Source of the DNA: Aureibaculum sp. 2308TA14-22
GTDB taxonomy: Bacteria; Bacteroidota; Bacteroidia; Flavobacteriales; Flavobacteriaceae
Reading direction: 5' to 3'
Assembly: GCF_040538665.1 (NCBI RefSeq)
Contig: NZ_JBEWXT010000001.1
Location: 1,452,501-1,516,500 of the forward strand
Length of the DNA: 64,000 nucleotides
In this document: piece after piece, positions 1 through 64,000 of the stretch
Position numbering within the stretch: the stretch's first letter is position 1
Layout of the letters: each line of letters opens with the position of its first letter
Program-made: the position numbers and the translations under genes
Notes under the pieces: generated by a model
What the model was told of the DNA's origin: nothing
Database searches by the model: none
What the model saw: only the letters and a program-made list of their open reading frames with translations

Positions 1-149
1 CAGAACATCTTTTACTAGATTTTGAGATTAGATTGTGCACAACTAAATGTGTATCGCGTCATAATTAGTTTTTACATATAAATTGATATATTGGTAATTA
101 TTTATTCTTAATGAAGAAATAGTTCATTAAAACTCTTTTTAGACTTAGT

Positions 150-1874
150 ATGATGAAAAAAATAATTCGTTGCACCGCTTTAATTTTATTATTTTCTTGT
201 GGAAATCAACAAGAAAAAATTGCCGATTTGGTAATTACAAACGCTAATGTATATACATTAAATTGGGATAATCCATCACTTGACGGAACTCCAGCAACCA
301 ATGCACCGTTTAAAAATGGAATATGGAATTTCGATGCCGAAGCCATAGCAATTAAAAATAAGTTGATTCTGTTTGTTGGCTCTAATGATGATATTAATAA
401 ATATATAGGTAAGAATACTCAAGTTATAGATGCGAACAATGCCGTCGTCATTCCTGGATTAATTGAATCTCACGGACATCTTCAAGAATTGGGCGAAAAA
501 AAGGAAAGTATAAACTTAGAAAACTTAAACAAAAAAGAAATCATTGATTTAATAGAAGAACGTGCAAAAGAAGTTCCAACAGGAGAATGGATAATTGCTT
601 CAGGTTGGGATGAGGCGATTTTTGCAAATGACTATCCAGATATGACGGAGTTAACAAGAAAAGTTTCAAACCATCCGGTTGTTTTAATAGGGTTGAGAGG
701 ATTCGGAGCAATGGGGAATAAAATGGCTTTTGAAAAAGCTGGAATCACACAGCATACAAAAGCTACCGATGGTGGAGAAATATTAAAAGATAAAGAAGGA
801 AACTTGAGCTATATTCTTTTGAATAGTGCTAAAAATTTATTGCTCGATAAAATTCCAAAAAGTTCTTTAGAAAAAAGAACACGGATTATGAAATATGGGT
901 TTAATGAGTTGTTAAAGCTTGGTTTTACAACCACACATAATCTTGGCGTTGTAAAAGAACACATAGAGGTATATGAAGATATGCTTCAGAAAAAAGAGTT
1001 ACCCATGCGTGTTCATGCTTTTATAGCAGCAAGAAAATTCAATCTTCCGTTAGTAAATGAATGGATTGCAAAAGGACCAACTACGAATGATACTTCCTTT
1101 TTACAAGTCAGAGCGTTTAAAGCCTATTATGATGGTTCATTAGGTTCTCGCGGAGCAAAATTTTTAGAAGATTATGCCGATAAAGAAGGGCATACAGGAG
1201 TAGGAGGAGAAGCCTACGGATTTCATGAAGAGATGATTCGAAAAGCATTAGATGCTGGTTTTCAATTGGCCATTCATGCCATTGGAGATAAAGCGAATAG
1301 AGATGTATTAGATTTATATGAAAATTACTTTAAAGAAAATCCGGCTTCTAAAGCGTTACGTCACAGAATTGAACATGCACAAATTGTCCATCCAGATGAT
1401 TTTTCAAGATTTGCATCATTAAATATTATCGCCTCAATGGAACCAGCTCATGCAGTTGAAGATGTTCCTTGGGCAATTGATAGAATTGGTGAAGATAGAA
1501 TGAAAGGTGCGTATGCATGGAGAACCTTAAGAAAACAAAATGCCACAGTAATTTTTAATTCAGACTTTACAGGATCTGATCCTAGTTTTTTCTACGGAAT
1601 GCATAGTGCAATGACCAAGAAAAAAAGAAAAGGAGAAACAGCATGGTATCCAGAACAAGCATTTACTGCAGAAGAATCTTTACGAGCATATACCATTTGG
1701 GCAGCGTATGCATCAAAACAAGAAAGTTTAACAGGTACAATTGAAAAAGGGAAATGGGCTGATTTAACTTTTATGAATGTAGATGTGCTCAATGCAACGC
1801 CTACAGCAATTTTAAATGGAACTATTTTAAAAACAATGGTAAATGGAGCGTTTTTATATGAAAAAGAGAAGTAA
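150..1874 (+). CDS. Lipoprotein amidohydrolase (YtcJ-like, amidohydrolase 3 family)
   Basis: This 574-residue protein is a metal-dependent amidohydrolase of the YtcJ type, which cleaves amide or cyclic C-N bonds; its substrate is not known. A signal peptide ends in LLFSC with the lipidated Cys at residue 17, so it should be a membrane-anchored lipoprotein outside the cytoplasm. The first metal motif is ESHGHL (H-x-H), followed later by IHAIGDKAN, RHRIEHAQ and NSDFTGSDP, all typical of the family. Length is normal for YtcJ proteins. ATG at 150 is followed by a second ATG at 153, and either could be the start. It stands alone and is followed by almost 800 bp with no large gene. The family call is firm; the substrate is open. 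Confidence 0.9.
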   Translation: MMKKIIRCTALILLFSCGNQQEKIADLVITNANVYTLNWDNPSLDGTPATNAPFKNGIWNFDAEAIAIKNKLILFVGSNDDINKYIGKNTQVIDANNAVVIPGLIESHGHLQELGEKKESINLENLNKKEIIDLIEERAKEVPTGEWIIASGWDEAIFANDYPDMTELTRKVSNHPVVLIGLRGFGAMGNKMAFEKAGITQHTKATDGGEILKDKEGNLSYILLNSAKNLLLDKIPKSSLEKRTRIMKYGFNELLKLGFTTTHNLGVVKEHIEVYEDMLQKKELPMRVHAFIAARKFNLPLVNEWIAKGPTTNDTSFLQVRAFKAYYDGSLGSRGAKFLEDYADKEGHTGVGGEAYGFHEEMIRKALDAGFQLAIHAIGDKANRDVLDLYENYFKENPASKALRHRIEHAQIVHPDDFSRFASLNIIASMEPAHAVEDVPWAIDRIGEDRMKGAYAWRTLRKQNATVIFNSDFTGSDPSFFYGMHSAMTKKKRKGETAWYPEQAFTAEESLRAYTIWAAYASKQESLTGTIEKGKWADLTFMNVDVLNATPTAILNGTILKTMVNGAFLYEKEK

Positions 1875-1936
1875 ATTAGACGCATCAACTTTCTTGATTG
1901 TTGCTTCAGCCATTGGTTAAACCAAACAATACAAAA

Positions 1937-2113
1937 TGTCCTATACTATTCTGCATGGAGCCAGTCCCGAGTGTATCGAGGGGTTACTTTGCTTTGGAAA
2001 AGCAATACTATTTACACTTTTTTTAAAGTTTTAACTACAAGGTTTTTCTTACGAATGCAATGAAATACTTATTAGCAGACCGACGTAGGAGGGAAGCTAA
2101 TGTGTGTGGAATG
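1937..2113 (+). repeat. Dispersed intergenic repeat, copy A (partial)
   Basis: This stretch resembles 5654-5812. Both begin with tgtcctata and a nearby ttctgcat, share tttgctttgg followed by a run of A and gcaa, and end in aatgtgtgtggaatg. Spacing between these blocks is similar, but the inner sequence has diverged. It lies upstream of the ATPase/RloB-like pair, as copy B lies upstream of the DUF4238 gene. Alignment was by eye. Confidence 0.55.
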
Positions 2114-2126
2114 AGATGGAAAAGAA

Positions 2127-2303
2127 TCAATATTTATTTTCTTTACTCTTAGTAATTGCATTCATAAATTTTGTTATAGGGAAAACCCCAAGCACTTTCT
2201 TTAAAAAATTACCAAAGGCATTTAACCTTCTGATAGGAATTTGCGTCAAATAAACCACCAGAGCCACCAAAGAAATCGATATGATCAACAAGTCTGTATT
2301 CAT
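2127..2303 (-). CDS. Possible small membrane protein
   Basis: An ATG-started ORF of 58 codons runs on the minus strand in the gap before the ATPase gene. Residues 4-20 are hydrophobic (LLIISISLVALVVYL) and are followed by a basic stretch (IPIRRL) and an amphipathic tail ending in KSKENKY. That is a sensible topology for a single-pass membrane peptide. The family is not recognised. The overlapping plus-strand frame (2116-2253) also encodes a hydrophobic peptide, so only one of the two, or neither, is real. The minus frame is preferred because of its orderly TM plus basic layout. Confidence 0.35.
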   Translation of the reverse strand: MNTDLLIISISLVALVVYLTQIPIRRLNAFGNFLKKVLGVFPITKFMNAITKSKENKY

Positions 2304-2681
2304 TTACTTATTATTTAATGTAATTTTAATTATTAATATCACTCAACTATCAAGCTAATTTTATTTTCTAGATTAGAAAAGGACATCGCCAGATTTCAAT
2401 TAAAAAAGCAAGTTAATTAATAGGTTCCTAAATAAATAGGACAGAAAAAAAACTTAACTGAAGCAAAGAAATAATATAAAAAATTAAAAAGTAGTTGGAA
2501 TAGGTAATGCAAACTTTTCATGCTCTACGGAGGAAAGAAGAATAATGAGTGGAATATGAATGTTAATTAAATATTAATTCTAAATAAAAAAACGTAATTA
2601 TGTGTTTTTTTATGTCTATTATATAATAAAATACATATATTTACGCTATAAAGTAATTAATTAACCTATTTTTAATACACA

Positions 2682-3935
2682 ATGATAAAATTAGATAGTT
2701 ACAACTTAATGGGTTACAAGAATATTTTAGAAGCAAAATTGTCTTTTAATGATATCAATGTTATCATAGGGCCTAATAACTCTGGAAAATCTAATTTCAT
2801 TCAATCCATTTCCTTTATTAATTTTATAATTAATTCTGCATCAACCGATGATTTAGAGAGATTTTTTAGGGATGGTTTTTATGGAGCTTATTTTAAAGAA
2901 ATTATACCAATGTCCGATTTATTTCTTGAAGATTCAAATGAATTTGACATATCATTTTCTTTAAAGTTTAGTAATACGGATACTAATCGTGTTTTTAATT
3001 ATAATTTAGAAATTCAAGCAGAGGAAGATTTATTTGATGTTTCTTATAAAATTAATAATGAATCTTTAGATGCTAAAGAGATTAATAAACCAGGTAAAGC
3101 TGAATCTGTTTTTAAGAGAGAGGGGCAAAAAGTAACTTTTGGAGCAAAATTATCTAAAACGTCTTTGTTAGAGGATGTTCCTGATTTTTTTAGCGTTGTT
3201 AGAGTATTGAAATTAGTGCTAAAAGCTGAAAGCGATAGCGATTCTGCATATCTAGATGCAATTAATAGCTTGAATTCTATTGTAAAAACTCCTATTTTTT
3301 ATTTTTCAAATTTAGAACTTTTAAAATCTGATAGTGCGGATAGACTTAATCATTATAATGGAAGAGTTGTTGCTTTCGAGTTAGAGGAAGAAATTATTAA
3401 TCTAGAAAGTACGAATAATTGGGGTATTTTTAAAGAGGCTCTAAATAACATATTGAATATTGATGAAGTTGTTGTTAGGGAGTATCGATATGCTAACGAA
3501 GATAATAAGAGCAAGAGAAGACGACGTAAATTTTTAAATTTTAATCATTTTGGGACTAGAAAAGCGATTAGAAATTTTTCTGATGGAACGGTATTAATTA
3601 TTGCACTTATAACTAAAGTCTTATCGAGCGATAATGACCTTTTTTTTATTGAAGAACCAGAAAATTCTACTCATCCAAAGGCACTGATTGATTTATTCTC
3701 CTTTATTAAAAGTTTTTCAACACACAAACAGTTTGTTTTAACTTCTCATTCAATTGCAATCCTGAATAAGACAAAAACTGAAAATATAATAGTTAGTAGT
3801 GTCGATGAAAGGGGTAAAAGTACCTTATATAATATTTCTAACAGAAAAGAGTTAAGAAAACGATTAAAACAAGGTCAAATTAATTTCAGTGATGAATTGT
3901 TCTTTGGTAATATAGATGAAGATGAATTTGAATAA
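2682..3935 (+). CDS. ABC-type AAA ATPase (AAA_15/AAA_21, RloA/AriA-like)
   Basis: This 417-residue protein is an SMC/ABC-like ATPase of the group that pairs with Toprim or RloB effectors. Walker A is GPNNSGKS at residues 30-37. The ABC signature-like NFSDGT is near residue 299, Walker B plus catalytic Glu (FFIEEPEN) near 320-328, and the H-loop lies in TSHS shortly after. The middle region is divergent, as expected for a coiled-coil or dimer-lid insertion. The next gene starts 7 bp after the stop and encodes an RloB-like protein, so the two form an operon. Known analogues are RloA-RloB and PARIS AriA-AriB, where the ATPase senses phage proteins and holds the effector in check. Assignment as a defence ATPase is inference from that pairing. 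Confidence 0.85.
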   Translation: MIKLDSYNLMGYKNILEAKLSFNDINVIIGPNNSGKSNFIQSISFINFIINSASTDDLERFFRDGFYGAYFKEIIPMSDLFLEDSNEFDISFSLKFSNTDTNRVFNYNLEIQAEEDLFDVSYKINNESLDAKEINKPGKAESVFKREGQKVTFGAKLSKTSLLEDVPDFFSVVRVLKLVLKAESDSDSAYLDAINSLNSIVKTPIFYFSNLELLKSDSADRLNHYNGRVVAFELEEEIINLESTNNWGIFKEALNNILNIDEVVVREYRYANEDNKSKRRRRKFLNFNHFGTRKAIRNFSDGTVLIIALITKVLSSDNDLFFIEEPENSTHPKALIDLFSFIKSFSTHKQFVLTSHSIAILNKTKTENIIVSSVDERGKSTLYNISNRKELRKRLKQGQINFSDELFFGNIDEDEFE

Positions 3936-3942
3936 ATAGATT

Positions 3943-4572
3943 ATGAGTAGTTTAAAAAATCCAAAATCTATGCTTTTTCTTTATGAAGGAGAAACAGAAA
4001 AAGAATTCTATACTCTATTCTTGAATAAATATATTGAGCGTAGAAAAATTAGGACCAATTTCGGTAATCTCAACGGTGTTTATGACATAAACAATAAAGT
4101 AGAAAGTAAAATTAAAGCATACTTAGCCAATTCCTCATTTACTGATTGCAGTGAAATAAATGTTTTTATAGCTTATGATAGAGAAGGTGATAGAAACACG
4201 GAAACTCTTCTCAATGTAGACCAACTCAGGAAGAATTTTAGTTCAGGAAAAAGAAAATCAAGAATAAGTTCAATTAATGAAATTGTTGCTACTCAAGATC
4301 TTGAAAGCTGGTTTTTTCATGATATTGAGAATATTTACAAGTTTTTAAGAGTTCCTAAAGGGCGTAGGAATTTAAAAGCCTATCCTAATTGTGAAGCAGT
4401 TAATAATAAAATCCTGTCAACACTTTTTCATAAATACGGCAAACATTATCAAAAAGGGAAAAGAGTTAGAAACTTTGTTTCTTCACTTGATTTAGATAAA
4501 ATTTATGCTAACGTAGTTGAACTTCAAGATACTGTCAACATTATGCGTTCATTGTATGTGTCGGCCTCATAG
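3943..4572 (+). CDS. RloB-like protein with probable Toprim fold
   Basis: This 209-residue protein resembles the RloB family. Near the N terminus YEGETEKEF (Glu15, Glu17) matches the first acidic motif of Toprim-like folds. AYDREGD (Asp79, Asp83) fits the second acidic motif. QDLESWFFHD around residue 115 is like the Q-x-x-E-x-W signature of RloB and DUF4276 proteins. A basic C-terminal part (KGRRNLKAYP, KGKRVRNF) could bind nucleic acid. The gene sits 7 bp after the ATPase gene and is surely co-transcribed. In PARIS the Toprim partner is a tRNA-cutting nuclease, and a similar effector role is plausible here but not shown. The gene ends where repeat copy B begins. Confidence 0.75.
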   Translation: MSSLKNPKSMLFLYEGETEKEFYTLFLNKYIERRKIRTNFGNLNGVYDINNKVESKIKAYLANSSFTDCSEINVFIAYDREGDRNTETLLNVDQLRKNFSSGKRKSRISSINEIVATQDLESWFFHDIENIYKFLRVPKGRRNLKAYPNCEAVNNKILSTLFHKYGKHYQKGKRVRNFVSSLDLDKIYANVVELQDTVNIMRSLYVSAS

Positions 4573-5812
4573 AATTTTGGCTAAAACAATAGGTGAGTGG
4601 TACGTACATATTATGAGCTACAGTTCTTAATTTCAAATTTTAATATACTATTTATCATATAGTTACGGCGTATTTTAATATTTACAACGCTTCTTATAAT
4701 ATAGTAAAACGAACCGTAATTGTTTCCAAAATTATATGCAGCCTTGATTTTTTGTTTTATGTATTTATCTAAAAAGGTCTACTAGACCTTTTCTTAACGC
4801 TAAATAGTGTTTCAAGACAAAAGAAAGTGAAGAATTGGCTGAAGTCTTGGAAAGAAAAGACCAATTTAAAGTCTAAAGTCAGCAAGTGTATAGATTTTTT
4901 GTTTTAAAAATTATACTCTTGCGACAACCTCACGTGAAGCTTATGAAAACTTTTTTTACGAATGCATTATTAAATAAACGAATTATAATACAACCTAAAA
5001 GGTTAGCTTTTTTTTGGTGGCTGCAAGCGATGGAAATTTGTGTATAAAATAAATTGTGATAACAATTTGATTTTATAAAGCAATCTAGTGGTTGTAGGCG
5101 GCAACTGCGAAGCACATCACGAGGACTTATTTATAAAATAAGTTATAACCCGAGTAATTTTACATAATGGACAAATGCCAATTTTTCATTGGCATTGGCT
5201 ACGCCGAATCTTGATTTATTTACAAATCTTCGATTTCATGAACTCCAAAACAAATATAAAAGTCGTGAGTAAATTATGGGACATTTGTGTAACGGAATGT
5301 TAATCGCTGAGAAATGCTTTTGCATTCATGAGCTCAACAAAAAAATATTAAACTCGCGAATAATCGTGTATTTGAAATTTTAATGACCCAAGTACAAAGG
5401 TTAATTTTAAAAACAGAACTTGCTGGGATATTTTAAATTTCATAAAATTAAATGGTCTGGTAGACCATTTTGTTTTTGAGACAGTTGATGCGGCTGGGGA
5501 TTATAGGATCTAATTTAGAACCAATTATAATTCTGTTTAGAGAACCGTAATTTACTTTAACATAATTATGGTTGATATAAAACACTACGTGTTTTTATAT
5601 CTTTAATTATGTCAAATAGCCTGAAATACGGCTATGCGTAAATTACTGTTATTTGTCCTATAATGTTCTGCATTATGTTATTTTGCTTTGGTAAAAAGCA
5701 AAACTATCTACATGTTTATTAAAAGTTTTCTTGACAAAAGTTCATTTTAGAAAGATAATGAACACTCTTTTTGCGGTAGGGCAGAGAAGAGGAGCAAAAT
5801 GTGTGTGGAATG
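4563..5812 (+). repeat. Dispersed intergenic repeat, copy B (long)
   Basis: This roughly 1.2-kb non-coding block matches the block at 10071-10800 segment by segment. Shared pieces in the same order are ggcctca with aattttgg and taaaacaataggtga, gaaccgtaattgtttccaaaa, tttcaagacaaaagaaa, agcaagtgtatagatttttt, attatactcttgcga, a 38-nt identical run at 5039-5076, attatgggaca, aacggaatgt, and atttgaaatttt with atgacccaa. Its last part (5654-5812) also matches copy A. The identical run contains the palindrome AAATTGTGATAACAATTT. Copy B is longer than copy C through inserted sequence around 5160-5350. No convincing gene lies in it; minus-strand ORFs such as 4930-5115 are explained by the repeat. Confidence 0.7.
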
Positions 5813-5849
5813 GTTAGTATTACCATCAATCGCTCATTAATATTTGTTG

Positions 5850-5857
5850 TAAATTTG
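5850..5857 (+). promoter_or_regulatory. TAnnTTTG box upstream of DUF4238 gene
   Basis: TAAATTTG matches the Bacteroidota -7 consensus and would give a leader of about 17 nt before the ATG at 5880. No good TTTG -33 box was found at the right distance, so this is tentative. Confidence 0.3.
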
Positions 5858-5879
5858 TGTCTCATTAATTTTGAGTGAA

Positions 5880-6749
5880 ATGAATAACACTTCTTGGAGA
5901 CATCATTATTTACCTGTGTTTTACTTAAAAGGATTTACAAAAGAATCTAATAAGTTCAAAATTTATAATGTTCAAGAAAAACGATTTATTAAGAATGGTA
6001 AAGAATTTTCTCCGCAGTCGTATTTTTTTGAAGAAAATGCAAATACAATATATTTTAAAGGGCAGAAAAGTGATTTCTTAGAAACGGAACACTATGCTTA
6101 TTTTGATAATAACATTTCAGACCTAATCGATAAGATTAATTCTTCAGACAATACTAGTCGATTTAATGTGGATGAGGATGATATGCCGGCTTTAAATCAT
6201 TTTGTAAGTCTAATGTATTGGCGTTTGCCTCATCGAGAAGATGAATTAAAGTTGCTTATTAATAATAATGATTTAAATAGTTTAGGCTTAGCAATAAAAA
6301 ATTCAAGTGGTAGTAGAGATAAAAAAAGAGAAGAAGAATTCAAAAATAGCGAACCTTTTATAAAAAGTTATAAATATTATAATTCTATAATGGATTCAAT
6401 TAGAGGTTTAAATTGTAGAACTCCATATACAATTTTGGAAAACACAAACATGTTTCCGTATCTCTGTTCTGACAATCCAGTAATATTCGAAAAAGAATCT
6501 AGTCTAAAAGTTTATGAAGATGATTATATATTTCCTTTGTCTGGTACTCGACTATTTATAAGGTCAAACAAAAGAGACAATTTCCCTATATTTTTGAGAC
6601 TCATGGTTGACACTTTAGTTTTTAAACAAGCAGTTAAATACGTTAGCTGTACAGATGAAAAGTATATTGAAATGTTGGACAATAATTTTGAGAAGTATAA
6701 TGTATCTATAGAGGAATTCAAAAATTACATTTTTAATAAGCTTAGATAA
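5880..6749 (+). CDS. DUF4238 domain protein
   Basis: This protein belongs to DUF4238. The N-terminal WRHHYLPVFYLKGFT matches the family's H-x-V-P-x-F-Y-L signature, and YLCSDNPVIFE around residue 200 matches the family's second conserved block with S-D-N-P. The ATG at 5880 is preferred over the TTG at 5871 because the signature begins a few residues after it. Length is about 289 residues, normal for the family. The biochemical function of DUF4238 is not known to me; members often occur in accessory and defence-rich regions. The gene stands alone, with about 240 bp before the next ORF, and follows directly after repeat copy B. Confidence 0.8.
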   Translation: MNNTSWRHHYLPVFYLKGFTKESNKFKIYNVQEKRFIKNGKEFSPQSYFFEENANTIYFKGQKSDFLETEHYAYFDNNISDLIDKINSSDNTSRFNVDEDDMPALNHFVSLMYWRLPHREDELKLLINNNDLNSLGLAIKNSSGSRDKKREEEFKNSEPFIKSYKYYNSIMDSIRGLNCRTPYTILENTNMFPYLCSDNPVIFEKESSLKVYEDDYIFPLSGTRLFIRSNKRDNFPIFLRLMVDTLVFKQAVKYVSCTDEKYIEMLDNNFEKYNVSIEEFKNYIFNKLR

Positions 6750-6992
6750 AATGTAAAGTTAATAAGAACACAGTTTAGAGCAAAACAATGCACTTCTTTT
6801 CTGTGAGTTGTTTATAAAAATTATCCTAGAATGAATTTTTACTGCAAATTTCAATATAGTCGCAAAAGCTATAATCTATCAATGAAGTTTTATGTAGATT
6901 TGGGAATAAAATAAAATCTAGAAATAAACATTGAAAATCCTTGTAAACTCTTTTAAACTAATTAATTTTATAGGGTCAATAATATTTCAAAA

Positions 6993-7346
6993 ATGAATAA
7001 AATTTTAGCAAAATCTCTATTGAGTAAAATAGAAAGATTAGAAGCCTTTGAAGAAAGAGCGTCCATTACTTTCGAAAATATTTCTATAAAAGTTCAAGAT
7101 TGGGGTGGAATTATAATTTTTTTTGAAATCCACCCAAAAACTGGATCTTCCATTCCTATTGAAAATGGAAGAATAAACATTGAATGTATTCTTTATGGTC
7201 AAGAAAATTCAATTCTTGAAACAGACTATAAAAGTTTGTATCCAGAAGATTTCTTCGGTTTTGAATTAATTAGGTTTACTTTTAATGATAAGAACATAGC
7301 CGATGAAATTAAGAAAATAAGAATTTATCCCAAAATTAGTTCGTGA
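6993..7346 (+). CDS. Small hypothetical protein upstream of HATPase gene
   Basis: This 117-residue protein is not recognised. It begins with a charged helix-like stretch (KSLLSKIERLEAFEERA) and continues with alternating hydrophobic residues typical of a beta-sandwich (ISIKVQDWGGIIIFFEIHP, IRFTFNDK). No signal peptide, transmembrane segment or cysteine motif is visible. It ends 37 bp before the HATPase-DUF3883 gene on the same strand, so the two are probably one operon. It could be an accessory or regulatory partner of that protein. Base composition is like its neighbours. Confidence 0.65.
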   Translation: MNKILAKSLLSKIERLEAFEERASITFENISIKVQDWGGIIIFFEIHPKTGSSIPIENGRINIECILYGQENSILETDYKSLYPEDFFGFELIRFTFNDKNIADEIKKIRIYPKISS

Positions 7347-7383
7347 TATTAGAAAATAATAATATTTACTAAAAAAACAATAG

Positions 7384-9420
7384 ATGTTTTTAAATGAAGT
7401 ACGTCAAGATTTATTGGATGAAGCAATTTCATCTCCTAATCTTTTATCCGACTTAGCGGGATTGGAAAGTTATATTTCAGAAAGCTATAACAACAGGTCT
7501 TTTATTGAATTATTGCAAAATGCAGATGATTCAAAGTCAACTAAATTTAAAATTATTAAAAAAGATGAATTTCTTTTTGTGGCTAATAATGGAAGAATAT
7601 TTGATAAACAAGACTTAGAAAGTTTATGTCGAAGTGCTTCTTCAAATAAGGTTAGAGGAGAAACAATAGGCTATAGAGGTATAGGTTTTAAGTCTGTTGT
7701 TGGTTTTACTAAAGAAGTGCATATCTTAAGCGGGGAATTGGCAGTTACTTATTCCAAAGAATTGACTGAAAAAGAAATACCTAAAGCCCAACGCGTTCCG
7801 TTAATTAGGATTCCTCATAATTTAAAAATTCAAGGATTAGAGGATGTTCAACCTATTATAAATGAACTTAAATCAGCCGAATATTCAACGATTTTTATTT
7901 TTACTGGAGTTACAGCACGTGAAATTGAATTAGAGTTTGAGGCATTTGATGCATCATCATTATTGTTTTTAAAAAATATTAATGAAACAGAATTTCAAAT
8001 TTCGAATAAAAATCTAACTGTCAAAAAATCTAAACATTATATATCTGAAACAGAAGATAGGTTGACGTTTGAAATCAATGGTGAAACGAATAATTGGATT
8101 TTGTCCTCAGACAAGGATATAACGTTAGGGTATTTATTGGAAAATAATAAAGTAAAAAAAATACATGAGGCTGATTCACATATTTACTCGTTTCTTCCAA
8201 CCGAAGATATCTCTGGGTTAGGCGTTTTAATAAATGGTGATTTTAGTACAGACCCTTCAAGAAAACATGTAATTTTTGATGATAGAACAATCAGGTCAAT
8301 TAAATCAACCAGTAAGTTCATTTTAAATGTAATTGAGCAAAATATATTAAATTCAAACAACGATTTAGTTAATTCTCTCACACCATACATTGACCCGAGA
8401 ATGGTACAATTTAAAAAGCCATCAGTCGAGAAGTATTTGATGGAGGAGCTTAAAAAACATAGTTCTTATTTTTTTAAAACAATGTTACTTTGCCCAAACT
8501 GGTTGAATACAAAGGATTATAACGTCTTGACCAAACATAATAATAATCAACCCATAAGTAGCAAATTATACGAGGCAGAAGGTTTTATTCGTTTTGTAAA
8601 ACATCTAGGAGCAAATGAAGATACTTTTGATAATTTAACCGAAACCATAAATGCGTCAAAGTTATCTGCTTTAGGTTGTTCTCAATTTTCTATTCAAATA
8701 ATCAAAGGGTTAATAACTAGAAATAATCAAGATGAATCACTTGTAAAGAGTCTAAAAATATTTTTGAGTAATAAAGAAAGGGTTTCACTCAATGAGATTA
8801 AAAATAATGAATTGGTAGTTGATGAATCATTTATAACTTTATTAATTGAAAACGGGCTGACCGAATTTGATATAAAGCAAGTTTTCAAATCACATGTATC
8901 TTCTAATTATTCAAATAATATCTTTGCTAATTCAAAAAGTAATGAAAATACTTTAAATGATGTTAATCAATCAAGTTCAGAAACTAATTGGTTAAATAAA
9001 TTTCAGAAAAATTCATATTCGCCAACAAAATCTAACGTTCAACGTTGGAGAAGTGCTGAAGAACAAACTCTGGAAGTTCTAAATAAAAATGGTTTTAAGC
9101 TTGAAGATGTAAGTAAGCAAAATATCGGTTATGATTTAGAAGGACTTGACCCGAATGGAAATGAAATTCAAATTGAAATTAAATCAATTACATTGCCTGG
9201 TCAAAAATTCAAACTGACCAATAATGAAATCGCAGTCGCACAGGAAAAACAAGAAAGTTATTATATTGGTGTAGTTAGGCAATTAGATTCATTTATAGAA
9301 ATCGGGTTAATTTCAAATCCAGTTGAGAATCTGATATTAGATAGACAATGTGTTCAATGGGTATGGGAATGCTCTAATTATCAATATAATCCAATTAGAT
9401 TTGAAATATTAAAGGAATAA
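7384..9420 (+). CDS. Sacsin-type HATPase fused to DUF3883 nuclease-like domain
   Basis: This 678-residue protein has two recognisable ends. The N-terminal third is a GHKL/Hsp90-like ATP-binding domain of the sacsin type, with the N box E42-LLQNADD, the NNGRIF motif near residues 68-73 and the glycine-rich IGYRGIGFKS at 95-104. The C-terminal 130 residues are a DUF3883 domain with a PD-(D/E)XK-like core: Asp584 in GYDLEG and Glu598-x-Lys600 in IEIKS. The middle, around residues 330-520, is unassigned. Proteins with this architecture occur in bacterial defence islands, where ATP-dependent sensing is thought to control DNA cleavage; that role here is inferred. It is flanked by a small unknown gene and a possible second nuclease-like gene 18 bp downstream. 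Confidence 0.85.
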   Translation: MFLNEVRQDLLDEAISSPNLLSDLAGLESYISESYNNRSFIELLQNADDSKSTKFKIIKKDEFLFVANNGRIFDKQDLESLCRSASSNKVRGETIGYRGIGFKSVVGFTKEVHILSGELAVTYSKELTEKEIPKAQRVPLIRIPHNLKIQGLEDVQPIINELKSAEYSTIFIFTGVTAREIELEFEAFDASSLLFLKNINETEFQISNKNLTVKKSKHYISETEDRLTFEINGETNNWILSSDKDITLGYLLENNKVKKIHEADSHIYSFLPTEDISGLGVLINGDFSTDPSRKHVIFDDRTIRSIKSTSKFILNVIEQNILNSNNDLVNSLTPYIDPRMVQFKKPSVEKYLMEELKKHSSYFFKTMLLCPNWLNTKDYNVLTKHNNNQPISSKLYEAEGFIRFVKHLGANEDTFDNLTETINASKLSALGCSQFSIQIIKGLITRNNQDESLVKSLKIFLSNKERVSLNEIKNNELVVDESFITLLIENGLTEFDIKQVFKSHVSSNYSNNIFANSKSNENTLNDVNQSSSETNWLNKFQKNSYSPTKSNVQRWRSAEEQTLEVLNKNGFKLEDVSKQNIGYDLEGLDPNGNEIQIEIKSITLPGQKFKLTNNEIAVAQEKQESYYIGVVRQLDSFIEIGLISNPVENLILDRQCVQWVWECSNYQYNPIRFEILKE

Positions 9421-9438
9421 TGATGTATCTTAATAACT

Positions 9439-9870
9439 ATGAATTCAATTAATGAAAAAGTATTCAAATTCATAAAATCAGAGCTTTTAAATTCTCAACT
9501 TGAATTTTTACCAAATGAAAGTGGGAGGGAAGGGGTTGATTTTGTAATCAAAGCTAATACTGAAAATTTTCATGAAGTTTATTTGCAACCCATCAATTTA
9601 GACACAGAAAGAAAGGTAAAGATTCCAAAACAAAGATTAGGAGAGCCAAAAGACAAGCTGTGGGTGGCATTGGTACTTATTATGGATAGTGAACCTTTTA
9701 ATTTTTATTTAATCCCTTCAAAAACAGTAACAACTCCAGATAATTATATTTTTTTAGAGAATGAGGTAAGTGGTTTTCCACATCTGTCAAATTGGGAAAT
9801 TAAAGTATTTACTAAGGCTATTCCTGAATTGAGTAAGTTTTCTTTAGATAATATGATAGCTAGACTATGA
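9439..9870 (+). CDS. Small protein, possible degenerate PD-(D/E)XK-like fold
   Basis: This 143-residue protein starts 18 bp after the HATPase-DUF3883 gene and is almost certainly co-transcribed. GREGVDFVIKANTENFHEVY has the layout of an Asp followed by a beta strand and a second acidic residue, as in PD-(D/E)XK proteins. The expected final Lys is Gln (EVYLQP), so it may be inactive or only structurally related. The later LWVALVLIMDS and FYLIPSKTV resemble the strand pattern of DUF4365-like nucleases. The family is not firmly recognised. The last 53 codons plus the stop lie inside a 171-bp segment that is perfectly repeated after the gene; the gene itself is intact. Confidence 0.65.
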   Translation: MNSINEKVFKFIKSELLNSQLEFLPNESGREGVDFVIKANTENFHEVYLQPINLDTERKVKIPKQRLGEPKDKLWVALVLIMDSEPFNFYLIPSKTVTTPDNYIFLENEVSGFPHLSNWEIKVFTKAIPELSKFSLDNMIARL

Positions 9871-10051
9871 TATTATGTTATAATCCCTTCAAAAACAGTA
9901 ACAACTCCAGATAATTATATTTTTTTAGAGAATGAGGTAAGTGGTTTTCCACATCTGTCAAATTGGGAAATTAAAGTATTTACTAAGGCTATTCCTGAAT
10001 TGAGTAAGTTTTCTTTAGATAATATGATAGCTAGACTATGATATTATGTTA
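9710..10051 (+). repeat. Perfect 171-bp tandem duplication
   Basis: Bases 9710-9880 are repeated without a mismatch at 9881-10051. The unit covers the last part of the preceding gene, its TGA stop and 10 bp beyond. The second copy therefore carries a headless gene tail after the stop and adds nothing to the protein. The unit is a multiple of three. Absence of any mismatch in AT-rich non-coding DNA points to a very recent event or to an assembly duplication. Confidence 0.95.
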
Positions 10052-10070
10052 AATAGAAGTAGAGCCCTTT

Positions 10071-10800
10071 TTTGATGGCCTCAGATAATTTTGGTAAAAC
10101 AATAGGTGAAAATAAGCGTTAAATGTTTTAAATCGATACTTCGTAACATCTATAAACACTGCGAATAACAAGGTTATTACAATTTGACTTAGAAGTCCAG
10201 ACCATCTTTAAAATATAGCGTTTTGAACCGTAATTGTTTCCAAAAGTATGTGAAGCCTTGAATTTTTGTTTCTTTTGTTTCAAGACAAAAGAAAATGAAA
10301 AAAACGGCTGAAGCCATGGAAAGAAAAGGTTAATTGAAAGTCTAAAGTTAGCAAGTGTATAGATTTTTTTGTTTAAAAAAATTATACTCTTGCGAAAATC
10401 CCACGAGAAGCTCGTGAAAACTTTTTTAGACAAAATATTCTTAATTACATGAATTTTAATACTACCAAAAAGGTGAGCTTTTTTTGGCGGTTGCAAGCGG
10501 TTGGAAATTGTGTATAAAATAAATTGTGATAACAATTTGATTTTATTAAACAATAGAGCGTTTGCAGACGGCAATTTTACATAATGACAAATTATGGGAC
10601 AAATATCTAACGGAATGTCAATAGATGAGAATTGAGTATTTGAAATTTTTATGACCCAAGGTACCGAATACTGTATTTATACAATAAACATAATGGGATA
10701 TTTTACATAATATAATTATAAGATCTAATGTAAGAACCTGAAATATGGCTATAACGGAATTACCATATATTTGTCTTATAATTTATATTATGTTAAATAG
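10071..10800 (+). repeat. Dispersed intergenic repeat, copy C
   Basis: This block is the partner of copy B (4563-5812), with conserved pieces in the same order and a 38-nt identical run at 10509-10546. It begins gatggcctcagataattttgg and ends near a TTTGTC-TATAAT-like stretch that in copy B continues into the part shared with copy A. It closes the DUF4238/HATPase segment on the right. The minus-strand ORF 10128-10574 lies entirely inside it and is not a convincing gene. Nothing else is seen between 10052 and 10844. Confidence 0.7.
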
Positions 10801-10844
10801 AATATATTAGCCTATACACCAATGTACTAATGTTTATAATAAAT

Positions 10845-11027
10845 TTATTGTGCTATAGGGTTTATCATTACTTCCACTATTTGATTATAAGTACAATCAA
10901 TAATCATTTCTAGTGGATTTTTACATTCTATACAATCTTCTATAAATTGCTGTTTGTCTTTATCAGTTTCAACTAATGTTGAAACTTCATTTCTGCAGTA
11001 TGGACAGTTAAATTCATATTCAAGCAT
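10845..11027 (-). CDS. CPXCG-motif cysteine-rich zinc-ribbon protein
   Basis: This 60-residue protein matches the small CPXCG cysteine-rich family. It starts MLEYEFNCPYCRNEVSTL and has a second pair CIECKNP, giving four cysteines for one zinc ribbon. The acidic FIEDC stretch before the second pair is also a family feature. The start is placed at the ATG ending at 11027, because family members begin with MLE or similar; an upstream ATG at 11039 would add only four residues. Its function is not known. It stands alone to the right of the accessory region and looks like a core gene. Confidence 0.8.
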   Translation of the reverse strand: MLEYEFNCPYCRNEVSTLVETDKDKQQFIEDCIECKNPLEMIIDCTYNQIVEVMINPIAQ

Positions 11028-11241
11028 AGCGAAAATCAATTTTTGATAAGGTCTTAGCTTAAAACGACATAGCGGAAAAAATAGTATAATTGTTTATAGT
11101 GTTAATATCAATTCAAACAATTTAACCATACTATCAACTACTTTGCTAATGGTAAAAAATTAAGAAGTAAGGAAATTACTATTTATCCGACTCTTTAATC
11201 TAATGACCATTTAACGTTTTGATCAACTAACTAAATAGATT

Positions 11242-12306
11242 ATGAAAAAATTGCATCTTCTACTCTTTGCTTTTATAATTATTATTTCGTGTAGCAAGTC
11301 TAATGATGATTTTGAAAATCTTGGTAATGGTGGTTCAATTGAACTTCAAGAAGAATGGCTAATTGCACGTCGTGAAATTAAAGATGGCGGACCTGGTAGA
11401 GATGGAATTCCATCTATAGATGATCCAAAATTCATTAATGATTCCAGCGATGATTTTGAAGGCCTTTCAGATGATGATTTGGTGATAGGAATGTACTTTG
11501 AAGGTGAAGCTAGGGCCTACCCTCATTACATATTAGATTGGCATGAATTGGTTAATTATAAAATGGGAGTAACTCCAATTACCATTTCCTACTGCCCGTT
11601 AACTGGAACCGCATTTGCTTGGGGTAGAGAATCTGAATTTGGCACCTCTGGCCTCTTGTACAATAATAATTTAATCATGTATGATAGAGAAACCGGAAGC
11701 TTATGGTCGCAATTAAAATTGCAGTGCGTAAATGGAGATTTAGTTGGCCAACGACCAACTAATTATAACATAGTTGAAACAGATTGGAAAACCTGGAAAA
11801 CCCTTTATCCAAACACATTGGTATTAAGTGAAGACACTGGATTTTCACGAACTTATGGTGAATACCCTTATAGTGAAGATTATAAAACAAATCATAATTT
11901 GTTTTACTTTCGCCCTGCCCCTTATGATAAAAGGTTACCTAGCAAGCAACGAGTATACGCAATTATTGATGTTGATAAAGAAATTTCTAAAGTATACAAA
12001 TACCAAGATTTTACTGGCGGCAAAGCGATAATAGATACTTTTAACGACAAAAAATACTTACTAGTAGGAAATGAAGACATTATCAATTCATTTGTTTTAA
12101 GTGAAGCTAATGAACTACTTACTTTTCAATATGAATTAAGTACATCAGGAGGTTTTTTTAAAGATAATACAGGTACAATAAGAAATGTTTTTGGGGAAAC
12201 ACTTTCTGGAAATATTGGAGATTATTTAACACCTGCTGTTTCTGTTGTTAGTTATTGGTTTGCCATTGGAGCTTTTTATCCAGAAGCTGAAATATATGTT
12301 CCATAA
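11242..12306 (+). CDS. DUF3179 lipoprotein
   Basis: This 354-residue protein is a DUF3179 member. The signal peptide ends in IIIISC with Cys17 as the probable lipidation site, followed by SKSNDD, the acidic start often seen in exported Flavobacteriaceae lipoproteins. Family blocks are MYFEGEARAYP, ISYCPLTGTAFAW, FGTSGLLYNNNLIMYDRET and GSLWSQ. The cysteine in SYCPLTG is conserved in the family and could be catalytic or redox-active, but the activity is unknown. It is monocistronic, with about 200 bp upstream and a hairpin terminator just after the stop. Confidence 0.88.
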   Translation: MKKLHLLLFAFIIIISCSKSNDDFENLGNGGSIELQEEWLIARREIKDGGPGRDGIPSIDDPKFINDSSDDFEGLSDDDLVIGMYFEGEARAYPHYILDWHELVNYKMGVTPITISYCPLTGTAFAWGRESEFGTSGLLYNNNLIMYDRETGSLWSQLKLQCVNGDLVGQRPTNYNIVETDWKTWKTLYPNTLVLSEDTGFSRTYGEYPYSEDYKTNHNLFYFRPAPYDKRLPSKQRVYAIIDVDKEISKVYKYQDFTGGKAIIDTFNDKKYLLVGNEDIINSFVLSEANELLTFQYELSTSGGFFKDNTGTIRNVFGETLSGNIGDYLTPAVSVVSYWFAIGAFYPEAEIYVP

Positions 12307-12307
12307 A

Positions 12308-12338
12308 AAACGCCTTGATTTTTACACCAAGACGTTTA
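12308..12338. terminator. Hairpin after DUF3179 gene
   Basis: AAACGCCTTG and CAAGACGTTT form a stem with one mismatch around a 10-nt loop, with A and T runs at the sides. It can end transcription of the DUF3179 gene. Confidence 0.6.
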
Positions 12339-12379
12339 ATAAAATAAGCTGAGAAAGTTTGTTATTAAATCAAAAGACT

Positions 12380-12760
12380 TTAAAGCCATTCTAAAAAATA
12401 ATCCATCATTTCTTCTTTTAAATCATAATGTAATTTTATATACGTACGCATGTCCTCTCGTAAGGTATGTTGTTCAAATTGTAACCTACCATCAATATCT
12501 TCATTATAATCAGCGGCTTGTATATTTTTAATTTTGGCTTTACATCTGTGCTGTAATTTAGAAATAACATCCCTTTCTATCATTATTCTGTTCTGAAAGC
12601 TTTCTAACGGCACTAATGCTTTGTCACTAAACTCTCTACTTGCAATTTCTTCAAGTTTTTCTTCAAAAGTATCCATTTCGTTGGCATGAAACTTTAACTC
12701 TCTTCTCCAAGTTTCTAAATTGAATTTTAAATCGCTTAAATACAATACTTTAGTCTGCAT
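12380..12760 (-). CDS. Hypothetical coiled-coil protein downstream of EF-G-like gene
   Basis: This 126-residue cytoplasmic protein is almost entirely charged and helical (DTFEEKLEEIASREF, RDVISKLQHRCKAKI, LHYDLKEEMMDYFLEWL). It has no signal peptide or known motif, and the family is not recognised. It begins 13 bp after the EF-G-like gene on the same strand, so the two are probably one transcript. It may act with the GTPase or with ribosomes, but that is only suggested by the position. Confidence 0.7.
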   Translation of the reverse strand: MQTKVLYLSDLKFNLETWRRELKFHANEMDTFEEKLEEIASREFSDKALVPLESFQNRIMIERDVISKLQHRCKAKIKNIQAADYNEDIDGRLQFEQHTLREDMRTYIKLHYDLKEEMMDYFLEWL

Positions 12761-12773
12761 AATAAATTATATT

Positions 12774-14882
12774 TTATAAATTTTGTTTAATTAATTCTTG
12801 CTGTACATTACTAGGCACTGGCTGATAGGCAGAAAATTTGGAGCTAAACGTTGCTCTCCCTTGTGTTAATGAACGTAAATTGGTAGAATATCCGAACAGT
12901 TCTGCCGCTGGTGTAATACATTTCAATATTTGATAGTGTCCGTTACTCTCTACCCCTTGTATAATGGAACGTCGTGATTGTAAATCGGTCATTACATTAC
13001 CCACCATTTCTTCCGGCACCCTAACCGTTAATTCGTTTGCAGGCTCTAACAATTTAGGATTCGCATTTAAAAACGCTTCTTTAAAGGCATGTGCTCCGGC
13101 AATCTTAAATGAAATATCATTAGAATCTACAGAGTGCATTTTACCATCATAAACCATAACACGTACATCTCTCACAAACGAATTGGTCAAAGGACCTGTT
13201 TCCATGACTTCCAAAACCCCTTTCATTACTGAAGGTAAATAACGCGTGTCAATTACACCACCAACTATACAATTATAGAATATGAGTTTCCCACCCCAAG
13301 GTAAATCGACTTCTTCTTTGCCCCTAATATTGAACCCTTCAGGGTCTGGCATACCTTCTTCCCACGGCTCTATTTTCATGTGTACTTGTGCAAATTGACC
13401 TGCACCACCTGATTGTTTTTTGTGTTTGTAATTTGCTGTTGATGAACGTTGTATGGTTTCTCTATAGGTAATTTTAGGTTTTTCAAATTTTACGTTAATA
13501 CCATATTCGTTTTCCAGTAACCAGTTGACAATGGCCAAATGTAATTCCCCTTGACAACCAATAATTAGTTGTTTAGATTCCTTAGCGTAGTTGATAGTAA
13601 CCGTAGGATCTTGTGTGTGGATTTTCTTTAAGGCCTCGCTTAATTTTTCTTCGTCCTTTTTATTTACGGCAACTATAGATTTTCTAATTCTTGGCTCAGG
13701 GTATTGAATGGGTTTAATAGTTGTCGATTTACCAGCTTCATGTAAGGTATCATTAGTTTCGGTATATTTTAATTTTAATGTGGCTCCTATATCACCAACC
13801 GTTAATTTAGAAACAGATTCTCGTTTTTTGCCATCCATTATAAATAGCTGATTGATGGTTTCCGTTTCTCCGTTACGAGAGTTGACCAACTTATCGTTTA
13901 CCTTAATTTCTCCTGATTTAACTTTAAAGTAGGTAATCTGCCCTAAATTGGGTTCGTTTAATGTTTTAAATACAAACAAGCTTGTAGGAGCTTCTTTTGT
14001 ACGAACTATATCATTGCCTTCTAAGGTTTGCTCAGGTTTTAGATCCGCTGCTGCAGGAGCTACATTATCAATAAAGCCCATTAAGCGTCCAGTACCCATA
14101 TCGTTTAGAGCAGATACACAAAATACCGGGAACAATTCGTGATTTAGCATACCTGCTTTTATACCTTTACGCATTTCATCTTCGTTTAAGGTGCCTTTTT
14201 CAAAAAACAATTCTAATAACTCCTCATCGTTTTCTGCTGCTTTTTCAACCAATTCGTTATGTAATTTATTGGCCAATTCTTTTTGGTCATCGGGTATGGC
14301 CAATTTTTCTGGCTTCCCTCCCGTTGGCGGAAATTTATACACCTTCATTTTAAGAACATCTAAAATACATTGTGCTCCATCAATTTTTAAAGGATATTGA
14401 ATTTTGACAACATTTTTACCAACTAAGGATGAAATACTCTTAAAACTTTCTTCAAAATTAGCATTTAAATGATCTATCTGATTGATAACAAATATGGTTG
14501 GTTTACTGTATTTATTTACATAATTCCAGATGATTTCTGTTCCTATTTCAACACCATGTTGTGCGTTTAATACTGTTACAATGGTATCTGCAACTCTAAT
14601 TGACGAAATAATTTCACCAATAAAATCATCTAGGCCCGGGGTGTCAATAATGTTTATCTTATAGTTTCGCCATTCTGTATGCAAGGGCGTAGCAAAAATG
14701 GAATTACCTCGCTCCTGCTCTACTTCATGAAAATCGGAAACGGTATTTTTAGTTTCTACTGCTCCTCTCCTATTTATAAGTCCCGCTTCAAAAAGCATGG
14801 TTTCTGAAAGTGTGGTCTTACCACTGTCATGAGCCCCAACAAAGACTACATTTTTAATGTGTTTGTCATCGTATATCTGCAT
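12774..14882 (-). CDS. EF-G-like GTPase (EF-G2/FusA paralogue)
   Basis: This 702-residue protein has the full five-domain length of elongation factor G. G1 is GAHDSGKT at residues 16-23, G3 is DTPGLDD at 80-86 and G4 is NQID at 134-137. Domain IV-V blocks such as GGAGQFAQVHMKIEP and LQSRRSIIQGVE are present. In canonical EF-G the G3 motif is DTPGH with a catalytic His; here that position is Leu84. The switch I RGITI motif is also altered (RGNSI). Both are features of the EF-G2-like branch, whose role is less clear and may not be normal translocation. A small coiled-coil gene follows 13 bp downstream. Confidence 0.9.
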   Translation of the reverse strand: MQIYDDKHIKNVVFVGAHDSGKTTLSETMLFEAGLINRRGAVETKNTVSDFHEVEQERGNSIFATPLHTEWRNYKINIIDTPGLDDFIGEIISSIRVADTIVTVLNAQHGVEIGTEIIWNYVNKYSKPTIFVINQIDHLNANFEESFKSISSLVGKNVVKIQYPLKIDGAQCILDVLKMKVYKFPPTGGKPEKLAIPDDQKELANKLHNELVEKAAENDEELLELFFEKGTLNEDEMRKGIKAGMLNHELFPVFCVSALNDMGTGRLMGFIDNVAPAAADLKPEQTLEGNDIVRTKEAPTSLFVFKTLNEPNLGQITYFKVKSGEIKVNDKLVNSRNGETETINQLFIMDGKKRESVSKLTVGDIGATLKLKYTETNDTLHEAGKSTTIKPIQYPEPRIRKSIVAVNKKDEEKLSEALKKIHTQDPTVTINYAKESKQLIIGCQGELHLAIVNWLLENEYGINVKFEKPKITYRETIQRSSTANYKHKKQSGGAGQFAQVHMKIEPWEEGMPDPEGFNIRGKEEVDLPWGGKLIFYNCIVGGVIDTRYLPSVMKGVLEVMETGPLTNSFVRDVRVMVYDGKMHSVDSNDISFKIAGAHAFKEAFLNANPKLLEPANELTVRVPEEMVGNVMTDLQSRRSIIQGVESNGHYQILKCITPAAELFGYSTNLRSLTQGRATFSSKFSAYQPVPSNVQQELIKQNL

Positions 14883-15097
14883 AATTATAGATTTAGTAAG
14901 TATTTTAGAAGTATAAAGCTACGCACAAAAAGATACCAAAAACATGATATTTATTAGCTTTTTAAAAAACTGAACAGAAAACCCTATAGTCAATTAAGTA
15001 GTTAAAAATCAGTTACTAAATGTAGTAATTTTAGGGGACAAACTGAAATTTTTAACTTTTTTAGAAAAAGTTATCGCCAAATTAATACTATTTTTCG

Positions 15098-15421
15098 CTA
15101 ATCTATAATAGCATTAGCATCATAAACTACTACTTTTTCCCATAAATCAGCACATTCTTTAATAAATCGTTTGTGATTAGCCTCTTCCTGATACTTATCA
15201 TGATTCGCTTTATCATCAAAGGTCAGTAGTAAACTATAGGTATAAGAACTATCGATAACCGCTCTATCGGTATTGGCGGGTATGCCAATATGCTTTGTTT
15301 TAATATAAACAGATTGGTTTATAAAATTGAATAATGATTTTTCAAATACATCTCGTTCTACAATATTCTCAGGGTTTTTGAGCCAAAAAAATACCGAGTG
15401 TGCAAATTTACCTTGCTTCAT
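15098..15421 (-). CDS. Dabb-family (stress responsive A/B barrel) protein
   Basis: This 107-residue protein fits the dimeric alpha/beta barrel (Dabb) family. It starts with GKFAHSVFFWLKNPE, the usual H-x-V-x-F-x-L opening, and contains YSLLLTFDDKANHDKYQ followed by HKRFIKE, the usual F-x-d-x-A-L-x-x-Y and H-x-x-F pattern. The function of most Dabb proteins is unknown; some bind small hydrophobic molecules. It is the last gene of a minus-strand run that begins with the E1 dehydrogenase gene, 9 bp after the PepSY protein gene. Confidence 0.85.
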   Translation of the reverse strand: MKQGKFAHSVFFWLKNPENIVERDVFEKSLFNFINQSVYIKTKHIGIPANTDRAVIDSSYTYSLLLTFDDKANHDKYQEEANHKRFIKECADLWEKVVVYDANAIID

Positions 15422-15430
15422 TTTTTTGTT

Positions 15431-15973
15431 TTATGATAATAAAAATAAGAAAATTAACGGAAATAAAATTCCAGCTAAGGCCAATTTCCAACCGCGTTTC
15501 CAGAACGTATTTTTACCAGCTGAGATAAACATTCCAGTAAATGCAATAACAAGCATGGCTACTCCAAATATATCAGAATACCAAATCCAGAATTTGTTGG
15601 TAGATTTATGCAAATACATTGTATGACCTAAAAATGGAACTTTTCGCTTAAATTCTAGAGTCCCTTTCCCAGTTTTTGCATCGGCATCTAAAATGACATT
15701 ATCTTTAAAATAAACCCTTAATTCTCCATCTCTAACTCTATGTCCATCATAATCAACTTCTAAATCTTTGGTAGATTCAATTAAAAACTCTTTGGTTATT
15801 TTTTTACTATCTTCAGGTAAAGTTAAAGTCACCTCTTCACTTTCATAAGTATAATCCATAGGGTACCAGTCTTGACGATGGTTTAAAATGATTCCAGAAA
15901 AAGAAAAAGCAATAATTAATCCCACATAAAAGTAAGCAATATCTCTGTGTAAAAATCTATTTGTTATTTTCAT
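15431..15973 (-). CDS. PepSY-associated transmembrane protein
   Basis: This 180-residue protein has an N-terminal transmembrane helix (DIAYFYVGLIIAFSFSGIIL), a soluble middle of PepSY type, and two C-terminal helices (SDIFGVAMLVIAFTGMFI and LALAGILFPLIFLFLL). The opening R-F-L-H-R-D and the HRQDWYPMDY stretch are typical of short PepSY-TM proteins in Bacteroidota. Relatives are linked to siderophore or metal reduction, or to inhibition of extracytoplasmic peptidases. It lies between the phosphoesterase and Dabb genes with 9-15 bp gaps, so it belongs to the same operon. The precise role is unknown. Confidence 0.85.
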   Translation of the reverse strand: MKITNRFLHRDIAYFYVGLIIAFSFSGIILNHRQDWYPMDYTYESEEVTLTLPEDSKKITKEFLIESTKDLEVDYDGHRVRDGELRVYFKDNVILDADAKTGKGTLEFKRKVPFLGHTMYLHKSTNKFWIWYSDIFGVAMLVIAFTGMFISAGKNTFWKRGWKLALAGILFPLIFLFLLS

Positions 15974-15988
15974 AGTTAATATTTATTT

Positions 15989-16891
15989 CTAAAGTTTTAA
16001 TTTAAGTATTTTACTATTTTCTCTTCCAAAGCCCACTATTTCTAATTGATCTTTTGACAAATTTATAACAGCATACGCTGTTTCTTCAGTATCGACCATT
16101 CCCTTCATCGTTATAAAATGTACTCCGTTTTTAATTCCATAATTACCTTCATGATTATGTCCGTTAATATAGGCTTTAACTACACTATACTTTTCAATTA
16201 TTGCAAGTACTTCATTGGCATTCCATAAATTATGTACATTTTCTGGAAATATTGGAAAATGACTATAGAGTATTACTTTTTCATTATTTGCTGTTGCTGT
16301 TTTTAAAACAGATGCTAACCATTCCATTTGAGTCTTACCCACTGCCCCATTCCATTTAGGGGAAGTTATATTATTTTCAGAATAATAGGTCTCAGCTATT
16401 TTATATTCTTCAGAATCTTTAGGATACGCATGAAAACTAATATCATTGCCATTCAATACAATAAATCGCCAACCTTTTACGCTGAAATCGTAATATTCAG
16501 ATGGCAACCCCATTTTTTTAACCACTGCTGATTTCTTATCGTCAATAACAGAAAAATCATGATTACCCAACACGTGATATTTCGGCATTTTTAGCTTATC
16601 ATAAATTGGCCCTACAACATCAAAACTTTCCCAATCTCTATCAATGAAATCACCTAAATGTATCGTAAATGCAAGATCTAATGTGTTTAAATGATGTACG
16701 CATTTTTTAAGCTTAGCATCTGAAATGCTATAGTTTCTAACGCCAGCATTTTCAGCATTGCAATATTGACAGTCTGCAATAACTCCAAATGAAAAACTTT
16801 CGCCTATCTTATCGGTTTTTGATTTTTTCATAGCACATGAGGATAGTATTATAAAAAGAAGAAGTATTGATATAATTTTAATAGTATTCAT
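15989..16891 (-). CDS. Lipoprotein metallophosphoesterase, ADP-ribose/CDP-alcohol diphosphatase-like
   Basis: This 300-residue calcineurin-like phosphoesterase has its metal motifs as DCQ (Asp40-Gln42), LGDFIDRD, LGNHDF, YSHFPIFP and NGHNHEG. The D-x-Q in place of D-x-H, the P-x-Y-H-x-x-GNHDF block and LPIYP-like SHFPIFP are characteristic of the Mn-dependent ADP-ribose/CDP-alcohol diphosphatase (ADPRM) group, which hydrolyses ADP-ribose, CDP-choline and similar nucleotides. Unlike the cytosolic animal enzymes it has a lipoprotein signal (IILSSC, Cys19), so it should act in the periplasm. It starts 1 bp after the stop of the E1 dehydrogenase gene. Confidence 0.82.
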   Translation of the reverse strand: MNTIKIISILLLFIILSSCAMKKSKTDKIGESFSFGVIADCQYCNAENAGVRNYSISDAKLKKCVHHLNTLDLAFTIHLGDFIDRDWESFDVVGPIYDKLKMPKYHVLGNHDFSVIDDKKSAVVKKMGLPSEYYDFSVKGWRFIVLNGNDISFHAYPKDSEEYKIAETYYSENNITSPKWNGAVGKTQMEWLASVLKTATANNEKVILYSHFPIFPENVHNLWNANEVLAIIEKYSVVKAYINGHNHEGNYGIKNGVHFITMKGMVDTEETAYAVINLSKDQLEIVGFGRENSKILKLKL

Positions 16892-16892
16892 T

Positions 16893-18863
16893 TTAATAGT
16901 TTAAAAGCTCATTAATAGCCTCTTCCAGTCTATTTTTACCTAAATATTGAGCTTCCAATTGTGGTTCAAAAGGAATTGGGGTTTCTAAACTTGCCACTCG
17001 CCTTACAGAAGCATCTAAATGTTCAAAACAATTTTCATGAATTAAAGATGAAATGTCACTTGCTACCCCACCAAATAAGGAATCTTCTTGAACTATTATG
17101 GCTTTTCCTGTTTTCTTGACAGAATTAAAAATAGTATCGGTATCTAAAGGTTGCAACGTGCGTAAATCGATAACATCGGCGGAAAGGGAAGCATCTTTTA
17201 AATAGTCTAACACCCAGTGTAACGCATACCCAAAGGAAATAATGGTAATATCTTTTCCTTCGTTAAGCAAAGCGGCTTTACCAAATGGCAGATTAAAGTA
17301 ATCCGTTGGCACATCTTGGCGAATGCTTCTGTACAAGGCTTTATGCTCAAAAAACAAAACCGGATTAGGATCTTCAATAGCTGTAGCCAATAAACCTTTG
17401 GCATCATAAGGAAATGCAGGATAAACTACTTTCAGCCCTGGTGTTTTAGTAAACCAAGCCTCATTGGTTTGACTATGAAAAGGACCGGCCCCTACTCCTG
17501 CTCCACAGGGCATTCTAATAACCACATCAGCATTTTGATTCCATCTATAATTCGATTTTGCCAATAAATTTACAATGGGATTAAACCCTGAACTCACAAA
17601 ATCAGCAAATTGCATTTCCACTATCGATTTGAAACCGTTAATTGACAATCCGTAAGCTGCAGATACAATGGCCGATTCGCATATAGGTGTATTTCTTACT
17701 CTTTCTTTCCCAAACTCTTCCACAAAACCCTCAGTAATTTTAAAAACACCGCCGTATTCAGCAATGTCTTGACCCATGATTACGGAATTATCATGCCGCT
17801 GCATGCTTTGTTTTAACCCTTGGGAAATGGCATCAACAAAACGAATATTTTCATTTTCAGAATTATTTTTAATTTCTTGATAATTAAATGATTGAAATAC
17901 ATCATTTAATTCATTTTCTAAATTAGGAACAATGACTTCTTCATTAAATGCTAGCTCTAAATTCTCATTTATTTCATGAACAATTTCTTTTTTAAATTCT
18001 ACCTCCATTTCTTCAGTCAAAATTTCTTTATTTTTTAGAAACTCTTGATAATTTTCCAAAGGATCTTTAGCTCCCCAAGTATCTAACAACTCTTGCGGAA
18101 CATATTTGGTACCACTAGCCTCTTCGTGTCCTCGCATTCTAAAAGTTATGAATTCAATAAATATGGGTCTAGGGTTTTTACGCACACTTTTGGCAATACC
18201 GAGTACTTTTTGATAAACATCCAGTATATTATTACCATCAACAACATGGCTTTCCATTCCGTATCCCTTGGCCCTATCAGCAAGTTGCTCACAATTAAAT
18301 TGTTCACAACTGGGCGTAGAAAGACCATAACCGTTATTTTCAATACAAAAAAGTACTGGTAAGCTCCATACTGAAGCAACATTTAGTGCTTCGTGTATAT
18401 CGCCTTCACTTGTCCCTCCCTCACCAGTAAATACAGAACAAACTTTATTATTTTCTTTAAGCAAATTCCCTAGAGCTATACCATCTGCAACTCCAAATTG
18501 AGGACCTAAATGCGATATCATTCCTATAATATTATATTCTTGAGTTCCAAAATGAAAACTTCGATCTCTTCCATTGGTAAAACCATTGGCTTTCCCCTGC
18601 CATTGTGAAAACAACCGATTCAAAGGAACACCCCTGGTTGTAAAAACGCCTAAGTTTCTGTGCATCGGCAAAATATATTCATCATTTTCTAAGGCAGAAG
18701 TAACACCAACAGCAATAGCTTCTTGACCAATACCGCTAAACCATTTGGATATTTTACCTTGACGCAATAAAATGAGCATTTTCTCTTCTATTAATCGAGG
18801 CAAAAGCAAAGCTTTGTATAATTCTAGTAGCTTTTTATTGGAAAGATTTTTTTTAAAAAACAT
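16893..18863 (-). CDS. Fused 2-oxoacid dehydrogenase E1 alpha/beta (branched-chain type)
   Basis: This 656-residue protein joins the alpha and beta subunits of a thiamine-diphosphate E1 component in one chain. The alpha half (to about residue 330) has the TPP-binding block GEGGTSEGDIHEALN ending in ENNGYGLS. The beta half (from about 345) has SVIMGQDIAEYGG, TPICESAIVSAAYG and GAGVGAGPFHSQ, ending in the C-terminal domain with VIVQEDSLFGG. Such fusions are common in Bacteroidota and are usually assigned to branched-chain 2-oxoacid oxidation. E2 and E3 are not in this window. A terminator lies only 30 bp upstream, so its promoter must be very compact or transcription reads through from the Lrp gene. 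Confidence 0.88.
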   Translation of the reverse strand: MFFKKNLSNKKLLELYKALLLPRLIEEKMLILLRQGKISKWFSGIGQEAIAVGVTSALENDEYILPMHRNLGVFTTRGVPLNRLFSQWQGKANGFTNGRDRSFHFGTQEYNIIGMISHLGPQFGVADGIALGNLLKENNKVCSVFTGEGGTSEGDIHEALNVASVWSLPVLFCIENNGYGLSTPSCEQFNCEQLADRAKGYGMESHVVDGNNILDVYQKVLGIAKSVRKNPRPIFIEFITFRMRGHEEASGTKYVPQELLDTWGAKDPLENYQEFLKNKEILTEEMEVEFKKEIVHEINENLELAFNEEVIVPNLENELNDVFQSFNYQEIKNNSENENIRFVDAISQGLKQSMQRHDNSVIMGQDIAEYGGVFKITEGFVEEFGKERVRNTPICESAIVSAAYGLSINGFKSIVEMQFADFVSSGFNPIVNLLAKSNYRWNQNADVVIRMPCGAGVGAGPFHSQTNEAWFTKTPGLKVVYPAFPYDAKGLLATAIEDPNPVLFFEHKALYRSIRQDVPTDYFNLPFGKAALLNEGKDITIISFGYALHWVLDYLKDASLSADVIDLRTLQPLDTDTIFNSVKKTGKAIIVQEDSLFGGVASDISSLIHENCFEHLDASVRRVASLETPIPFEPQLEAQYLGKNRLEEAINELLNY

Positions 18864-18892
18864 GTTTAGGAGATGGTGAATTTACATTAATA

Positions 18893-18927
18893 AAAAAAAA
18901 CGCTCTCAAATGTATTGAAAGCGTTTT
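18893..18927. terminator. Hairpin between Lrp-type regulator and E1 genes
   Basis: CGCTCTCAA and TTGAAAGCG pair with one mismatch around a 5-nt loop, with an A run on one side and TTTT on the other. It lies after the stop of the Lrp-type gene. Confidence 0.7.
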
Positions 18928-18949
18928 ATAAATTAAAATTACGAGTCAA

Positions 18950-19435
18950 TTAAATTTTGTAAGCATCAAAAATTGCATGCATTAATCTCTTTTTATCATT
19001 AATTACCTCTTCTAAAGATATTGATGTTTCGGTCCTTAGCACTCCTTTTATTGCGTCAATTCTAAAAATAACATCTTTGGCATGCTTGGTGTCTATTGCT
19101 CTTATTTTACAAAAAACAGCAAATTTACCTGTTGTTAAATGTGCAACTGTTACTTCAGGAATATTATGCAATTCATCTATAACAGATTGTGTGTAAGAAG
19201 ATTTCTCGATAAACAGACCAATGTAAGCAATAAAAGTGTAATTCATCTTATCATAATCTACGGTCAAAGTAGATCCTTTAATAACTCCTTCTTCCTCCAT
19301 TTTTTTCACCCTTACGTGTATAGTACCTGCAGAAACTAATAACTTTTTTGCTATATCCGTAAATGGAGTTCTGGCATTTTCTATAAGAACATCAAGTATT
19401 TGATGATCAATTTCGTCTAATTTGAATTTTGACAT
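18950..19435 (-). CDS. Lrp/AsnC-family transcriptional regulator
   Basis: This 161-residue protein has the complete Lrp layout. The N-terminal helix-turn-helix runs from LDEIDHQILDVLIENAR through AKKLLVSAGTIHVRVKKMEEEG. The C-terminal alpha/beta ligand domain contains YIGLFIEKSSYTQSVIDEL and TGKFAVFCKIRAIDTK. Such regulators sense amino acids. It lies directly before the branched-chain E1 gene on the same strand, so control of branched-chain amino acid breakdown is a reasonable guess. A hairpin separates the two genes. No binding site was identified. Confidence 0.88.
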   Translation of the reverse strand: MSKFKLDEIDHQILDVLIENARTPFTDIAKKLLVSAGTIHVRVKKMEEEGVIKGSTLTVDYDKMNYTFIAYIGLFIEKSSYTQSVIDELHNIPEVTVAHLTTGKFAVFCKIRAIDTKHAKDVIFRIDAIKGVLRTETSISLEEVINDKKRLMHAIFDAYKI

Positions 19436-19502
19436 GTTACTGTATTTTCAATTAAATCACTAAATTCTTAAATTTTCTCTAAAAAAACTAATAAAAAGCG
19501 AA

Positions 19503-20603
19503 TTAATTATCAAAAAGTTTAGTTAATGACTCTTTTGTTTTGAATACTTCACCCTTTTTATTAACAATGGTATTCGCGTTATAATCAGATAAATCTTCTG
19601 TTAGAATAATAGTAGGTTTAAAAATAATTTTATTTTTTTCGAGTATTTCTTTGAACAATACGCCAACGTCTATTATTTTATTTTCGTCCTGCAACACAAC
19701 ATTTTTGTAAATTATATCTAAATACCTTTTTTCATTATTAGGTATTTCAAAGTAAGATTCATAATTGGAATACTCTTTTTGATTCGCGATACAATGAACC
19801 CCACTAACTAAACTAATAAAATTGAATTTTCGGACTTCTTCTCTGTCGTAATCATCTTGATAATGACCAGCTTCAATAAGAATAGTATTGTGTCCCGCTT
19901 TTTGAAAATTATCGCCTGTAGCGGTTGGATAAAACTCATCAGTATATCTACCTATTTGATCGGGAATTAATTGTTTTAGTACTGAGTACATAGCACTAAT
20001 TACCGACATGGTGATCTTTCTCCCTTCAGTTACTTGTCGCGATTCTTCTTCTGATGGAGCTAAAAAAGAAATAGTAGCAGGCTTGTCTCCTATGTTAAAA
20101 ATCGTTCGCTGATCATGCAGATTAAAACAAAATTCAGGGTTAACTTCTTTTAAAACTTCATGCAATATGTTGCTTTCTGGAGCAATCCTATCTACCGCAT
20201 CACGGTTTAAATCAATATCCTGAGCATTTACACGAGTATAAGCTTCTGCACCATCAGGATTTAACATAGGTAAAAACACAATTGTACATTTTTCCAAAAT
20301 AGTTTTTGCAGTAAAGTCATCTTCATTTAACCATTTAAAAAAATCGAACAATGCTTTAGTTCCTGTACTCTCATTACCATGCATTTGTGACCAAAGTAAA
20401 ATTTTAGTTTGGCCATTTCCTGCAGTAATTTTATAAATAGGAATTCCCTTATAGGAATGACCAATAATTTCTTTGGAAAATTTAAGTGATAAATTTTTTA
20501 TAATTGGTTCAATAGTAGCAAATGTAATATACCTACCAAACAGCTTTTTTTCTTTATGGAAATTAGCCCAAGAAACTAATTTTTTTATTTCCTCATTATT
20601 CAT
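19503..20603 (-). CDS. M14-family zinc carboxypeptidase
   Basis: This 366-residue protein is an M14 metallocarboxypeptidase. Zinc ligands are His75 and Glu78 in QMHGNESTG and His163 in FNLHDQRT; the catalytic Glu is probably Glu243 in LIEAGHY. NPDGAEAYTR and DLNRD are the usual substrate-side motifs. No signal peptide is visible, so it is likely cytoplasmic, acting on peptides or amino-acid conjugates. Its start codon abuts a TTTACAAATGTAAA palindrome, and two more copies lie upstream, so its expression is probably tied to the divergent HTH gene. The palindrome read on this strand contains TACATTTG, a good -7 box. Confidence 0.88.
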   Translation of the reverse strand: MNNEEIKKLVSWANFHKEKKLFGRYITFATIEPIIKNLSLKFSKEIIGHSYKGIPIYKITAGNGQTKILLWSQMHGNESTGTKALFDFFKWLNEDDFTAKTILEKCTIVFLPMLNPDGAEAYTRVNAQDIDLNRDAVDRIAPESNILHEVLKEVNPEFCFNLHDQRTIFNIGDKPATISFLAPSEEESRQVTEGRKITMSVISAMYSVLKQLIPDQIGRYTDEFYPTATGDNFQKAGHNTILIEAGHYQDDYDREEVRKFNFISLVSGVHCIANQKEYSNYESYFEIPNNEKRYLDIIYKNVVLQDENKIIDVGVLFKEILEKNKIIFKPTIILTEDLSDYNANTIVNKKGEVFKTKESLTKLFDN

Positions 20604-20831
20604 TTTACAAATGTAAATAAAGAAATGTTTACAAATGTAAAATGTATTGATTGAATTTTAGAATTGTTTTTAAGTTAATTTTTACAAATGTAAAATGAAA
20701 AATATATATTACTTAAATTACTTGTAAATCAATATTTTAAATGTATTTATATTATTTTTTAATTTAATTGTATAAGTAATAAATGGTTATAATATGTTTG
20801 GTTTAATATTCAAATTGTTTACATTTGTTAC
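20604..20831. promoter_or_regulatory. Array of four operator-like palindromes between carboxypeptidase and HTH genes
   Basis: TTTACAAATGTAAA occurs exactly at 20604-20617, 20628-20641 and 20681-20694. A fourth copy in the other orientation, TTTACATTTGTTAC, is at 20818-20831 with two mismatches to the reverse complement. Each exact copy is a perfect palindrome with 6-bp arms and a 2-bp centre. The fourth overlaps the -7 box of the HTH gene and the first abuts the ATG of the carboxypeptidase gene. Binding by the HTH protein, with autorepression, is the simplest reading. Because the core contains TACATTTG, the copies could also serve as minus-strand -7 boxes. Confidence 0.75.
20797..20827 (+). 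promoter_or_regulatory. Bacteroidota promoter of the HTH regulator gene
   Basis: TTTG at 20797-20800 and TACATTTG at 20820-20827 are separated by 19 bp, an ideal match to the Bacteroidota TTTG/TAnnTTTG promoter. Transcription would start near 20833, leaving about 10 nt before the ATG at 20843. The -7 box lies inside the fourth palindrome. Confidence 0.75.
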
Positions 20832-20842
20832 TCAATAATTGC

Positions 20843-21202
20843 ATGTTGATTAACAACTTAGATTTTTCAAAACGTTTACAATTGGTAATGGACTATTATC
20901 AGCTTTCTGCCGCAGCTTTTGCAGACAGAATCGAAGTGCAGCGTTCTAGTATTTCCCATCTTTTATCTGGCAGAAATAAGCCCAGTTTGGATTTTGTACT
21001 AAAAGTATTGGATAATTTTAAAGAAGTCGAACTCTACTGGTTGTTAAATGGTAAAGGAGAGTTTCCAGCAAAAGATACTTTAAGCTCCTTTCCTACCAAA
21101 ACGAATACTGTTGGTTTGAAAAATAACAATCAGCAAAAAGAAATAGACAAGATTATTATTTTTTATAAAGACGGTACTTTTAGTGATTACAAACCCAATT
21201 AA
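20843..21202 (+). CDS. Small XRE/CI-like helix-turn-helix regulator
   Basis: This 119-residue protein has an N-terminal HTH of the XRE type: FSKRLQLVMDYYQLSAAAFA followed by DRIEVQRSSISHLLSGRNKP and a helix ending in ELYWLLNGKGEFP, the usual end of such domains in Bacteroidota. The C-terminal 40 residues are polar (TKTNTVGLKNNNQQKEIDK) with a short beta-like tail, perhaps for dimerisation. ATG at 20843 is preferred to TTG at 20825, because the latter lies in the promoter. It is divergent from the carboxypeptidase gene across an array of palindromes and probably regulates both. A strong terminator follows. Confidence 0.85.
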   Translation: MLINNLDFSKRLQLVMDYYQLSAAAFADRIEVQRSSISHLLSGRNKPSLDFVLKVLDNFKEVELYWLLNGKGEFPAKDTLSSFPTKTNTVGLKNNNQQKEIDKIIIFYKDGTFSDYKPN

Positions 21203-21210
21203 TAGTAATC

Positions 21211-21245
21211 AAAAAAGCCTCAACTATTAATAGTTGAGGCTTTTT
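21211..21245. terminator. Bidirectional terminator
   Basis: GCCTCAACTAT and ATAGTTGAGGC form a perfect 11-bp stem with a 2-nt TA centre at 21217-21240, flanked by A6 and T5. It serves both the HTH gene and the convergent aminopeptidase gene. Confidence 0.95.
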
Positions 21246-21262
21246 GAATTGTAAATTTTCAA

Positions 21263-23722
21263 TTATTTTATATCGGCTATTCCTTTTTTAACAATAGCTA
21301 CCAATTCTTCCTTATTTGATGAATTTAATTGTTCTTTTCCAGCCTGTACCTGTTGTAACATCTGTTTTATAATTGCATCTGCTCCATATTGTTTGTACTG
21401 ATTGGCTTTTGCAACAAAATCATCAACCATAATCTTGGTAGCTTTTAAGTTATCGCTAGTAGCAATCCATTGAAATGCCTGGCCATATAGGGTCTGTACC
21501 TTTGGATCTTGATTAAAAAACAACCCAGCTATAATTTTATCGGCAATAAAAGGCATTTCTTGGCTCAATCTTTCATTTACATATACTTCTAGCAAACCAT
21601 TTAGCATTCCTTTCTTATCAAGCGGATTAGTAATAGCAACCGTCTTGTCAATAGCGGTTCTCTTATCAATTTTATAAAGTGCCGCTATAGCATTGGACTT
21701 AACGGAATAGGATTTGCTTTCCGTTGCACTTTTAAAAAGATTAGAATACTTAGTATCACTTAAACCAGCCAAAATCTTAATTGCTTTTGCTCTTACCAAT
21801 GTTTTTTCATCAGAAGTGGCCAATTTCTCAATACTTTTTAAAACATTATTATCTTTACTGACATCAATTTTGTCTAAAGCTAGTATTCGTAAACCATAGA
21901 ATTTATCGTTCAATGCTTTCTTTAAGGTTTTGTAGGCTTCTTTATTATCTTGATCTGCCGCCAATATTTCAATGGCGTTCCTCCTATCCAAATAATTCGC
22001 TTTTTTATTGTTGTATTGATAAATATAATTATCAATAGATTTTTCGTCTTTTATTTCTGCCAATAGTATGTTGTCGGCATCAATAGTTATCAATTGAGGT
22101 TTAGTAGCGTATTTAATGGTAAACTTTTCTTCTTTGTCTTTTATATTGATTTTGTAGCGTTGGGCTTTATCGTTTTCATAGACATCAATATCCAATGGGA
22201 ATTCAAACGTTTTGTCGGTTGTTTGTTTTATTAAAACGGTAACCGATTTTCCTTCTTCGTTGTAAATATAACTTACGTTCAGTTTAGGGTGTCCCGCACC
22301 GAAAAACCACTGGTTAAAGAAGGGGTTCAAATCCTTACCGCTAACTTCTTCCATCGCTAACCGGAACTGATGTGCTTCTCCGGTTTGATATTTATTAGAA
22401 GTTAAATATTCGTTCAGCCCAGCAAAGAAAGCCTTGTCTCCCAAATAATTTCTCAACATGTGCAAAACCTCACCACCTTTATTGTAAGAAACGGCATCAA
22501 ACATGTCTTCTCTGTTTCCATAATGGAAGCGGACCAATTTTTTTGATTCGTTACCGCCCATGAAATAGCCTTGCAAATTATCATAGCGATGTGCATCAGC
22601 GTATTCTTTACCATATTTGTATTCCTGCCACAGGTATTCGCTATAATTGGCAAAAGATTCGTTCATACTTAAGTTGCTCCAACTTTCTGCCGTAACCAAA
22701 TTGCCAAACCAATGGTGAATCATTTCATGGGCTATAGTATTTTCCCAAATGTTCTCATCAATTAATTGTCCCGATGTCTGATTTGCGTTTTCCGCATGGA
22801 TAACGGCCGTAGTATTTTCCATAGCCCCACTTACATAATCCCTGCAGATAATTTGTGCATATTTTTGCCATGGGTATTCAATGCCCAACAGTTCTGAAAA
22901 AAAGGTCATCATTTCGGGCGTATTTCCAAAAATTTCCTTGGCATAAGGTTCAAAGTCTTTTTCAACATAGTAATCGACATCAATATCTTTCCATTTATCT
23001 TTTACTATGGCAAAGTCGCCCACTCCCATAAAAAACAAATAAGGGGCATGAGGTTTGTCAAAATTCCAATAATCCGTTCTGGTCCCGTCACTATTTTCGG
23101 TTTGACTTTCCATCAGCCCGTTAGATAACGTCACATATTTATTGGGAACCGTCATGTAAATTTCTTGTGTAGTTTTTTGGTTTGGACTATCAATAGTTGG
23201 AAACCAACAGCTACTTGCCTCGGTTTCACCTTGCGTCCAAATTTGAGTAGGCTTATCAGGATCAGTCTCTAGTGGATCTATAAAATACAAACCTTTTGCA
23301 CTGGTAATAGCGGCACTACCCTCTTGTGTTACTTCTTCAGGTCTTGCTGTATAGGTTATGTGCAATGTATATTCTTCATCTTTAACAAATATATTGTCCA
23401 GCTTAATAGTTAACTTGTTGCCGTCATAATCGTATTTCAGGCCTTTTCCATCTCTTGTAACTTTGTGAATTAACATTCCCTTAGCGTCTAGTGTTACAGT
23501 TTGCACAGGATAAAAATGTGGCTTTAGAGTGATCCAAGCTTCTCCAGCCATCTGACTTTTTGAATAATCAAAAGATACTTTAAGTTTTGTATGTACTAAA
23601 GCATTAATTTTTTCCCTTTCGGCTCTGTAGATAGGCTCAACTTTTGTAGTGTCTTGTTGTTGAGCTAGAGAAAAATTGAAGATTGAAATTATAATTAAAA
23701 TACTTAATAACAGTTTTTTCAT
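21263..23722 (-). CDS. M1-family aminopeptidase with C-terminal HEAT-like domain
   Basis: This zinc aminopeptidase of about 819 residues removes N-terminal amino acids from peptides. The zinc motif HEMIHHW starts at residue 335 and is followed by NESFANYSEY with the third ligand; the substrate motif is GAMEN. The C-terminal 250 residues have helical repeats (KSIEKLATSDEKTLVRAKAI). The start is placed at the ATG ending at 23722, which opens a classical signal peptide (MKKLLLSILIIISIFNFSLAQ); the frame is open 30 codons further upstream. It should be secreted to the periplasm. The gene is bounded by terminators on both sides. Confidence 0.92.
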   Translation of the reverse strand: MKKLLLSILIIISIFNFSLAQQQDTTKVEPIYRAEREKINALVHTKLKVSFDYSKSQMAGEAWITLKPHFYPVQTVTLDAKGMLIHKVTRDGKGLKYDYDGNKLTIKLDNIFVKDEEYTLHITYTARPEEVTQEGSAAITSAKGLYFIDPLETDPDKPTQIWTQGETEASSCWFPTIDSPNQKTTQEIYMTVPNKYVTLSNGLMESQTENSDGTRTDYWNFDKPHAPYLFFMGVGDFAIVKDKWKDIDVDYYVEKDFEPYAKEIFGNTPEMMTFFSELLGIEYPWQKYAQIICRDYVSGAMENTTAVIHAENANQTSGQLIDENIWENTIAHEMIHHWFGNLVTAESWSNLSMNESFANYSEYLWQEYKYGKEYADAHRYDNLQGYFMGGNESKKLVRFHYGNREDMFDAVSYNKGGEVLHMLRNYLGDKAFFAGLNEYLTSNKYQTGEAHQFRLAMEEVSGKDLNPFFNQWFFGAGHPKLNVSYIYNEEGKSVTVLIKQTTDKTFEFPLDIDVYENDKAQRYKINIKDKEEKFTIKYATKPQLITIDADNILLAEIKDEKSIDNYIYQYNNKKANYLDRRNAIEILAADQDNKEAYKTLKKALNDKFYGLRILALDKIDVSKDNNVLKSIEKLATSDEKTLVRAKAIKILAGLSDTKYSNLFKSATESKSYSVKSNAIAALYKIDKRTAIDKTVAITNPLDKKGMLNGLLEVYVNERLSQEMPFIADKIIAGLFFNQDPKVQTLYGQAFQWIATSDNLKATKIMVDDFVAKANQYKQYGADAIIKQMLQQVQAGKEQLNSSNKEELVAIVKKGIADIK

Positions 23723-23794
23723 TGTAGATATTTTTGTTTTAAGCGACAAATATAAACTTTTATAGAAATTAAATGAATTGACATTTTGCAAAAT

Positions 23795-23829
23795 AAAAAA
23801 TCCTGAGTACAAAACGTACTCAGGATTTT
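23795..23829. terminator. Hairpin between DUF4252 operon and aminopeptidase gene
   Basis: TCCTGAGTAC and GTACTCAGGA form a perfect 10-bp stem with a 5-nt loop at 23801-23825, flanked by A and T runs. It ends the sigma-factor operon and lies upstream of the aminopeptidase gene. Confidence 0.95.
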
Positions 23830-23850
23830 AAAAAGTAATTTGAATTACCG

Positions 23851-24396
23851 CTATTTTATATTCTTTGCTAAATCTTTTAGGCCTTTAAAGCTATCACCAT
23901 CAATATCTCCAATTTCATTTACCATTTTTAGAATTTTACCAGGCTCCATTTTGTCACCTAATACTCTAACAAGTGCAAAACCTTGTGATTTATCATTGGC
24001 ATATACTATAAGCTCATCGATAGAATTATCATCTTCATCACCTTCATATTTTATAACAATATTTCTACCCTTATCTTTAACTCGAAGTAATTCAATATAT
24101 TTATTATCCTTTATAATAGTTTTAACCTTGTTACTCTCCAAAGCATATTCTGCTTCATTCTTTTTATCTTTTACAAAGGCCAATATATTCAACTTTTTTA
24201 TTGACTCCAGTGTTTCTTGAGCTTCAGGTGAAGCATTATCTTTTAAACTTACCAAACTGGCTGGCACATCTAAAGAAACAAAGTTTTTATCATCTTGGTT
24301 GTCTATGTAATACTTTTGCAAAGATGGGCTACTAGCACATGAGGCAAACAAAAGTATTACAATAAAAATTGATAGTATTTTAGTTATAGTTTTCAT
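23851..24396 (-). CDS. DUF4252 lipoprotein, second copy
   Basis: This 181-residue exported lipoprotein belongs to DUF4252. The signal ends in LLFASC (Cys20). Family features are the LESIKKLNILAF stretch, the YIELLRVKDKGRNIVIKYEG strand pair and the LVRVLGDKMEPGKILKMVNE block, which parallels VSITGDIDLNKISELTDQM of the preceding paralogue. Its function is unknown. It is the last gene of an operon starting with an ECF sigma factor, so it is likely an envelope protein under the control of, or feeding into, that stress system. Confidence 0.85.
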   Translation of the reverse strand: MKTITKILSIFIVILLFASCASSPSLQKYYIDNQDDKNFVSLDVPASLVSLKDNASPEAQETLESIKKLNILAFVKDKKNEAEYALESNKVKTIIKDNKYIELLRVKDKGRNIVIKYEGDEDDNSIDELIVYANDKSQGFALVRVLGDKMEPGKILKMVNEIGDIDGDSFKGLKDLAKNIK

Positions 24397-24415
24397 ACCG
24401 CTTAGTTTTAAACAA

Positions 24416-24964
24416 TTAGTTCTTCTTTTTCACATCTTTAAGATGCTTACCACCTTGAATATTCATTTGATCTGTCAATTCAGATATTTTGTTCAAATCA
24501 ATATCTCCAGTTATCGAAACTATTACAGCTTCAGGTTTACGATCTTCATCTTTCATATGTGCACTAATACCATCAATAAACATAAAAAGTTCTTTTACAT
24601 GGTCTTCATCTTTACCTTCTCTAATGTAAATTTTTACATTACCTTCTTTATCCTTAACACTCATTAATTCAGATAAGTTAGATGATTTTAAATAACTCTT
24701 AACTTTAGCTTTCATTTGAGCTGCAATAGAAGCATTTTCAGTAGCTAATACCCTAAGGTTATCAAGACCGCTAATAAGGCTAACATATTCTTTAGCGTCA
24801 TCTGTTCCACTTGCTACACCTTTCATCAGTTCAAACATTTTTTTATTAACCTTTACTACAGATACATCATCCATATCGGCAAAATTGTCAAATGCTGATT
24901 GTGCAAATGTGAATAATGGTGTTAGTACTAATGCTAATGCGATAATTAAATTTTTTGTCTTCAT
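24416..24964 (-). CDS. DUF4252 secreted protein, first copy
   Basis: This exported protein of about 182 residues belongs to DUF4252. The start is set at the ATG ending at 24964, which opens a type I signal peptide (MKTKNLIIALALVLTPLFTF then AQS). The upstream ATG at 24991 would spoil it. Conserved parts include the MFELMKGVASG helix, ELMSVKDKEGNVKIYIRE and VSITGDIDLNKISEL. It lacks the lipidation Cys of its downstream paralogue, so the two copies should reside differently in the envelope. It lies between the anti-sigma-like gene and the second DUF4252 gene in one operon. Confidence 0.85.
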   Translation of the reverse strand: MKTKNLIIALALVLTPLFTFAQSAFDNFADMDDVSVVKVNKKMFELMKGVASGTDDAKEYVSLISGLDNLRVLATENASIAAQMKAKVKSYLKSSNLSELMSVKDKEGNVKIYIREGKDEDHVKELFMFIDGISAHMKDEDRKPEAVIVSITGDIDLNKISELTDQMNIQGGKHLKDVKKKN

Positions 24965-25005
24965 TTTGTTGTTGTATATAATTGTTTTCATGATTTCTAT
25001 ATTAT

Positions 25006-25443
25006 TTACTTGTTTTTAAATACTTTGTTTTGTGTTTTTTGAAACTCTTGTAACCCCGCAATAGCAACGCTTTCTCCTTTATTTAGGTTCTGAGAAATTA
25101 ATTGGAATGCTTTCTGAGTTTCTTGATAAGCTAATTCAGCTTCTCTTTTCTCCTGATCATTAAAATCACCAGGCCTATTAATGGAATAAATACTAACTAA
25201 TAAGACTGCTGCAGCGGCTACTGATGCCCATTTCCAATACGGTTTCTTAGTTTTTAAAGGAATGGTCTTTGTAAAACGCTCTGCACTACTCTCATTAAAA
25301 TAGCTGAACATTGCTTTATACTCTAGCAACTGGACAGGTATATTATCTTGTTGAAAATAATCCTTTAATGCTTGTTCTTCTTGCAATGAAGTTTCCGCAT
25401 TTTCATATTTTTCAATCAGTTTTTCTATGTTAGCTAATTCCAT
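25006..25443 (-). CDS. Anti-sigma-factor-like single-pass membrane protein
   Basis: This 145-residue protein overlaps the end of the sigma-factor gene by 14 bp. Residues 1-70 are charged and helical (IEKLIEKYENAETSLQEEQ, then YFQQDNIPVQLLEYKAMFSY), as in cytoplasmic anti-sigma domains. A single transmembrane segment follows (WKWASVAAAAVLLVSIYSI), and the last 55 residues would be periplasmic and helical. The coupling to an ECF sigma gene supports the assignment. No zinc-binding H-x3-C-x2-C motif is present, so it is not a ZAS-type anti-sigma factor. Confidence 0.75.
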   Translation of the reverse strand: MELANIEKLIEKYENAETSLQEEQALKDYFQQDNIPVQLLEYKAMFSYFNESSAERFTKTIPLKTKKPYWKWASVAAAAVLLVSIYSINRPGDFNDQEKREAELAYQETQKAFQLISQNLNKGESVAIAGLQEFQKTQNKVFKNK

Positions 25444-25939
25444 AGTTGTGTTGTTTTATTAATTGTTGTCTTATTGTTTTTCTTGCTCTAGACAATGCTA
25501 CTCGCACTGCTGTTGGTTGTAAGTCAAGAATCTTGCCAATTTCCTCAAATTCAAAATTCTCAATATCTCTTAACTGAATAATCATTTTTTGTTTTTCAGG
25601 TAACTTTTCAATCAGTTCATGTACTTTAGAAACACTATCTCTAATTTCAACGCTACGCTGTAAAGAAACAGATTCATCTTTATAATTACTGTGTACTAAT
25701 TTTAAGTTGTTTGATCGTTTAGCTTTCAACTGATCTAAACAATAATTTTTGGTCATGGTCATTGCAAAAGCCTCCACGCTACTATAATTACCTAATTTAT
25801 TCTTATTCTTCCACAATTTTAAAAATAGCTCTTGTGTAGCATCTTCTGCTTCGTCTATAGATACTAACAATCTCTTAGCTAGTCTAAAAACTTTATCTTT
25901 TAAAGGTAAAACTGTATTTAAAAATTCAGTTTGTTGCAT
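25430..25939 (-). CDS. ECF-type RNA polymerase sigma factor
   Basis: This sigma-70 family protein of about 169 residues has region 2 (KDKVFRLAKRLLVSIDEAED then ATQELFLKLWKNK) and region 4 (LPEKQKMIIQLRDIENFEFE then EIGKILDLQPTAVRVALSRA). The start is taken as the ATG ending at 25939, giving MQQTEFLN; an upstream ATG adds 13 non-conserved residues. The gene heads an operon with an anti-sigma-like protein and two DUF4252 proteins. CAAACTTA at 25976-25983, read on the minus strand as TAAGTTTG, is a possible -7 box. It probably governs an envelope response and its own operon. Confidence 0.9.
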   Translation of the reverse strand: MQQTEFLNTVLPLKDKVFRLAKRLLVSIDEAEDATQELFLKLWKNKNKLGNYSSVEAFAMTMTKNYCLDQLKAKRSNNLKLVHSNYKDESVSLQRSVEIRDSVSKVHELIEKLPEKQKMIIQLRDIENFEFEEIGKILDLQPTAVRVALSRARKTIRQQLIKQHNYGIS

Positions 25940-26073
25940 TTTGGTTTGGTTATTGATAGTTATTTTAATGCTATACAAACTTAAGACGAACTACTTGTAG
26001 TTTTGTTACACAGTACTAATCTTTTGTAATTATTTTCATTAAATTGCGACAAAAATTTTAAAAAAACACTAGT

Positions 26074-27552
26074 ATGAAGAAAATTGTATTAACTGTGGTG
26101 TCACTGCTCACCCTACTATTTATAAGTTGTGATAAAAATGCTGATGATCCTAAAGAGCCAACAGTTGAATTAAATAATAAAATCAACGATTTTGTTTGGA
26201 GAGGAATGAACAAACACTATTATTGGCAAGAGGATATGGCCAACTTGGCGGATACTAAAAATGACAATACCAATGAATATAACACTTACCTAAATGGGTA
26301 TAACGATCCGGAGGGCTTATTTGAGTCACTTTTATTTGGAAAAGGTACTACTGACCGTTTTTCTTGGTTTATTGATGATTACAGAGCATCTGATGAAGCC
26401 CGTAGAGGAATAAATGATGCTTTTGGATTTGAGTTTGGGTTGTCCAGAGTGAGTAATACAAGTAATGATGTAATAGGTTTTGTGACCTATGTAGTACCAA
26501 ATACACCTGCATCTGAAGCGGGGTTAAAGCGAGGTGATGTATTTAATGTTTTTAATGGTGTTACTTTAAATTTAGACAATTATTCAGTTGTCAATAAATA
26601 TTATAGTGACAATAACATCTCTATGAAGTTTGCTACCATTAACAGTGATGGATCAATAGTTCCGAATGGTAATGAAGCTAGTTTAACCATTAGACAGGTT
26701 GTAGAGAACCCTGTACACTATTCTAGTATAATAAATGCAGGAGGAAAAAAAGTAGGTTATTTGGTATATAATGGTTTTAAATATACCTTCCATAACGAAT
26801 TAAATGATGTTTTTGGAACTTTTAAGTCAGAAGGTATTCAAGAATTGGTCCTGGATTTAAGATATAATGGCGGAGGTGCTGTGTTGACATCGGCATATTT
26901 ATCAAGTATGATATACGGTGGTGCTTCCGAAAATGAAATTTTCGCCAAATTAATCTATAATGATAAAAATAGTAATGAAAATTCTGCATATCCGTTTTTT
27001 GATAATGGAAGAATTTATGATATTGACGGTAATGCAACAGGAGATATAGCCTTAAATAGATTATCGACATTGAGTAGACTCTATGTAATTATCTCGGATG
27101 ACACTGCATCTGCTAGTGAAATGGTTATAAATGGTTTAAGAGCTTATATGGGAGAATCGAATGTTATTTTAGTGGGTACAACTACCTATGGTAAAAATGT
27201 AGGGTCGTTCACCGTTTATGATTCTCCAGATTTTACCAGTAGCAATATAAATACAGCTCATACCAATGCTATTCAGCCTATTACCTTTAAAATATTTAAT
27301 AAGTTAGATCAAAGCGAGTATACTTTAGGATTTGATCCAAATATAGAGGAAGTTGAATATGTTTCTGATATGAAACCTTTTGGCGATGTAAATGAACCTT
27401 TATTAAAAAGAGCTTTAGATAATATTTCAGGAGCTGTTAGTAGAACAAAAAGCATAAAAGAGCCAAAATTGAAAAGTGAAAAGGTATTTAGTTCTTTTGA
27501 TAAAAGACAATTTTCAAGAGAAATGTATATTCTCCCTGAAGAACTAAATTAA
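26074..27552 (+). CDS. S41-family (C-terminal processing) lipoprotein peptidase
   Basis: This 492-residue protein is a tail-specific protease of family S41. The signal peptide ends in LLFISC (Cys19), followed by DKNADD. A PDZ-like part (YVVPNTPASEAGLKRGDVFN) precedes the peptidase core with LVLDLRYNGGGAV and SDDTASASEMVINGLRAY, the latter carrying the catalytic Ser; the Lys is likely in TTYGKNVGSF. It should be a periplasmic or surface-anchored endopeptidase. It is divergent from the sigma-factor operon; TAGTTTTG at 25998-26005 could be its -7 box. A terminator follows. Confidence 0.92.
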   Translation: MKKIVLTVVSLLTLLFISCDKNADDPKEPTVELNNKINDFVWRGMNKHYYWQEDMANLADTKNDNTNEYNTYLNGYNDPEGLFESLLFGKGTTDRFSWFIDDYRASDEARRGINDAFGFEFGLSRVSNTSNDVIGFVTYVVPNTPASEAGLKRGDVFNVFNGVTLNLDNYSVVNKYYSDNNISMKFATINSDGSIVPNGNEASLTIRQVVENPVHYSSIINAGGKKVGYLVYNGFKYTFHNELNDVFGTFKSEGIQELVLDLRYNGGGAVLTSAYLSSMIYGGASENEIFAKLIYNDKNSNENSAYPFFDNGRIYDIDGNATGDIALNRLSTLSRLYVIISDDTASASEMVINGLRAYMGESNVILVGTTTYGKNVGSFTVYDSPDFTSSNINTAHTNAIQPITFKIFNKLDQSEYTLGFDPNIEEVEYVSDMKPFGDVNEPLLKRALDNISGAVSRTKSIKEPKLKSEKVFSSFDKRQFSREMYILPEELN

Positions 27553-27566
27553 TAGATAACTTCATA

Positions 27567-27601
27567 AAAAGCTCATTTTAAGTTATAAATGAGCTTTTTT
27601 T
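27567..27601. terminator. Hairpin after S41 peptidase gene
   Basis: GCTCATTT at 27571-27578 and AAATGAGC at 27587-27594 form a stem with flanking A and T runs, the T run extending seven bases. Confidence 0.9.
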
Positions 27602-27612
27602 ATTTATAAATA

Positions 27613-27981
27613 ATGCGAATAGATAAATTTTTATGGACTACACGTTATTATAAAACGCGAAGTAAAGCAACTGAGGCTTGTAAGAAAGGACACATAAAAA
27701 TAAATAATACTAACTGTAAGCCATCTAAAGAAGTTTTTATAGGTGAAAAAATAGTTGTCCGTAAAAATCAAATAAATTATGAGTTAGAAGTGTTAGACTT
27801 ACCACCTAACCGTGTTGGTGCTAAACTGGTTGATCTTTACCGCAGGGACATTACACCCAAAGAAGCTTTTGAGAATATGGAAGTATTGAAGTATTCAAAA
27901 GATTATTACCGAAAAAAAGGAACGGGACGCCCTACTAAAAAAGATAGACGAGATATTGAGGGCTATACAAGTGACAATTAG
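27613..27981 (+). CDS. S4-domain RNA-binding protein (Hsp15-like)
   Basis: This 122-residue protein starts with an S4 RNA-binding domain (MRIDKFLWTTRYYKTRSKAT, then KKGHIKINNTNCKPSKEVFI) and ends in a basic tail (RKKGTGRPTKKDRRD). It matches the heat-shock protein 15 type, which in E. coli binds 50S subunits carrying a stalled nascent chain. It has its own start just after a terminator; the spacing of about 10 bp from the terminator T run is short. Confidence 0.9.
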   Translation: MRIDKFLWTTRYYKTRSKATEACKKGHIKINNTNCKPSKEVFIGEKIVVRKNQINYELEVLDLPPNRVGAKLVDLYRRDITPKEAFENMEVLKYSKDYYRKKGTGRPTKKDRRDIEGYTSDN

Positions 27982-28074
27982 ACTCTTATTTCATTCATTT
28001 ACATAATTTTTACATTGATTTAAAAATTTGATAATTTCTATTAAAATATTAGGTTTTAAATTATCAAATTTTAT

Positions 28075-28082
28075 TACATTTG
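28075..28082 (+). promoter_or_regulatory. -7 box upstream of tRNA-Ser
   Basis: TACATTTG is a full TAnnTTTG match about 35 bp upstream of the tRNA-Ser 5' end. No good TTTG -33 box was found at the usual distance. Confidence 0.45.
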
Positions 28083-28117
28083 CACCCGCACTTTAGATAG
28101 TGTAGTTCATTAATTTT

Positions 28118-28204
28118 GGAGAGGTGCCGGAGTGGTCGATCGGGGCTCCCTGCTAAGGAGTTGTACTCGCAAGGGTACCGGGGGTTCGAATCCCTTCCTC
28201 TCCG
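28118..28204 (+). tRNA. tRNA-Ser(GCT)
   Basis: Acceptor GGAGAGG (28118-28124) pairs with CCTCTCC (28197-28203), with discriminator G. The anticodon loop CTGCTAA at 28150-28156 carries GCT. A long variable arm typical of serine tRNAs is present, and the T loop reads GGTTCGAATCC. The CCA end is not encoded. Confidence 0.95.
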
Positions 28205-28287
28205 CAATCAAATAAATCTATGGAAAAGAGATTTAAACGGAACAACGTTGTCAAGCTCGCTTGTAAAACGTTGAGGCGTTTAAAGCT

Positions 28288-28310
28288 TAAAGAGCCAAAG
28301 GCTCTTTTCT
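28288..28310 (+). terminator. Hairpin after tRNA-Ser
   Basis: AAGAGCC and GGCTCTT pair around AAA and are followed by TTCT. It lies between the two tRNA genes. Confidence 0.6.
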
Positions 28311-28414
28311 AGATTTAATTTGCAAAATGTGGTAAAAGGGATCAACATAGTTAATCCAAATAACCATCAATTGAATATCAATTAATTATTTATATTGATA
28401 TTAGATAACCATTT

Positions 28415-28489
28415 CGGGGTGTAGCGTAGCCCGGTTATCGCGCCGCGTTTGGGACGCGGAGGTCGCAGGTTCGAATCCTGCCACCCCGA
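28415..28489 (+). tRNA. tRNA-Pro(TGG), integration target
   Basis: Acceptor CGGGGTG (28415-28421) pairs with CACCCCG (28482-28488), with discriminator A. The anticodon stem CCGCG/CGCGG encloses TTTGGGA with anticodon TGG. The T loop is GGTTCGAATCC. The 3' end is shared with three downstream copies (36983-36995 exact over 13 bp; 37116-37130 and 52821-52835 with one mismatch), which marks this gene as an insertion site. A tyrosine integrase gene follows 216 bp downstream. Confidence 0.95.
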
Positions 28490-28490
28490 C
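28478..28490 (+). repeat. attL: 13-bp direct repeat at tRNA-Pro 3' end
   Basis: CTGCCACCCCGAC covers the end of the T arm, the acceptor strand, the discriminator and one base beyond, and is found exactly at 36983-36995. Its position at a tRNA 3' end beside an integrase gene is the usual arrangement of an integrated element's att site. Confidence 0.85.
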
Positions 28491-28511
28491 GAACCCTTTT
28501 TAAGGGAAATC

Positions 28512-28547
28512 AAAACACTGTTAATCGTATGATTATCAGTGTTTTTT
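28512..28547 (+). terminator. Hairpin after tRNA-Pro
   Basis: AACACTG and CAGTGTT enclose TAATC and GATTA, giving an extended stem with one T-T mismatch and a GTAT loop, followed by a T run. It now lies inside the integrated element, just after attL. Confidence 0.8.
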
Positions 28548-28590
28548 GTTTTTAATGATGTCAATTGATTTCATTTAAAACCAACTAATA

Positions 28591-28610
28591 GGTGTGCAAT
28601 TCGGTGTGCA
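28591..28610 (+). promoter_or_regulatory. Arm-type integrase site, left
   Basis: GGTGTGCAATTCGGTGTGCA holds two direct copies of GGTGTGCA. It matches 17 of 20 positions at 36902-36921 near the other end. Tyrosine integrases of this type bind arm sites near both element ends, so a recombination role is likely. Confidence 0.6.
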
Positions 28611-28705
28611 GTTCTATCCTGATTTTTCTCTATCTTTAAAGAACTTTAGAAGCGATTTGACTTTCGTCTTTACAAACAAATAATGTTTAACTAAAGACTT
28701 ATAAC

Positions 28706-29974
28706 ATGCAGAAAAACAGCACTTTCGGAGTAATTTTCTTTACAAGAAAATCACGTAGTAACCCTAAAGAATTATCTATTTACGCACGTATTACCGTTGA
28801 CGGAATACGTGCAGAAATCAGTCTGAAAAGGTGTATAGAGGTGTGCAATTGGGACAATTCTAAGTCCCGAGCAAGGGGAACAGCATCAAATTCTCGAAAC
28901 CTGAACAAGTATTTAGACCAAGTTTATGGTCAATTGTTGGACTGTCACAGACAGCTTTTAGAGGAGTTCAAAATCATCTCTGCTAAATCTATCAAAGCTC
29001 GATATTTGGGTGAAGACGACCAGCTTAAAACACTTAACGAGCTTATAAAGTATCATAACACCAATATGGTTTCGGTCTTAAAGTCTGGTACGATGAAAAA
29101 TTATTATACTACCGAAAGATATTTGAACAAATTTCTAGTCCAAAAATTAAAATCGGATGATATTTATTTAAAGCAACTGAATTATCGATTTATCATTGAC
29201 TTTGAGCAGTTCCTTAGAAATTATAATCCCACAGCAAAAAGGAAAACATTGACCAATAATGGTGTAATGAAACATTTGGAACGGTTTAAAAAAATGATAA
29301 ACTTGGCTATTAAATTGGAATGGTTGGTAAAAAATCCATTTAGTCGATTTCAAATGAAGTTTGATAAGTATGACAGGCAATATCTTTCTCAAAGAGAACT
29401 AGAGCTTATTGAGAATACTTATTTTAAGAGTGAACGATTAGAAAGGATAAAAGATATATTTATTTTTTCTTGTTATACAGGCTTGTCTTATATCGATGTA
29501 AAGCAATTATCGGTTCATCAGATTGTCAAAGGTATTGATACTAACTATTGGATTTATACAAAGCGTGAAAAAACAAATGAAACTGTTAAAATACCTATTT
29601 TACCAAAAGCCTTGGTTATTGTTGAGAAGTACAAAGTTATTTCTAAAGAGGTTGGTTCTGAATTATTGCTTCCACTCTACTCCAATCAGAAAACGAATAG
29701 TTATTTAAAAGAAATAGCAAAAGCCTGTGGTATTCGTAAAAACATTTCTTTTCATATCGCTCGGCACACCTTTGCGACTACGTTACTTTTATCTAATGGT
29801 GTTCCTATTGAAACCGTATCCAAATTATTAGGGCATACTAAATTATCGACTACACAAATTTATGCCAGAGTATTGGAACATAAAATTAGTGAGGACATTC
29901 AAAATTTAATGATACGTTTTGAAAATAAAAAAAGAAACACAATTGAATCGAAACGTTCTCTAAGTATTAGTTAA
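28706..29974 (+). CDS. Tyrosine recombinase (Bacteroidota integrase, IntDOT-like)
   Basis: This 422-residue protein has the three-part structure of Bacteroidota integrases: N-terminal arm-binding domain (FGVIFFTRKSRSNPKELSIY), SAM-like core-binding domain (about residues 110-210) and C-terminal catalytic domain. Catalytic residues seen are His350 and Arg353 in HIARH, His377 in LGHTKLSTT and the nucleophile Tyr386. The first Arg of the R-K-H-R-H-Y set is replaced by Ser261 in CYTGLSYIDV; CTnDOT IntDOT also has Ser there and is active. The gene lies 216 bp from the tRNA-Pro attL, so it is the enzyme that integrated this element. Confidence 0.95.
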   Translation: MQKNSTFGVIFFTRKSRSNPKELSIYARITVDGIRAEISLKRCIEVCNWDNSKSRARGTASNSRNLNKYLDQVYGQLLDCHRQLLEEFKIISAKSIKARYLGEDDQLKTLNELIKYHNTNMVSVLKSGTMKNYYTTERYLNKFLVQKLKSDDIYLKQLNYRFIIDFEQFLRNYNPTAKRKTLTNNGVMKHLERFKKMINLAIKLEWLVKNPFSRFQMKFDKYDRQYLSQRELELIENTYFKSERLERIKDIFIFSCYTGLSYIDVKQLSVHQIVKGIDTNYWIYTKREKTNETVKIPILPKALVIVEKYKVISKEVGSELLLPLYSNQKTNSYLKEIAKACGIRKNISFHIARHTFATTLLLSNGVPIETVSKLLGHTKLSTTQIYARVLEHKISEDIQNLMIRFENKKRNTIESKRSLSIS

Positions 29975-30608
29975 ATTTAGATTTTTATATTTTTCTTTTC
30001 AAAAGCAACTGTTTTTTTTGAAAGTTAGAAAATAATTTCATATAATCTAGTTTTAAAAATCACTTCAATTCTTAAGGCATTGCGATAAGTGCAAGATGTG
30101 TTTTTGTTGCCACAAAAACCACTTGTCTGCTCCCGATGGTCGCAGAGTTAAAAAAGTATTTTAAGGCAAAAATATAAACGTTTTTAAACTTGTGGATTTA
30201 GAGGCTGGCATTTGCGGATGAGAATCCACCAGTTTAAAAATGAACCAAATCCTCCCGAGAGGATGCGGTAGTTTTCTCCGCTACAAAAGAATAAATTTTA
30301 CAAACTCTTACATTTTACAGCAAAAAATAACCTATTTATTGGGTGTTCGGAACGTTTTACAGCAAAAATGTTAAAACAGGATCCTTCAAACATAACTAAA
30401 ACCCTGTTAAACAAATAATTAGAGAAAAGTAACATCGCGTAGGGTGTTACCCTCTTGCTCTTCCCCTTTCCCGTTTGCAAAAGCAAACCGAAAACTATTT
30501 GATTTTAAAATATCTTCTGTACACAAATAAAAATTCCATTAAATTTGTAAGTATTATAAAATATGTGTAGATGTGAAACATATACAATTGTTGTACCTAA
30601 TTTGAAAA
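29975..30608. other. Gap after integrase, no clear gene
   Basis: This 634-bp stretch has no convincing ORF; the minus-strand ORF at 30298-30486 lies mostly in repeat sequence. It holds several short inverted repeats and, from about 30296 to 30494, a region that is echoed in diverged form at 33688-33823. No excisionase gene was recognised. Confidence 0.5.
30446..30494 (+). repeat. Cargo-flanking repeat with hairpin, left copy
   Basis: TACCCTCTTGCT, then a pyrimidine run, then GTTTGCAAAAGCAAACCGAAAA. The GTTTGC/GCAAAC part forms a hairpin. The same series is at 33777-33823 on the other side of the two-gene cargo. A longer diverged similarity extends upstream (acaaactctta, aaaccct with ttaaaca). 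Confidence 0.7.
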
Positions 30609-31541
30609 ATGAAACAGGATAATCTAATCCATATCGCAATCGATATTTTATATGGTAAGGCTGAAATTCATTTTTCAATGTTTGAAAAATTGATGGATAT
30701 TCTTCTCTGTTTATTCGCAGACAGAATAGAAAAAGAAAAGACTCAATTTGACAAAGAGCGTTTATTTTATATAAACCTTTTGACTCAAAAATTCCTTGTT
30801 CATGGTTTTTCAATCAAAAAATTAATTGACGGAATAACACTTGACTCGCCGAGTAAAAATTTGAGCATCAAAATGCTAGACCCTTTTTCGATTCATTGCT
30901 TAGTTAGAACGGTAGTAGAAAATTATTTAGTTCAAAACTATTTATCCAACTCGGGTTTGGAAGATGATTTGTTACAGCTACGATTTGAAATTTGGATGAG
31001 ATATGGATTAATTCAGAGAAATATAGAACCTGAAAATGACGAAGAAAAAAGAGTTCTTGAATTAGATAAGAAAAGTATAGAAAATTTTACAAAATCTATA
31101 AAAACAAGAAAAGCATATTTAGAGCTTTCAGAAAACAAAAAAGCATCATTCTTTAAGACTATAGAAAAAGAATGGAAAATCATTTTTGATAAAGAAAAAT
31201 TTTATCCTGTGAGCTGGAAAAGACTTATGAAAGAGGCTGGAATTAATGATGGAATTAATGACAATATTTACAATTTTCTATCTTGGCACTCTCATTCTCA
31301 AAGTATTTCTTTACTGCAATTAAAAAATATGTGGGATAATGACTCTGACAAAGAAACAGTTCTAATTTCCATTAAAAAATTAAATATGTTTGTTGGTTTT
31401 ATAATTTCGGACATAATAAAATCGGACAAAGACTTTAGGAACTCTTATGAAAGTTTAAGTGATGAATATAAAGAGTTAATCAATTTTTATAATCTATCAT
31501 ACAGAGGAGCTGAATATATGATTAAACAATTAAAAAATTAA
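30609..31541 (+). CDS. Helical protein, DUF5677-like
   Basis: This 310-residue protein is mostly helical and resembles DUF5677 proteins. DPFSIHCLVRTVVENYLVQN around residue 92 fits the family's R-x-x-x-E helix, and IYNFLSWHSHSQSI near residue 220 fits its conserved S-x-x-x-H block. The R and H residues recall HEPN-like RNase layouts, but no full R-x4-6-H motif is claimed. Its start is 24 bp upstream of... the previous repeat's far side is 115 bp away, and the next gene starts 23 bp after its stop on the same strand. It is probably one half of a two-gene system with the nuclease-like protein. The family call is tentative. Confidence 0.6.
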   Translation: MKQDNLIHIAIDILYGKAEIHFSMFEKLMDILLCLFADRIEKEKTQFDKERLFYINLLTQKFLVHGFSIKKLIDGITLDSPSKNLSIKMLDPFSIHCLVRTVVENYLVQNYLSNSGLEDDLLQLRFEIWMRYGLIQRNIEPENDEEKRVLELDKKSIENFTKSIKTRKAYLELSENKKASFFKTIEKEWKIIFDKEKFYPVSWKRLMKEAGINDGINDNIYNFLSWHSHSQSISLLQLKNMWDNDSDKETVLISIKKLNMFVGFIISDIIKSDKDFRNSYESLSDEYKELINFYNLSYRGAEYMIKQLKN

Positions 31542-31564
31542 GTGTCTTAACTTACGGGCAAAAT

Positions 31565-33109
31565 ATGAATAACCTATCAGACAAAGAAAAAGCCTTGAAA
31601 AAGTTATCCTTAGAAATAGATAAGGATATTCAAAAACTAATAATCGGAACTCAGAAATGTGGACTTCGTGAGTTACTATATTTTCTGTATTATTTACATT
31701 GGTTAAGATTACTTCACTTATTTCCTCGTGCACAAAATGAAGACAAGACCAAACTAAAATTAATAACAAACTCAACCGAAGAATCATTTAGATATCTAAT
31801 TTCACTTATTTCAAAATTCGGTCAACCAAATTTTTTAACCAAGAAAAATGGGGAAGTTGAATTACTTAATGATGAATTAGTCCAAGCTCTGCTTAATTAT
31901 GCAAAGCTTATTAATTCAAAATTCGAAACATTCTCTCTCATAAAACTTTTTGATGTACAAGTTTCTGGGGAACGAAATCAACACCTTAGAATCGATATGT
32001 CGAAGTTAGAAACTGACCCTAAAATAAAAAGTATATTCAATTATTTCCTTCGAACGGAAATTGATAATGGCATTAAAAAAAGTACGAACACTCATCATAA
32101 TATTTTAATTGAAAATTTTAAAAAAGAATACCAGCCATTAAATGATTTATTTGAAATAGAATTGGGAGTGACTGTCAATGAATTCTGTGATTTGATAGAT
32201 AAACTGTTGCTATTGGTTACAAATAGACTAAAATTATTAGAAGATGAATTACCAAAATTGGAGAATGGAAATGTTAATATTCAACATCCATTAACTTTTG
32301 TAAAATTCTCGAACTGTTATTTGTTTGAAAAAAAATCCTTTTTTAAAAATTTTGATAAAAAATTCCACAAGGTAATAGATAGGTTACTTTTTGAACCAAG
32401 TGAATTTGATGAAAAAGAACTTAGATTCCATTCAGTAACAAGAAAACCTCTAATATCATTGAATGAAATGATAATAATTTCACCTGAGTTACTTTTAGAC
32501 GGTTTATTTACCAATATTCATTATAGTTTAATTGAATCCAAAAATATCAAGCAGGAATATATTAAGAAAAAATCAGATGCTTTTATTGATGAAATTTTAG
32601 AAGTCGCAAAGGAATTTGGATTTGAGGAAGTTGTCAGAGAGCTAGATCTTTATGAAGGAAAAAACCAAATAGGCGACCTAGATTTAATATTGAAAGGTGC
32701 TAATGGAGATTATCTCATTATAGAGGCAAAAAATCACGCATTACCTTTGGAGGTTTATTTTAATGACTTTGATGCCACGTTACGACATTTAGAATATTTA
32801 AAGGAAAAATGGGAAAGTAAAGTGATTAAGAGAATTAAACATTTAGAACTAAAATATTCTAACTATTCAATTACTAAAAATCATTTGTATATAGTAGTTT
32901 CTTTATTTCCAGAGGTAATATCACACTTCTCTGACTTAATGATTCTAAGCATAGCCGAATTTAAAATGTGGCTAGATAGAACGGATTATCCAACTGATTT
33001 CAATTCATTCTATAGCGATTATAGCAAAAAACGTTCTAAATTCTCCAAAGAAGAAGTGGACTCTTTAACAAAGGAAAATTTATTTTTTGGAGAATTCCGA
33101 AAGGAATAA
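31565..33109 (+). CDS. Protein with C-terminal PD-(D/E)XK nuclease-like domain
   Basis: The C-terminal part of this 514-residue protein has a clear restriction-endonuclease-like core: Asp371 and Asp373 in IGDLDLIL, then Glu387-Ala-Lys389 in IIEAKNH. That is the usual D...E-x-K metal site. The N-terminal 350 residues are helical with no known motif and may be a sensing or binding domain. It starts 23 bp after the DUF5677-like gene, so the two are an operon. As cargo of an integrative element, flanked by its own repeats, a role in defence against other mobile DNA is the most natural inference. No close named system was recognised. Confidence 0.7.
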   Translation: MNNLSDKEKALKKLSLEIDKDIQKLIIGTQKCGLRELLYFLYYLHWLRLLHLFPRAQNEDKTKLKLITNSTEESFRYLISLISKFGQPNFLTKKNGEVELLNDELVQALLNYAKLINSKFETFSLIKLFDVQVSGERNQHLRIDMSKLETDPKIKSIFNYFLRTEIDNGIKKSTNTHHNILIENFKKEYQPLNDLFEIELGVTVNEFCDLIDKLLLLVTNRLKLLEDELPKLENGNVNIQHPLTFVKFSNCYLFEKKSFFKNFDKKFHKVIDRLLFEPSEFDEKELRFHSVTRKPLISLNEMIIISPELLLDGLFTNIHYSLIESKNIKQEYIKKKSDAFIDEILEVAKEFGFEEVVRELDLYEGKNQIGDLDLILKGANGDYLIIEAKNHALPLEVYFNDFDATLRHLEYLKEKWESKVIKRIKHLELKYSNYSITKNHLYIVVSLFPEVISHFSDLMILSIAEFKMWLDRTDYPTDFNSFYSDYSKKRSKFSKEEVDSLTKENLFFGEFRKE

Positions 33110-33247
33110 TGCCCAGCTAGTAAGTTATGTATTGTTAACTGATAGGTTCAAGCCTGCTTTCTAAAATTCTTTTAGATTTTCTATTCGTGTTGTTTTTACT
33201 AAATTTATTGCTCAAACCACTCTACTCATAATATAATTACTTTAACA

Positions 33248-33547
33248 ATGGTCAGTGAAACCAAAAACAATTATACAAATAAGCAAATATCATTAATTTC
33301 AATAGGAATTTTTGGTTTTATTGCATGGCATTTTATTAACTATCTAATACGTTATTTCGTTGGAGAAAACTTTTGCTTTGACTATCCGACTTGGCAAGTT
33401 TTTACAAATGTTGGGTTATGTCTTTCGGCAATTTGGTTAAGTATTAGATTATCTCAAGGAAAACTAAACCTTTTAAAGTCAGTATTATCATTAGTTTCTA
33501 TAGGCTTTATTATGTGGATTGTTATTAGTGGTCTACTTAATTTCTAA
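33248..33547 (+). CDS. Small membrane protein with three TM segments
   Basis: This 99-residue protein has three hydrophobic segments: LISIGIFGFIAWHFINYLI, WQVFTNVGLCLSAIWLSI and SVLSLVSIGFIMWIVISGLL. It carries no known motif and is not recognised. It lies 138 bp after the nuclease-like gene on the same strand and inside the same pair of flanking repeats, so it may be a third part of that module or independent cargo. Confidence 0.6.
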   Translation: MVSETKNNYTNKQISLISIGIFGFIAWHFINYLIRYFVGENFCFDYPTWQVFTNVGLCLSAIWLSIRLSQGKLNLLKSVLSLVSIGFIMWIVISGLLNF

Positions 33548-33776
33548 AATATGCCAAGCGATTCATTTCAATAAATTTCAGGAAAAATCAAAAATAGATT
33601 CGATTAATTTATAGACGCCTAAGCAATATGAATTGTGACAATTGTTTCTAATGTTTTCAGGGCTTCGCAAAGAATTTGACACAATCTTGACAAACTCTTA
33701 AATCCCTAACATTTTTAAAAACCCTTTAAACATAGAGCTTTGCGAAGCAAATTGCACCCGTAGCGTTGCTTTAGCA

Positions 33777-33823
33777 CGCTACCCTCTTGCTTCTCTTTCC
33801 TGTTTGCAAAAGCAAACCGAAAA
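33777..33823 (+). repeat. Cargo-flanking repeat with hairpin, right copy
   Basis: TACCCTCTTGCT, a pyrimidine-rich part, then GTTTGCAAAAGCAAACCGAAAA, matching 30446-30494. The two copies enclose the DUF5677-like, nuclease-like and small membrane protein genes. Confidence 0.7.
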
Positions 33824-33870
33824 TGAAAACAGCTAACTACTTTATAAAGTTATTTTTTTTGGAACAAATT

Positions 33871-33918
33871 TAAAAGGGGAAAAACACCCTGTTATCTTTG
33901 GGGATTTTCCCCTTTTTT
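33871..33918. terminator. Hairpin terminator
   Basis: AAAAGGGGAAAA and TTTTCCCCTTTT pair around a 20-nt loop, followed by further T residues. Confidence 0.75.
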
Positions 33919-34177
33919 ATGTTAATTTATTTGTCAAAATAAATAAAATTAAGTAAATTTACAACTATCATCGAGCTAAACTCTTATAACCAATGAAAAC
34001 CTTAAATCCCTATTTCCTAAAGTTTTTTATTACACGTTTAGAAATTGAGAAAGCATTTAATATTAGATATAGAAGCTTTCGCCATACAGGTTTTTTTTGT
34101 TAACAAACAAATTGGATAAATTTAAATATTAAAGGAGTTTCTCTAACTATTTTTCACAAAACAATAAAATCTCAATT

Positions 34178-34519
34178 ATGAAAACAAAATTTATTTTTTT
34201 AATAGCAATGTTCATTATATATACAAATTGTACTTCTAATGATGATAATTCTATTGATCAATTTTATTGGAATCAGACAGCGTGTTCAGATCCGTGGGGA
34301 ACTGGAAACAGTAATTCAGAAAACGAAACCAAATTAGCATTAATAGATTTTTTAGAAACAAAAGAAGTTTCTATAATCAAAACTCGATTCGAGAATTACT
34401 TTAAAGATGGAGAATTACCTTGTCTCGCTTGTCATTGTAAAACCGGAATACGAATTTTTATAACTGTAGATAAAAAATATACTGCCAAAATGATAGAACT
34501 AGCTTTTACCAAACTATGA
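34178..34519 (+). CDS. Small cysteine-containing lipoprotein
   Basis: This 113-residue protein has an N-terminal hydrophobic signal ending in IIYTNC (Cys18) and then TSNDDNS, the usual start of an exported flavobacterial lipoprotein. The mature part has Cys residues in TACSDPWG and in LPCLACHCKTG, enough for disulfides. The family is not recognised. It lies 58 bp upstream of a secreted serine protease gene on the same strand and may be its partner, for example a surface inhibitor or binding factor; that is a guess from position. Confidence 0.65.
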   Translation: MKTKFIFLIAMFIIYTNCTSNDDNSIDQFYWNQTACSDPWGTGNSNSENETKLALIDFLETKEVSIIKTRFENYFKDGELPCLACHCKTGIRIFITVDKKYTAKMIELAFTKL

Positions 34520-34577
34520 TTCATCTTCTACAATAACCATTAAAGAAAAATTCTAACCTTCATTTAAAAATAATATT

Positions 34578-36806
34578 ATGAAAAAAGTAACTCTACTCAT
34601 CACAGCATTTTTAAGTTTCTTAATCTCGAACGGACAAATAGAAACTAGATATTTCCCAAATGGTAACTCACATGAACAGTTTGGAATTAATAAAAGTGAA
34701 TTTAAAGCAAATAATGTAAAGTCATTCTCTCCGTTTAATATTGAGCGAATGGTGGAAGAAGATAATAAAAGAAAAGATGTGGCTGCACCATTTCGTTTCG
34801 GAAAGGCGTTTGATACTAACATTTCCTTAGATGATGGTGAGTGGATTGATTTTGGAGGAGGAAAACTTTGGTCAATGGAGTTTTATTCTAAAAAGGCTTA
34901 TTCACTTAATTTCGTTTTTAATGATTTTTATCTTTCGGAAAATGCAGAACTCTACATTGCGAATGATGATGGCACTATGCTTTATGGTCCTGTAACAAAC
35001 AAAAATAACCCGAAAAATGGTTTTTTCTTAACAGATCTAATTGGTGGAGACAAAGCAACAGTTTATCTTTTTGAACCTAATGATTCCAAAAAAGAATCAA
35101 AACTAACAATAACAAGGGTTGTTCATGCCTACAAAAAAGTATTACCAACAACTAGTGCTACTGGTTTTGATACATCCTTAGAATGTAACAACGACATTAA
35201 TTGCTATCCAAGTTGGGATACTCATTCTGACGCGGTTGGTCTTATACTATTATCTAATGGTAACGAATGGTGCAGTGGCTCCCTGCTAATGTCAACAGAT
35301 CAAAGTTTTCGCCCATATTTCTTAACTGCGTTTCATTGTATTGACACATCAAATAATGGAGTTATATCATCATCCGAAGAATCAAATGCCGAGAACTGGC
35401 TTTTTAAATTCCAATATAAAATGACATCCTGTAATGGTAATTCCGCAAATTATGGCTATACTTATAACGGAGCTGAACTTAGGGCTGCGTGGCAAAATAC
35501 TGATTTTGCCTTGATGGAAATGGATCAATCTCCGGTTGGAAATAATCAGATTTCTTGGGCAGGATGGGATAAAAGAAGTAACACTCCGACATCTGGAACA
35601 AATATTCATCATCCAAATGGTGATGTAATGAAAATTTCTTTTGATAATGATAATTTAACATCTAATAGTTCAGTACTGTCATGGGCTGGAGGAACATCAT
35701 CTGCCATAAATACGCATTGGGTAGCTGATATTGATAATGGAGCAGTTCAAGGCGGTTCTTCGGGTTCACCCATTTTCAATCAAAATAATAGAGTAGTAGG
35801 TCAATTACATGGTGGTTTTCCTGGTTGCGAACCCGTCATGCGTTACGGTAAATTTAATTTAGCATGGACTGGAGGTGGTACAAATTCAACTAGACTTAGT
35901 AATTGGCTCGACCCTTGTAATACAGGCTCATCAACGACTAATACTACTAGATCGCCTTCTCTTTCTGGAAATGATTTTTTATGTTCATCAAATACTTATA
36001 CTGTATTCGATTTACCTAGCGGATCAACAATAAATTGGACTAGTAGCTCAAATATCACACGTAACTCATCTCAAGGTGCTAACCCGTGTACTTTTTCCGC
36101 CATCGGAAATGGCAATGGTTGGATAAAGGCAACAATTACAAATCCGAGTATGTGTGGCGGAACAACAGTAATTGAGAAAATTGTTTCGGTAGGTAAGCCA
36201 GACATTAATGACTATACCCTTGTTTGGTCAGGACCGAGCTGTATAAATTATAATTGGACAAATATTAGTTTTGGAGTTCAAAAAAACAGTAGCAATGGTT
36301 GCTCACTACAAAATTTGCCTGAAAACATAACAGAAGTGGATTGGCAAATTATTCCATCACAACCCATAAATACCACGATGAATGCTGGTATTTATAGTTG
36401 TGTAACGAATAGTGTTATTGATGCTGGAGTTAGAGTTGCTTTTTCCTCGCAAAACAACCCTTATGTAACTACGTTTCGTTTTAGGGTCAAAGGAAATTGT
36501 GGCTGGAGCGACTGGAGTATTGGCCATTATTATTTGGCCCAGAGTTGTAACTATTACAGTTATTCGGTATATCCAAATCCAACTTCCGAGACCTTAAATT
36601 TAGAAAAGAAACAAAATAAAGAAAACACCAAGGAAGAAGAGACTATCGATTCTTACGAACTTTACGATCTATACTCAAACCTAATTTCTAAAGGTAGTAT
36701 AAGTAACAAAATGAATATTGACGTATCTAATTATAAAAAAGGCATTTATGTCTTAAAAATTATTTTAAAAGATAAACCAGAAATACATCAAGTTATAATT
36801 GAATAA
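34578..36806 (+). CDS. Secreted trypsin-like protease with T9SS sorting domain
   Basis: This 742-residue protein has a signal peptide (MKKVTLLITAFLSFLISNGQ), a pro-region, a chymotrypsin-fold protease domain and a C-terminal type IX secretion sorting domain. The catalytic triad is His253 (TAFHC), Asp309 (DFALMEMD) and Ser395 (GSSGSP). The GWDKRSNTPTSG and IHHPNGDVMKIS blocks recall lysyl endopeptidase-type enzymes. Many paired cysteines lie between residues 450 and 660. The C terminus has VYPNPTSETLNLEK and GIYVLKIILKD, hallmarks of T9SS cargo, so the enzyme is exported to the surface or medium. It is the last gene of the integrated element. Confidence 0.9.
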   Translation: MKKVTLLITAFLSFLISNGQIETRYFPNGNSHEQFGINKSEFKANNVKSFSPFNIERMVEEDNKRKDVAAPFRFGKAFDTNISLDDGEWIDFGGGKLWSMEFYSKKAYSLNFVFNDFYLSENAELYIANDDGTMLYGPVTNKNNPKNGFFLTDLIGGDKATVYLFEPNDSKKESKLTITRVVHAYKKVLPTTSATGFDTSLECNNDINCYPSWDTHSDAVGLILLSNGNEWCSGSLLMSTDQSFRPYFLTAFHCIDTSNNGVISSSEESNAENWLFKFQYKMTSCNGNSANYGYTYNGAELRAAWQNTDFALMEMDQSPVGNNQISWAGWDKRSNTPTSGTNIHHPNGDVMKISFDNDNLTSNSSVLSWAGGTSSAINTHWVADIDNGAVQGGSSGSPIFNQNNRVVGQLHGGFPGCEPVMRYGKFNLAWTGGGTNSTRLSNWLDPCNTGSSTTNTTRSPSLSGNDFLCSSNTYTVFDLPSGSTINWTSSSNITRNSSQGANPCTFSAIGNGNGWIKATITNPSMCGGTTVIEKIVSVGKPDINDYTLVWSGPSCINYNWTNISFGVQKNSSNGCSLQNLPENITEVDWQIIPSQPINTTMNAGIYSCVTNSVIDAGVRVAFSSQNNPYVTTFRFRVKGNCGWSDWSIGHYYLAQSCNYYSYSVYPNPTSETLNLEKKQNKENTKEEETIDSYELYDLYSNLISKGSISNKMNIDVSNYKKGIYVLKIILKDKPEIHQVIIE

Positions 36807-36901
36807 AAATCAAATAAATTTTATACTACTTCAATGTAAATTGTATATTTGTAACTCTAAAGATGAATAATATTTGTTTTTAAATAGTTCTTTTTGACTT
36901 T

Positions 36902-36921
36902 AGTGTGCAATTAGGTGTACA
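36902..36921 (+). promoter_or_regulatory. Arm-type integrase site, right
   Basis: AGTGTGCAATTAGGTGTACA matches 17 of 20 positions of the left motif at 28591-28610, in the same orientation and about 60 bp inside attR. Confidence 0.6.
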
Positions 36922-36982
36922 TATATGGTTAAGAGTGTTTTAAAAATTTGATATACAGGGTTTTATGATTTTTTAGATAAGT

Positions 36983-36995
36983 CTGCCACCCCGAC
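36983..36995 (+). repeat. attR: copy of tRNA-Pro 3' end
   Basis: CTGCCACCCCGAC is an exact 13-bp copy of the tRNA-Pro end at 28478-28490. It closes the element whose integrase gene is at 28706. Confidence 0.85.
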
Positions 36996-37006
36996 AAGCA
37001 AAAGCA

Positions 37007-37050
37007 GAAAGTTCTCTGAGAAAATTTATTTTTTTAAGAGAACTTTTTTG
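37007..37050 (+). terminator. Hairpin after attR
   Basis: AGTTCTCT at 37010-37017 and AGAGAACT at 37037-37044 pair, followed by a T run. It may be a tRNA terminator displaced with the old att site. Confidence 0.65.
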
Positions 37051-37115
37051 TTTTAAATTAAATTAAAGCATTGCTTTAATTTGGAACAAATCTTAATCAG
37101 GAAGAACGAAGTTAC

Positions 37116-37130
37116 TCCTGCCACCTCGAC
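37116..37130 (+). repeat. Second tRNA-Pro-end-like repeat
   Basis: TCCTGCCACCTCGAC differs from the tRNA-Pro end (28476-28490) at one base and is identical to 52821-52835. It lies just downstream of the last gene of the uronate operon. Confidence 0.65.
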
Positions 37131-37171
37131 AGTTAGGGTATTAAAATAAAATATTTACTGCCTAAATCAAA

Positions 37172-37208
37172 AGAAGTCAGTAAAATTAATTTTACTGACT
37201 TCTTTTTT
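37172..37208. terminator. Terminator after TRAP permease gene
   Basis: AGAAGTCAGTAAAA and TTTTACTGACTTCT form a perfect 14-bp stem with a TTAA loop at 37172-37203 and a T run. It can end the long minus-strand operon. Confidence 0.9.
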
Positions 37209-37260
37209 TATTTGAAAATATCTCACTTAGTGTCCCATTTTTTCAGCTAATAAATACCTA

Positions 37261-38565
37261 TTATAGGTTAAATAACCTTGGTAAAAACATTGATATTTCT
37301 GGAACAAAACTAATTAGCATTAAAACAATTATCATTATTAACAGAAATGGTAGTAAAGGCTTTATAACCTGAGTTACCGAAACTTTAGCCACTCCACTGC
37401 CCACAAAGAGTAAAGTACCCACTGGCGGTGTGCAAATTCCAATACATAAGTTTAGTACGATTACAATCCCAAAATGCACTGGATCCATACCCAATGTTGT
37501 TACCACTGGTAAAAAAATTGGAGTAAAAATTAAAACCGCTGGCGTCATATCCATAAAGGTTCCAATAATTAATAAAATAATATTAATAGCCAAAAAGATG
37601 GCAATTTTATTATTTAACGATTCTAATAGAAAAGCACTAATCATTTCAGGGATGCCTTCAAAAGAAAACAACCAAGACATGGCCATAGAGGTACAAATTA
37701 AAAACATAACTACTGCGGTCGTTTTTCCACTCGTTAATAGTATCTCTGGAAAATCTTTCATCTTCATATCTCCATAAACTAATGCTAAAATTGCTGCATA
37801 TAAAACCGCAATTACAGACGCCTCCGTTGCGGTAAAAATCCCCGCCACGATACCTCCAACTACAATAACAAGTAGTAATAAACTAAAAAAGGCTTTTCTA
37901 AAAAATGTCCATACTTCCAAAAAAGTGGCTCGTTTTCCCCTTTTAAAGTTCTTACTAATAGCGATAAAAGCAACATAGCCCATAATTGCTAAACCCAATA
38001 AAATACCTGGCAAATACCCTGCAATAAATAAGGCTGCTACAGAAGCCGTTCCTCCACTTGCTAAGGCATATACAATTAATATATTACTTGGTGGAATTAA
38101 CAGTCCGGTTGTTGAAGCCGTAATATTTACAGAGGCACTTAGCGTTCTTGGGTAGCCTTCCTCTTCCATTCTATCGGTCATTATAGATCCTATTGCAGAA
38201 GCCGCTGCAAGAGCAGAACCTGAAATAGCCCCAAAAAGCATAGATGCCAAAACGTTTACATAGGCCAATCCACCAGGAAGACTTGCCACTAAAGATTTTG
38301 CAAAATTGATAAGCCTGTTAGCAATACCTCCACGCTTCATAATTTCACCAGCCAGTATAAAAAACGGTATGGCCAATAACGCAAAACTGTCTATACCTGT
38401 AGTCATTCGCTGGGCAATGGTGGTTAAACCCGGTAATTTATCAATATTCAATAATAAACTTAGTGTGGTTGAAATACCTATACTATAGGCTACCGGGACT
38501 TTAAGCATTAAAAGAATAAAAAAGCTAACAAACAAAACAATAATACTTATAACTTCTATGCTCAT
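37261..38565 (-). CDS. dctM: TRAP transporter large permease (DctM type)
   Basis: This protein of about 434 residues is the 12-helix M subunit of a TRAP transporter, which takes up organic acids using the sodium gradient. Typical blocks are IPFFILAGEIMKRGG, GAISGSALAAASAIGSIM and NLCIGICTPPVGTLLFVGS. The start is the ATG ending at 38565, because the extra 19 upstream codons overlap the previous gene. It follows dctQ by 2 bp, with dctP upstream of that. Placement next to KDG and uronate genes points to hexuronate import. It is the last gene of the operon and is followed by a terminator. Confidence 0.92.
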   Translation of the reverse strand: MSIEVISIIVLFVSFFILLMLKVPVAYSIGISTTLSLLLNIDKLPGLTTIAQRMTTGIDSFALLAIPFFILAGEIMKRGGIANRLINFAKSLVASLPGGLAYVNVLASMLFGAISGSALAAASAIGSIMTDRMEEEGYPRTLSASVNITASTTGLLIPPSNILIVYALASGGTASVAALFIAGYLPGILLGLAIMGYVAFIAISKNFKRGKRATFLEVWTFFRKAFFSLLLLVIVVGGIVAGIFTATEASVIAVLYAAILALVYGDMKMKDFPEILLTSGKTTAVVMFLICTSMAMSWLFSFEGIPEMISAFLLESLNNKIAIFLAINIILLIIGTFMDMTPAVLIFTPIFLPVVTTLGMDPVHFGIVIVLNLCIGICTPPVGTLLFVGSGVAKVSVTQVIKPLLPFLLIMIIVLMLISFVPEISMFLPRLFNL

Positions 38566-38567
38566 AA

Positions 38568-39059
38568 TTAATTTTTGATTTTGTTTGAATAAATAGTTGA
38601 AATATGATAGATGGAAAAGCACATAATTAATAATCCACTTAAAGGCATTATCGCATAAACATAACCCAATGGAATTCTTAGTGTTCCAGAAAGTTGTTCT
38701 AAATGTAAGGTAGTATAAACCAAATTTAATCCACCAATAACCATAACAATCAGTGCAAAAAGAAATATAAACACTTCGATGAGGATTGACGCTTTTCTTT
38801 TATTAGTTGTCGATAATTTTTCATATAAAAAGTCCATGGACAGATGCTCCCTTTTAGCATTTAGATAAGCCGCTCCTAAAATGGTCAACCATATTAAAGA
38901 AAATCGTGCAAATTCTTCCGTCCAAGTAAAAGATGTTCCTATAATATATCTTGAAAATACCTGAAACAAAACATCTAACACTAAAAGTGCAAAAATGATG
39001 ATCATAGACCATTCCAACAATTTATTTACTTTATTAAAAATAGTTTTAGCTGTACCCAT
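38568..39059 (-). CDS. dctQ: TRAP transporter small permease (DctQ type)
   Basis: This 163-residue protein is the four-helix Q subunit. FSRYIIGTSFTWTEEFARFS is the family signature, with the T-W-x-E-E motif, followed by LIWLTILGAAYLNAKREHL. It lies between dctP (5 bp upstream) and dctM (2 bp downstream) and forms the membrane part of the transporter with DctM. Confidence 0.92.
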   Translation of the reverse strand: MGTAKTIFNKVNKLLEWSMIIIFALLVLDVLFQVFSRYIIGTSFTWTEEFARFSLIWLTILGAAYLNAKREHLSMDFLYEKLSTTNKRKASILIEVFIFLFALIVMVIGGLNLVYTTLHLEQLSGTLRIPLGYVYAIMPLSGLLIMCFSIYHISTIYSNKIKN

Positions 39060-39064
39060 GGAAA

Positions 39065-40036
39065 TTAATTTTTAATTTGATTTACTATCTTTTCCATCTC
39101 TGGATTTTCCTTAACAAATTCTTCTAAAACTGATTTTGATTCTTCAGCAAATAGTGATTTATCCGGAATGATAATTTCTACACCAGCTTCTTTTGCAATT
39201 TTCATAGATTCTTCAACGGAGTCGTTCCAAAATTTCTTTTGAGCTTGAGCAGATTCATCCGCTGCTTCCTGAACCCAAACTTTCTCTTTATCTGATAATT
39301 TTTCCCAATATTTTGTTCCAATTAAAAGTACATCTGGTACAGCAGAATGTTGGTCTAAAGTATAATATTTACTTATTTCGTAATGATTAGAAGTAACAAA
39401 AGATGGCGGATTATTTTCAGCACCATCCACAACACCCTGTTGAATAGCAGTATAGAGTTCTCCGTATGCCAATGGCGTGGCTGAACCACCCATAGCGTTT
39501 ACCATATTAATTGCCATTTGATTATTCATTACTCTAATTTTAAGTCCTTTTAAATCGTCAGGAGTTCTAATGGCTTTATTACTTGTATAAAAACTTCTGC
39601 TTCCCGCATCATAATAACAGAGGCCCCGAAGCCAAAACTTAGATCCCTTTTCTAATATAGATTTACCAATTGGTCCTTCTAAAACCTCAAATTGATGTTC
39701 TTTATCTCTAAATAAATAAGGAATACCTAAAATATGGTATTCAGGTACAAAATTAGATAAGGTTGCCGCACTTACTTTGGTAGCGGCAACACTGCCTATC
39801 TGAAGTAATTCTAATACTTCTCTTTCTGAACCCAATTGAGCATCAGGAAAAATCTTAACTTTTAAGGTTCCATTAGACTTGACTTCCAATGCCTTCTGAA
39901 ATTCTAATATCCCTAAATGTACTGGATGCGATTGTGGTAAACTATGAGCTAAATAAAGCATTTTTGTACCATCGTCTTTTTTACATGAACTTAAACTTAT
40001 AAAAAATATAGCTAAAAAAAATAATTTATATCTCAT
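39065..40036 (-). CDS. dctP: TRAP transporter solute-binding lipoprotein (DctP type)
   Basis: This 323-residue protein is the extracytoplasmic ligand-binding subunit. The signal ends in SLSSC (Cys18) followed by KKDDG, so the protein is lipid-anchored. HSLPQSHPVHLGILEFQ, FPDAQLGSEREV and LKGLKIRVMNN are family blocks; the Arg in KIRV normally clamps the ligand's carboxylate. A uronate would satisfy that chemistry and fits the neighbouring genes, but the ligand is inferred. There are 66 bp between eda and this gene, the largest gap from kdgK down, so a minor internal start is possible. Confidence 0.92.
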   Translation of the reverse strand: MRYKLFFLAIFFISLSSCKKDDGTKMLYLAHSLPQSHPVHLGILEFQKALEVKSNGTLKVKIFPDAQLGSEREVLELLQIGSVAATKVSAATLSNFVPEYHILGIPYLFRDKEHQFEVLEGPIGKSILEKGSKFWLRGLCYYDAGSRSFYTSNKAIRTPDDLKGLKIRVMNNQMAINMVNAMGGSATPLAYGELYTAIQQGVVDGAENNPPSFVTSNHYEISKYYTLDQHSAVPDVLLIGTKYWEKLSDKEKVWVQEAADESAQAQKKFWNDSVEESMKIAKEAGVEIIIPDKSLFAEESKSVLEEFVKENPEMEKIVNQIKN

Positions 40037-40102
40037 TATTACGCTCTATTAAATTGACTTAAACACTTTTATAAGGAACAAAATCCTATTTTTTAATTAG
40101 TA

Positions 40103-40771
40103 TTATTTTCTAACATTTTTAATAATCTTCAATGCTTTTTTTACTTTATTTTCTAATCCTTTAAAGTCATTATTTGTTAATATGTCTTTTGAGATTAATT
40201 TTGATCCCATACCCACACAGGTAACACCAGCATCAAACCATCCCTTGAGGTTTTCTTCTGTGGGTGAAACACCTCCAGTTGGCATAATATTGGTCCAAGG
40301 TTGAGGGCCTTTAATCCCTTTGACAAAGTTTGGTCCATAGATGTCTCCCGGGAATAGCTTAACAATTTCACAACCTAACTCTTCTGCTCTTGCTATCTCT
40401 GTTAAGGTACCACAACCGGGTGACCATAATACTTTTCTTCGGTTACAAACAATTGCGATGTCTTCTCTCAATACGGGGGTTACTATAAAATTAGCTCCTA
40501 ATTGCATATACAATGAAGCAGCCGCAGCATCGGTTACTGAGCCTATGCCCATTATCATTCCTGGTAATTCTTCTATCGCATATTTGGTCAGCTCACCAAA
40601 TACTTCATGTGCGAAATCACCTCTTGATGTAAACTCCATTAATCTTGCACCGCCATCATAACAAGCCTTTAATACTTTTTTGCTAAGTTCGATATCGTTG
40701 TGAAAGAACAAAGGAATCATCCCAGTTTCTTTCATTGCTTGTGCAACTTCTATTCTTGTAAATTGTGCCAT
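40103..40771 (-). CDS. eda: 2-keto-3-deoxy-6-phosphogluconate aldolase
   Basis: This 222-residue class I aldolase splits KDPG into pyruvate and glyceraldehyde 3-phosphate, the last step of hexuronate breakdown. The Schiff-base lysine is in CEIVKLFPGD, followed by FVKGIKGPQPW and IMPTGGVSP, all typical of the family. It follows kdgK by 14 bp. The product name is firm, though some members also act on KDPGal. Confidence 0.9.
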   Translation of the reverse strand: MAQFTRIEVAQAMKETGMIPLFFHNDIELSKKVLKACYDGGARLMEFTSRGDFAHEVFGELTKYAIEELPGMIMGIGSVTDAAAASLYMQLGANFIVTPVLREDIAIVCNRRKVLWSPGCGTLTEIARAEELGCEIVKLFPGDIYGPNFVKGIKGPQPWTNIMPTGGVSPTEENLKGWFDAGVTCVGMGSKLISKDILTNNDFKGLENKVKKALKIIKNVRK

Positions 40772-40785
40772 GTTTTAAATCTTAA

Positions 40786-41832
40786 TTATCGTGCAACTCT
40801 GCCTGATGCATCACCGCCCATTAATTTTTCTACCTCAGTTACAGTGACTAAATTGGCATCTCCTTTTATAGTATGCTTTAAAGCAGATGCCGCAACTGCA
40901 AAGTCCAATGCATTCTGATCATCTTCAGGGTATTTTAACAATCCATAGATCAATCCACCCATAAATGAATCACCTCCGCCAACTCTATCAACAATGTCGG
41001 TGATTTGATACTGACGGGTCTCGTACATTTTTTTTCCATCGTAGAGTACACCTGCCCATGTATTATGAGATGCTGATATAGAACCTCTAAGTGTGGTAAT
41101 TACTTTTTTGGCTTTAGGAAACTTTTTCATCATTTGTTTACAGACAGAGAGAAAGGCTTCGGCTTTTACCTCATGTCCGTGTTTATGAACATCAAGCCCT
41201 TCAGGATGAATACCAAAGTGTTTCTCTGCATCTTCTTCATTACCTAAAACAATGTCACAATATGCCGTCAACTCTGTCATTATCTTTTCTCTTGCCCTAT
41301 CATCACAGTAAGTCCATAATTTAGCTCTATAATTTAAATCTGTAGAAATGGTAATTCCTTTTGCATTTGCTACTTTTACAGCTTCCAAACATACGTCAGC
41401 AGCTCCTTGTGAGATGGCTGGAGTAATACCGGTCCAATGAAACCATTCTACATCTTCAAAAACAGCATCCCAATCTATCATTCCCGATTTTATCTCTGCA
41501 ATTGCGGAATGGGCTCTGTCATATACTACTTTACTACCTCTACTTACTGCTCCAGTTTCTAAAAAATAGATTCCTAAACGATCTCCACCCCAAACTATTT
41601 TATCTACTCCTACACCACGTTTACGCATTTCCATCATGGCACATTGTCCAATATCATTTTTAGGCAAACGTGTTACAAAATCCACATCCACGCCATAATT
41701 GGCCAACGAAACGGCCACATTGGATTCGCCACCGCCATAAACCACATCAAAACTGTTGGCTTGCGAAAACCTTAAAAAACCGGGAGGAGCCAACCGAAGC
41801 ATAATCTCTCCAAAAGTTACTACTTTACTCAT
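40786..41832 (-). CDS. kdgK: 2-keto-3-deoxygluconate kinase (PfkB family)
   Basis: This 348-residue PfkB-type sugar kinase phosphorylates KDG to KDPG. It begins KVVTFGEIMLRLAPPGFLRF and has FDVVYGGGESNVAVSLANYG near residue 30. The catalytic block is VDRVGGGDSFMGGL with the base Asp. LRGSISASHNTW is the ATP-side region. It lies between uxaC and eda with gaps of 19 and 14 bp. Operon context makes KDG the likely substrate. Confidence 0.9.
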   Translation of the reverse strand: MSKVVTFGEIMLRLAPPGFLRFSQANSFDVVYGGGESNVAVSLANYGVDVDFVTRLPKNDIGQCAMMEMRKRGVGVDKIVWGGDRLGIYFLETGAVSRGSKVVYDRAHSAIAEIKSGMIDWDAVFEDVEWFHWTGITPAISQGAADVCLEAVKVANAKGITISTDLNYRAKLWTYCDDRAREKIMTELTAYCDIVLGNEEDAEKHFGIHPEGLDVHKHGHEVKAEAFLSVCKQMMKKFPKAKKVITTLRGSISASHNTWAGVLYDGKKMYETRQYQITDIVDRVGGGDSFMGGLIYGLLKYPEDDQNALDFAVAASALKHTIKGDANLVTVTEVEKLMGGDASGRVAR

Positions 41833-41851
41833 TATTAGTTATTTTGTTAAT

Positions 41852-43249
41852 TTAAATTTTGAAATACCTCTTGGCATTATAATAACAGATATCTTGAATC
41901 ATTTTTCCGATAAACAGAATATCATTTGGCACTAAACCTTTTTTAATATCTTCGGCCATTAAATTACATAAAATTCTTCTGAAATACTCATGCCTTGGAA
42001 AAGATAAAAAACTACGGCTGTCCGTTAACATACCAACAAACCGACTTAAAAGACCCATGTTTGATAGTGTATTTAGTTGCTTTTCCATACCCTCTTTTTG
42101 ATCTAAAAACCACCATCCGGATCCATATTGCATTTTTCCCGGTATCCCGGCTTCACTATAATTGCCCATCATTGTCGCAAATACTTCATTTTGTGACGGA
42201 TTTAAATTATAAACAATGGTTTTACTCAAATACCCTTGAAAATCCAACCTATTGAATAATTTTGACATAGACTCTGCCTGACTAAAATCTCCAATGGAAT
42301 CGCAACCAACATCCGCTCCAACCTCTTTTAGTAAACGACTGTTATTATTGCGTAATGCCCCTAAGTGAAATTGTTGTACCCAACCTTTGCTATGGTACAT
42401 TTTGCACAATTTAAATAAAATACATGAAGCATACAGGTTTGCCTCATGCTTCGTAGTTGTGTCACCATTGATGCGTTTTTTTAATATACTATCCGCTTCT
42501 TTTTCGGTAAAATCATAGGCAAAAACTTGTGCCAGTCCATAATCTGATAAACGACAACCATTATCATTAAAATATTCTATCCTACTTTCAATTGCATCCA
42601 ATAAATTATCCAGATTGTCTATAGAAAACCCAACACCCCTTTCTAGTTTTTTTAGATAGTTATAAAAAGAATCATTTTCAATTAATAGCAATGCATCTGG
42701 TCTAAAAGTAGGCAATACTTTAGTAAAAATGTTCTTATTGGCAATGGTTTTATGATATTCTAAATTATCTAAAGGGTCATCAGTAGTACAAATGACTTCA
42801 ACATTCATCTCTTCCAACAACTTTGCCGGGGTTTTTTTAGCTAAAACAGCATTCGATTTCTCATAAATAGCTGTAGCTGTGCTCGGTTGCAAAATTTCAT
42901 CAATATCAAAGTACCTTTTCAGTTCCAGTTGTGTCCAATGGAACAAAGGGTTCCTCAATGTATGAGGTGCCGTTACTGCCCATTTGTCAAATTTATCTGC
43001 TTTTGAAGAATCTCCGGTAATGAATTTTTCTTCAATACCATTTGCTCTCATAGCACGCCATTTGTAATGATCGCCACTTAACCAAGCATCTGTAATATTC
43101 CCGATAGGTAAATCTTCGGCTATCTGTTTTGGTGACAGGTGGTTGTGATAGTCTATTATGGGCATGTCCTTTGCATAACCATGGTACAATGTTTCTGCCT
43201 CTTTTGAGTAGAGCAGGAAATTATCTTTTATGAAATGGGTTGTATTCAT
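41852..43249 (-). CDS. uxaC: Glucuronate/galacturonate isomerase
   Basis: This 465-residue protein converts D-glucuronate to fructuronate and D-galacturonate to tagaturonate. It matches UxaC over its length, starting with a family N terminus and IIDYHNHLSP with the metal-binding H-x-H, then WRAMRANGIEEKFITG, VICTTDDPLD, QFHLGALRNNN and MLTDSRSFLSFPRHEYFRR. It lies between the DUF4861 gene and kdgK in the operon. Confidence 0.93.
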   Translation of the reverse strand: MNTTHFIKDNFLLYSKEAETLYHGYAKDMPIIDYHNHLSPKQIAEDLPIGNITDAWLSGDHYKWRAMRANGIEEKFITGDSSKADKFDKWAVTAPHTLRNPLFHWTQLELKRYFDIDEILQPSTATAIYEKSNAVLAKKTPAKLLEEMNVEVICTTDDPLDNLEYHKTIANKNIFTKVLPTFRPDALLLIENDSFYNYLKKLERGVGFSIDNLDNLLDAIESRIEYFNDNGCRLSDYGLAQVFAYDFTEKEADSILKKRINGDTTTKHEANLYASCILFKLCKMYHSKGWVQQFHLGALRNNNSRLLKEVGADVGCDSIGDFSQAESMSKLFNRLDFQGYLSKTIVYNLNPSQNEVFATMMGNYSEAGIPGKMQYGSGWWFLDQKEGMEKQLNTLSNMGLLSRFVGMLTDSRSFLSFPRHEYFRRILCNLMAEDIKKGLVPNDILFIGKMIQDICYYNAKRYFKI

Positions 43250-43258
43250 TTATAAAGT

Positions 43259-44431
43259 CTAATTAAAAGTCACAACTAACGGATTATTAATTTTTAAAGC
43301 AAATGCTTCTAAATAGGTTTCCCAAGATTCCTGCGAAGTAAATTCTTTTGCTTTTTTCCATCCAAAACCGGAATAATATATAGCTTTTCCATTATTAACC
43401 TTAACCTTAGCAAATAAGTTACTCCAGTCTTTTTTAGGCGAATCAAATAATTCGCTCGATATCATGTTTTTATTAGGAACGATAATAGCTGTCCCAAGCT
43501 CTGAATCGTCATGAGGTTGCCAATACGAAACCCAACCTGACTCTTTATTCTGAGTTGACTTTCCATCTTTTTCATGTAATGTTAAACCTACATAAATAGC
43601 ATCTGTACCGGAGATATCAATTTCAAATTTTGATAGATTACTTCCATAATCCAAAGAAATGTGTTTGGTCTCAGAAATAGTGTTGCCATCAGCATCCCAA
43701 TCTGCATATTCTAAAACGAAACTGGTTCTAATAGGTCCAGTAGTAATTGTTTTCCAATTGGTAAAATTTCTTGAAATATAAAACGCAGTATCTATTTTCA
43801 CAGCAATTCCACCAACACCACGTGAAACACCTACATGAAAATTATCTAAACCTTCACCATTGTCCTTGTGGTAACTGCCATCAGTTTCGAGCTCTTTTTT
43901 ATACCATTTGTTAATTATAGGATAATCAACACGTTTTAACCATGCATCAATTCCACTGGAGAGTGTACCTCCCTTTACTTTATCTTCAACCATTTTTTGA
44001 GCCGTTGGACCAAAAGTTCTAAAGGCAACTTTGTTATTTTCCCAAGCATAATCATCAGTTCTTTCTGGAACAAATCTGGAATAGCAATACTCTATAATTT
44101 CAGGCTTTTCAGAGGCATCAACTGTAACCAATTCATAATGATTTGTTGAATTTGCTTCTATTTCTGGTTGAAATAATAGCACATCTGCTTTACCGTCTTG
44201 ATTATTATCGACAAATTGAGATATTAAAATTTCATTGGTTTTCAAATCCTTAACTGAAAAACCCTCAAAATTTTCATTAAGTTTTAAATCTGTTTTCTTG
44301 ATTTCAACTGTTTCAAATGAACGTGCTAAATCTAAAGTATTTTTAACCGTAACAACATGGGCATTCTCTTTCTTGCACCCTAATAGACTCAAAAAAACAA
44401 ATACCGTTGAAAATAAAATTACTTTTTTCAT
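43259..44431 (-). CDS. DUF4861 lipoprotein
   Basis: This 390-residue protein belongs to DUF4861. The signal ends in LSLLGC (Cys19), followed by KKENAH. Family stretches are LDLARSFETVEIKK, DDYAWENNKVAFRTFGP and DNFHVGVSRGVGGIAV. Such proteins are common in Bacteroidota loci for pectin or other uronate-containing glycans; I know of no firm activity. The operon position, 2 bp after kduD and 9 bp before uxaC, points to processing of uronate-containing oligosaccharides in the periplasm. It is the only probable glycan-handling enzyme in this operon. Confidence 0.85.
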   Translation of the reverse strand: MKKVILFSTVFVFLSLLGCKKENAHVVTVKNTLDLARSFETVEIKKTDLKLNENFEGFSVKDLKTNEILISQFVDNNQDGKADVLLFQPEIEANSTNHYELVTVDASEKPEIIEYCYSRFVPERTDDYAWENNKVAFRTFGPTAQKMVEDKVKGGTLSSGIDAWLKRVDYPIINKWYKKELETDGSYHKDNGEGLDNFHVGVSRGVGGIAVKIDTAFYISRNFTNWKTITTGPIRTSFVLEYADWDADGNTISETKHISLDYGSNLSKFEIDISGTDAIYVGLTLHEKDGKSTQNKESGWVSYWQPHDDSELGTAIIVPNKNMISSELFDSPKKDWSNLFAKVKVNNGKAIYYSGFGWKKAKEFTSQESWETYLEAFALKINNPLVVTFN

Positions 44432-44433
44432 AA

Positions 44434-45228
44434 TTACTTCTCGTTTGATGGTTTACCAATGGTTGCTAAAATTCCTCCATCAACATACACAACATGTCCG
44501 TTAACAAAATCACTTGCTTTTGATGATAAAAATATGGCTACACCTGCTAAATCCTTTGGATCTCCCCATTTAGCCGCTGGCGTTCTGTTGACTATAAAAT
44601 CATTAAACGGATGCCCTTCAACCCTAATAGGAGCAGTTTGCGATGTTGCAAAATACCCAGGGCCTATACCATTAACTTGAATGTTATGCTTCGCCCATTC
44701 TGTAGCCATATTTTGAGTTAACATTTTTAGACCACCTTTTGCAGCTGCATAAGCACCAACACTATTACGGCCTAACTCACTCATCATGGAGCAAATATTA
44801 ATCACTTTGCCGGCCTTACGTGCAATCATTCCAGGAACAACATGTTTTGATACGATAAATGGACTTACCAAATCTACATCAATAACTTGCTTAAAATCAT
44901 CAACTTCCATATCAATAAGCGGTGTACGTTTAATAATACCTGCATTATTGATTAAAATATCTATTTGACCAACTTGAACTTCTATTTTTGAGATAGCAGC
45001 AATCACTTCTTCCTCATTTGTTACATTAAATTTAAAACCAACGGCATTTATGCCTTCACTTTTGTATTCAGCAACCGCCTTATCAATCTTTTCTTGAGAA
45101 GAATTACCGTTTACAACAATAGTTGCTCCAGCTAGCCCTAAACCTCTTGCCATAGCCATTCCCAGACCATGAGTACTACCTGTTACTAAGGCGTTTTTTC
45201 CTTTTATATCGAATAATGACATACTCAT
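44434..45228 (-). CDS. kduD: 2-dehydro-3-deoxy-gluconate 5-dehydrogenase (KduD-type SDR)
   Basis: This 264-residue short-chain dehydrogenase has the nucleotide motif GSTHGLGMAMARGL, NNAGIIKR and the active-site YAAAKGG. The opening SLFDIKGKNALVTG is typical of KduD and gluconate 5-dehydrogenases. KduD reduces 2,5-diketo-3-deoxygluconate to KDG. It starts 3 bp after kduI, its usual partner, which decides the name. ATG at 45228 or 45222 could be the start. Confidence 0.88.
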   Translation of the reverse strand: MSMSLFDIKGKNALVTGSTHGLGMAMARGLGLAGATIVVNGNSSQEKIDKAVAEYKSEGINAVGFKFNVTNEEEVIAAISKIEVQVGQIDILINNAGIIKRTPLIDMEVDDFKQVIDVDLVSPFIVSKHVVPGMIARKAGKVINICSMMSELGRNSVGAYAAAKGGLKMLTQNMATEWAKHNIQVNGIGPGYFATSQTAPIRVEGHPFNDFIVNRTPAAKWGDPKDLAGVAIFLSSKASDFVNGHVVYVDGGILATIGKPSNEK

Positions 45229-45231
45229 AGC

Positions 45232-46074
45232 TTATCTTAATTCGTTTATTTTAGCAACGTCCATGTCACCATAATCTAAATTCTCACCTGCCATTCCCCA
45301 AATAAAAGAATAACTTGCTGTTCCTGAACCTGAATGAATTGACCATGGTGGAGAAATAACAGCTTGATTATTTTGCATCCAGATATGGCGAGTTTCTTGA
45401 GGTTGCCCCATAAAATGACATACTGCTTGATCTTCTGGTACTTCAAAATAGAAATAAACTTCCATTCTACGATCGTGAACATGAGCTGGCATCGTGTTCC
45501 AACTACTACCGGATTTTAAAGTAGTCATCCCCATTTGTAATTGACATACATCAACAACGCTATTTACAATATACTTTCTTAACGTTCTAGCATTTGCTGT
45601 TTCTGGAGATCCTAACTCTATAACTTCAACATCATCTGTTCCTATTTTTTTAGTGGGATATGCTTTGTGTGCAGGCGTAGAGTTTAAATAAAACTTAGCT
45701 GGATTTTTTTCAGATGCACTTGAAAAAACTACTTTTTTATTTCCTTGACCAACATACATTGCTTCTCTATGATTTAAAACATAATCTTCACCATCAACAG
45801 ATACAGTACCAGTTTCTCCTATATTTATTATACCTAGTTCTCTTCTTTCTAAAAAATAAGGTGCTTTCAAAGGATCTATAGTTTCTAATTCAACTGATTT
45901 AGCAAGTGGCATAACTCCACCTGTAATAAACCTGTCATAATGTGAATAGACGAGATTGATTTTATCGGCTTCAAATAAATTTTCAATTAAAAACTCTTCT
46001 CTTAATTGATTTGTATCATATTGTTTTACTCCTTTCGGACTTGATGCGTAACGTGTTTCATAATTTGTACTCAT
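45232..46074 (-). CDS. kduI: 5-keto-4-deoxyuronate isomerase (KduI)
   Basis: This 280-residue cupin-type enzyme isomerises the open form of unsaturated uronate to 2,5-diketo-3-deoxygluconate. It begins with NYETRYASSPKGVKQYDTNQ, the family N terminus. The zinc site is in PAHVHDRRMEVYFYFE. Its presence shows that the cell handles products of polysaccharide lyases or unsaturated glucuronyl hydrolases. It lies 20 bp after uxuA and 3 bp before kduD. Confidence 0.95.
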   Translation of the reverse strand: MSTNYETRYASSPKGVKQYDTNQLREEFLIENLFEADKINLVYSHYDRFITGGVMPLAKSVELETIDPLKAPYFLERRELGIINIGETGTVSVDGEDYVLNHREAMYVGQGNKKVVFSSASEKNPAKFYLNSTPAHKAYPTKKIGTDDVEVIELGSPETANARTLRKYIVNSVVDVCQLQMGMTTLKSGSSWNTMPAHVHDRRMEVYFYFEVPEDQAVCHFMGQPQETRHIWMQNNQAVISPPWSIHSGSGTASYSFIWGMAGENLDYGDMDVAKINELR

Positions 46075-46094
46075 GATTAACTAATGCTTTTAAT

Positions 46095-47270
46095 TTATAT
46101 ATTTTGCTTTAAACCGTATTCTAAACCACGTAATTCTGCTAAACCACGTAATCTTCCAATTCCTGAATAACCAGGATTTGTTTTCTTATTTAAATCATCC
46201 AACATCTGGTGCCCATGATCTGGCCTTACTGGAATCTTGGAATCTTTATATCCTTTTGCTATACGTCCTTTTTCTTCTTCAAGAATGGCTTTTACAACAT
46301 TATACATGTCTACATCGCCATCTAAATGATTGGCTTCATAGAAATTACCATGCTCATCGCGTTTTGTACTTCTTAAATGAAGGAAATGTGCTCTATCAGC
46401 AAAACGCTTAAAAATTTGAACTAAGTTATTATCATCTCTAACGCCTAAAGATCCTGTACAAAATGTAATACCATTAGCTCTTTCAGGAACATTATCGAAT
46501 AAATAAGCATAATCAGCCTCGGTACTTACCACTCTAGGCAAGCCTAATATTGGGTAAGGTGGGTCGTCTGGGTGAATACACATTAACACATCGTTTTGAG
46601 ATGCTACAGGTATAATTTCTTTTAAGAAAGACACTAAGTTTTCTCGTAATACTGATGCATCAATATGCTTGTAAGTATCTAAAATAGTTTGAAATTGCTC
46701 TAAAGTATAACCTTCTTCTGCTCCAGGTAATCCTGCAATAATATTATTAACAAGTTGTTGTTTTTGCGATTCATCAAGACCTTCAAAATAAACTTTGGCA
46801 GCTGCTTTTTGAGTATCATTATAACTATCTTCAGCTCCCGGGCGTTTTAATAAAAACAACTCGAAAGCAGCAAAAGCAATTACATCAAAACGCAAAGCTC
46901 TAGAACCATCTTCTACCTCAAAATTTAAATCGGTACGTGTCCAATCCAATACTGGCATGAAATTATAACATACTATGTTTACCCCACATTTAGCTAAATT
47001 GACTATACTTTTCTTGTAATGCTCAATATAAGTTTTAAATTCACCCGAACGTGTTTTTATATTTTCATGTACTGGAATACTTTCTACAACACTCCAAGTT
47101 AACCCAGACCGTTCGATGGTATCCTTCCGTTTCTTTATTTCTGCAATAGTCCAAATTTCACCATTAGGGATATGGTGCAATGCTGACACCACCCCTGTTG
47201 CACCCGCTTGTTTTATATCTGATAAAGATACGGGATCATTTGGCCCGTACCATCTCCATGTTTGTTCCAT
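46095..47270 (-). CDS. uxuA: Mannonate dehydratase
   Basis: This 391-residue enzyme dehydrates D-mannonate to [23 protein letters not shown] is the family start, followed by [34 protein letters not shown] and [16 protein letters not shown]. The C-terminal RPDHGHQM is also conserved. It completes the glucuronate route after UxaC and a mannonate-forming reductase. It follows the Gfo/Idh gene by 8 bp. Confidence 0.95.
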
Positions 47271-47278
47271 TTATTGTA

Positions 47279-48247
47279 TTATACTTTTGTAAATTCTTCC
47301 ATTATATTAATTACCAATTCACCATCTTCTACAGGGCAAGGATTGTCTCTTTTTCCTAAAAAATAATTAACCGTTTCTTGTATCATTGGTTCTTGAATGT
47401 TTATTGGGTTTTTAAATTCCAAATTTCTAGATTCTTTTTTAGTATTTAGTTTTAGTTTTTCTTTGTAAAACGAAAACTCAATAGTACCATGTTCTCCATA
47501 AATCGTACAGCGGTCTTCTTTTAAATGTTCTGGAATAGCAAAAGACCAAATACCTCTGAACTGAACACCATTTTTAAAATCGATAATACCGTTTACAGTA
47601 TCAGCTACCACATTTATTTTTGATTGATTTACAGCAATTCCTTTTGCTGCATTATACTTACCAAAAAAATGATACATCAAATCTATTTGATGCGGAGCAA
47701 TATCATGAAAATAACCACCTCCTGATACTTTTTCATCAAGCCGCCATGTAACTTTAGAAGTAAAGTCGAAAGGTTGTAAAAACTTTAAATCTACAAATTT
47801 TATGGCTCCAATCCTATTTTCTTCAACCAGGTCTTTAACTTTTAAATACATAGATAAAAACCTTCTATAATGAGCTATTACTAACTTTTGACTACTCTCC
47901 TGTACTGCATTCTTAAGTTCTGAAGCTTCTTTATTCGAAATCACCATAGGTTTTTCCAAATATACATCTTTCCCTGATTTCAGTGCTTTTAAAGCATAAT
48001 CAAAATGAGTGGATGGAGGAGTAGCTATGTAAACCGCATTTATGTCGGGATTTTCTAAAAGGTTATCAACATTATCATACCAGAATGGAACATTATGCCT
48101 TTTAGCAAAATCTTCCGCTAAGTCTGCATTTCTTCGCATCACTGCCAATAATTCAGAATTATCACACTTTTGAAACGCAGGACCGCTTTTTACTTCAGCG
48201 ACATCACCACATCCAATAATTCCCCAAACTATTGCATCATTTGCCAC
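47279..48247 (-). CDS. Gfo/Idh/MocA-family oxidoreductase
   Basis: This 322-residue NAD(P)-dependent oxidoreductase has the Rossmann motif GIIGCGDVAEVKSGPAF, the conserved EKPM and the SGGGYFHDIAPHQIDLMYHF helix with the usual D-x-x-x-H. Its substrate is not known. It sits between the mannonate reductase-like SDR (17 bp upstream) and uxuA (8 bp downstream), so it probably oxidises or reduces a sugar or uronate derivative of the same pathway. Confidence 0.88.
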   Translation of the reverse strand: MANDAIVWGIIGCGDVAEVKSGPAFQKCDNSELLAVMRRNADLAEDFAKRHNVPFWYDNVDNLLENPDINAVYIATPPSTHFDYALKALKSGKDVYLEKPMVISNKEASELKNAVQESSQKLVIAHYRRFLSMYLKVKDLVEENRIGAIKFVDLKFLQPFDFTSKVTWRLDEKVSGGGYFHDIAPHQIDLMYHFFGKYNAAKGIAVNQSKINVVADTVNGIIDFKNGVQFRGIWSFAIPEHLKEDRCTIYGEHGTIEFSFYKEKLKLNTKKESRNLEFKNPINIQEPMIQETVNYFLGKRDNPCPVEDGELVINIMEEFTKV

Positions 48248-48264
48248 TTAACATTTTTTATTGA

Positions 48265-49092
48265 TTAAACACCACTATAAGCACTAAAACCACCATCAAT
48301 TGGTATAACCACTCCCGTTACAAACGAAGCACCTTCACCACATAACCAAAGGGTTGTTCCTACTAAATGTTCTGGTTCACCAAATTTGCCCATTGGTGTC
48401 TGTTCTATAATTTGATTTCCACGCGGTGTTAAACTCCCATCACTATTGGTTAATAATGCTCTATTTTGTTCGGTTAAGAAAAATCCGGGAGCTAAAGCGT
48501 TTACACGTATATTAACTTTTGAAAAATGAACTGCCAACCATTGCGTAAAGTTAGAAACTGCTGCTTTGGCACCACTATAAGCTGGAATTTTAGTAAGCGG
48601 CGTAAAAGCATTCATTGAAGACACATTTAAAATGCTACAACCATCTCGACCAACCATGTCCTCAGCAAAAATTTGTGTAGGCAATAGGGTTCCAATAAAA
48701 TTCAAATTAAATACGAATTGAATTCCTGTAGGGTCTAAATCAAAAAATGTCTTGTAACCTTCTGTTTTATTGAGCAAATCTTCAGCTTGTAAAAACGGGT
48801 TACTGGTTGTTCCTAAAGGATGATTACCTCCTGCTCCATTTATTAGAATATCGCATTTGCCGAGAGCTTTATTGACCTCTTCTTTTGCTAAGATTAGTGA
48901 GTCCTTTTCCAAAACATTTGCTTCAACTCCAATGGCTTTACCCCCATCAACATTAATTTCATCAGCCACTTCACTCGCCGCTTCTTTTCTTAAATCCAAT
49001 ACTGCTATTTTATGACCCTCTTTGGCTAGAGCCTTGGCTAAAGTACTACACAAAACACCTCCTGCACCTGTTAAAACCACTACTTTACTCAT
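48265..49092 (-). CDS. SDR oxidoreductase, probable fructuronate reductase
   Basis: This short-chain dehydrogenase of about 275 residues has TGAGGVLCSTLAKALA, INGAGGNHPLGTT and the active site YSGAKAAVSNF. SDRs of this type replace the classical UxuB mannonate dehydrogenase in many Bacteroidota uronate operons; there is no UxuB in this cluster, and a reductase is needed between UxaC and UxuA. The start is the ATG ending at 49092; an upstream ATG at 49107 adds five residues. A TAnnTTTG box about 40 bp upstream suggests a transcription start here. Confidence 0.8.
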   Translation of the reverse strand: MSKVVVLTGAGGVLCSTLAKALAKEGHKIAVLDLRKEAASEVADEINVDGGKAIGVEANVLEKDSLILAKEEVNKALGKCDILINGAGGNHPLGTTSNPFLQAEDLLNKTEGYKTFFDLDPTGIQFVFNLNFIGTLLPTQIFAEDMVGRDGCSILNVSSMNAFTPLTKIPAYSGAKAAVSNFTQWLAVHFSKVNIRVNALAPGFFLTEQNRALLTNSDGSLTPRGNQIIEQTPMGKFGEPEHLVGTTLWLCGEGASFVTGVVIPIDGGFSAYSGV

Positions 49093-49107
49093 ATTTGACC
49101 TATTCAT

Positions 49108-49458
49108 TTGATAAGGATTTTCTTTTCACTACAAAAATACAAAATCAATGAATCATTAGCTTCCTGTACTGTCATGGTTTTATGGTTATGTATAATTCAG
49201 TAGATTCCTCTAAATTTAATTCCAATATTATTCCTAGCAAAGAGCATCGTGAAAAATCTTGAATACTCTTCTAGAGTTTATAAGGATTAATAAATTTTTC
49301 TTTGATGATTATCATTGGATGGAATTTTCGAACCATATAAACTGTGGATGGAAGTCCACTTTTCATTAGAAAGCCAAAGCATAGATTTTTTGTATGGATT
49401 CTCGGTAAAGCCTTCTATAGAATTACAACCCGTTTCTTTATTGAAGCCAAAGAATCCT
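49108..49458 (-). pseudogene. Possible degraded tail of a gene plus promoter region
   Basis: After the stop of the short ORF at 49459 a second minus-strand frame remains open from about 49499 to 49313. It encodes a protein-like sequence without a start codon (GFFGFNKETGCNSIEGFTEN, then KKSMLWLSNEKWTSIHSLYG). Joined to the preceding ORF by one frameshift it would make a protein of about 120 residues. No family was recognised. From 49310 to 49108 no coding signal is seen. Confidence 0.3.
49132..49139 (-). promoter_or_regulatory. -7 box upstream of the SDR gene
   Basis: Read on the minus strand this is TATTTTTG, a TAnnTTTG match, giving a leader of about 34 nt. No -33 TTTG at the usual spacing was found. 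Confidence 0.4.
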
Positions 49459-49647
49459 TCATTCAAAAATCGATTTTACCTCATCATGAATTTTTAAAAA
49501 ATTTGCATCCAAATCATCATTGCTAATTTCTTTAACTTCAGGTAAACTTTTCGTGATTTTGGGAGTTTTAAATTGTACCCTTTTATCTTTACCATCAACA
49601 AATACAACGAACTCCCCTTGTTTTATTCCATAATGGGCATCCACCAT
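49459..49647 (-). CDS. Short ORF after xylA, perhaps truncated
   Basis: This 62-residue ORF starts 13 bp after the xylA stop, so it is well placed to be translated. It begins MVDAHYGIKQGEFVVFVDGK and ends SNDDLDANFLKIHDEVKSIF, a charged soluble sequence. It is not recognised. Because the adjoining DNA has an open shifted frame, it may be the 5' part of a broken gene. Confidence 0.45.
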   Translation of the reverse strand: MVDAHYGIKQGEFVVFVDGKDKRVQFKTPKITKSLPEVKEISNDDLDANFLKIHDEVKSIFE

Positions 49648-49660
49648 TGTAACTTGAAGA

Positions 49661-50986
49661 TTAAATGTATTGATTAATTATATTTTCAAACAGTTCTTGT
49701 TTACCACTTTTTAAAGTTAGTTCACCATTCTCTTGGGCAATTTTGTACAAGTCTTGAAGATTTAATTTACCTTGTTCAAAGTCTTTTCCTTTGCCCGTAT
49801 CAAAAGAACTATACCTTTCTTTTCTCATTTTTTCATAAGGTGAAGAAGAGATAATCTTATCGGCTATTAGCAAAGCCCTAGCAAACGTATCCGCTCCACC
49901 AATATGAGCGTGGAACACATCTTCTAAATCCGTTGAATTTCTTCTAATTTTTGCATCAAAATTGATTCCACCACCTTGCAGGCCTCCTGCTTTTAAAAAC
50001 ACTAACATGGCTTCTGTGGTTTCTTGAATATTATTGGGAAACTGATCCGTATCCCATCCATTTTGGTAATCACCTCTATTGGCATCCATGCTACCTAACA
50101 TTCCTGCTTTTGCGGCCACTTCTATTTCATGCTGAAACGTATGTTGAGCCAACGTAGCATGGTTTACTTCTATATTAATTTTAAAATCGTTGTCCAGTCC
50201 ATATTCTTTTAAAAACCCAATTGCCGTTGCAGTATCAAAATCGTACTGATGTTTCATAGGTTCCATGGGTTTTGGTTCTATAAAGAAGTTTCCCTTAAAA
50301 CCATTGCTTCTAGCATAATCTCTCGCTATGGTTAAAAATTGACCCATATGATCTAATTCACGCCCCATATCTGTATTTAACAAAGACATATACCCTTCTC
50401 TACCTCCCCAAAAAACATAATTTTCACCATCCAATTTGATAGTGGCATCTAATGCCAATTTTATCTGACCTCCTGCCCTTGCCAATACGTTAAATTCGGG
50501 ATTAGTAGCCGCACCGTTCATATATCTTGGGTTTGAAAAACAATTTGCAGTACCCCAAAGTAGCTTAACACCAGATTCTCTCTGTTTGGTTTTTATATAA
50601 TCGGTAATCTGCTCCAAACGTTTTTCAGATTCAACAAAAGTAGATGCCTCTTGAACCAAATCATAATCATGAAAACAGAAATAATCAAATCCCATTTTTG
50701 TAATAAATTCAAATGCGGCGTCAGCTTTATCTTTGGCAGCCTGTATGGGGTCAGGTGATTTATCCCATTCAAAACTTTGAGTCCCTGGTCCAAAAGGATC
50801 CGAGCCCTGACCGCAGAATGTATGCCAGTAGGCTATCGCAAATTTAAAATGCTCACGCATGGTTTTGCCAGCTACAATCTGTTCAGGATTATAATATTTA
50901 AAAGCCAAAGGATTATCGGATTCCTTACCTTCAAACTTTATCTCACCAATACCTTCGTAGTATTCTTTATTACCGATTAATACCAT
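49661..50986 (-). CDS. xylA: Xylose isomerase
   Basis: This 441-residue enzyme converts D-xylose to D-xylulose. Catalytic and metal motifs are [10 protein letters not shown] (His), [18 protein letters not shown] (Glu, Lys), [18 protein letters not shown] and [20 protein letters not shown]. Length and sequence fit class II xylose isomerases. It follows xylB by 19 bp. It is placed at the head of the island operon. Confidence 0.96.
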
Positions 50987-51005
50987 AATTGTATTTTTAT
51001 AAAAT

Positions 51006-52490
51006 TTATTTATTCAAAATTAATTCCAGTTCTTTTTTCCAATTGTTGTAAGCTATTTGATATGCTTCTTTGTCTTCAAAAGGCATAATGGTTTTTACAT
51101 GGTCATTATCTATAATAATTCTTCCAAATTTATGATAATCACCTTTATGTAATCCTGCTGCTCTAGCAGCACCAATTGCACCAGTAGTATTATATATTTC
51201 AATATCTTGGTCAATTAATGTTGCTACGGTATTTGCAAAAATTTCAGAGCGGAATAAGTTGTCATTACCAACTCGCATTACGCTTATTTCTATCCCATCT
51301 GATTTTAGTATTTCCATACCATAAACAAATGAAAAAGCAATACCTTCAAGAGCCGCTCTACAAAGATGCCCTTTATCGTGGTTGTTTAAATTTACGTTTA
51401 ACAACCTTGTCCCCAGGTTTTTATTATTCAGCATTCTTTCTGCTCCATTACCAAAAGGCAAGATAAAAACACCATCTGAACCAACAGTAACTTCTGAAGC
51501 TATTTTATTCATTTCCTCATAAGAATTTACATCTAAATTATTTAGTAACCATCTGTATTGAATCCCTGCTCCGTTGATACATAGTAATTTACCAATCTTC
51601 GGATCTGTTCCCTTAGTATAATTTACGTGAGCAAAATTGTTTACTCTTGAACTTTCCTTTACTGATAAACTATTTGTAACGGCGTATACTACTCCAGAAG
51701 TACCTCCTGTAGCAGCAACTTCTCCAGGATTAAAAACATTCAATGATAAAGCATTATTCGGTTGATCTCCAGCTCTATAATAGATTGGAGTCCCTGCTGC
51801 CAAACCGCTTTCTTTTGCTCCTTTTTCATCAAGAATAGATTGTAATCCGAAAGTATTAACTATGGTTGGTATTTTATCTTTCTCAATACCGTAGGTATCC
51901 AATAAAAAATCGGCCACTTTATCATTTCTAAAGTCCCAAAAAACTCCTTCAGATAAACCTGAAATCGTTGTGTTTATTTTGTTCGAAAATCTATAGGCAA
52001 TGTAATCTCCAGGCAACATAAATTTATCAACTTTGTTGTAAAGTTCAGGTTCGTTGTCTTTTACCCATTTAAGTTTTGAAGCTGTAAAATTAGCTGGTGA
52101 ATTTAATAAATGAGAAGTGCATTTTACTTCCCCAATTTCCGTAAAAGCTGTATTACCTATTTCAACAGCTCTACTATCGCACCAAATGATTGATTTTCTT
52201 AGTAGCTCACCATTAGCATCAACTAAAACGAGTCCGTGCATTTGATAGGAAATACCTATCCCCTTTATTTGAGTTTCGGAAATATTATAGTTCTTTTTAA
52301 GTTCTTTTATAGCATTGCAGACATGCTTCCACCAAATATCAGGGTCTTGCTCTGCCCAACCATTTTCTACGGCCAAAATATCCATTTCGGTCTCTGGTTC
52401 TTGAACAACACCCAGACTTTTACCTGTTTCTATTTCTACCAATGCAGCCTTTATGGATGAACTGCCAATATCTAATCCTAAATAATACAA
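51006..52490 (-). CDS. xylB: Xylulokinase
   Basis: This 494-residue FGGY-family kinase phosphorylates D-xylulose. [20 protein letters not shown] is the N-terminal phosphate-binding region, [13 protein letters not shown] and [10 protein letters not shown] follow, and [10 protein letters not shown] is the second phosphate motif. The pairing with xylA fixes the substrate. It is the first gene of the minus-strand operon; CAAATATA at 52523-52530 (TATATTTG on this strand) is a good -7 box about 35 bp upstream. Confidence 0.93.
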
Positions 52491-52522
52491 GTTATTTTTT
52501 TTAAATTTATTATTATCTCTTT

Positions 52523-52530
52523 CAAATATA
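52523..52530 (-). promoter_or_regulatory. -7 box of the xylB-led operon
   Basis: TATATTTG on the minus strand matches TAnnTTTG and would start transcription about 27 nt upstream of the xylB ATG. The -33 box is unclear. Confidence 0.45.
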
Positions 52531-52597
52531 AACTTTTCTAAGGTATTTAATTCAGGTTTACCACCTCTTTTTCCAATTCCGCAAACTATGTAAATAT

Positions 52598-52612
52598 TAC
52601 TTTTATAAAGTA
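52598..52612. promoter_or_regulatory. Palindrome upstream of xylB
   Basis: TACTTTTATAAAGTA has perfect 6-bp arms around TAT, about 70 bp upstream of the -7 box. It could be a regulator site for the sugar operon; no regulator gene is nearby. Confidence 0.35.
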
Positions 52613-52820
52613 TAACTTGAGTCCTATATCTACCTCTATTTAAATGTTGAAGCTTTCGCCATGTTTATATTTGCATAGTCAATTAATACTGTTAATTTTG
52701 TTTTACCTCGAATAGCATCAAAAGGGTTGAACATGTTTTGTAGATGTAACTCCACTTAAAACCGTTCCCACTGCATTTTAAGTCGAATCATACAATAACA
52801 CAATAGATTTGGATTTCACA

Positions 52821-52835
52821 TCCTGCCACCTCGAC
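52821..52835 (+). repeat. Third tRNA-Pro-end-like repeat
   Basis: TCCTGCCACCTCGAC is identical to 37116-37130 and differs from the tRNA-Pro end at one base. It lies between xylB and the ThuA-like gene, exactly where the uronate genes stop. Confidence 0.65.
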
Positions 52836-52886
52836 AAAAGAAAAGTTTTTCGTTTTTAGTGAGGTAGTAGTAATAAACACATATAT

Positions 52887-54005
52887 CTACTCCAGATCAG
52901 CAACCTTTAATTGCTTCTCTGTCCAGTATTCATTTTTTCGAAATTCATATTTAGTTGGCTTATAATCACCAACTATTGTTACATCAGCCTTTCCAGGGAC
53001 ATCTAAACTCATAGCCCAAAACATTCCATTTACGAACAACCTTCGGGTTCCTTCTATTAAAAGATCTGTTGATGCACCTAAGGTGGAAGTAAACACTTTA
53101 CCTTTTTTACCATCAGCTAATTGGTACGTTTTTGTCCATGCCACAGGCATCATTGGGTCATTTAATTTTAGTCCTTTGTCATTTGCAGTAGCAATTTCGT
53201 CATCAGTAGGTTTCATTCCAAAGAAAATATCACCTTCATCAAATTCTCCTTTGCGATTAATTACTTGTCCTAAAATAATTGGATTTACATCAGTTAGCAT
53301 GGGCAATCTAACCCCGTAAACATCTGTTGAGCCCCAAACATCACCATCATTAATACCGTTTGTGATTACATGGTCTTCTGCACCATCAGCAATAATTCCC
53401 TTTGTACTCTGATGTTTGTGTTTTCCATGATGGTTTATCCATTTTTCTCCTAAAATAAATCGTCCAAAACCGTCTTTCCATTCTGTTTTATCTCCACTAT
53501 AGTAATTTCCGTAATGTGAATAATTAGAAATAGAATCTTGGTTAAATTTAAAAGCATGGGTTGATGTTCGCATACCAACTACTGGTTTTCCAGATTTCAA
53601 ATAATCGTCTATATGTTTCATTTGACCATCAGGTAATGCTCTAAATCGAGTGAAAATTACCATTAGATCTGCCAAAGCTAAGGCTTCTAAACCAGGAATG
53701 TTCTTACCATAATTTGCATTGACAATACCAGGACTATTCGGATCCTGAGCAAATAAAACAGTGCATTTGAATCCGTGATTTTTAGACATAATTTTAGCTA
53801 GCATAGGCAGTGCTTCTTCTGACCTGTACTCTTCATCACCTGAAACAAAAACTATGTGTTTGGCAGCACTATCTTTACCATCAAATGTTAGCCATTCCTT
53901 AGTAGCAGGAGTATCAATCTTTTCAGAAGTATCCTTTTCTTTATCTCGTTTTGTACCACAAGCAATAATAAGCAAACAAACAAAACAGTAAAACAATTTT
54001 TTCAT
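52887..54005 (-). CDS. ThuA-like lipoprotein
   Basis: This 372-residue protein has a lipoprotein signal (CLLIIACG, Cys16) and a ThuA-like domain of the class I glutamine amidotransferase-like fold: HIVFVSGDEEYRSEEALPML, LMVIFTRFRALPDGQM and GMRTSTHAFKF. In Rhizobium ThuA takes part in trehalose use through 3-keto sugars; in Bacteroidota such proteins often lie with Gfo/Idh/MocA and PVC-type dehydrogenases. It is the last gene of a three-gene minus-strand operon with a TIM-barrel isomerase and an MFS permease. The substrate is unknown. Confidence 0.85.
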   Translation of the reverse strand: MKKLFYCFVCLLIIACGTKRDKEKDTSEKIDTPATKEWLTFDGKDSAAKHIVFVSGDEEYRSEEALPMLAKIMSKNHGFKCTVLFAQDPNSPGIVNANYGKNIPGLEALALADLMVIFTRFRALPDGQMKHIDDYLKSGKPVVGMRTSTHAFKFNQDSISNYSHYGNYYSGDKTEWKDGFGRFILGEKWINHHGKHKHQSTKGIIADGAEDHVITNGINDGDVWGSTDVYGVRLPMLTDVNPIILGQVINRKGEFDEGDIFFGMKPTDDEIATANDKGLKLNDPMMPVAWTKTYQLADGKKGKVFTSTLGASTDLLIEGTRRLFVNGMFWAMSLDVPGKADVTIVGDYKPTKYEFRKNEYWTEKQLKVADLE

Positions 54006-54028
54006 GGTGTGATGAGATATTTTATTAA

Positions 54029-54874
54029 TTAGAGATTATTTTTTAATCCTTCCTTTATGAAAGCTAGTCCATTTTTATAAATTTCTTCGGATGGAGAATA
54101 ATCTCTCCAAACATTAATGGCATTGGCAAACTCAGGAATAATTGTACTAAAGGCTTCAATGGTTAACCATCCGTCATAATTAATTTGGTTTAAAGTAGAG
54201 AAAACCTCACTCCAATTAACTTGTCCACCACCTGGTGTCCCTCGGTCATTTTCACTTATATGAACATGCTTTAGATACGGTGCAATTTCTTTTAATGCAC
54301 TTGCCTGACTTTTTTCTTCAATGTTTGAATGGTGCGTATCATACATAGCACCAAGGTTTGGATGACCCACCTCTTGAACCATTATACTCAAATCGGCCAT
54401 TGTATTATACAAATAACATTCAAATCGATTTAAAGCTTCAGGGGCAAGTACTATATTGGCTTGTTGGGCATATTCTGCCGCTTTTCTGAGCATTTCAATA
54501 CTCCATTGTCTTTCAGCTGTAGTAGGTGGTTGTCGCGTAAAATAGGCAAAACTAGAATGAAACGGACCGCATACAACCTCTACATTTGCAACTTGAGCCA
54601 CGTCTATTGACCATTTTAATTTATCCAAACCTGCTGCTCTGATTTTAGCATCTGGACTAGCTATATTTTCATCAGGTGCTAAAGAAGCCACAGCAGTAAC
54701 TCCCATATCTATTGAAGAAAAATGAGATCCAAGCTTAGTATAATGGTTAATATCGCCTTCACCTAAAAACAATTCAATACCGTCGTATCCAGTTTCTTTT
54801 AAATTATCAACTATCGTATAATGCTCCTCTGTGACATGATTAGTCCAAAGTAGCATATTCATGCCTATTTTCAT
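54029..54874 (-). CDS. TIM-barrel sugar isomerase/epimerase
   Basis: This 281-residue protein is a xylose isomerase-like TIM barrel (AP endonuclease 2 fold). GYDGIELFLGEGDIN, VLAPEALNRFECYLYNT, MYDTHHSNIEEKS, KHVHISENDRGTPGGG and YDGWLTIEAFS carry the Glu, Asp, His and Glu metal ligands of D-tagatose 3-epimerase-like enzymes. It lies between the MFS and ThuA-like genes. A cytoplasmic keto-sugar epimerase role is likely; the exact sugar cannot be told. Confidence 0.87.
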   Translation of the reverse strand: MKIGMNMLLWTNHVTEEHYTIVDNLKETGYDGIELFLGEGDINHYTKLGSHFSSIDMGVTAVASLAPDENIASPDAKIRAAGLDKLKWSIDVAQVANVEVVCGPFHSSFAYFTRQPPTTAERQWSIEMLRKAAEYAQQANIVLAPEALNRFECYLYNTMADLSIMVQEVGHPNLGAMYDTHHSNIEEKSQASALKEIAPYLKHVHISENDRGTPGGGQVNWSEVFSTLNQINYDGWLTIEAFSTIIPEFANAINVWRDYSPSEEIYKNGLAFIKEGLKNNL

Positions 54875-54906
54875 TTTTGATGATTTAAATTATAAATGGT
54901 TATTGA

Positions 54907-56148
54907 CTAAGCCGTGACTTCTTCTGGTTTGTTTCTATTTTTAACCCAAAAGTAAAGTATAGTAAATAGAACAATCAATACACCAGGAAAGAGAATCATT
55001 GTTTTTAATGTTTCTTGCCCTGCGGCTAGTTCAAGCTCATTACCTGTCAATCCTAAAGCTGTGGCTCTTTCCCTAGCATTATCAATCCATCCTCCAAATA
55101 TGGGTTGCATATTAGCGGTCATAAACATACCAATTGCACCAATAACGGACATTCCTAAAGCACCACTCCTTGGTATTTTTTCAGCAACAAAACCAATCAT
55201 GTTTGGCCAAAAATAACAAATACCCAAACCAAACACTATTGCTGCTACATAAGTCATATTACCAGTAGTCGAACTCAATAAAAAGATACCAATAGCAGTA
55301 ACAATAGCAGAACCTAATAGAACACCAGTCTGATCGAACTTGTGTACAATATCTCCCCCAAAATAACGCCCAATTGCCATAACTCCAAAAGTAAGAGCCA
55401 TTATAATCATTGGTGCTGCTCCACTACCCTCTAATACTAATCTAACCCATTGATTAGGTACAAATTCAGATATTGCTGTCATAGCCATACAAACCGCTAT
55501 AAATATAAAAATTGGCGTTGCCATGCCTTTTAAATTCCCAGCTAATGTTTTCGCTTCCTGTAATCTTGGTTTAGGGAATTTTTGACCAAAAAACAAATAG
55601 GCATAAATAATTGTTGGGATTAAAATAATCGCCATTTGTGCCTGCCAACCTAATTCCAATTCTGTCATTCCATAACTGAGTAAACTTGCTAAAACTATTC
55701 CACCTGGAAACCACATATGGAATCTATTCATAAGGGTGTTCATTTTTTTTCCAGTAGCACTATCTGCAATCATGGGATTACATGCAGCTTCGGTACAACC
55801 ATTACCTAAACCGATAAGAAATGTCGCAATGATTAGCCCCATATAGCCTCCTGCAAAAATAGTTAACAGAATACCAAGCGTATGTGCTATGAAAGCAAAT
55901 TGCATAATTTTTTTTGGTCCTACCGTATGGTAAATTAAACCGCCCACAATCATAGCCAATGGAAAACCATAAAACCACATAGAATTAATAGTTCCTAATT
56001 GTCCTGCTGATAAGCCGAATGCTTCTTGTAGTTGGGGCAAAATACCTGCTCTAAAGCTAAAAGAAAAGGCGGTAGTAATAAGTGCAAAACAACTCGCATA
56101 AAAAAGTCGATTTGTATTAATTTGGGATTCCAGATTTGTAGTTGACAT
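54907..56148 (-). CDS. MFS sugar transporter
   Basis: This 413-residue protein has about 12 hydrophobic segments and the loop GLIYHTVGPKKIMQFAFI, the MFS cytoplasmic motif region. GLGNGCTEAACNPMIAD and FGLGICYFWPNMIGFVAEKI recall sugar:proton symporters of the FucP-related group. It heads the minus-strand operon with the isomerase and ThuA-like genes and is divergent from the second operon across 191 bp. CAAAATTA at 56221-56228 could be its -7 box. Confidence 0.88.
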   Translation of the reverse strand: MSTTNLESQINTNRLFYASCFALITTAFSFSFRAGILPQLQEAFGLSAGQLGTINSMWFYGFPLAMIVGGLIYHTVGPKKIMQFAFIAHTLGILLTIFAGGYMGLIIATFLIGLGNGCTEAACNPMIADSATGKKMNTLMNRFHMWFPGGIVLASLLSYGMTELELGWQAQMAIILIPTIIYAYLFFGQKFPKPRLQEAKTLAGNLKGMATPIFIFIAVCMAMTAISEFVPNQWVRLVLEGSGAAPMIIMALTFGVMAIGRYFGGDIVHKFDQTGVLLGSAIVTAIGIFLLSSTTGNMTYVAAIVFGLGICYFWPNMIGFVAEKIPRSGALGMSVIGAIGMFMTANMQPIFGGWIDNARERATALGLTGNELELAAGQETLKTMILFPGVLIVLFTILYFWVKNRNKPEEVTA

Positions 56149-56339
56149 AGATTGATTTTTTGGGTTTTAACAATTCATAAGAAGTGCTGTTGTTTTTTAA
56201 TATTTGTGTATAATAGTAATCAAAATTATAAAAATAATCCAATTTTTAGTGATTTATAAAAAATATTTATAATTTACAGCTTTAAATTTACATTAATATT
56301 TCGTTTGAATTTCCAAATTAGTTTATAAAAAATAAAATT

Positions 56340-57386
56340 ATGCAAGAAAATAATTTTCCCAAGCTACACAACGCCTCATGGCCAGGTGTAGTAGGTAAAG
56401 GGCCAGATTCTGAACCGCCTATTTCCATCGACACAATGATTGATTTAACCGCCAACGCAGAAGTTGATGGTGTAAAATTTGACGGTTTTGATCTTTTTTT
56501 AGCAGATCCTCATTTAGATATCGACTCCTCAGATGATGGAATAAAAAAAATGGCTGACATGGCAAGGTCAAAAAATCTAGAAATAGGAAGTTTAGTAGCA
56601 CCTATTTGGGCCGGAACTGGTGGTGGGTCAGCTATGGGCTCTAAAGAAGAACGTAATATGTTCGTTACACAAGTAAAAAAAGCAAGTAAAATTGGAAAAA
56701 AATTAAGGGATTTAGGTATTCGCCCTCACGGAATTATTAGAATAGATTCTTCGGTTGACCCAGAAACTTGGGCAAAAAATCCTGTTGAAAACACCAAACT
56801 TATTGCCCATACTTTTAGAGAGGCTTGTGATGTTGCAGCAGACTATGGAGAATCATTAGCTGCTGAAGGAGAAATTTGTTGGGGTGGCATGCATGGATGG
56901 AAAACAATGGTAAATACTTTAGAAGCTGTGGATAGGCCAAATATTGGATTTCAAGCAGATATGGCTCACACCCTACTTTATTTACTTGGATATAATAAAC
57001 CTGATGAAAGAATATTACCAGAAAATTTTGATTGGAATGATAGAGCAACCTTAACAGAAGGCTTAAAAACAGTTACAAAGGCACTACGCCCTTGGACTAT
57101 AGATTTTCATGTTGCTCAGAATGATGGTACCGTCTTTGGTGCGGGTTCTCATGATAAAACAGGAAGGCATTGCCAAGCAAACGACCCTAATGGTAAATTG
57201 GATATTCCAGTTGATGCTGGACACTGGCTCAGAGACGAAAATGGAATTTTAACAAAGAAGTTTAAGCATATTTGTTGGGATGGTTGTATGTTTCCTAATG
57301 ATGTAATGATGCAACCTCAAACGTGGAATGATGTACTTGGAGCTATGATCAAAGTACGCCAACAGCATGGTTGGTACGAAGCTTAA
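56340..57386 (+). CDS. TIM-barrel sugar isomerase/epimerase family protein
   Basis: This 348-residue protein belongs to the xylose isomerase-like TIM-barrel group. [54 protein letters not shown] and [17 protein letters not shown] hold the probable metal ligands (Glu, Asp-x-x-H, D-x-H). It lacks a signal peptide. It is the first gene of a plus-strand operon with two Gfo/Idh/MocA enzymes, a zinc dehydrogenase and an epimerase. It may act on a keto-sugar made by the neighbouring dehydrogenases. Confidence 0.83.
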
Positions 57387-57411
57387 AATAATTAAAACAT
57401 TTATTTAAAAT

Positions 57412-58572
57412 ATGTCAACTAAAAAAGAACTAAGAATAGGATTGGTAGGTTATGGTTTTATGGGGAGAACTCATTCTAATGCCTATAAAAGAGTTGGGGA
57501 TTTTTTCCCAGATTTAAAATTTCGTCCTGTATTAAAAGTCGTTTGTGCAAGAAATGAAGAAAGAGTTCGTGCTTTTGCAGACCAATGGGGCTATGAATCA
57601 ATTGAAACAGACTGGCGGAAATTGGTTGCAAGAGATGATATTGATGCTATTGATATTTGTACACCAAATAATATGCATGCTGAGATAGCCATTGCGGCTG
57701 CAGAAGCGGGTAAAATGGTTCTCTGTGAAAAGCCTTTGGCAAGAACTGTTGCCGAAGCTCAACCAATGGTAGATGCCATTGAAAAAGCCGGAGTGCCTAA
57801 TACCGTATATTTTAATTATCGAAGACTTCCGTCCGTAACACTTGCAAAACAGTTAATTGATGCTGGTAAGTTGGGTAAAATATTTCACTATAGAGCTAAT
57901 TTTTTACAAGACTGGACTATAAGTCCTGAATTACCTCAAGGTGGTGAAGGCTTATGGCGTTTAGATAATGCAGCTGCAGGTTCTGGTGTTACTGGAGATC
58001 TATTGGCTCATTGTATTGATACAGCTATGTGGTTAAACGGAGGCATAAAAGATGTATCTGCCATGACCGAAACGTTTATCAAAGAAAGAGTACATACGAT
58101 TACTGGAGAAAAGCAAAAAGTAGACATTGATGATGCCTGCCTATTTCATTGTCACTTTGATAATGGTTCTTTGGGATTGTTTGAATCAACGCGATATGCA
58201 CGTGGACATAAGGCCCTTTATACTTTTGAAATTAACGGAGAACATGCATCCATTAAATGGAATTTACATGATCTAACAAGATTAGAGTATTTTGACCATC
58301 GCGACGAATCTATGGAAAGAGGTTGGCGTTCCATACATGTAACAGATGGAGACCATCCCTATATGGACAAATGGTGGGTTCCAGGATTATCCATTGGTTA
58401 CGAACATAGTTTTGTACATCAAATCGCAGATTTTTTGCAAAGTTTGGAAGAAGGTAAGCCCTGTTCTCCAACCTTCAAAGAAGCTCAAGAAACTCAAAAG
58501 GTATGTGAAGCGGTTTTGGAATCTGCTAAATCTAAACAGTGGAAAGATACTGGTGTAGATTGGAATTTTTAA
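57412..58572 (+). CDS. Gfo/Idh/MocA-family oxidoreductase
   Basis: This 386-residue NAD(P)-dependent dehydrogenase has the Rossmann motif [20 protein letters not shown], the [11 protein letters not shown] block and [19 protein letters not shown] with the D-x-x-x-W/H catalytic helix. The [12 protein letters not shown] start groups it with inositol dehydrogenase-like members. It lies 25 bp after the TIM-barrel gene and 14 bp before the zinc dehydrogenase gene. Oxidation of a sugar or cyclitol hydroxyl is likely; the position is unknown. Confidence 0.88.
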
Positions 58573-58586
58573 AATAAAATACAGAA

Positions 58587-59690
58587 ATGATTAAAGGATT
58601 CTGCCTTCATGCCAAGGAAAAAATAAAACCAACGGCCGATTTGGTAACGACGAATACTTCCATAGTAGAAATGGACCCACCCATTCTTAAGGAGGGAGAA
58701 ATCAGAGCCAAAACGCTGTTTACGGGTATTTGTGGCTCAGATAATAGTGCTGCACTCGGTAAGTCCAATTTTGATTGGGTGGAACGACCGCGAGTTATTG
58801 GACATGAATTTAGTGCTGAGATTATTGAACTAGGACCTGGTAATCATGGAGATATTAAAGTTGGAGACATCTTTGCACCATTGGCCATGTTAGGCTGTCA
58901 AGAAGCGGACTGCCCAGCCTGTAGTGTCTCTAAGTGGAACTTATGTCCTTCTAAGGAAATCATTGGGTTTCATAAAAACGGAGGTTTCGGACAAGAAGTT
59001 GTTTTAGAATCTGATAGAGTAGTTATTTTAAGTGAAGGTTTAAGTTCTAAACAAGGAGCATTAGTAGAACCTTTATCCGTTGTTGTGAATGCTTTAAATA
59101 GTGCAGCGAACATTAAACCGGGAGATGATGTAATTGTTACGGGTTGCGGTATTATTGGATTAATGTCCGCTGAATTGGCAAGAGCATCTGGTGCTAGGGT
59201 TGCTATTACAGGCATAGCCCATGATCGAAATCAGCGATTAAAAAAGGCAAGAGAGCAAGATTTTATTACTATAGAAGTGTCACCAGATAATACACTAACT
59301 TCACAATTAAAAAATGGAATAAATGATAAAAATGGAATACGTTTTGGAACAACTTCGGGTCAAGTTGATTTGGTGATTGAATGCTCTGGAGTGCCACCTG
59401 TACTTTCGGAAGCGTTTGGCATAGTAAAACCCGAAGGAGATATTTGTGTTATCGCTACCTATCCAGAAGAAGTATCAATTAATGCAACCCATTTAACACG
59501 AACCTCTTTAAGTATGAGAGGTTCTATGGGGTCTTGTCGTGAACATTATGTGATAGCCATGAAACTAATGTTGACAGGAATCTTTCCCGCGGAAGCTTAT
59601 ATCAATCATTATGATTTTTCTGATATTACAAAAGCTTTTGAAGATTCAATCAAAACAAACAATATCAAAGCGGTGGTAAAAATGAATTAA
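58587..59690 (+). CDS. Zinc-dependent alcohol dehydrogenase (MDR)
   Basis: This 367-residue medium-chain dehydrogenase has the catalytic zinc site GICGSDN plus RVIGHEFSAEI. Structural zinc cysteines are in GCQEADCPACSVSKWNLC. The NAD motif is VTGCGIIGLMSAELARASGA. It resembles sorbitol or L-threonine 3-dehydrogenases. It lies within the five-gene operon and probably oxidises a polyol, sugar acid or keto-sugar intermediate. Confidence 0.87.
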   Translation: MIKGFCLHAKEKIKPTADLVTTNTSIVEMDPPILKEGEIRAKTLFTGICGSDNSAALGKSNFDWVERPRVIGHEFSAEIIELGPGNHGDIKVGDIFAPLAMLGCQEADCPACSVSKWNLCPSKEIIGFHKNGGFGQEVVLESDRVVILSEGLSSKQGALVEPLSVVVNALNSAANIKPGDDVIVTGCGIIGLMSAELARASGARVAITGIAHDRNQRLKKAREQDFITIEVSPDNTLTSQLKNGINDKNGIRFGTTSGQVDLVIECSGVPPVLSEAFGIVKPEGDICVIATYPEEVSINATHLTRTSLSMRGSMGSCREHYVIAMKLMLTGIFPAEAYINHYDFSDITKAFEDSIKTNNIKAVVKMN

Positions 59691-59771
59691 TATAACTCAT
59701 CCTAGAAGAAATAAAAAACAATTATAAATAAGCTAAAAGTATGGCTTAAAACCTAAGGTTAATAACATTAA

Positions 59772-60785
59772 ATGCATACAATCTTTATAACAGGCGGTAC
59801 CGGATGTATTGGTGCAGTTACAATTTACAAATTATTACAATCTAAAGAAGTAGATAAAATTGTTGTTACTTCAAGATCGAACAATTCAGAAACATTGAAA
59901 CTGTGGTTGGGAGATACTTTAGATTCAAAGTTAGAATTTATAAACTTAGATATTGCAGACTATGATGCTATTCCGTCTATTCTAGCAAAGGTAAATCCAA
60001 CCCACATTATCCATTTAGGGGCTTATCAAAGTCCAGATTGTTCTAAATACCATATCCAAGGTATGGAAATTAATACAGGTGGTACAATGGCACTTTTTGA
60101 TACGGCCGAAAAGCTACCTAATCTTAAACGTTTTGTCTTTGCTAGTTCTGCAGCTGTTTACGGAATGCGTGCTATGTATCCTGAGCCTGGTATAACCGAA
60201 GACGCTCAACTTTCACCACCTAATCATTATGGAATCTGGAAATTGGCTGGTGAACATCTGGCTAGGTTGTTTTATGATACAACGAAGGTTCCTACAGTTT
60301 GTTTGCGAATAAATACAACTTACGGTCTAGGTAGAGATAAAGGAAAAACATCTGCACCTACCAATGCACTAAAGGCAATTGCTCTAGGTGCTTTTACAGA
60401 AAAGAGAATTCCTTTTGAAATGCCATATAACGGACGGGAAAATTATCACTTTGTTGAAGATGTAGGTGCACACTTTGCTACCTGTACCTTATCTCCATAT
60501 AATGGTTTTGGTGCATTTAACATAAAAGGGGAAACCATAGCTATCAACGATTTTTTAAATATAGTAAAAGAGCAAGCAAGGGTTTTAAGCATGGACGAAT
60601 TTGTAGAATTGACCATAGCAGAAAATGCAGAACCTAATTTATTCGTATCCGACTTGAGTCACGATAAAATTAATACTACATTTAAAAACTTACCTTTAAC
60701 TAGTATTTCAGAAGGGGTTAAAAAATCATTACTAGCATTTATGAATTTAGCGGAAAAAGGAAAATTGAACTATTCAAAACCATAA
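59772..60785 (+). CDS. NAD-dependent epimerase/dehydratase (extended SDR)
   Basis: This 337-residue extended SDR has GGTGCIGAVTIYKLL, HLGAYQSPDCSKY, SSAAVYGMRAMYPEPG and the active-site YGIWKLAGEH. It lacks obvious nucleotide-sugar signatures and could act on a free sugar acid, like uronate dehydrogenase-type enzymes. It begins 81 bp after the zinc dehydrogenase and ends 1 bp before the next gene, so it is translationally close to the last Gfo/Idh enzyme. Confidence 0.85.
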   Translation: MHTIFITGGTGCIGAVTIYKLLQSKEVDKIVVTSRSNNSETLKLWLGDTLDSKLEFINLDIADYDAIPSILAKVNPTHIIHLGAYQSPDCSKYHIQGMEINTGGTMALFDTAEKLPNLKRFVFASSAAVYGMRAMYPEPGITEDAQLSPPNHYGIWKLAGEHLARLFYDTTKVPTVCLRINTTYGLGRDKGKTSAPTNALKAIALGAFTEKRIPFEMPYNGRENYHFVEDVGAHFATCTLSPYNGFGAFNIKGETIAINDFLNIVKEQARVLSMDEFVELTIAENAEPNLFVSDLSHDKINTTFKNLPLTSISEGVKKSLLAFMNLAEKGKLNYSKP

Positions 60786-60786
60786 T

Positions 60787-61758
60787 ATGAAACCCATAAA
60801 TATTGCTTTTATTGGAGCTGGAGATATTGCTAATTTACATGCAGAGGCCATTCAAAACCTAGAAGGTGCTGAACTTGTTGGACTTTGGAACAGAACGCTA
60901 GAAAAAGGCAAAAAAAAAGCTGAAAAGTTTAATTGTAAAGTATATGCTACGGTCGATGAATTACTAAATGATCCTTTAATAGATGCGGTTTTTATATTGA
61001 CTAATATGGAAACTCATTGTGAATACACCATAAAAGCTGCTAAAGCAGGTAAGCACATACTTGTTGAAAAACCAGCTGCCTCAAGCATTGATGAACTTTT
61101 AGCTATGCAAAATGCAATCGAGGAAGCAGGAGTAAAATGTATGCCAGTACATAATTACATTTATGAGGACGGAATAAAACGTACACAAGAAATGATACAA
61201 AATGGCAAACTAGGTAAAATTACTCAGTTTTATATGATGTACAACATTCACCATGCTGATGAAATCAGAACAAGATACCCTGGCGTAATTGGTCAAATAT
61301 TAACGCATCATAGTTATACTATGCTATACTTGGCTGGTCAACCGAAAACCGTTTCTTGTTTTAAACATACGGTAAATACCGAAATTGCACCTCAAGAAAA
61401 TTTGGCCATGGCCAACATACAAATGCAAAATGGCTCATTAAGTCATTTGTGTGCTAGTTTTGCTAATGATGACCATGCAGGTGATCCATGGACTTGCATG
61501 ATCAAAGTCATAGGTACTGACGGAAGTACTCGCTATAGTTATAGAGATTGGGTCATTAATGATAGAAACGGAGCTCACTCTCAGACCTATCAAGCTTATC
61601 CAGAATCAATAAAAAATACAGCTACTCATTTTATAAATGAAGTGATTCGTAATGACAAAGCACCATTATCTTCTATCGAAGATGCCATTACATGTCAGAA
61701 AATAATAGAAGCTTGTGAGTTATCTGTAAAAGAAGGTAAACACATCAACATTAATTGA
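60787..61758 (+). CDS. Gfo/Idh/MocA-family oxidoreductase
   Basis: This 323-residue enzyme has AFIGAGDIANLHAEAIQNLE, HILVEKPAASSIDE and a helix with ILTHHSYTMLYLAGQP. The active-site helix has His-His where many relatives have D-x-x-x-H, so the substrate may differ from the other copies in this window. It follows the epimerase by 1 bp and precedes the PVC-type dehydrogenase gene by 19 bp. Confidence 0.87.
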   Translation: MKPINIAFIGAGDIANLHAEAIQNLEGAELVGLWNRTLEKGKKKAEKFNCKVYATVDELLNDPLIDAVFILTNMETHCEYTIKAAKAGKHILVEKPAASSIDELLAMQNAIEEAGVKCMPVHNYIYEDGIKRTQEMIQNGKLGKITQFYMMYNIHHADEIRTRYPGVIGQILTHHSYTMLYLAGQPKTVSCFKHTVNTEIAPQENLAMANIQMQNGSLSHLCASFANDDHAGDPWTCMIKVIGTDGSTRYSYRDWVINDRNGAHSQTYQAYPESIKNTATHFINEVIRNDKAPLSSIEDAITCQKIIEACELSVKEGKHININ

Positions 61759-61777
61759 ACAACTTTAAACTAATATT

Positions 61778-64000
61778 ATGTATAACAAAATAAAAAAATC
61801 ATTTTCTACCCTCCTATTCATAATAAGTATATCGATCATCTACAGTTGTTCAGAATCGAAAAAAGAAAACCTTACTCCTATTAAAAAAGATAGCCATATT
61901 GTACTTATAGGTAACAATTTAGCTTCAAGAATGATTAATTATGGGCATTTTGAAACTGAAATGCAAATGAGATACCCTGATAGCCTACTGTATATAAGAA
62001 ATATGGCAGATGGTGGTAATACACCAGGCTTTAGACCTCATTCTTCTAGAAATTCGCCATGGGCTTTTCCAGGAGCAGAAGTTTTTCAGTCTGAACTGGC
62101 AAACAAGTCTGGTAGTACTGGACATTTTGAAACTCCAGATCAGTGGTTAACAAGACTTAAGGCTGATATAATTCTTGCATTTTTTGGATACAATGAATCT
62201 TTTCAAGGTCCAGATGGATTGGATAATTACAAAGCCGAACTTCAGGCATTTATAACCCACACTAAAAAGCAAAATTATAATGGAGAAAATCCTCCTGAAT
62301 TGGTATTGATTTCTCCTATTGCTTTTGAAGATTTATCTGAAAAGATGGATTTACCTAATGGAGAAAAAGAGAATGTTAACTTAGCTCTTTACACTAAAGC
62401 TATGCAAGAAGTAGCTAAAGCAAATAATTTATTATTTGTAGATGCATTTGCCGCTACTGAAAAATGGTACACTAATGAAAGTGAAGATTTAACCGCAGAT
62501 GGTTTTCAACTTAACAATAAAGGATATAAGGTTTTCTCCAACTTCTTAGCTAATGAAGTATTTGGCTCCGTAAAGCTGAGAAATGAAACGAATAGAAAGT
62601 TGGTGCATGATGCGGTTATGGAAAAAAACTGGATTTGGCATAATGATTATAAAATACCAAATGGCGTTCATGCCTATGGTAGACGCTATGACCCATTTGG
62701 TCCAGACAATTATCCTTTTGAAGTAGAGAAATTGAGAGAAATGACGGATATCCGTGATCAAGCCATTTGGAAAGCTATTAAAGGAGAAAAAATGGATTTA
62801 GCTGCGGCTGATGCCAACACAAAAAAATTACCTGAAGTAGAAACCAATTATAAGCCCAGTAATAAAAATGGCGATCCCCAATATCTTTATGGTGAAGATG
62901 CTGAAGCCACATTAACAACGGCCAACGGTTATAAAGTAGAATTATTTGCTTCGGAGAAAGAATTTGGTAATTTGGCCAATCCCGTTCAAATGTCCTTTGA
63001 TAATAAGGGTAGATTATGGGTTGGCGTAATGCCCAGTTATCCACATTACAAACCAGGAGATAGTAAGCCAGATGATAAACTTATTATTTTAGAAGATACC
63101 GATAATGATGGTAAAGCTGACAAAGAAACTGTCTTTGCTGATGGATTACATTTAACTATTGGGTTTGAATTTGCACCTGAAGGTGTTTATGTTTCCCAAG
63201 GAACTAATTTGGTGTTGTTAAAAGATACAGACGGTGATGACAAAGCAGATGAAACTGAAGTTATTTTAAGTGGTTTTGATGATCACGACACTCATCATGC
63301 CATTAGTGCATTTGCTGCTGATCCTTCGGGGGCAATTTATATGGGAGAAGGTGTATTTCTGCATACCAATGTAGAAACGGCTTATGGCCCAGTAAGAGGA
63401 ACTAATGGCGGATTTTACAGATATAGCCCGCAAAGGCATCATTTAGAGCGTACCGCTCAACTATCAATTCCTAATCCATGGGGAATAGCTTTTGATGAGT
63501 GGGGACAAAATTTCTTTGCTCATACATCTGGTCCAGATATGACATGGATGATGCCTGGAACAATTAAAAATAGATATGGAAGAGCCAATCCTAGACCTGC
63601 AAATTTGATTGAAGATGCTCATAGGGTAAGACCTACTTCAGGACTGGAATTTGTTTCAAGTAGTCACTTTCCAGATGAAGTTCAAGGAGATATTTTAATC
63701 AACAATACCATCGGTTTCTTAGGAACTAAACAACATTCCATGAAAGATCAAGTTGATTCAGCCGGGTATGTTAGCAAACATAGATTAGATTTGGTTAAAT
63801 CAACAGATAAGAATTTCCGTCCCGTTGATATGGAGTTTGCTCCAGACGGGTCTTTATATTTTATCGATTGGCATAATGTACTTATTGGACATATGCAGCA
63901 TAATGCACGTGATCCTTTAAGAGACCACTCACATGGTAGAGTCTATAGAATTACTTATCCATCAAGACCTCTTTTAAAGCCAGCAAAGGTTTCAGGAGCA
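61778..64000 (+). CDS. SGNH plus PVC-type membrane-bound dehydrogenase lipoprotein (partial)
   Basis: An ATG at 61778 opens a frame that stays open for 741 codons to the window end. The signal peptide ends in SIIYSC (Cys24 region), so it is an exported lipoprotein. Residues of about 35-235 resemble an SGNH hydrolase-like domain (LIGNNLASRMINYGHFE and AFFGYNESFQGPDG). From about residue 385 it matches the PVC-type membrane-bound dehydrogenase beta-propeller: YKVELFASEKEFGNLANPVQ, ILEDTDNDGKADKETVFADG and GFDDHDTHHAISAF. The HEAT and cytochrome c parts expected at the C terminus lie beyond the window. It would pass electrons from a periplasmic sugar oxidation to the respiratory chain. Confidence 0.85.
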   Translation, partial: MYNKIKKSFSTLLFIISISIIYSCSESKKENLTPIKKDSHIVLIGNNLASRMINYGHFETEMQMRYPDSLLYIRNMADGGNTPGFRPHSSRNSPWAFPGAEVFQSELANKSGSTGHFETPDQWLTRLKADIILAFFGYNESFQGPDGLDNYKAELQAFITHTKKQNYNGENPPELVLISPIAFEDLSEKMDLPNGEKENVNLALYTKAMQEVAKANNLLFVDAFAATEKWYTNESEDLTADGFQLNNKGYKVFSNFLANEVFGSVKLRNETNRKLVHDAVMEKNWIWHNDYKIPNGVHAYGRRYDPFGPDNYPFEVEKLREMTDIRDQAIWKAIKGEKMDLAAADANTKKLPEVETNYKPSNKNGDPQYLYGEDAEATLTTANGYKVELFASEKEFGNLANPVQMSFDNKGRLWVGVMPSYPHYKPGDSKPDDKLIILEDTDNDGKADKETVFADGLHLTIGFEFAPEGVYVSQGTNLVLLKDTDGDDKADETEVILSGFDDHDTHHAISAFAADPSGAIYMGEGVFLHTNVETAYGPVRGTNGGFYRYSPQRHHLERTAQLSIPNPWGIAFDEWGQNFFAHTSGPDMTWMMPGTIKNRYGRANPRPANLIEDAHRVRPTSGLEFVSSSHFPDEVQGDILINNTIGFLGTKQHSMKDQVDSAGYVSKHRLDLVKSTDKNFRPVDMEFAPDGSLYFIDWHNVLIGHMQHNARDPLRDHSHGRVYRITYPSRPLLKPAKVSGA

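Follow-up and report, generated by a model that had tools for sequence, protein, structure and literature searches.

Palindromic operators between divergent genes for an XRE-type regulator and an M14 peptidase in Flavobacteriaceae: spacing that points to a possible repression loop

Genes and Palindromes at the Locus

The window, a stretch of 64,000 nucleotides from the flavobacterium Aureibaculum sp. 2308TA14-22, carries two divergent genes separated by 239 bp. On the minus strand (19503..20603) lies the gene for an M14-family zinc carboxypeptidase-like protein of 366 aa, and on the plus strand (20843..21202) that for an XRE/Cro-C1-type helix-turn-helix (HTH) protein of 119 aa, which may start at ATG 20843 or TTG 20846. 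The palindrome TTTACAAATGTAAA is found between them in three exact copies, at 20604-20617 (O1), 20628-20641 (O2, 24 bp from O1) and 20681-20694 (O3, 53 bp from O2). A near copy, TTTACATTTGTTAC, lies at 20818-20831 (O4); it is imperfect in the window and agrees at 10/12 non-central bases. The four span 20604-20831, or 228 bp, and O1 abuts the M14 ATG (complement of 20601-20603). Both the copies and the contact with the carboxypeptidase start codon had been reported in a sequence-only reading of this DNA and were found as described. A weak operator-like match, TTTACAATTGGTAA (10/12), lies inside the HTH gene at 20875..20888 and was not seen there in the Aureibaculum-like relatives looked at.

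Chance is excluded as the source of the palindromes, because exact TTTACAnnTGTAAA occurs three times in the 239-bp intergenic region, compared to a mean of 0.0008 and a maximum of 1 in 5000 dinucleotide shuffles. In the 3.57 Mb genome, the three copies in the window are the only exact occurrences of TTTACAAATGTAAA; exact TTTACAnnTGTAAA occurs four times, the fourth within an ORF. With at most one mismatch, TTTACAnnTGTAAA is found at 76 places versus 48 for the reversed control pattern, which is more than the locus accounts for, and with at most two mismatches TTTACAAATGTAAA shows a modest excess (158 versus 123 for the control). A screen of 16 genomes gave 49 exact TTTACAnnTGTAAA sites, 18 at the locus and 31 elsewhere, versus 19 for the reversed control. 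Eight of these 31 were inspected: that of the window's genome and seven whose centre is AA or TT. Six are inside ORFs of at least 80 aa, and two lie beside different genes. At the level of exact sites no wider regulon was found in the 16 genomes; with eight of the 31 inspected, and with TTTACAnnTGTAAA also in excess at one mismatch in the window's genome, there may be a small one. The palindrome, searched as text, had no match in the open-access literature (most subscription papers lie outside that search), and no title or abstract related to the locus turned up when the open literature was queried on looping, on XRE autoregulation, on HU/IHF in Bacteroides and on the flavobacterial gene pair.

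The Two Proteins

The HTH protein scores above the cut-off for Pfam HTH_3 (PF01381; 28.3 bits, cut-off 23). Its structural model shows a Cro/C1-type fold of five helices, then a disordered linker and a C-terminal beta-hairpin, with the hairpin motif I-x-x-I-x-x-F-Y-x-D/N-G-x-F conserved in relatives (alignment A1). Many relatives across the order retain the hairpin (window 21143-21199), preceded by a linker that, judged by eye, varies from ~10 to ~100 residues. Foldseek places a restriction controller protein first, then other XRE domains, none at E<=0.001. The earlier description of the regulator as 'CI-like' holds for the HTH domain, which matches PHROGs transcription-regulation families that include phage repressors (best phrog_2328, E 4e-12), and fails for the rest of the protein. 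Phage_CI_repr (PF07022) is below its cut-off (18.0 bits versus 22); it matches 41 of 48 relatives at E<=0.01, and no C-terminal cleavable or oligomerisation peptidase domain is present among the Pfam matches of the protein or its relatives.

A resident prophage was considered as the source of the gene and rejected, since the HTH protein is present in 186 of 199 family genomes with the same M14 neighbour, and tblastn against 50,697 phage records returned a single partial match (31% identity over 73%). The HTH domain may nevertheless have come from a phage long ago, because it matches phage repressor profiles.

The divergent gene product matches Pfam PF00246 (Peptidase_M14) at 48.7 bits (cut-off 21.6). 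Its AlphaFold model (pLDDT 96.4) has carboxypeptidase folds on top among the PDB matches, and carries an extra C-terminal beta region on this fold. H75, E78, R124, N133-R134, H163 and E244 are invariant in 44 M14 sequences (alignment A2); presumably these are the zinc-ligand and catalytic places expected of the family. The score for the murein tripeptide amidase MpaA (NCBIfam NF007897) is 23.2 bits, below its cut-off of 157.

Conservation of the Operator Set

The HTH protein was used to search 199 genomes representing 198 Flavobacteriaceae genera, and the 186 genomes in which it is present mostly have one match each. Neighbourhoods were read for 130 loci, the better-scoring part of the 186 (30 brought by the search and 100 from its list). 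M14 is divergent to the HTH gene in 125/130. Three of the other five have little or no upstream sequence because of contig ends (L036, L074, L083); the remaining two, L049 and L136, have no M14 recognised beside the HTH gene and keep palindromes upstream of it. In a second set of 80 named loci, eight of them exact duplicates, M14 is divergent in 79, with a contig end in the other. The gene pair, whose mode of control the sequence-only reading had called unusual, is common in the family, and the HTH gene is a core chromosomal gene. Outside the order it is rare: a phylum-wide draw of 148 genomes gave 22 matches, of which 6 lie outside the order and are mostly weak.

The palindromes are conserved between orthologous gene pairs across the family, a point on which the same reading had said its proposal could fail. 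After exclusion of the contig-end loci L074 and L083 from site and distance counts, 128 HTH genes have, within 345 bp upstream, 274 sites of at least 11/12 and 105 perfect sites, where 20 shuffles gave means of 2.6 and 0.1. Read from the M14 side, the region holds O1, O2, O3, a conserved A/T block, O4 and a fifth site, O5. An O1-O2 pair at 24 bp is recognised in 99 of the 128 loci and unrecognised in 29. Where O3 matches at 10/12 or better (61 loci), it lies 34/35 bp from O2 in 46; the spacing is 53/54 bp in six Aureibaculum-like loci. The commonest distance from O4 to the HTH ATG in relatives is 41 bp. The window has a derived form of this layout, with O3 53 bp from O2, O4 starting 25 bp before the ATG, and O5 lost. 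Its closest relatives share the derived layout, with a degenerate O1 in A. marinum. By HTH protein, the closest named record is Aureibaculum marinum (75% identity), followed by A. luteum (68%), and two metagenome-assembled Flavobacteriaceae rank between them.

Overlap of Operators and Predicted Promoters

The flavobacterial -7 box has been described as TAnnTTTG and refined to TAHHTTTG (PMC6847099, PMC9723704), and the spacing from box to start site is 4 or 5 nt (PMC6847099). The sequence TACATTTG, found in O1 and O4 of the window, fits this consensus. Inside O1 it forms a predicted M14 -7 box at 20608..20615 on the minus strand, and inside O4 a predicted HTH -7 box at 20820..20827 on the plus strand. 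The HTH promoter had earlier been proposed as TTTG, 19 bp and TACATTTG; both elements are in place, the putative -33 TTTG at 20797..20800 (plus strand), which is weakly conserved in the O4-anchored profile, and the box within O4. With a spacing of 4 nt, the predicted M14 start site in the window is the A of the M14 ATG, and the M14 transcript is predicted to be leaderless in this genome. In relatives with the M14 ATG 13 bp beyond O1 (compare window 20601-20615), there is room for a leader of ~12-13 nt.

The palindrome contains a -7 box only if its two central bases suit the strand, and these bases were left unscored when sites were found. At O1 the centre is AA in 96/99 loci, giving TAnnTTTG towards M14 in 96/99. 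At O4 it is TT in 97/104, giving TAnnTTTG towards HTH in 94/104. The centre of O2 is free (AA 29, AT 34, TT 24, other 12; n=99 loci). The named set, counted after removal of the eight exact duplicates and of loci with less than 345 bp upstream, behaves the same way: a TAnnTTTG-type centre is present at O1 in 55/57 and at O4 in 62/66, while O2 has AA 9, AT 28, TT 16 and other 4 (n=57). The variable -7 positions are mostly CA, with exceptions above all at O1. O1 and O4, then, each hold a predicted -7 box pointing into their own gene, and O2 and O3 keep the palindrome alone. The suggestion that operator and promoter are the same sequence gains strong support from this comparison. At four loci (L010, L012, L017 and L027) the O1 palindrome has decayed and a TAnnTTTG box is still visible by eye.

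The Operator over the Start Codon

In most relatives the HTH start codon falls within O5, which reads TTTAC-AATG-RTAAAC. TTACA immediately precedes the HTH ATG in 103/128 loci. Codon choice was counted in 158 non-duplicate, mutually related loci with TTACA before the ATG. At codon 3, AAC is used 155 times and AAT once, versus 301:765 in the rest of the gene. For codon 2, ATA accounts for 86 of 92 isoleucines (24% elsewhere) and GTA for 58 of 61 valines (31% elsewhere). This synonymous bias opposes the view that O5 reflects start-codon context combined with protein constraint. Since AAC is favoured in A+T-rich genes, it argues that the DNA itself, and not the protein alone, is under selection at O5.

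Palindromes and the HTH Gene

Fourteen family genomes lack an HTH match (13 from the family search, and G243). Profile searches of these genomes gave one weak partial HTH match and detected M14 in 10/14. Eleven HTH-less M14 loci were read; the pair from G064 (L302 and L308), weaker matches without a site of at least 10, was left out, leaving nine loci from nine genomes. Among these, L298 is in a gene with an internal stop and L300 has less than 300 bp upstream. No site in the 450 bp upstream reaches 11/12 at any of the nine, compared to 120/125 of the HTH-containing loci that have one (115/125 within 100 bp; Fisher 7e-11, relatedness ignored). A palindrome of 10/12 is kept in 4/9 and TAnnTTTG near the M14 start in 6/9. 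A longer M14 relative (open frame of ~490-500 aa) is present in addition to the short one in five HTH-less genomes (L303-L307 in G050, G184, G152, G108 and G150).

The converse case is provided by 30 loci from other families in the order; in 26 of them a site of 11/12 or better lies close to the HTH gene. Twelve of the 30 have no M14 in the stretch read, and all but one of these retain a site of that strength (11/12 loci); the 12 include L254 and L261, from a family where others have M14 0.9-2 kb away, and L247, near a contig end. In sequence terms, the palindrome motif follows the HTH gene.

Small-genome relatives within the order, from the families designated f8 and f11 (L250, L253, L257, L268 and L273) have a gene, named by eye, for a dihydroorotate-dehydrogenase-like protein after the HTH homologue. 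Upstream of the homologue they carry two palindromes ~191-203 bp apart, with no M14 in the stretch.

Helical Phasing and the IHF-like Block

O1-O4 distances were measured in loci with recognisable O1, O2 and O4 (78/128 in the first set, 77 of them in the first tree; 147/196 in a larger set that overlaps the first and whose sites were chosen by -7 boxes). In the 78 loci they fall into separate groups with a period of ~10.7 bp. The resultant length is 0.83, a value reached by 0/5000 jittered sets, for a period drawn from the very data it describes. The 147 distances cluster at 214-216, 226-228, 234-239, 245-249, 256-261 and 278-282 bp, with single values of 267 and 315 outside. The outlier of 315 (L127) may come from a wrong O4, as another candidate at -53 would give 279; it was kept as 315 in all distance counts.

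Relatedness was controlled by the use of independent pairs on the protein tree, with the period and a 4-bp threshold both chosen after the 78-locus distances were seen. The first set has 38 such pairs, 16 of which differ by at least 4 bp: 9, 9, 9, 10, 10, 10, six times 11, 13, 21, 30 and 69 bp (p 5e-5 for random phase), and one of these, 69 bp, is far off the helical steps. The larger set has 72 pairs, 22 differing by at least 4 bp. Nineteen of the 22 lie no more than 2 bp from a multiple of 10.6 (random phase would give ~8) and three are off the steps; differences of 4 to 8 bp and of 13 to 18 bp do not occur.

The stretch that varies in 11-bp steps is the one between O3 and the conserved block; the block itself lies 83-86 bp upstream of O4 in 68/78 loci. 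The block has the core TCARNNNNTTR, which we take to be the core of the E. coli IHF consensus. This core is found 86-89 bp upstream of O4 (within 4 bp) in 58/104 loci, compared to a shuffle mean of 0.4, and is absent from that place in 46/104. The full 13-base consensus is found there in only 15/104 loci. Among 66 loci of the named set there are 30 core matches at the same place. The window carries the full form, AATCAATATTTTA, at 20727..20739 on the plus strand (consensus presumably WATCARNNNNTTR) as a candidate bend site. Its genome holds two HU/IHF-family genes, whose products may bind the block.

One mark of a repressor that acts through a loop is a pair of operator clusters with a helical phase constraint on the spacer between them, and this was found here; another would be a protein, tetrameric or larger, that bridges two operators. 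Helical steps of this kind would be expected of a loop, or of another fixed-face contact over ~200-250 bp. Together with the IHF-like site, at a fixed place in about half of the loci, they point to a repression loop.

Proposed Mechanism and Alternatives

Site conservation, overlap with predicted promoters, codon constraint, coupling to the HTH gene and helical quantisation are what the comparison of genomes provides; from these we infer the binding, repression, loop, HU/IHF role and signal of the following model. The HTH protein very probably represses both itself and M14 by promoter occlusion, because the operators overlap the -7 boxes and the palindromes stay with the HTH gene, strong ones being absent from the nine M14 loci without it. 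We consider it reasonably likely that this repression of both divergent promoters from the palindromes also involves a DNA loop, closed between the operator clusters with the help of an IHF-like bend. An HTH dimer would bind the palindromes (extended consensus TGTTTACAnnTGTAAACA) and cover the -7 boxes of both divergent promoters, O1 for M14 and O4 for its own gene. O2 and O3 would strengthen occupancy on the peptidase side, and O5, over the HTH start codon in most relatives, would obstruct the regulator's own gene at a second point. The O1-O3 cluster would contact the O4, O5 cluster via protein-protein interaction, perhaps through the conserved C-terminal hairpin, and this contact would close a loop of ~200-250 bp. 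A bend at the IHF-like site ~85 bp upstream of O4, to which an HU/IHF-family protein may bind, would help the loop to form, and a signal would open it and release both genes.

A broader version, toward which we lean only slightly, would make this a family-wide Bacteroidota loop. In it a small XRE protein would occupy both promoters and, in most relatives, the start codon of its own gene, an HU/IHF-family protein would supply the bend, and whole-turn insertions and deletions would preserve the loop.

The HTH protein could instead be a double autorepressor that works by occlusion and side-by-side cooperativity with no loop at all, the steps then reflecting phase of the peptidase promoter or operators relative to an activator or bend block upstream of the HTH promoter. 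This is rather unlikely, even if adjacent operators too have favoured spacings (24 and 34/35 bp) that are one turn apart, and the block is at a fixed distance from O4, so that the block rather than O4 could be the phased partner. Stacking between neighbours does not explain, however, why phase is kept in independent pairs over the long, little-conserved spacer between O3 and the block. Seven loci of f8 and f11, with no M14 in the stretch, also speak against it; each has a pair of sites at a distance of 191 or 201-203 bp, although in three loci the far site matches at only 10/12.

It is improbable that the HTH protein activates M14, with the palindromes near its own gene serving for negative feedback. 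O2 does lie just upstream of the M14 -7 box, where contact with RNA polymerase would be possible, but O1 is on the -7 box itself, a typical place for a repressor, and M14 is kept in 9/14 genomes without a full HTH match, 6/9 of them with the -7 box. Least probable is that another protein binds the palindromes and regulates both genes, with HTH a mere target: the core does resemble TACAnnTGTA, the operator motif of BlaI/MecI/CopY-type repressors, and exact sites are somewhat in excess away from the locus (31 versus 19 in the 16 genomes), but such a binder is rejected because the sites go with the HTH gene, being lost as strong palindromes from the M14 promoter in all nine HTH-less loci and persisting at HTH genes with no M14 in the stretch, while the inspected off-locus sites were mostly within ORFs (6/8) or beside unlike genes.

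Comparison with Known Systems

Loops between operators are formed by the E. coli gal repressosome (GalR with HU) and by the lac repressor. As in those systems, the operators here flank an intervening stretch of one to a few hundred bp, with helical phase dependence and a candidate site for a bend protein in the putative loop. In contrast to them, the predicted -7 boxes of both divergent genes would themselves serve as operators, the regulator (an XRE protein of 119 aa) has no relation to LacI/GalR, and evolution rather than a series of constructs supplies the phase rule.

In phage lambda, CI and Cro act at the repeated palindromes of OR and OL over divergent promoters. The present locus shares with it a Cro/C1-type HTH fold, palindromes ~24 bp apart over divergent promoters and a possible long-range loop. 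It differs in that there is no CI cleavage/oligomerisation domain, a single chromosomal regulator is present with no opposing Cro seen, and the partner is a peptidase. Controller proteins of restriction-modification systems are small autoregulators with operators over their own promoter. Two of them, C.AhdI and C.BclI, come near the top of the structural matches to the HTH domain (E 0.003 and above); here, in contrast, the neighbours are M14 and peptidase genes, and there is an extra conserved C-terminal hairpin. Compared to the standard flavobacterial promoters (PMC6847099, PMC9723704), the predicted -7 box here is embedded in an operator palindrome.

The locus is ordinary in being a conserved pair that is probably autoregulatory. 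What sets it apart is the triple use of the palindrome, which is unusual, and the helical quantisation; O1-O4 distances that step mostly by whole helical turns are new here.

Significance

Control of transcription is less well understood in the Bacteroidota than in E. coli. Present across a large family, the locus makes a compact model, with a regulator, an M14 peptidase and promoters that appear to double as operators. What the peptidase does can also be approached through the conserved pair. As a signature of looping, helical quantisation in natural sequences can be tested, and if the proposed mechanism is true, the phylogeny itself would record the looping rule through insertions and deletions of whole turns.
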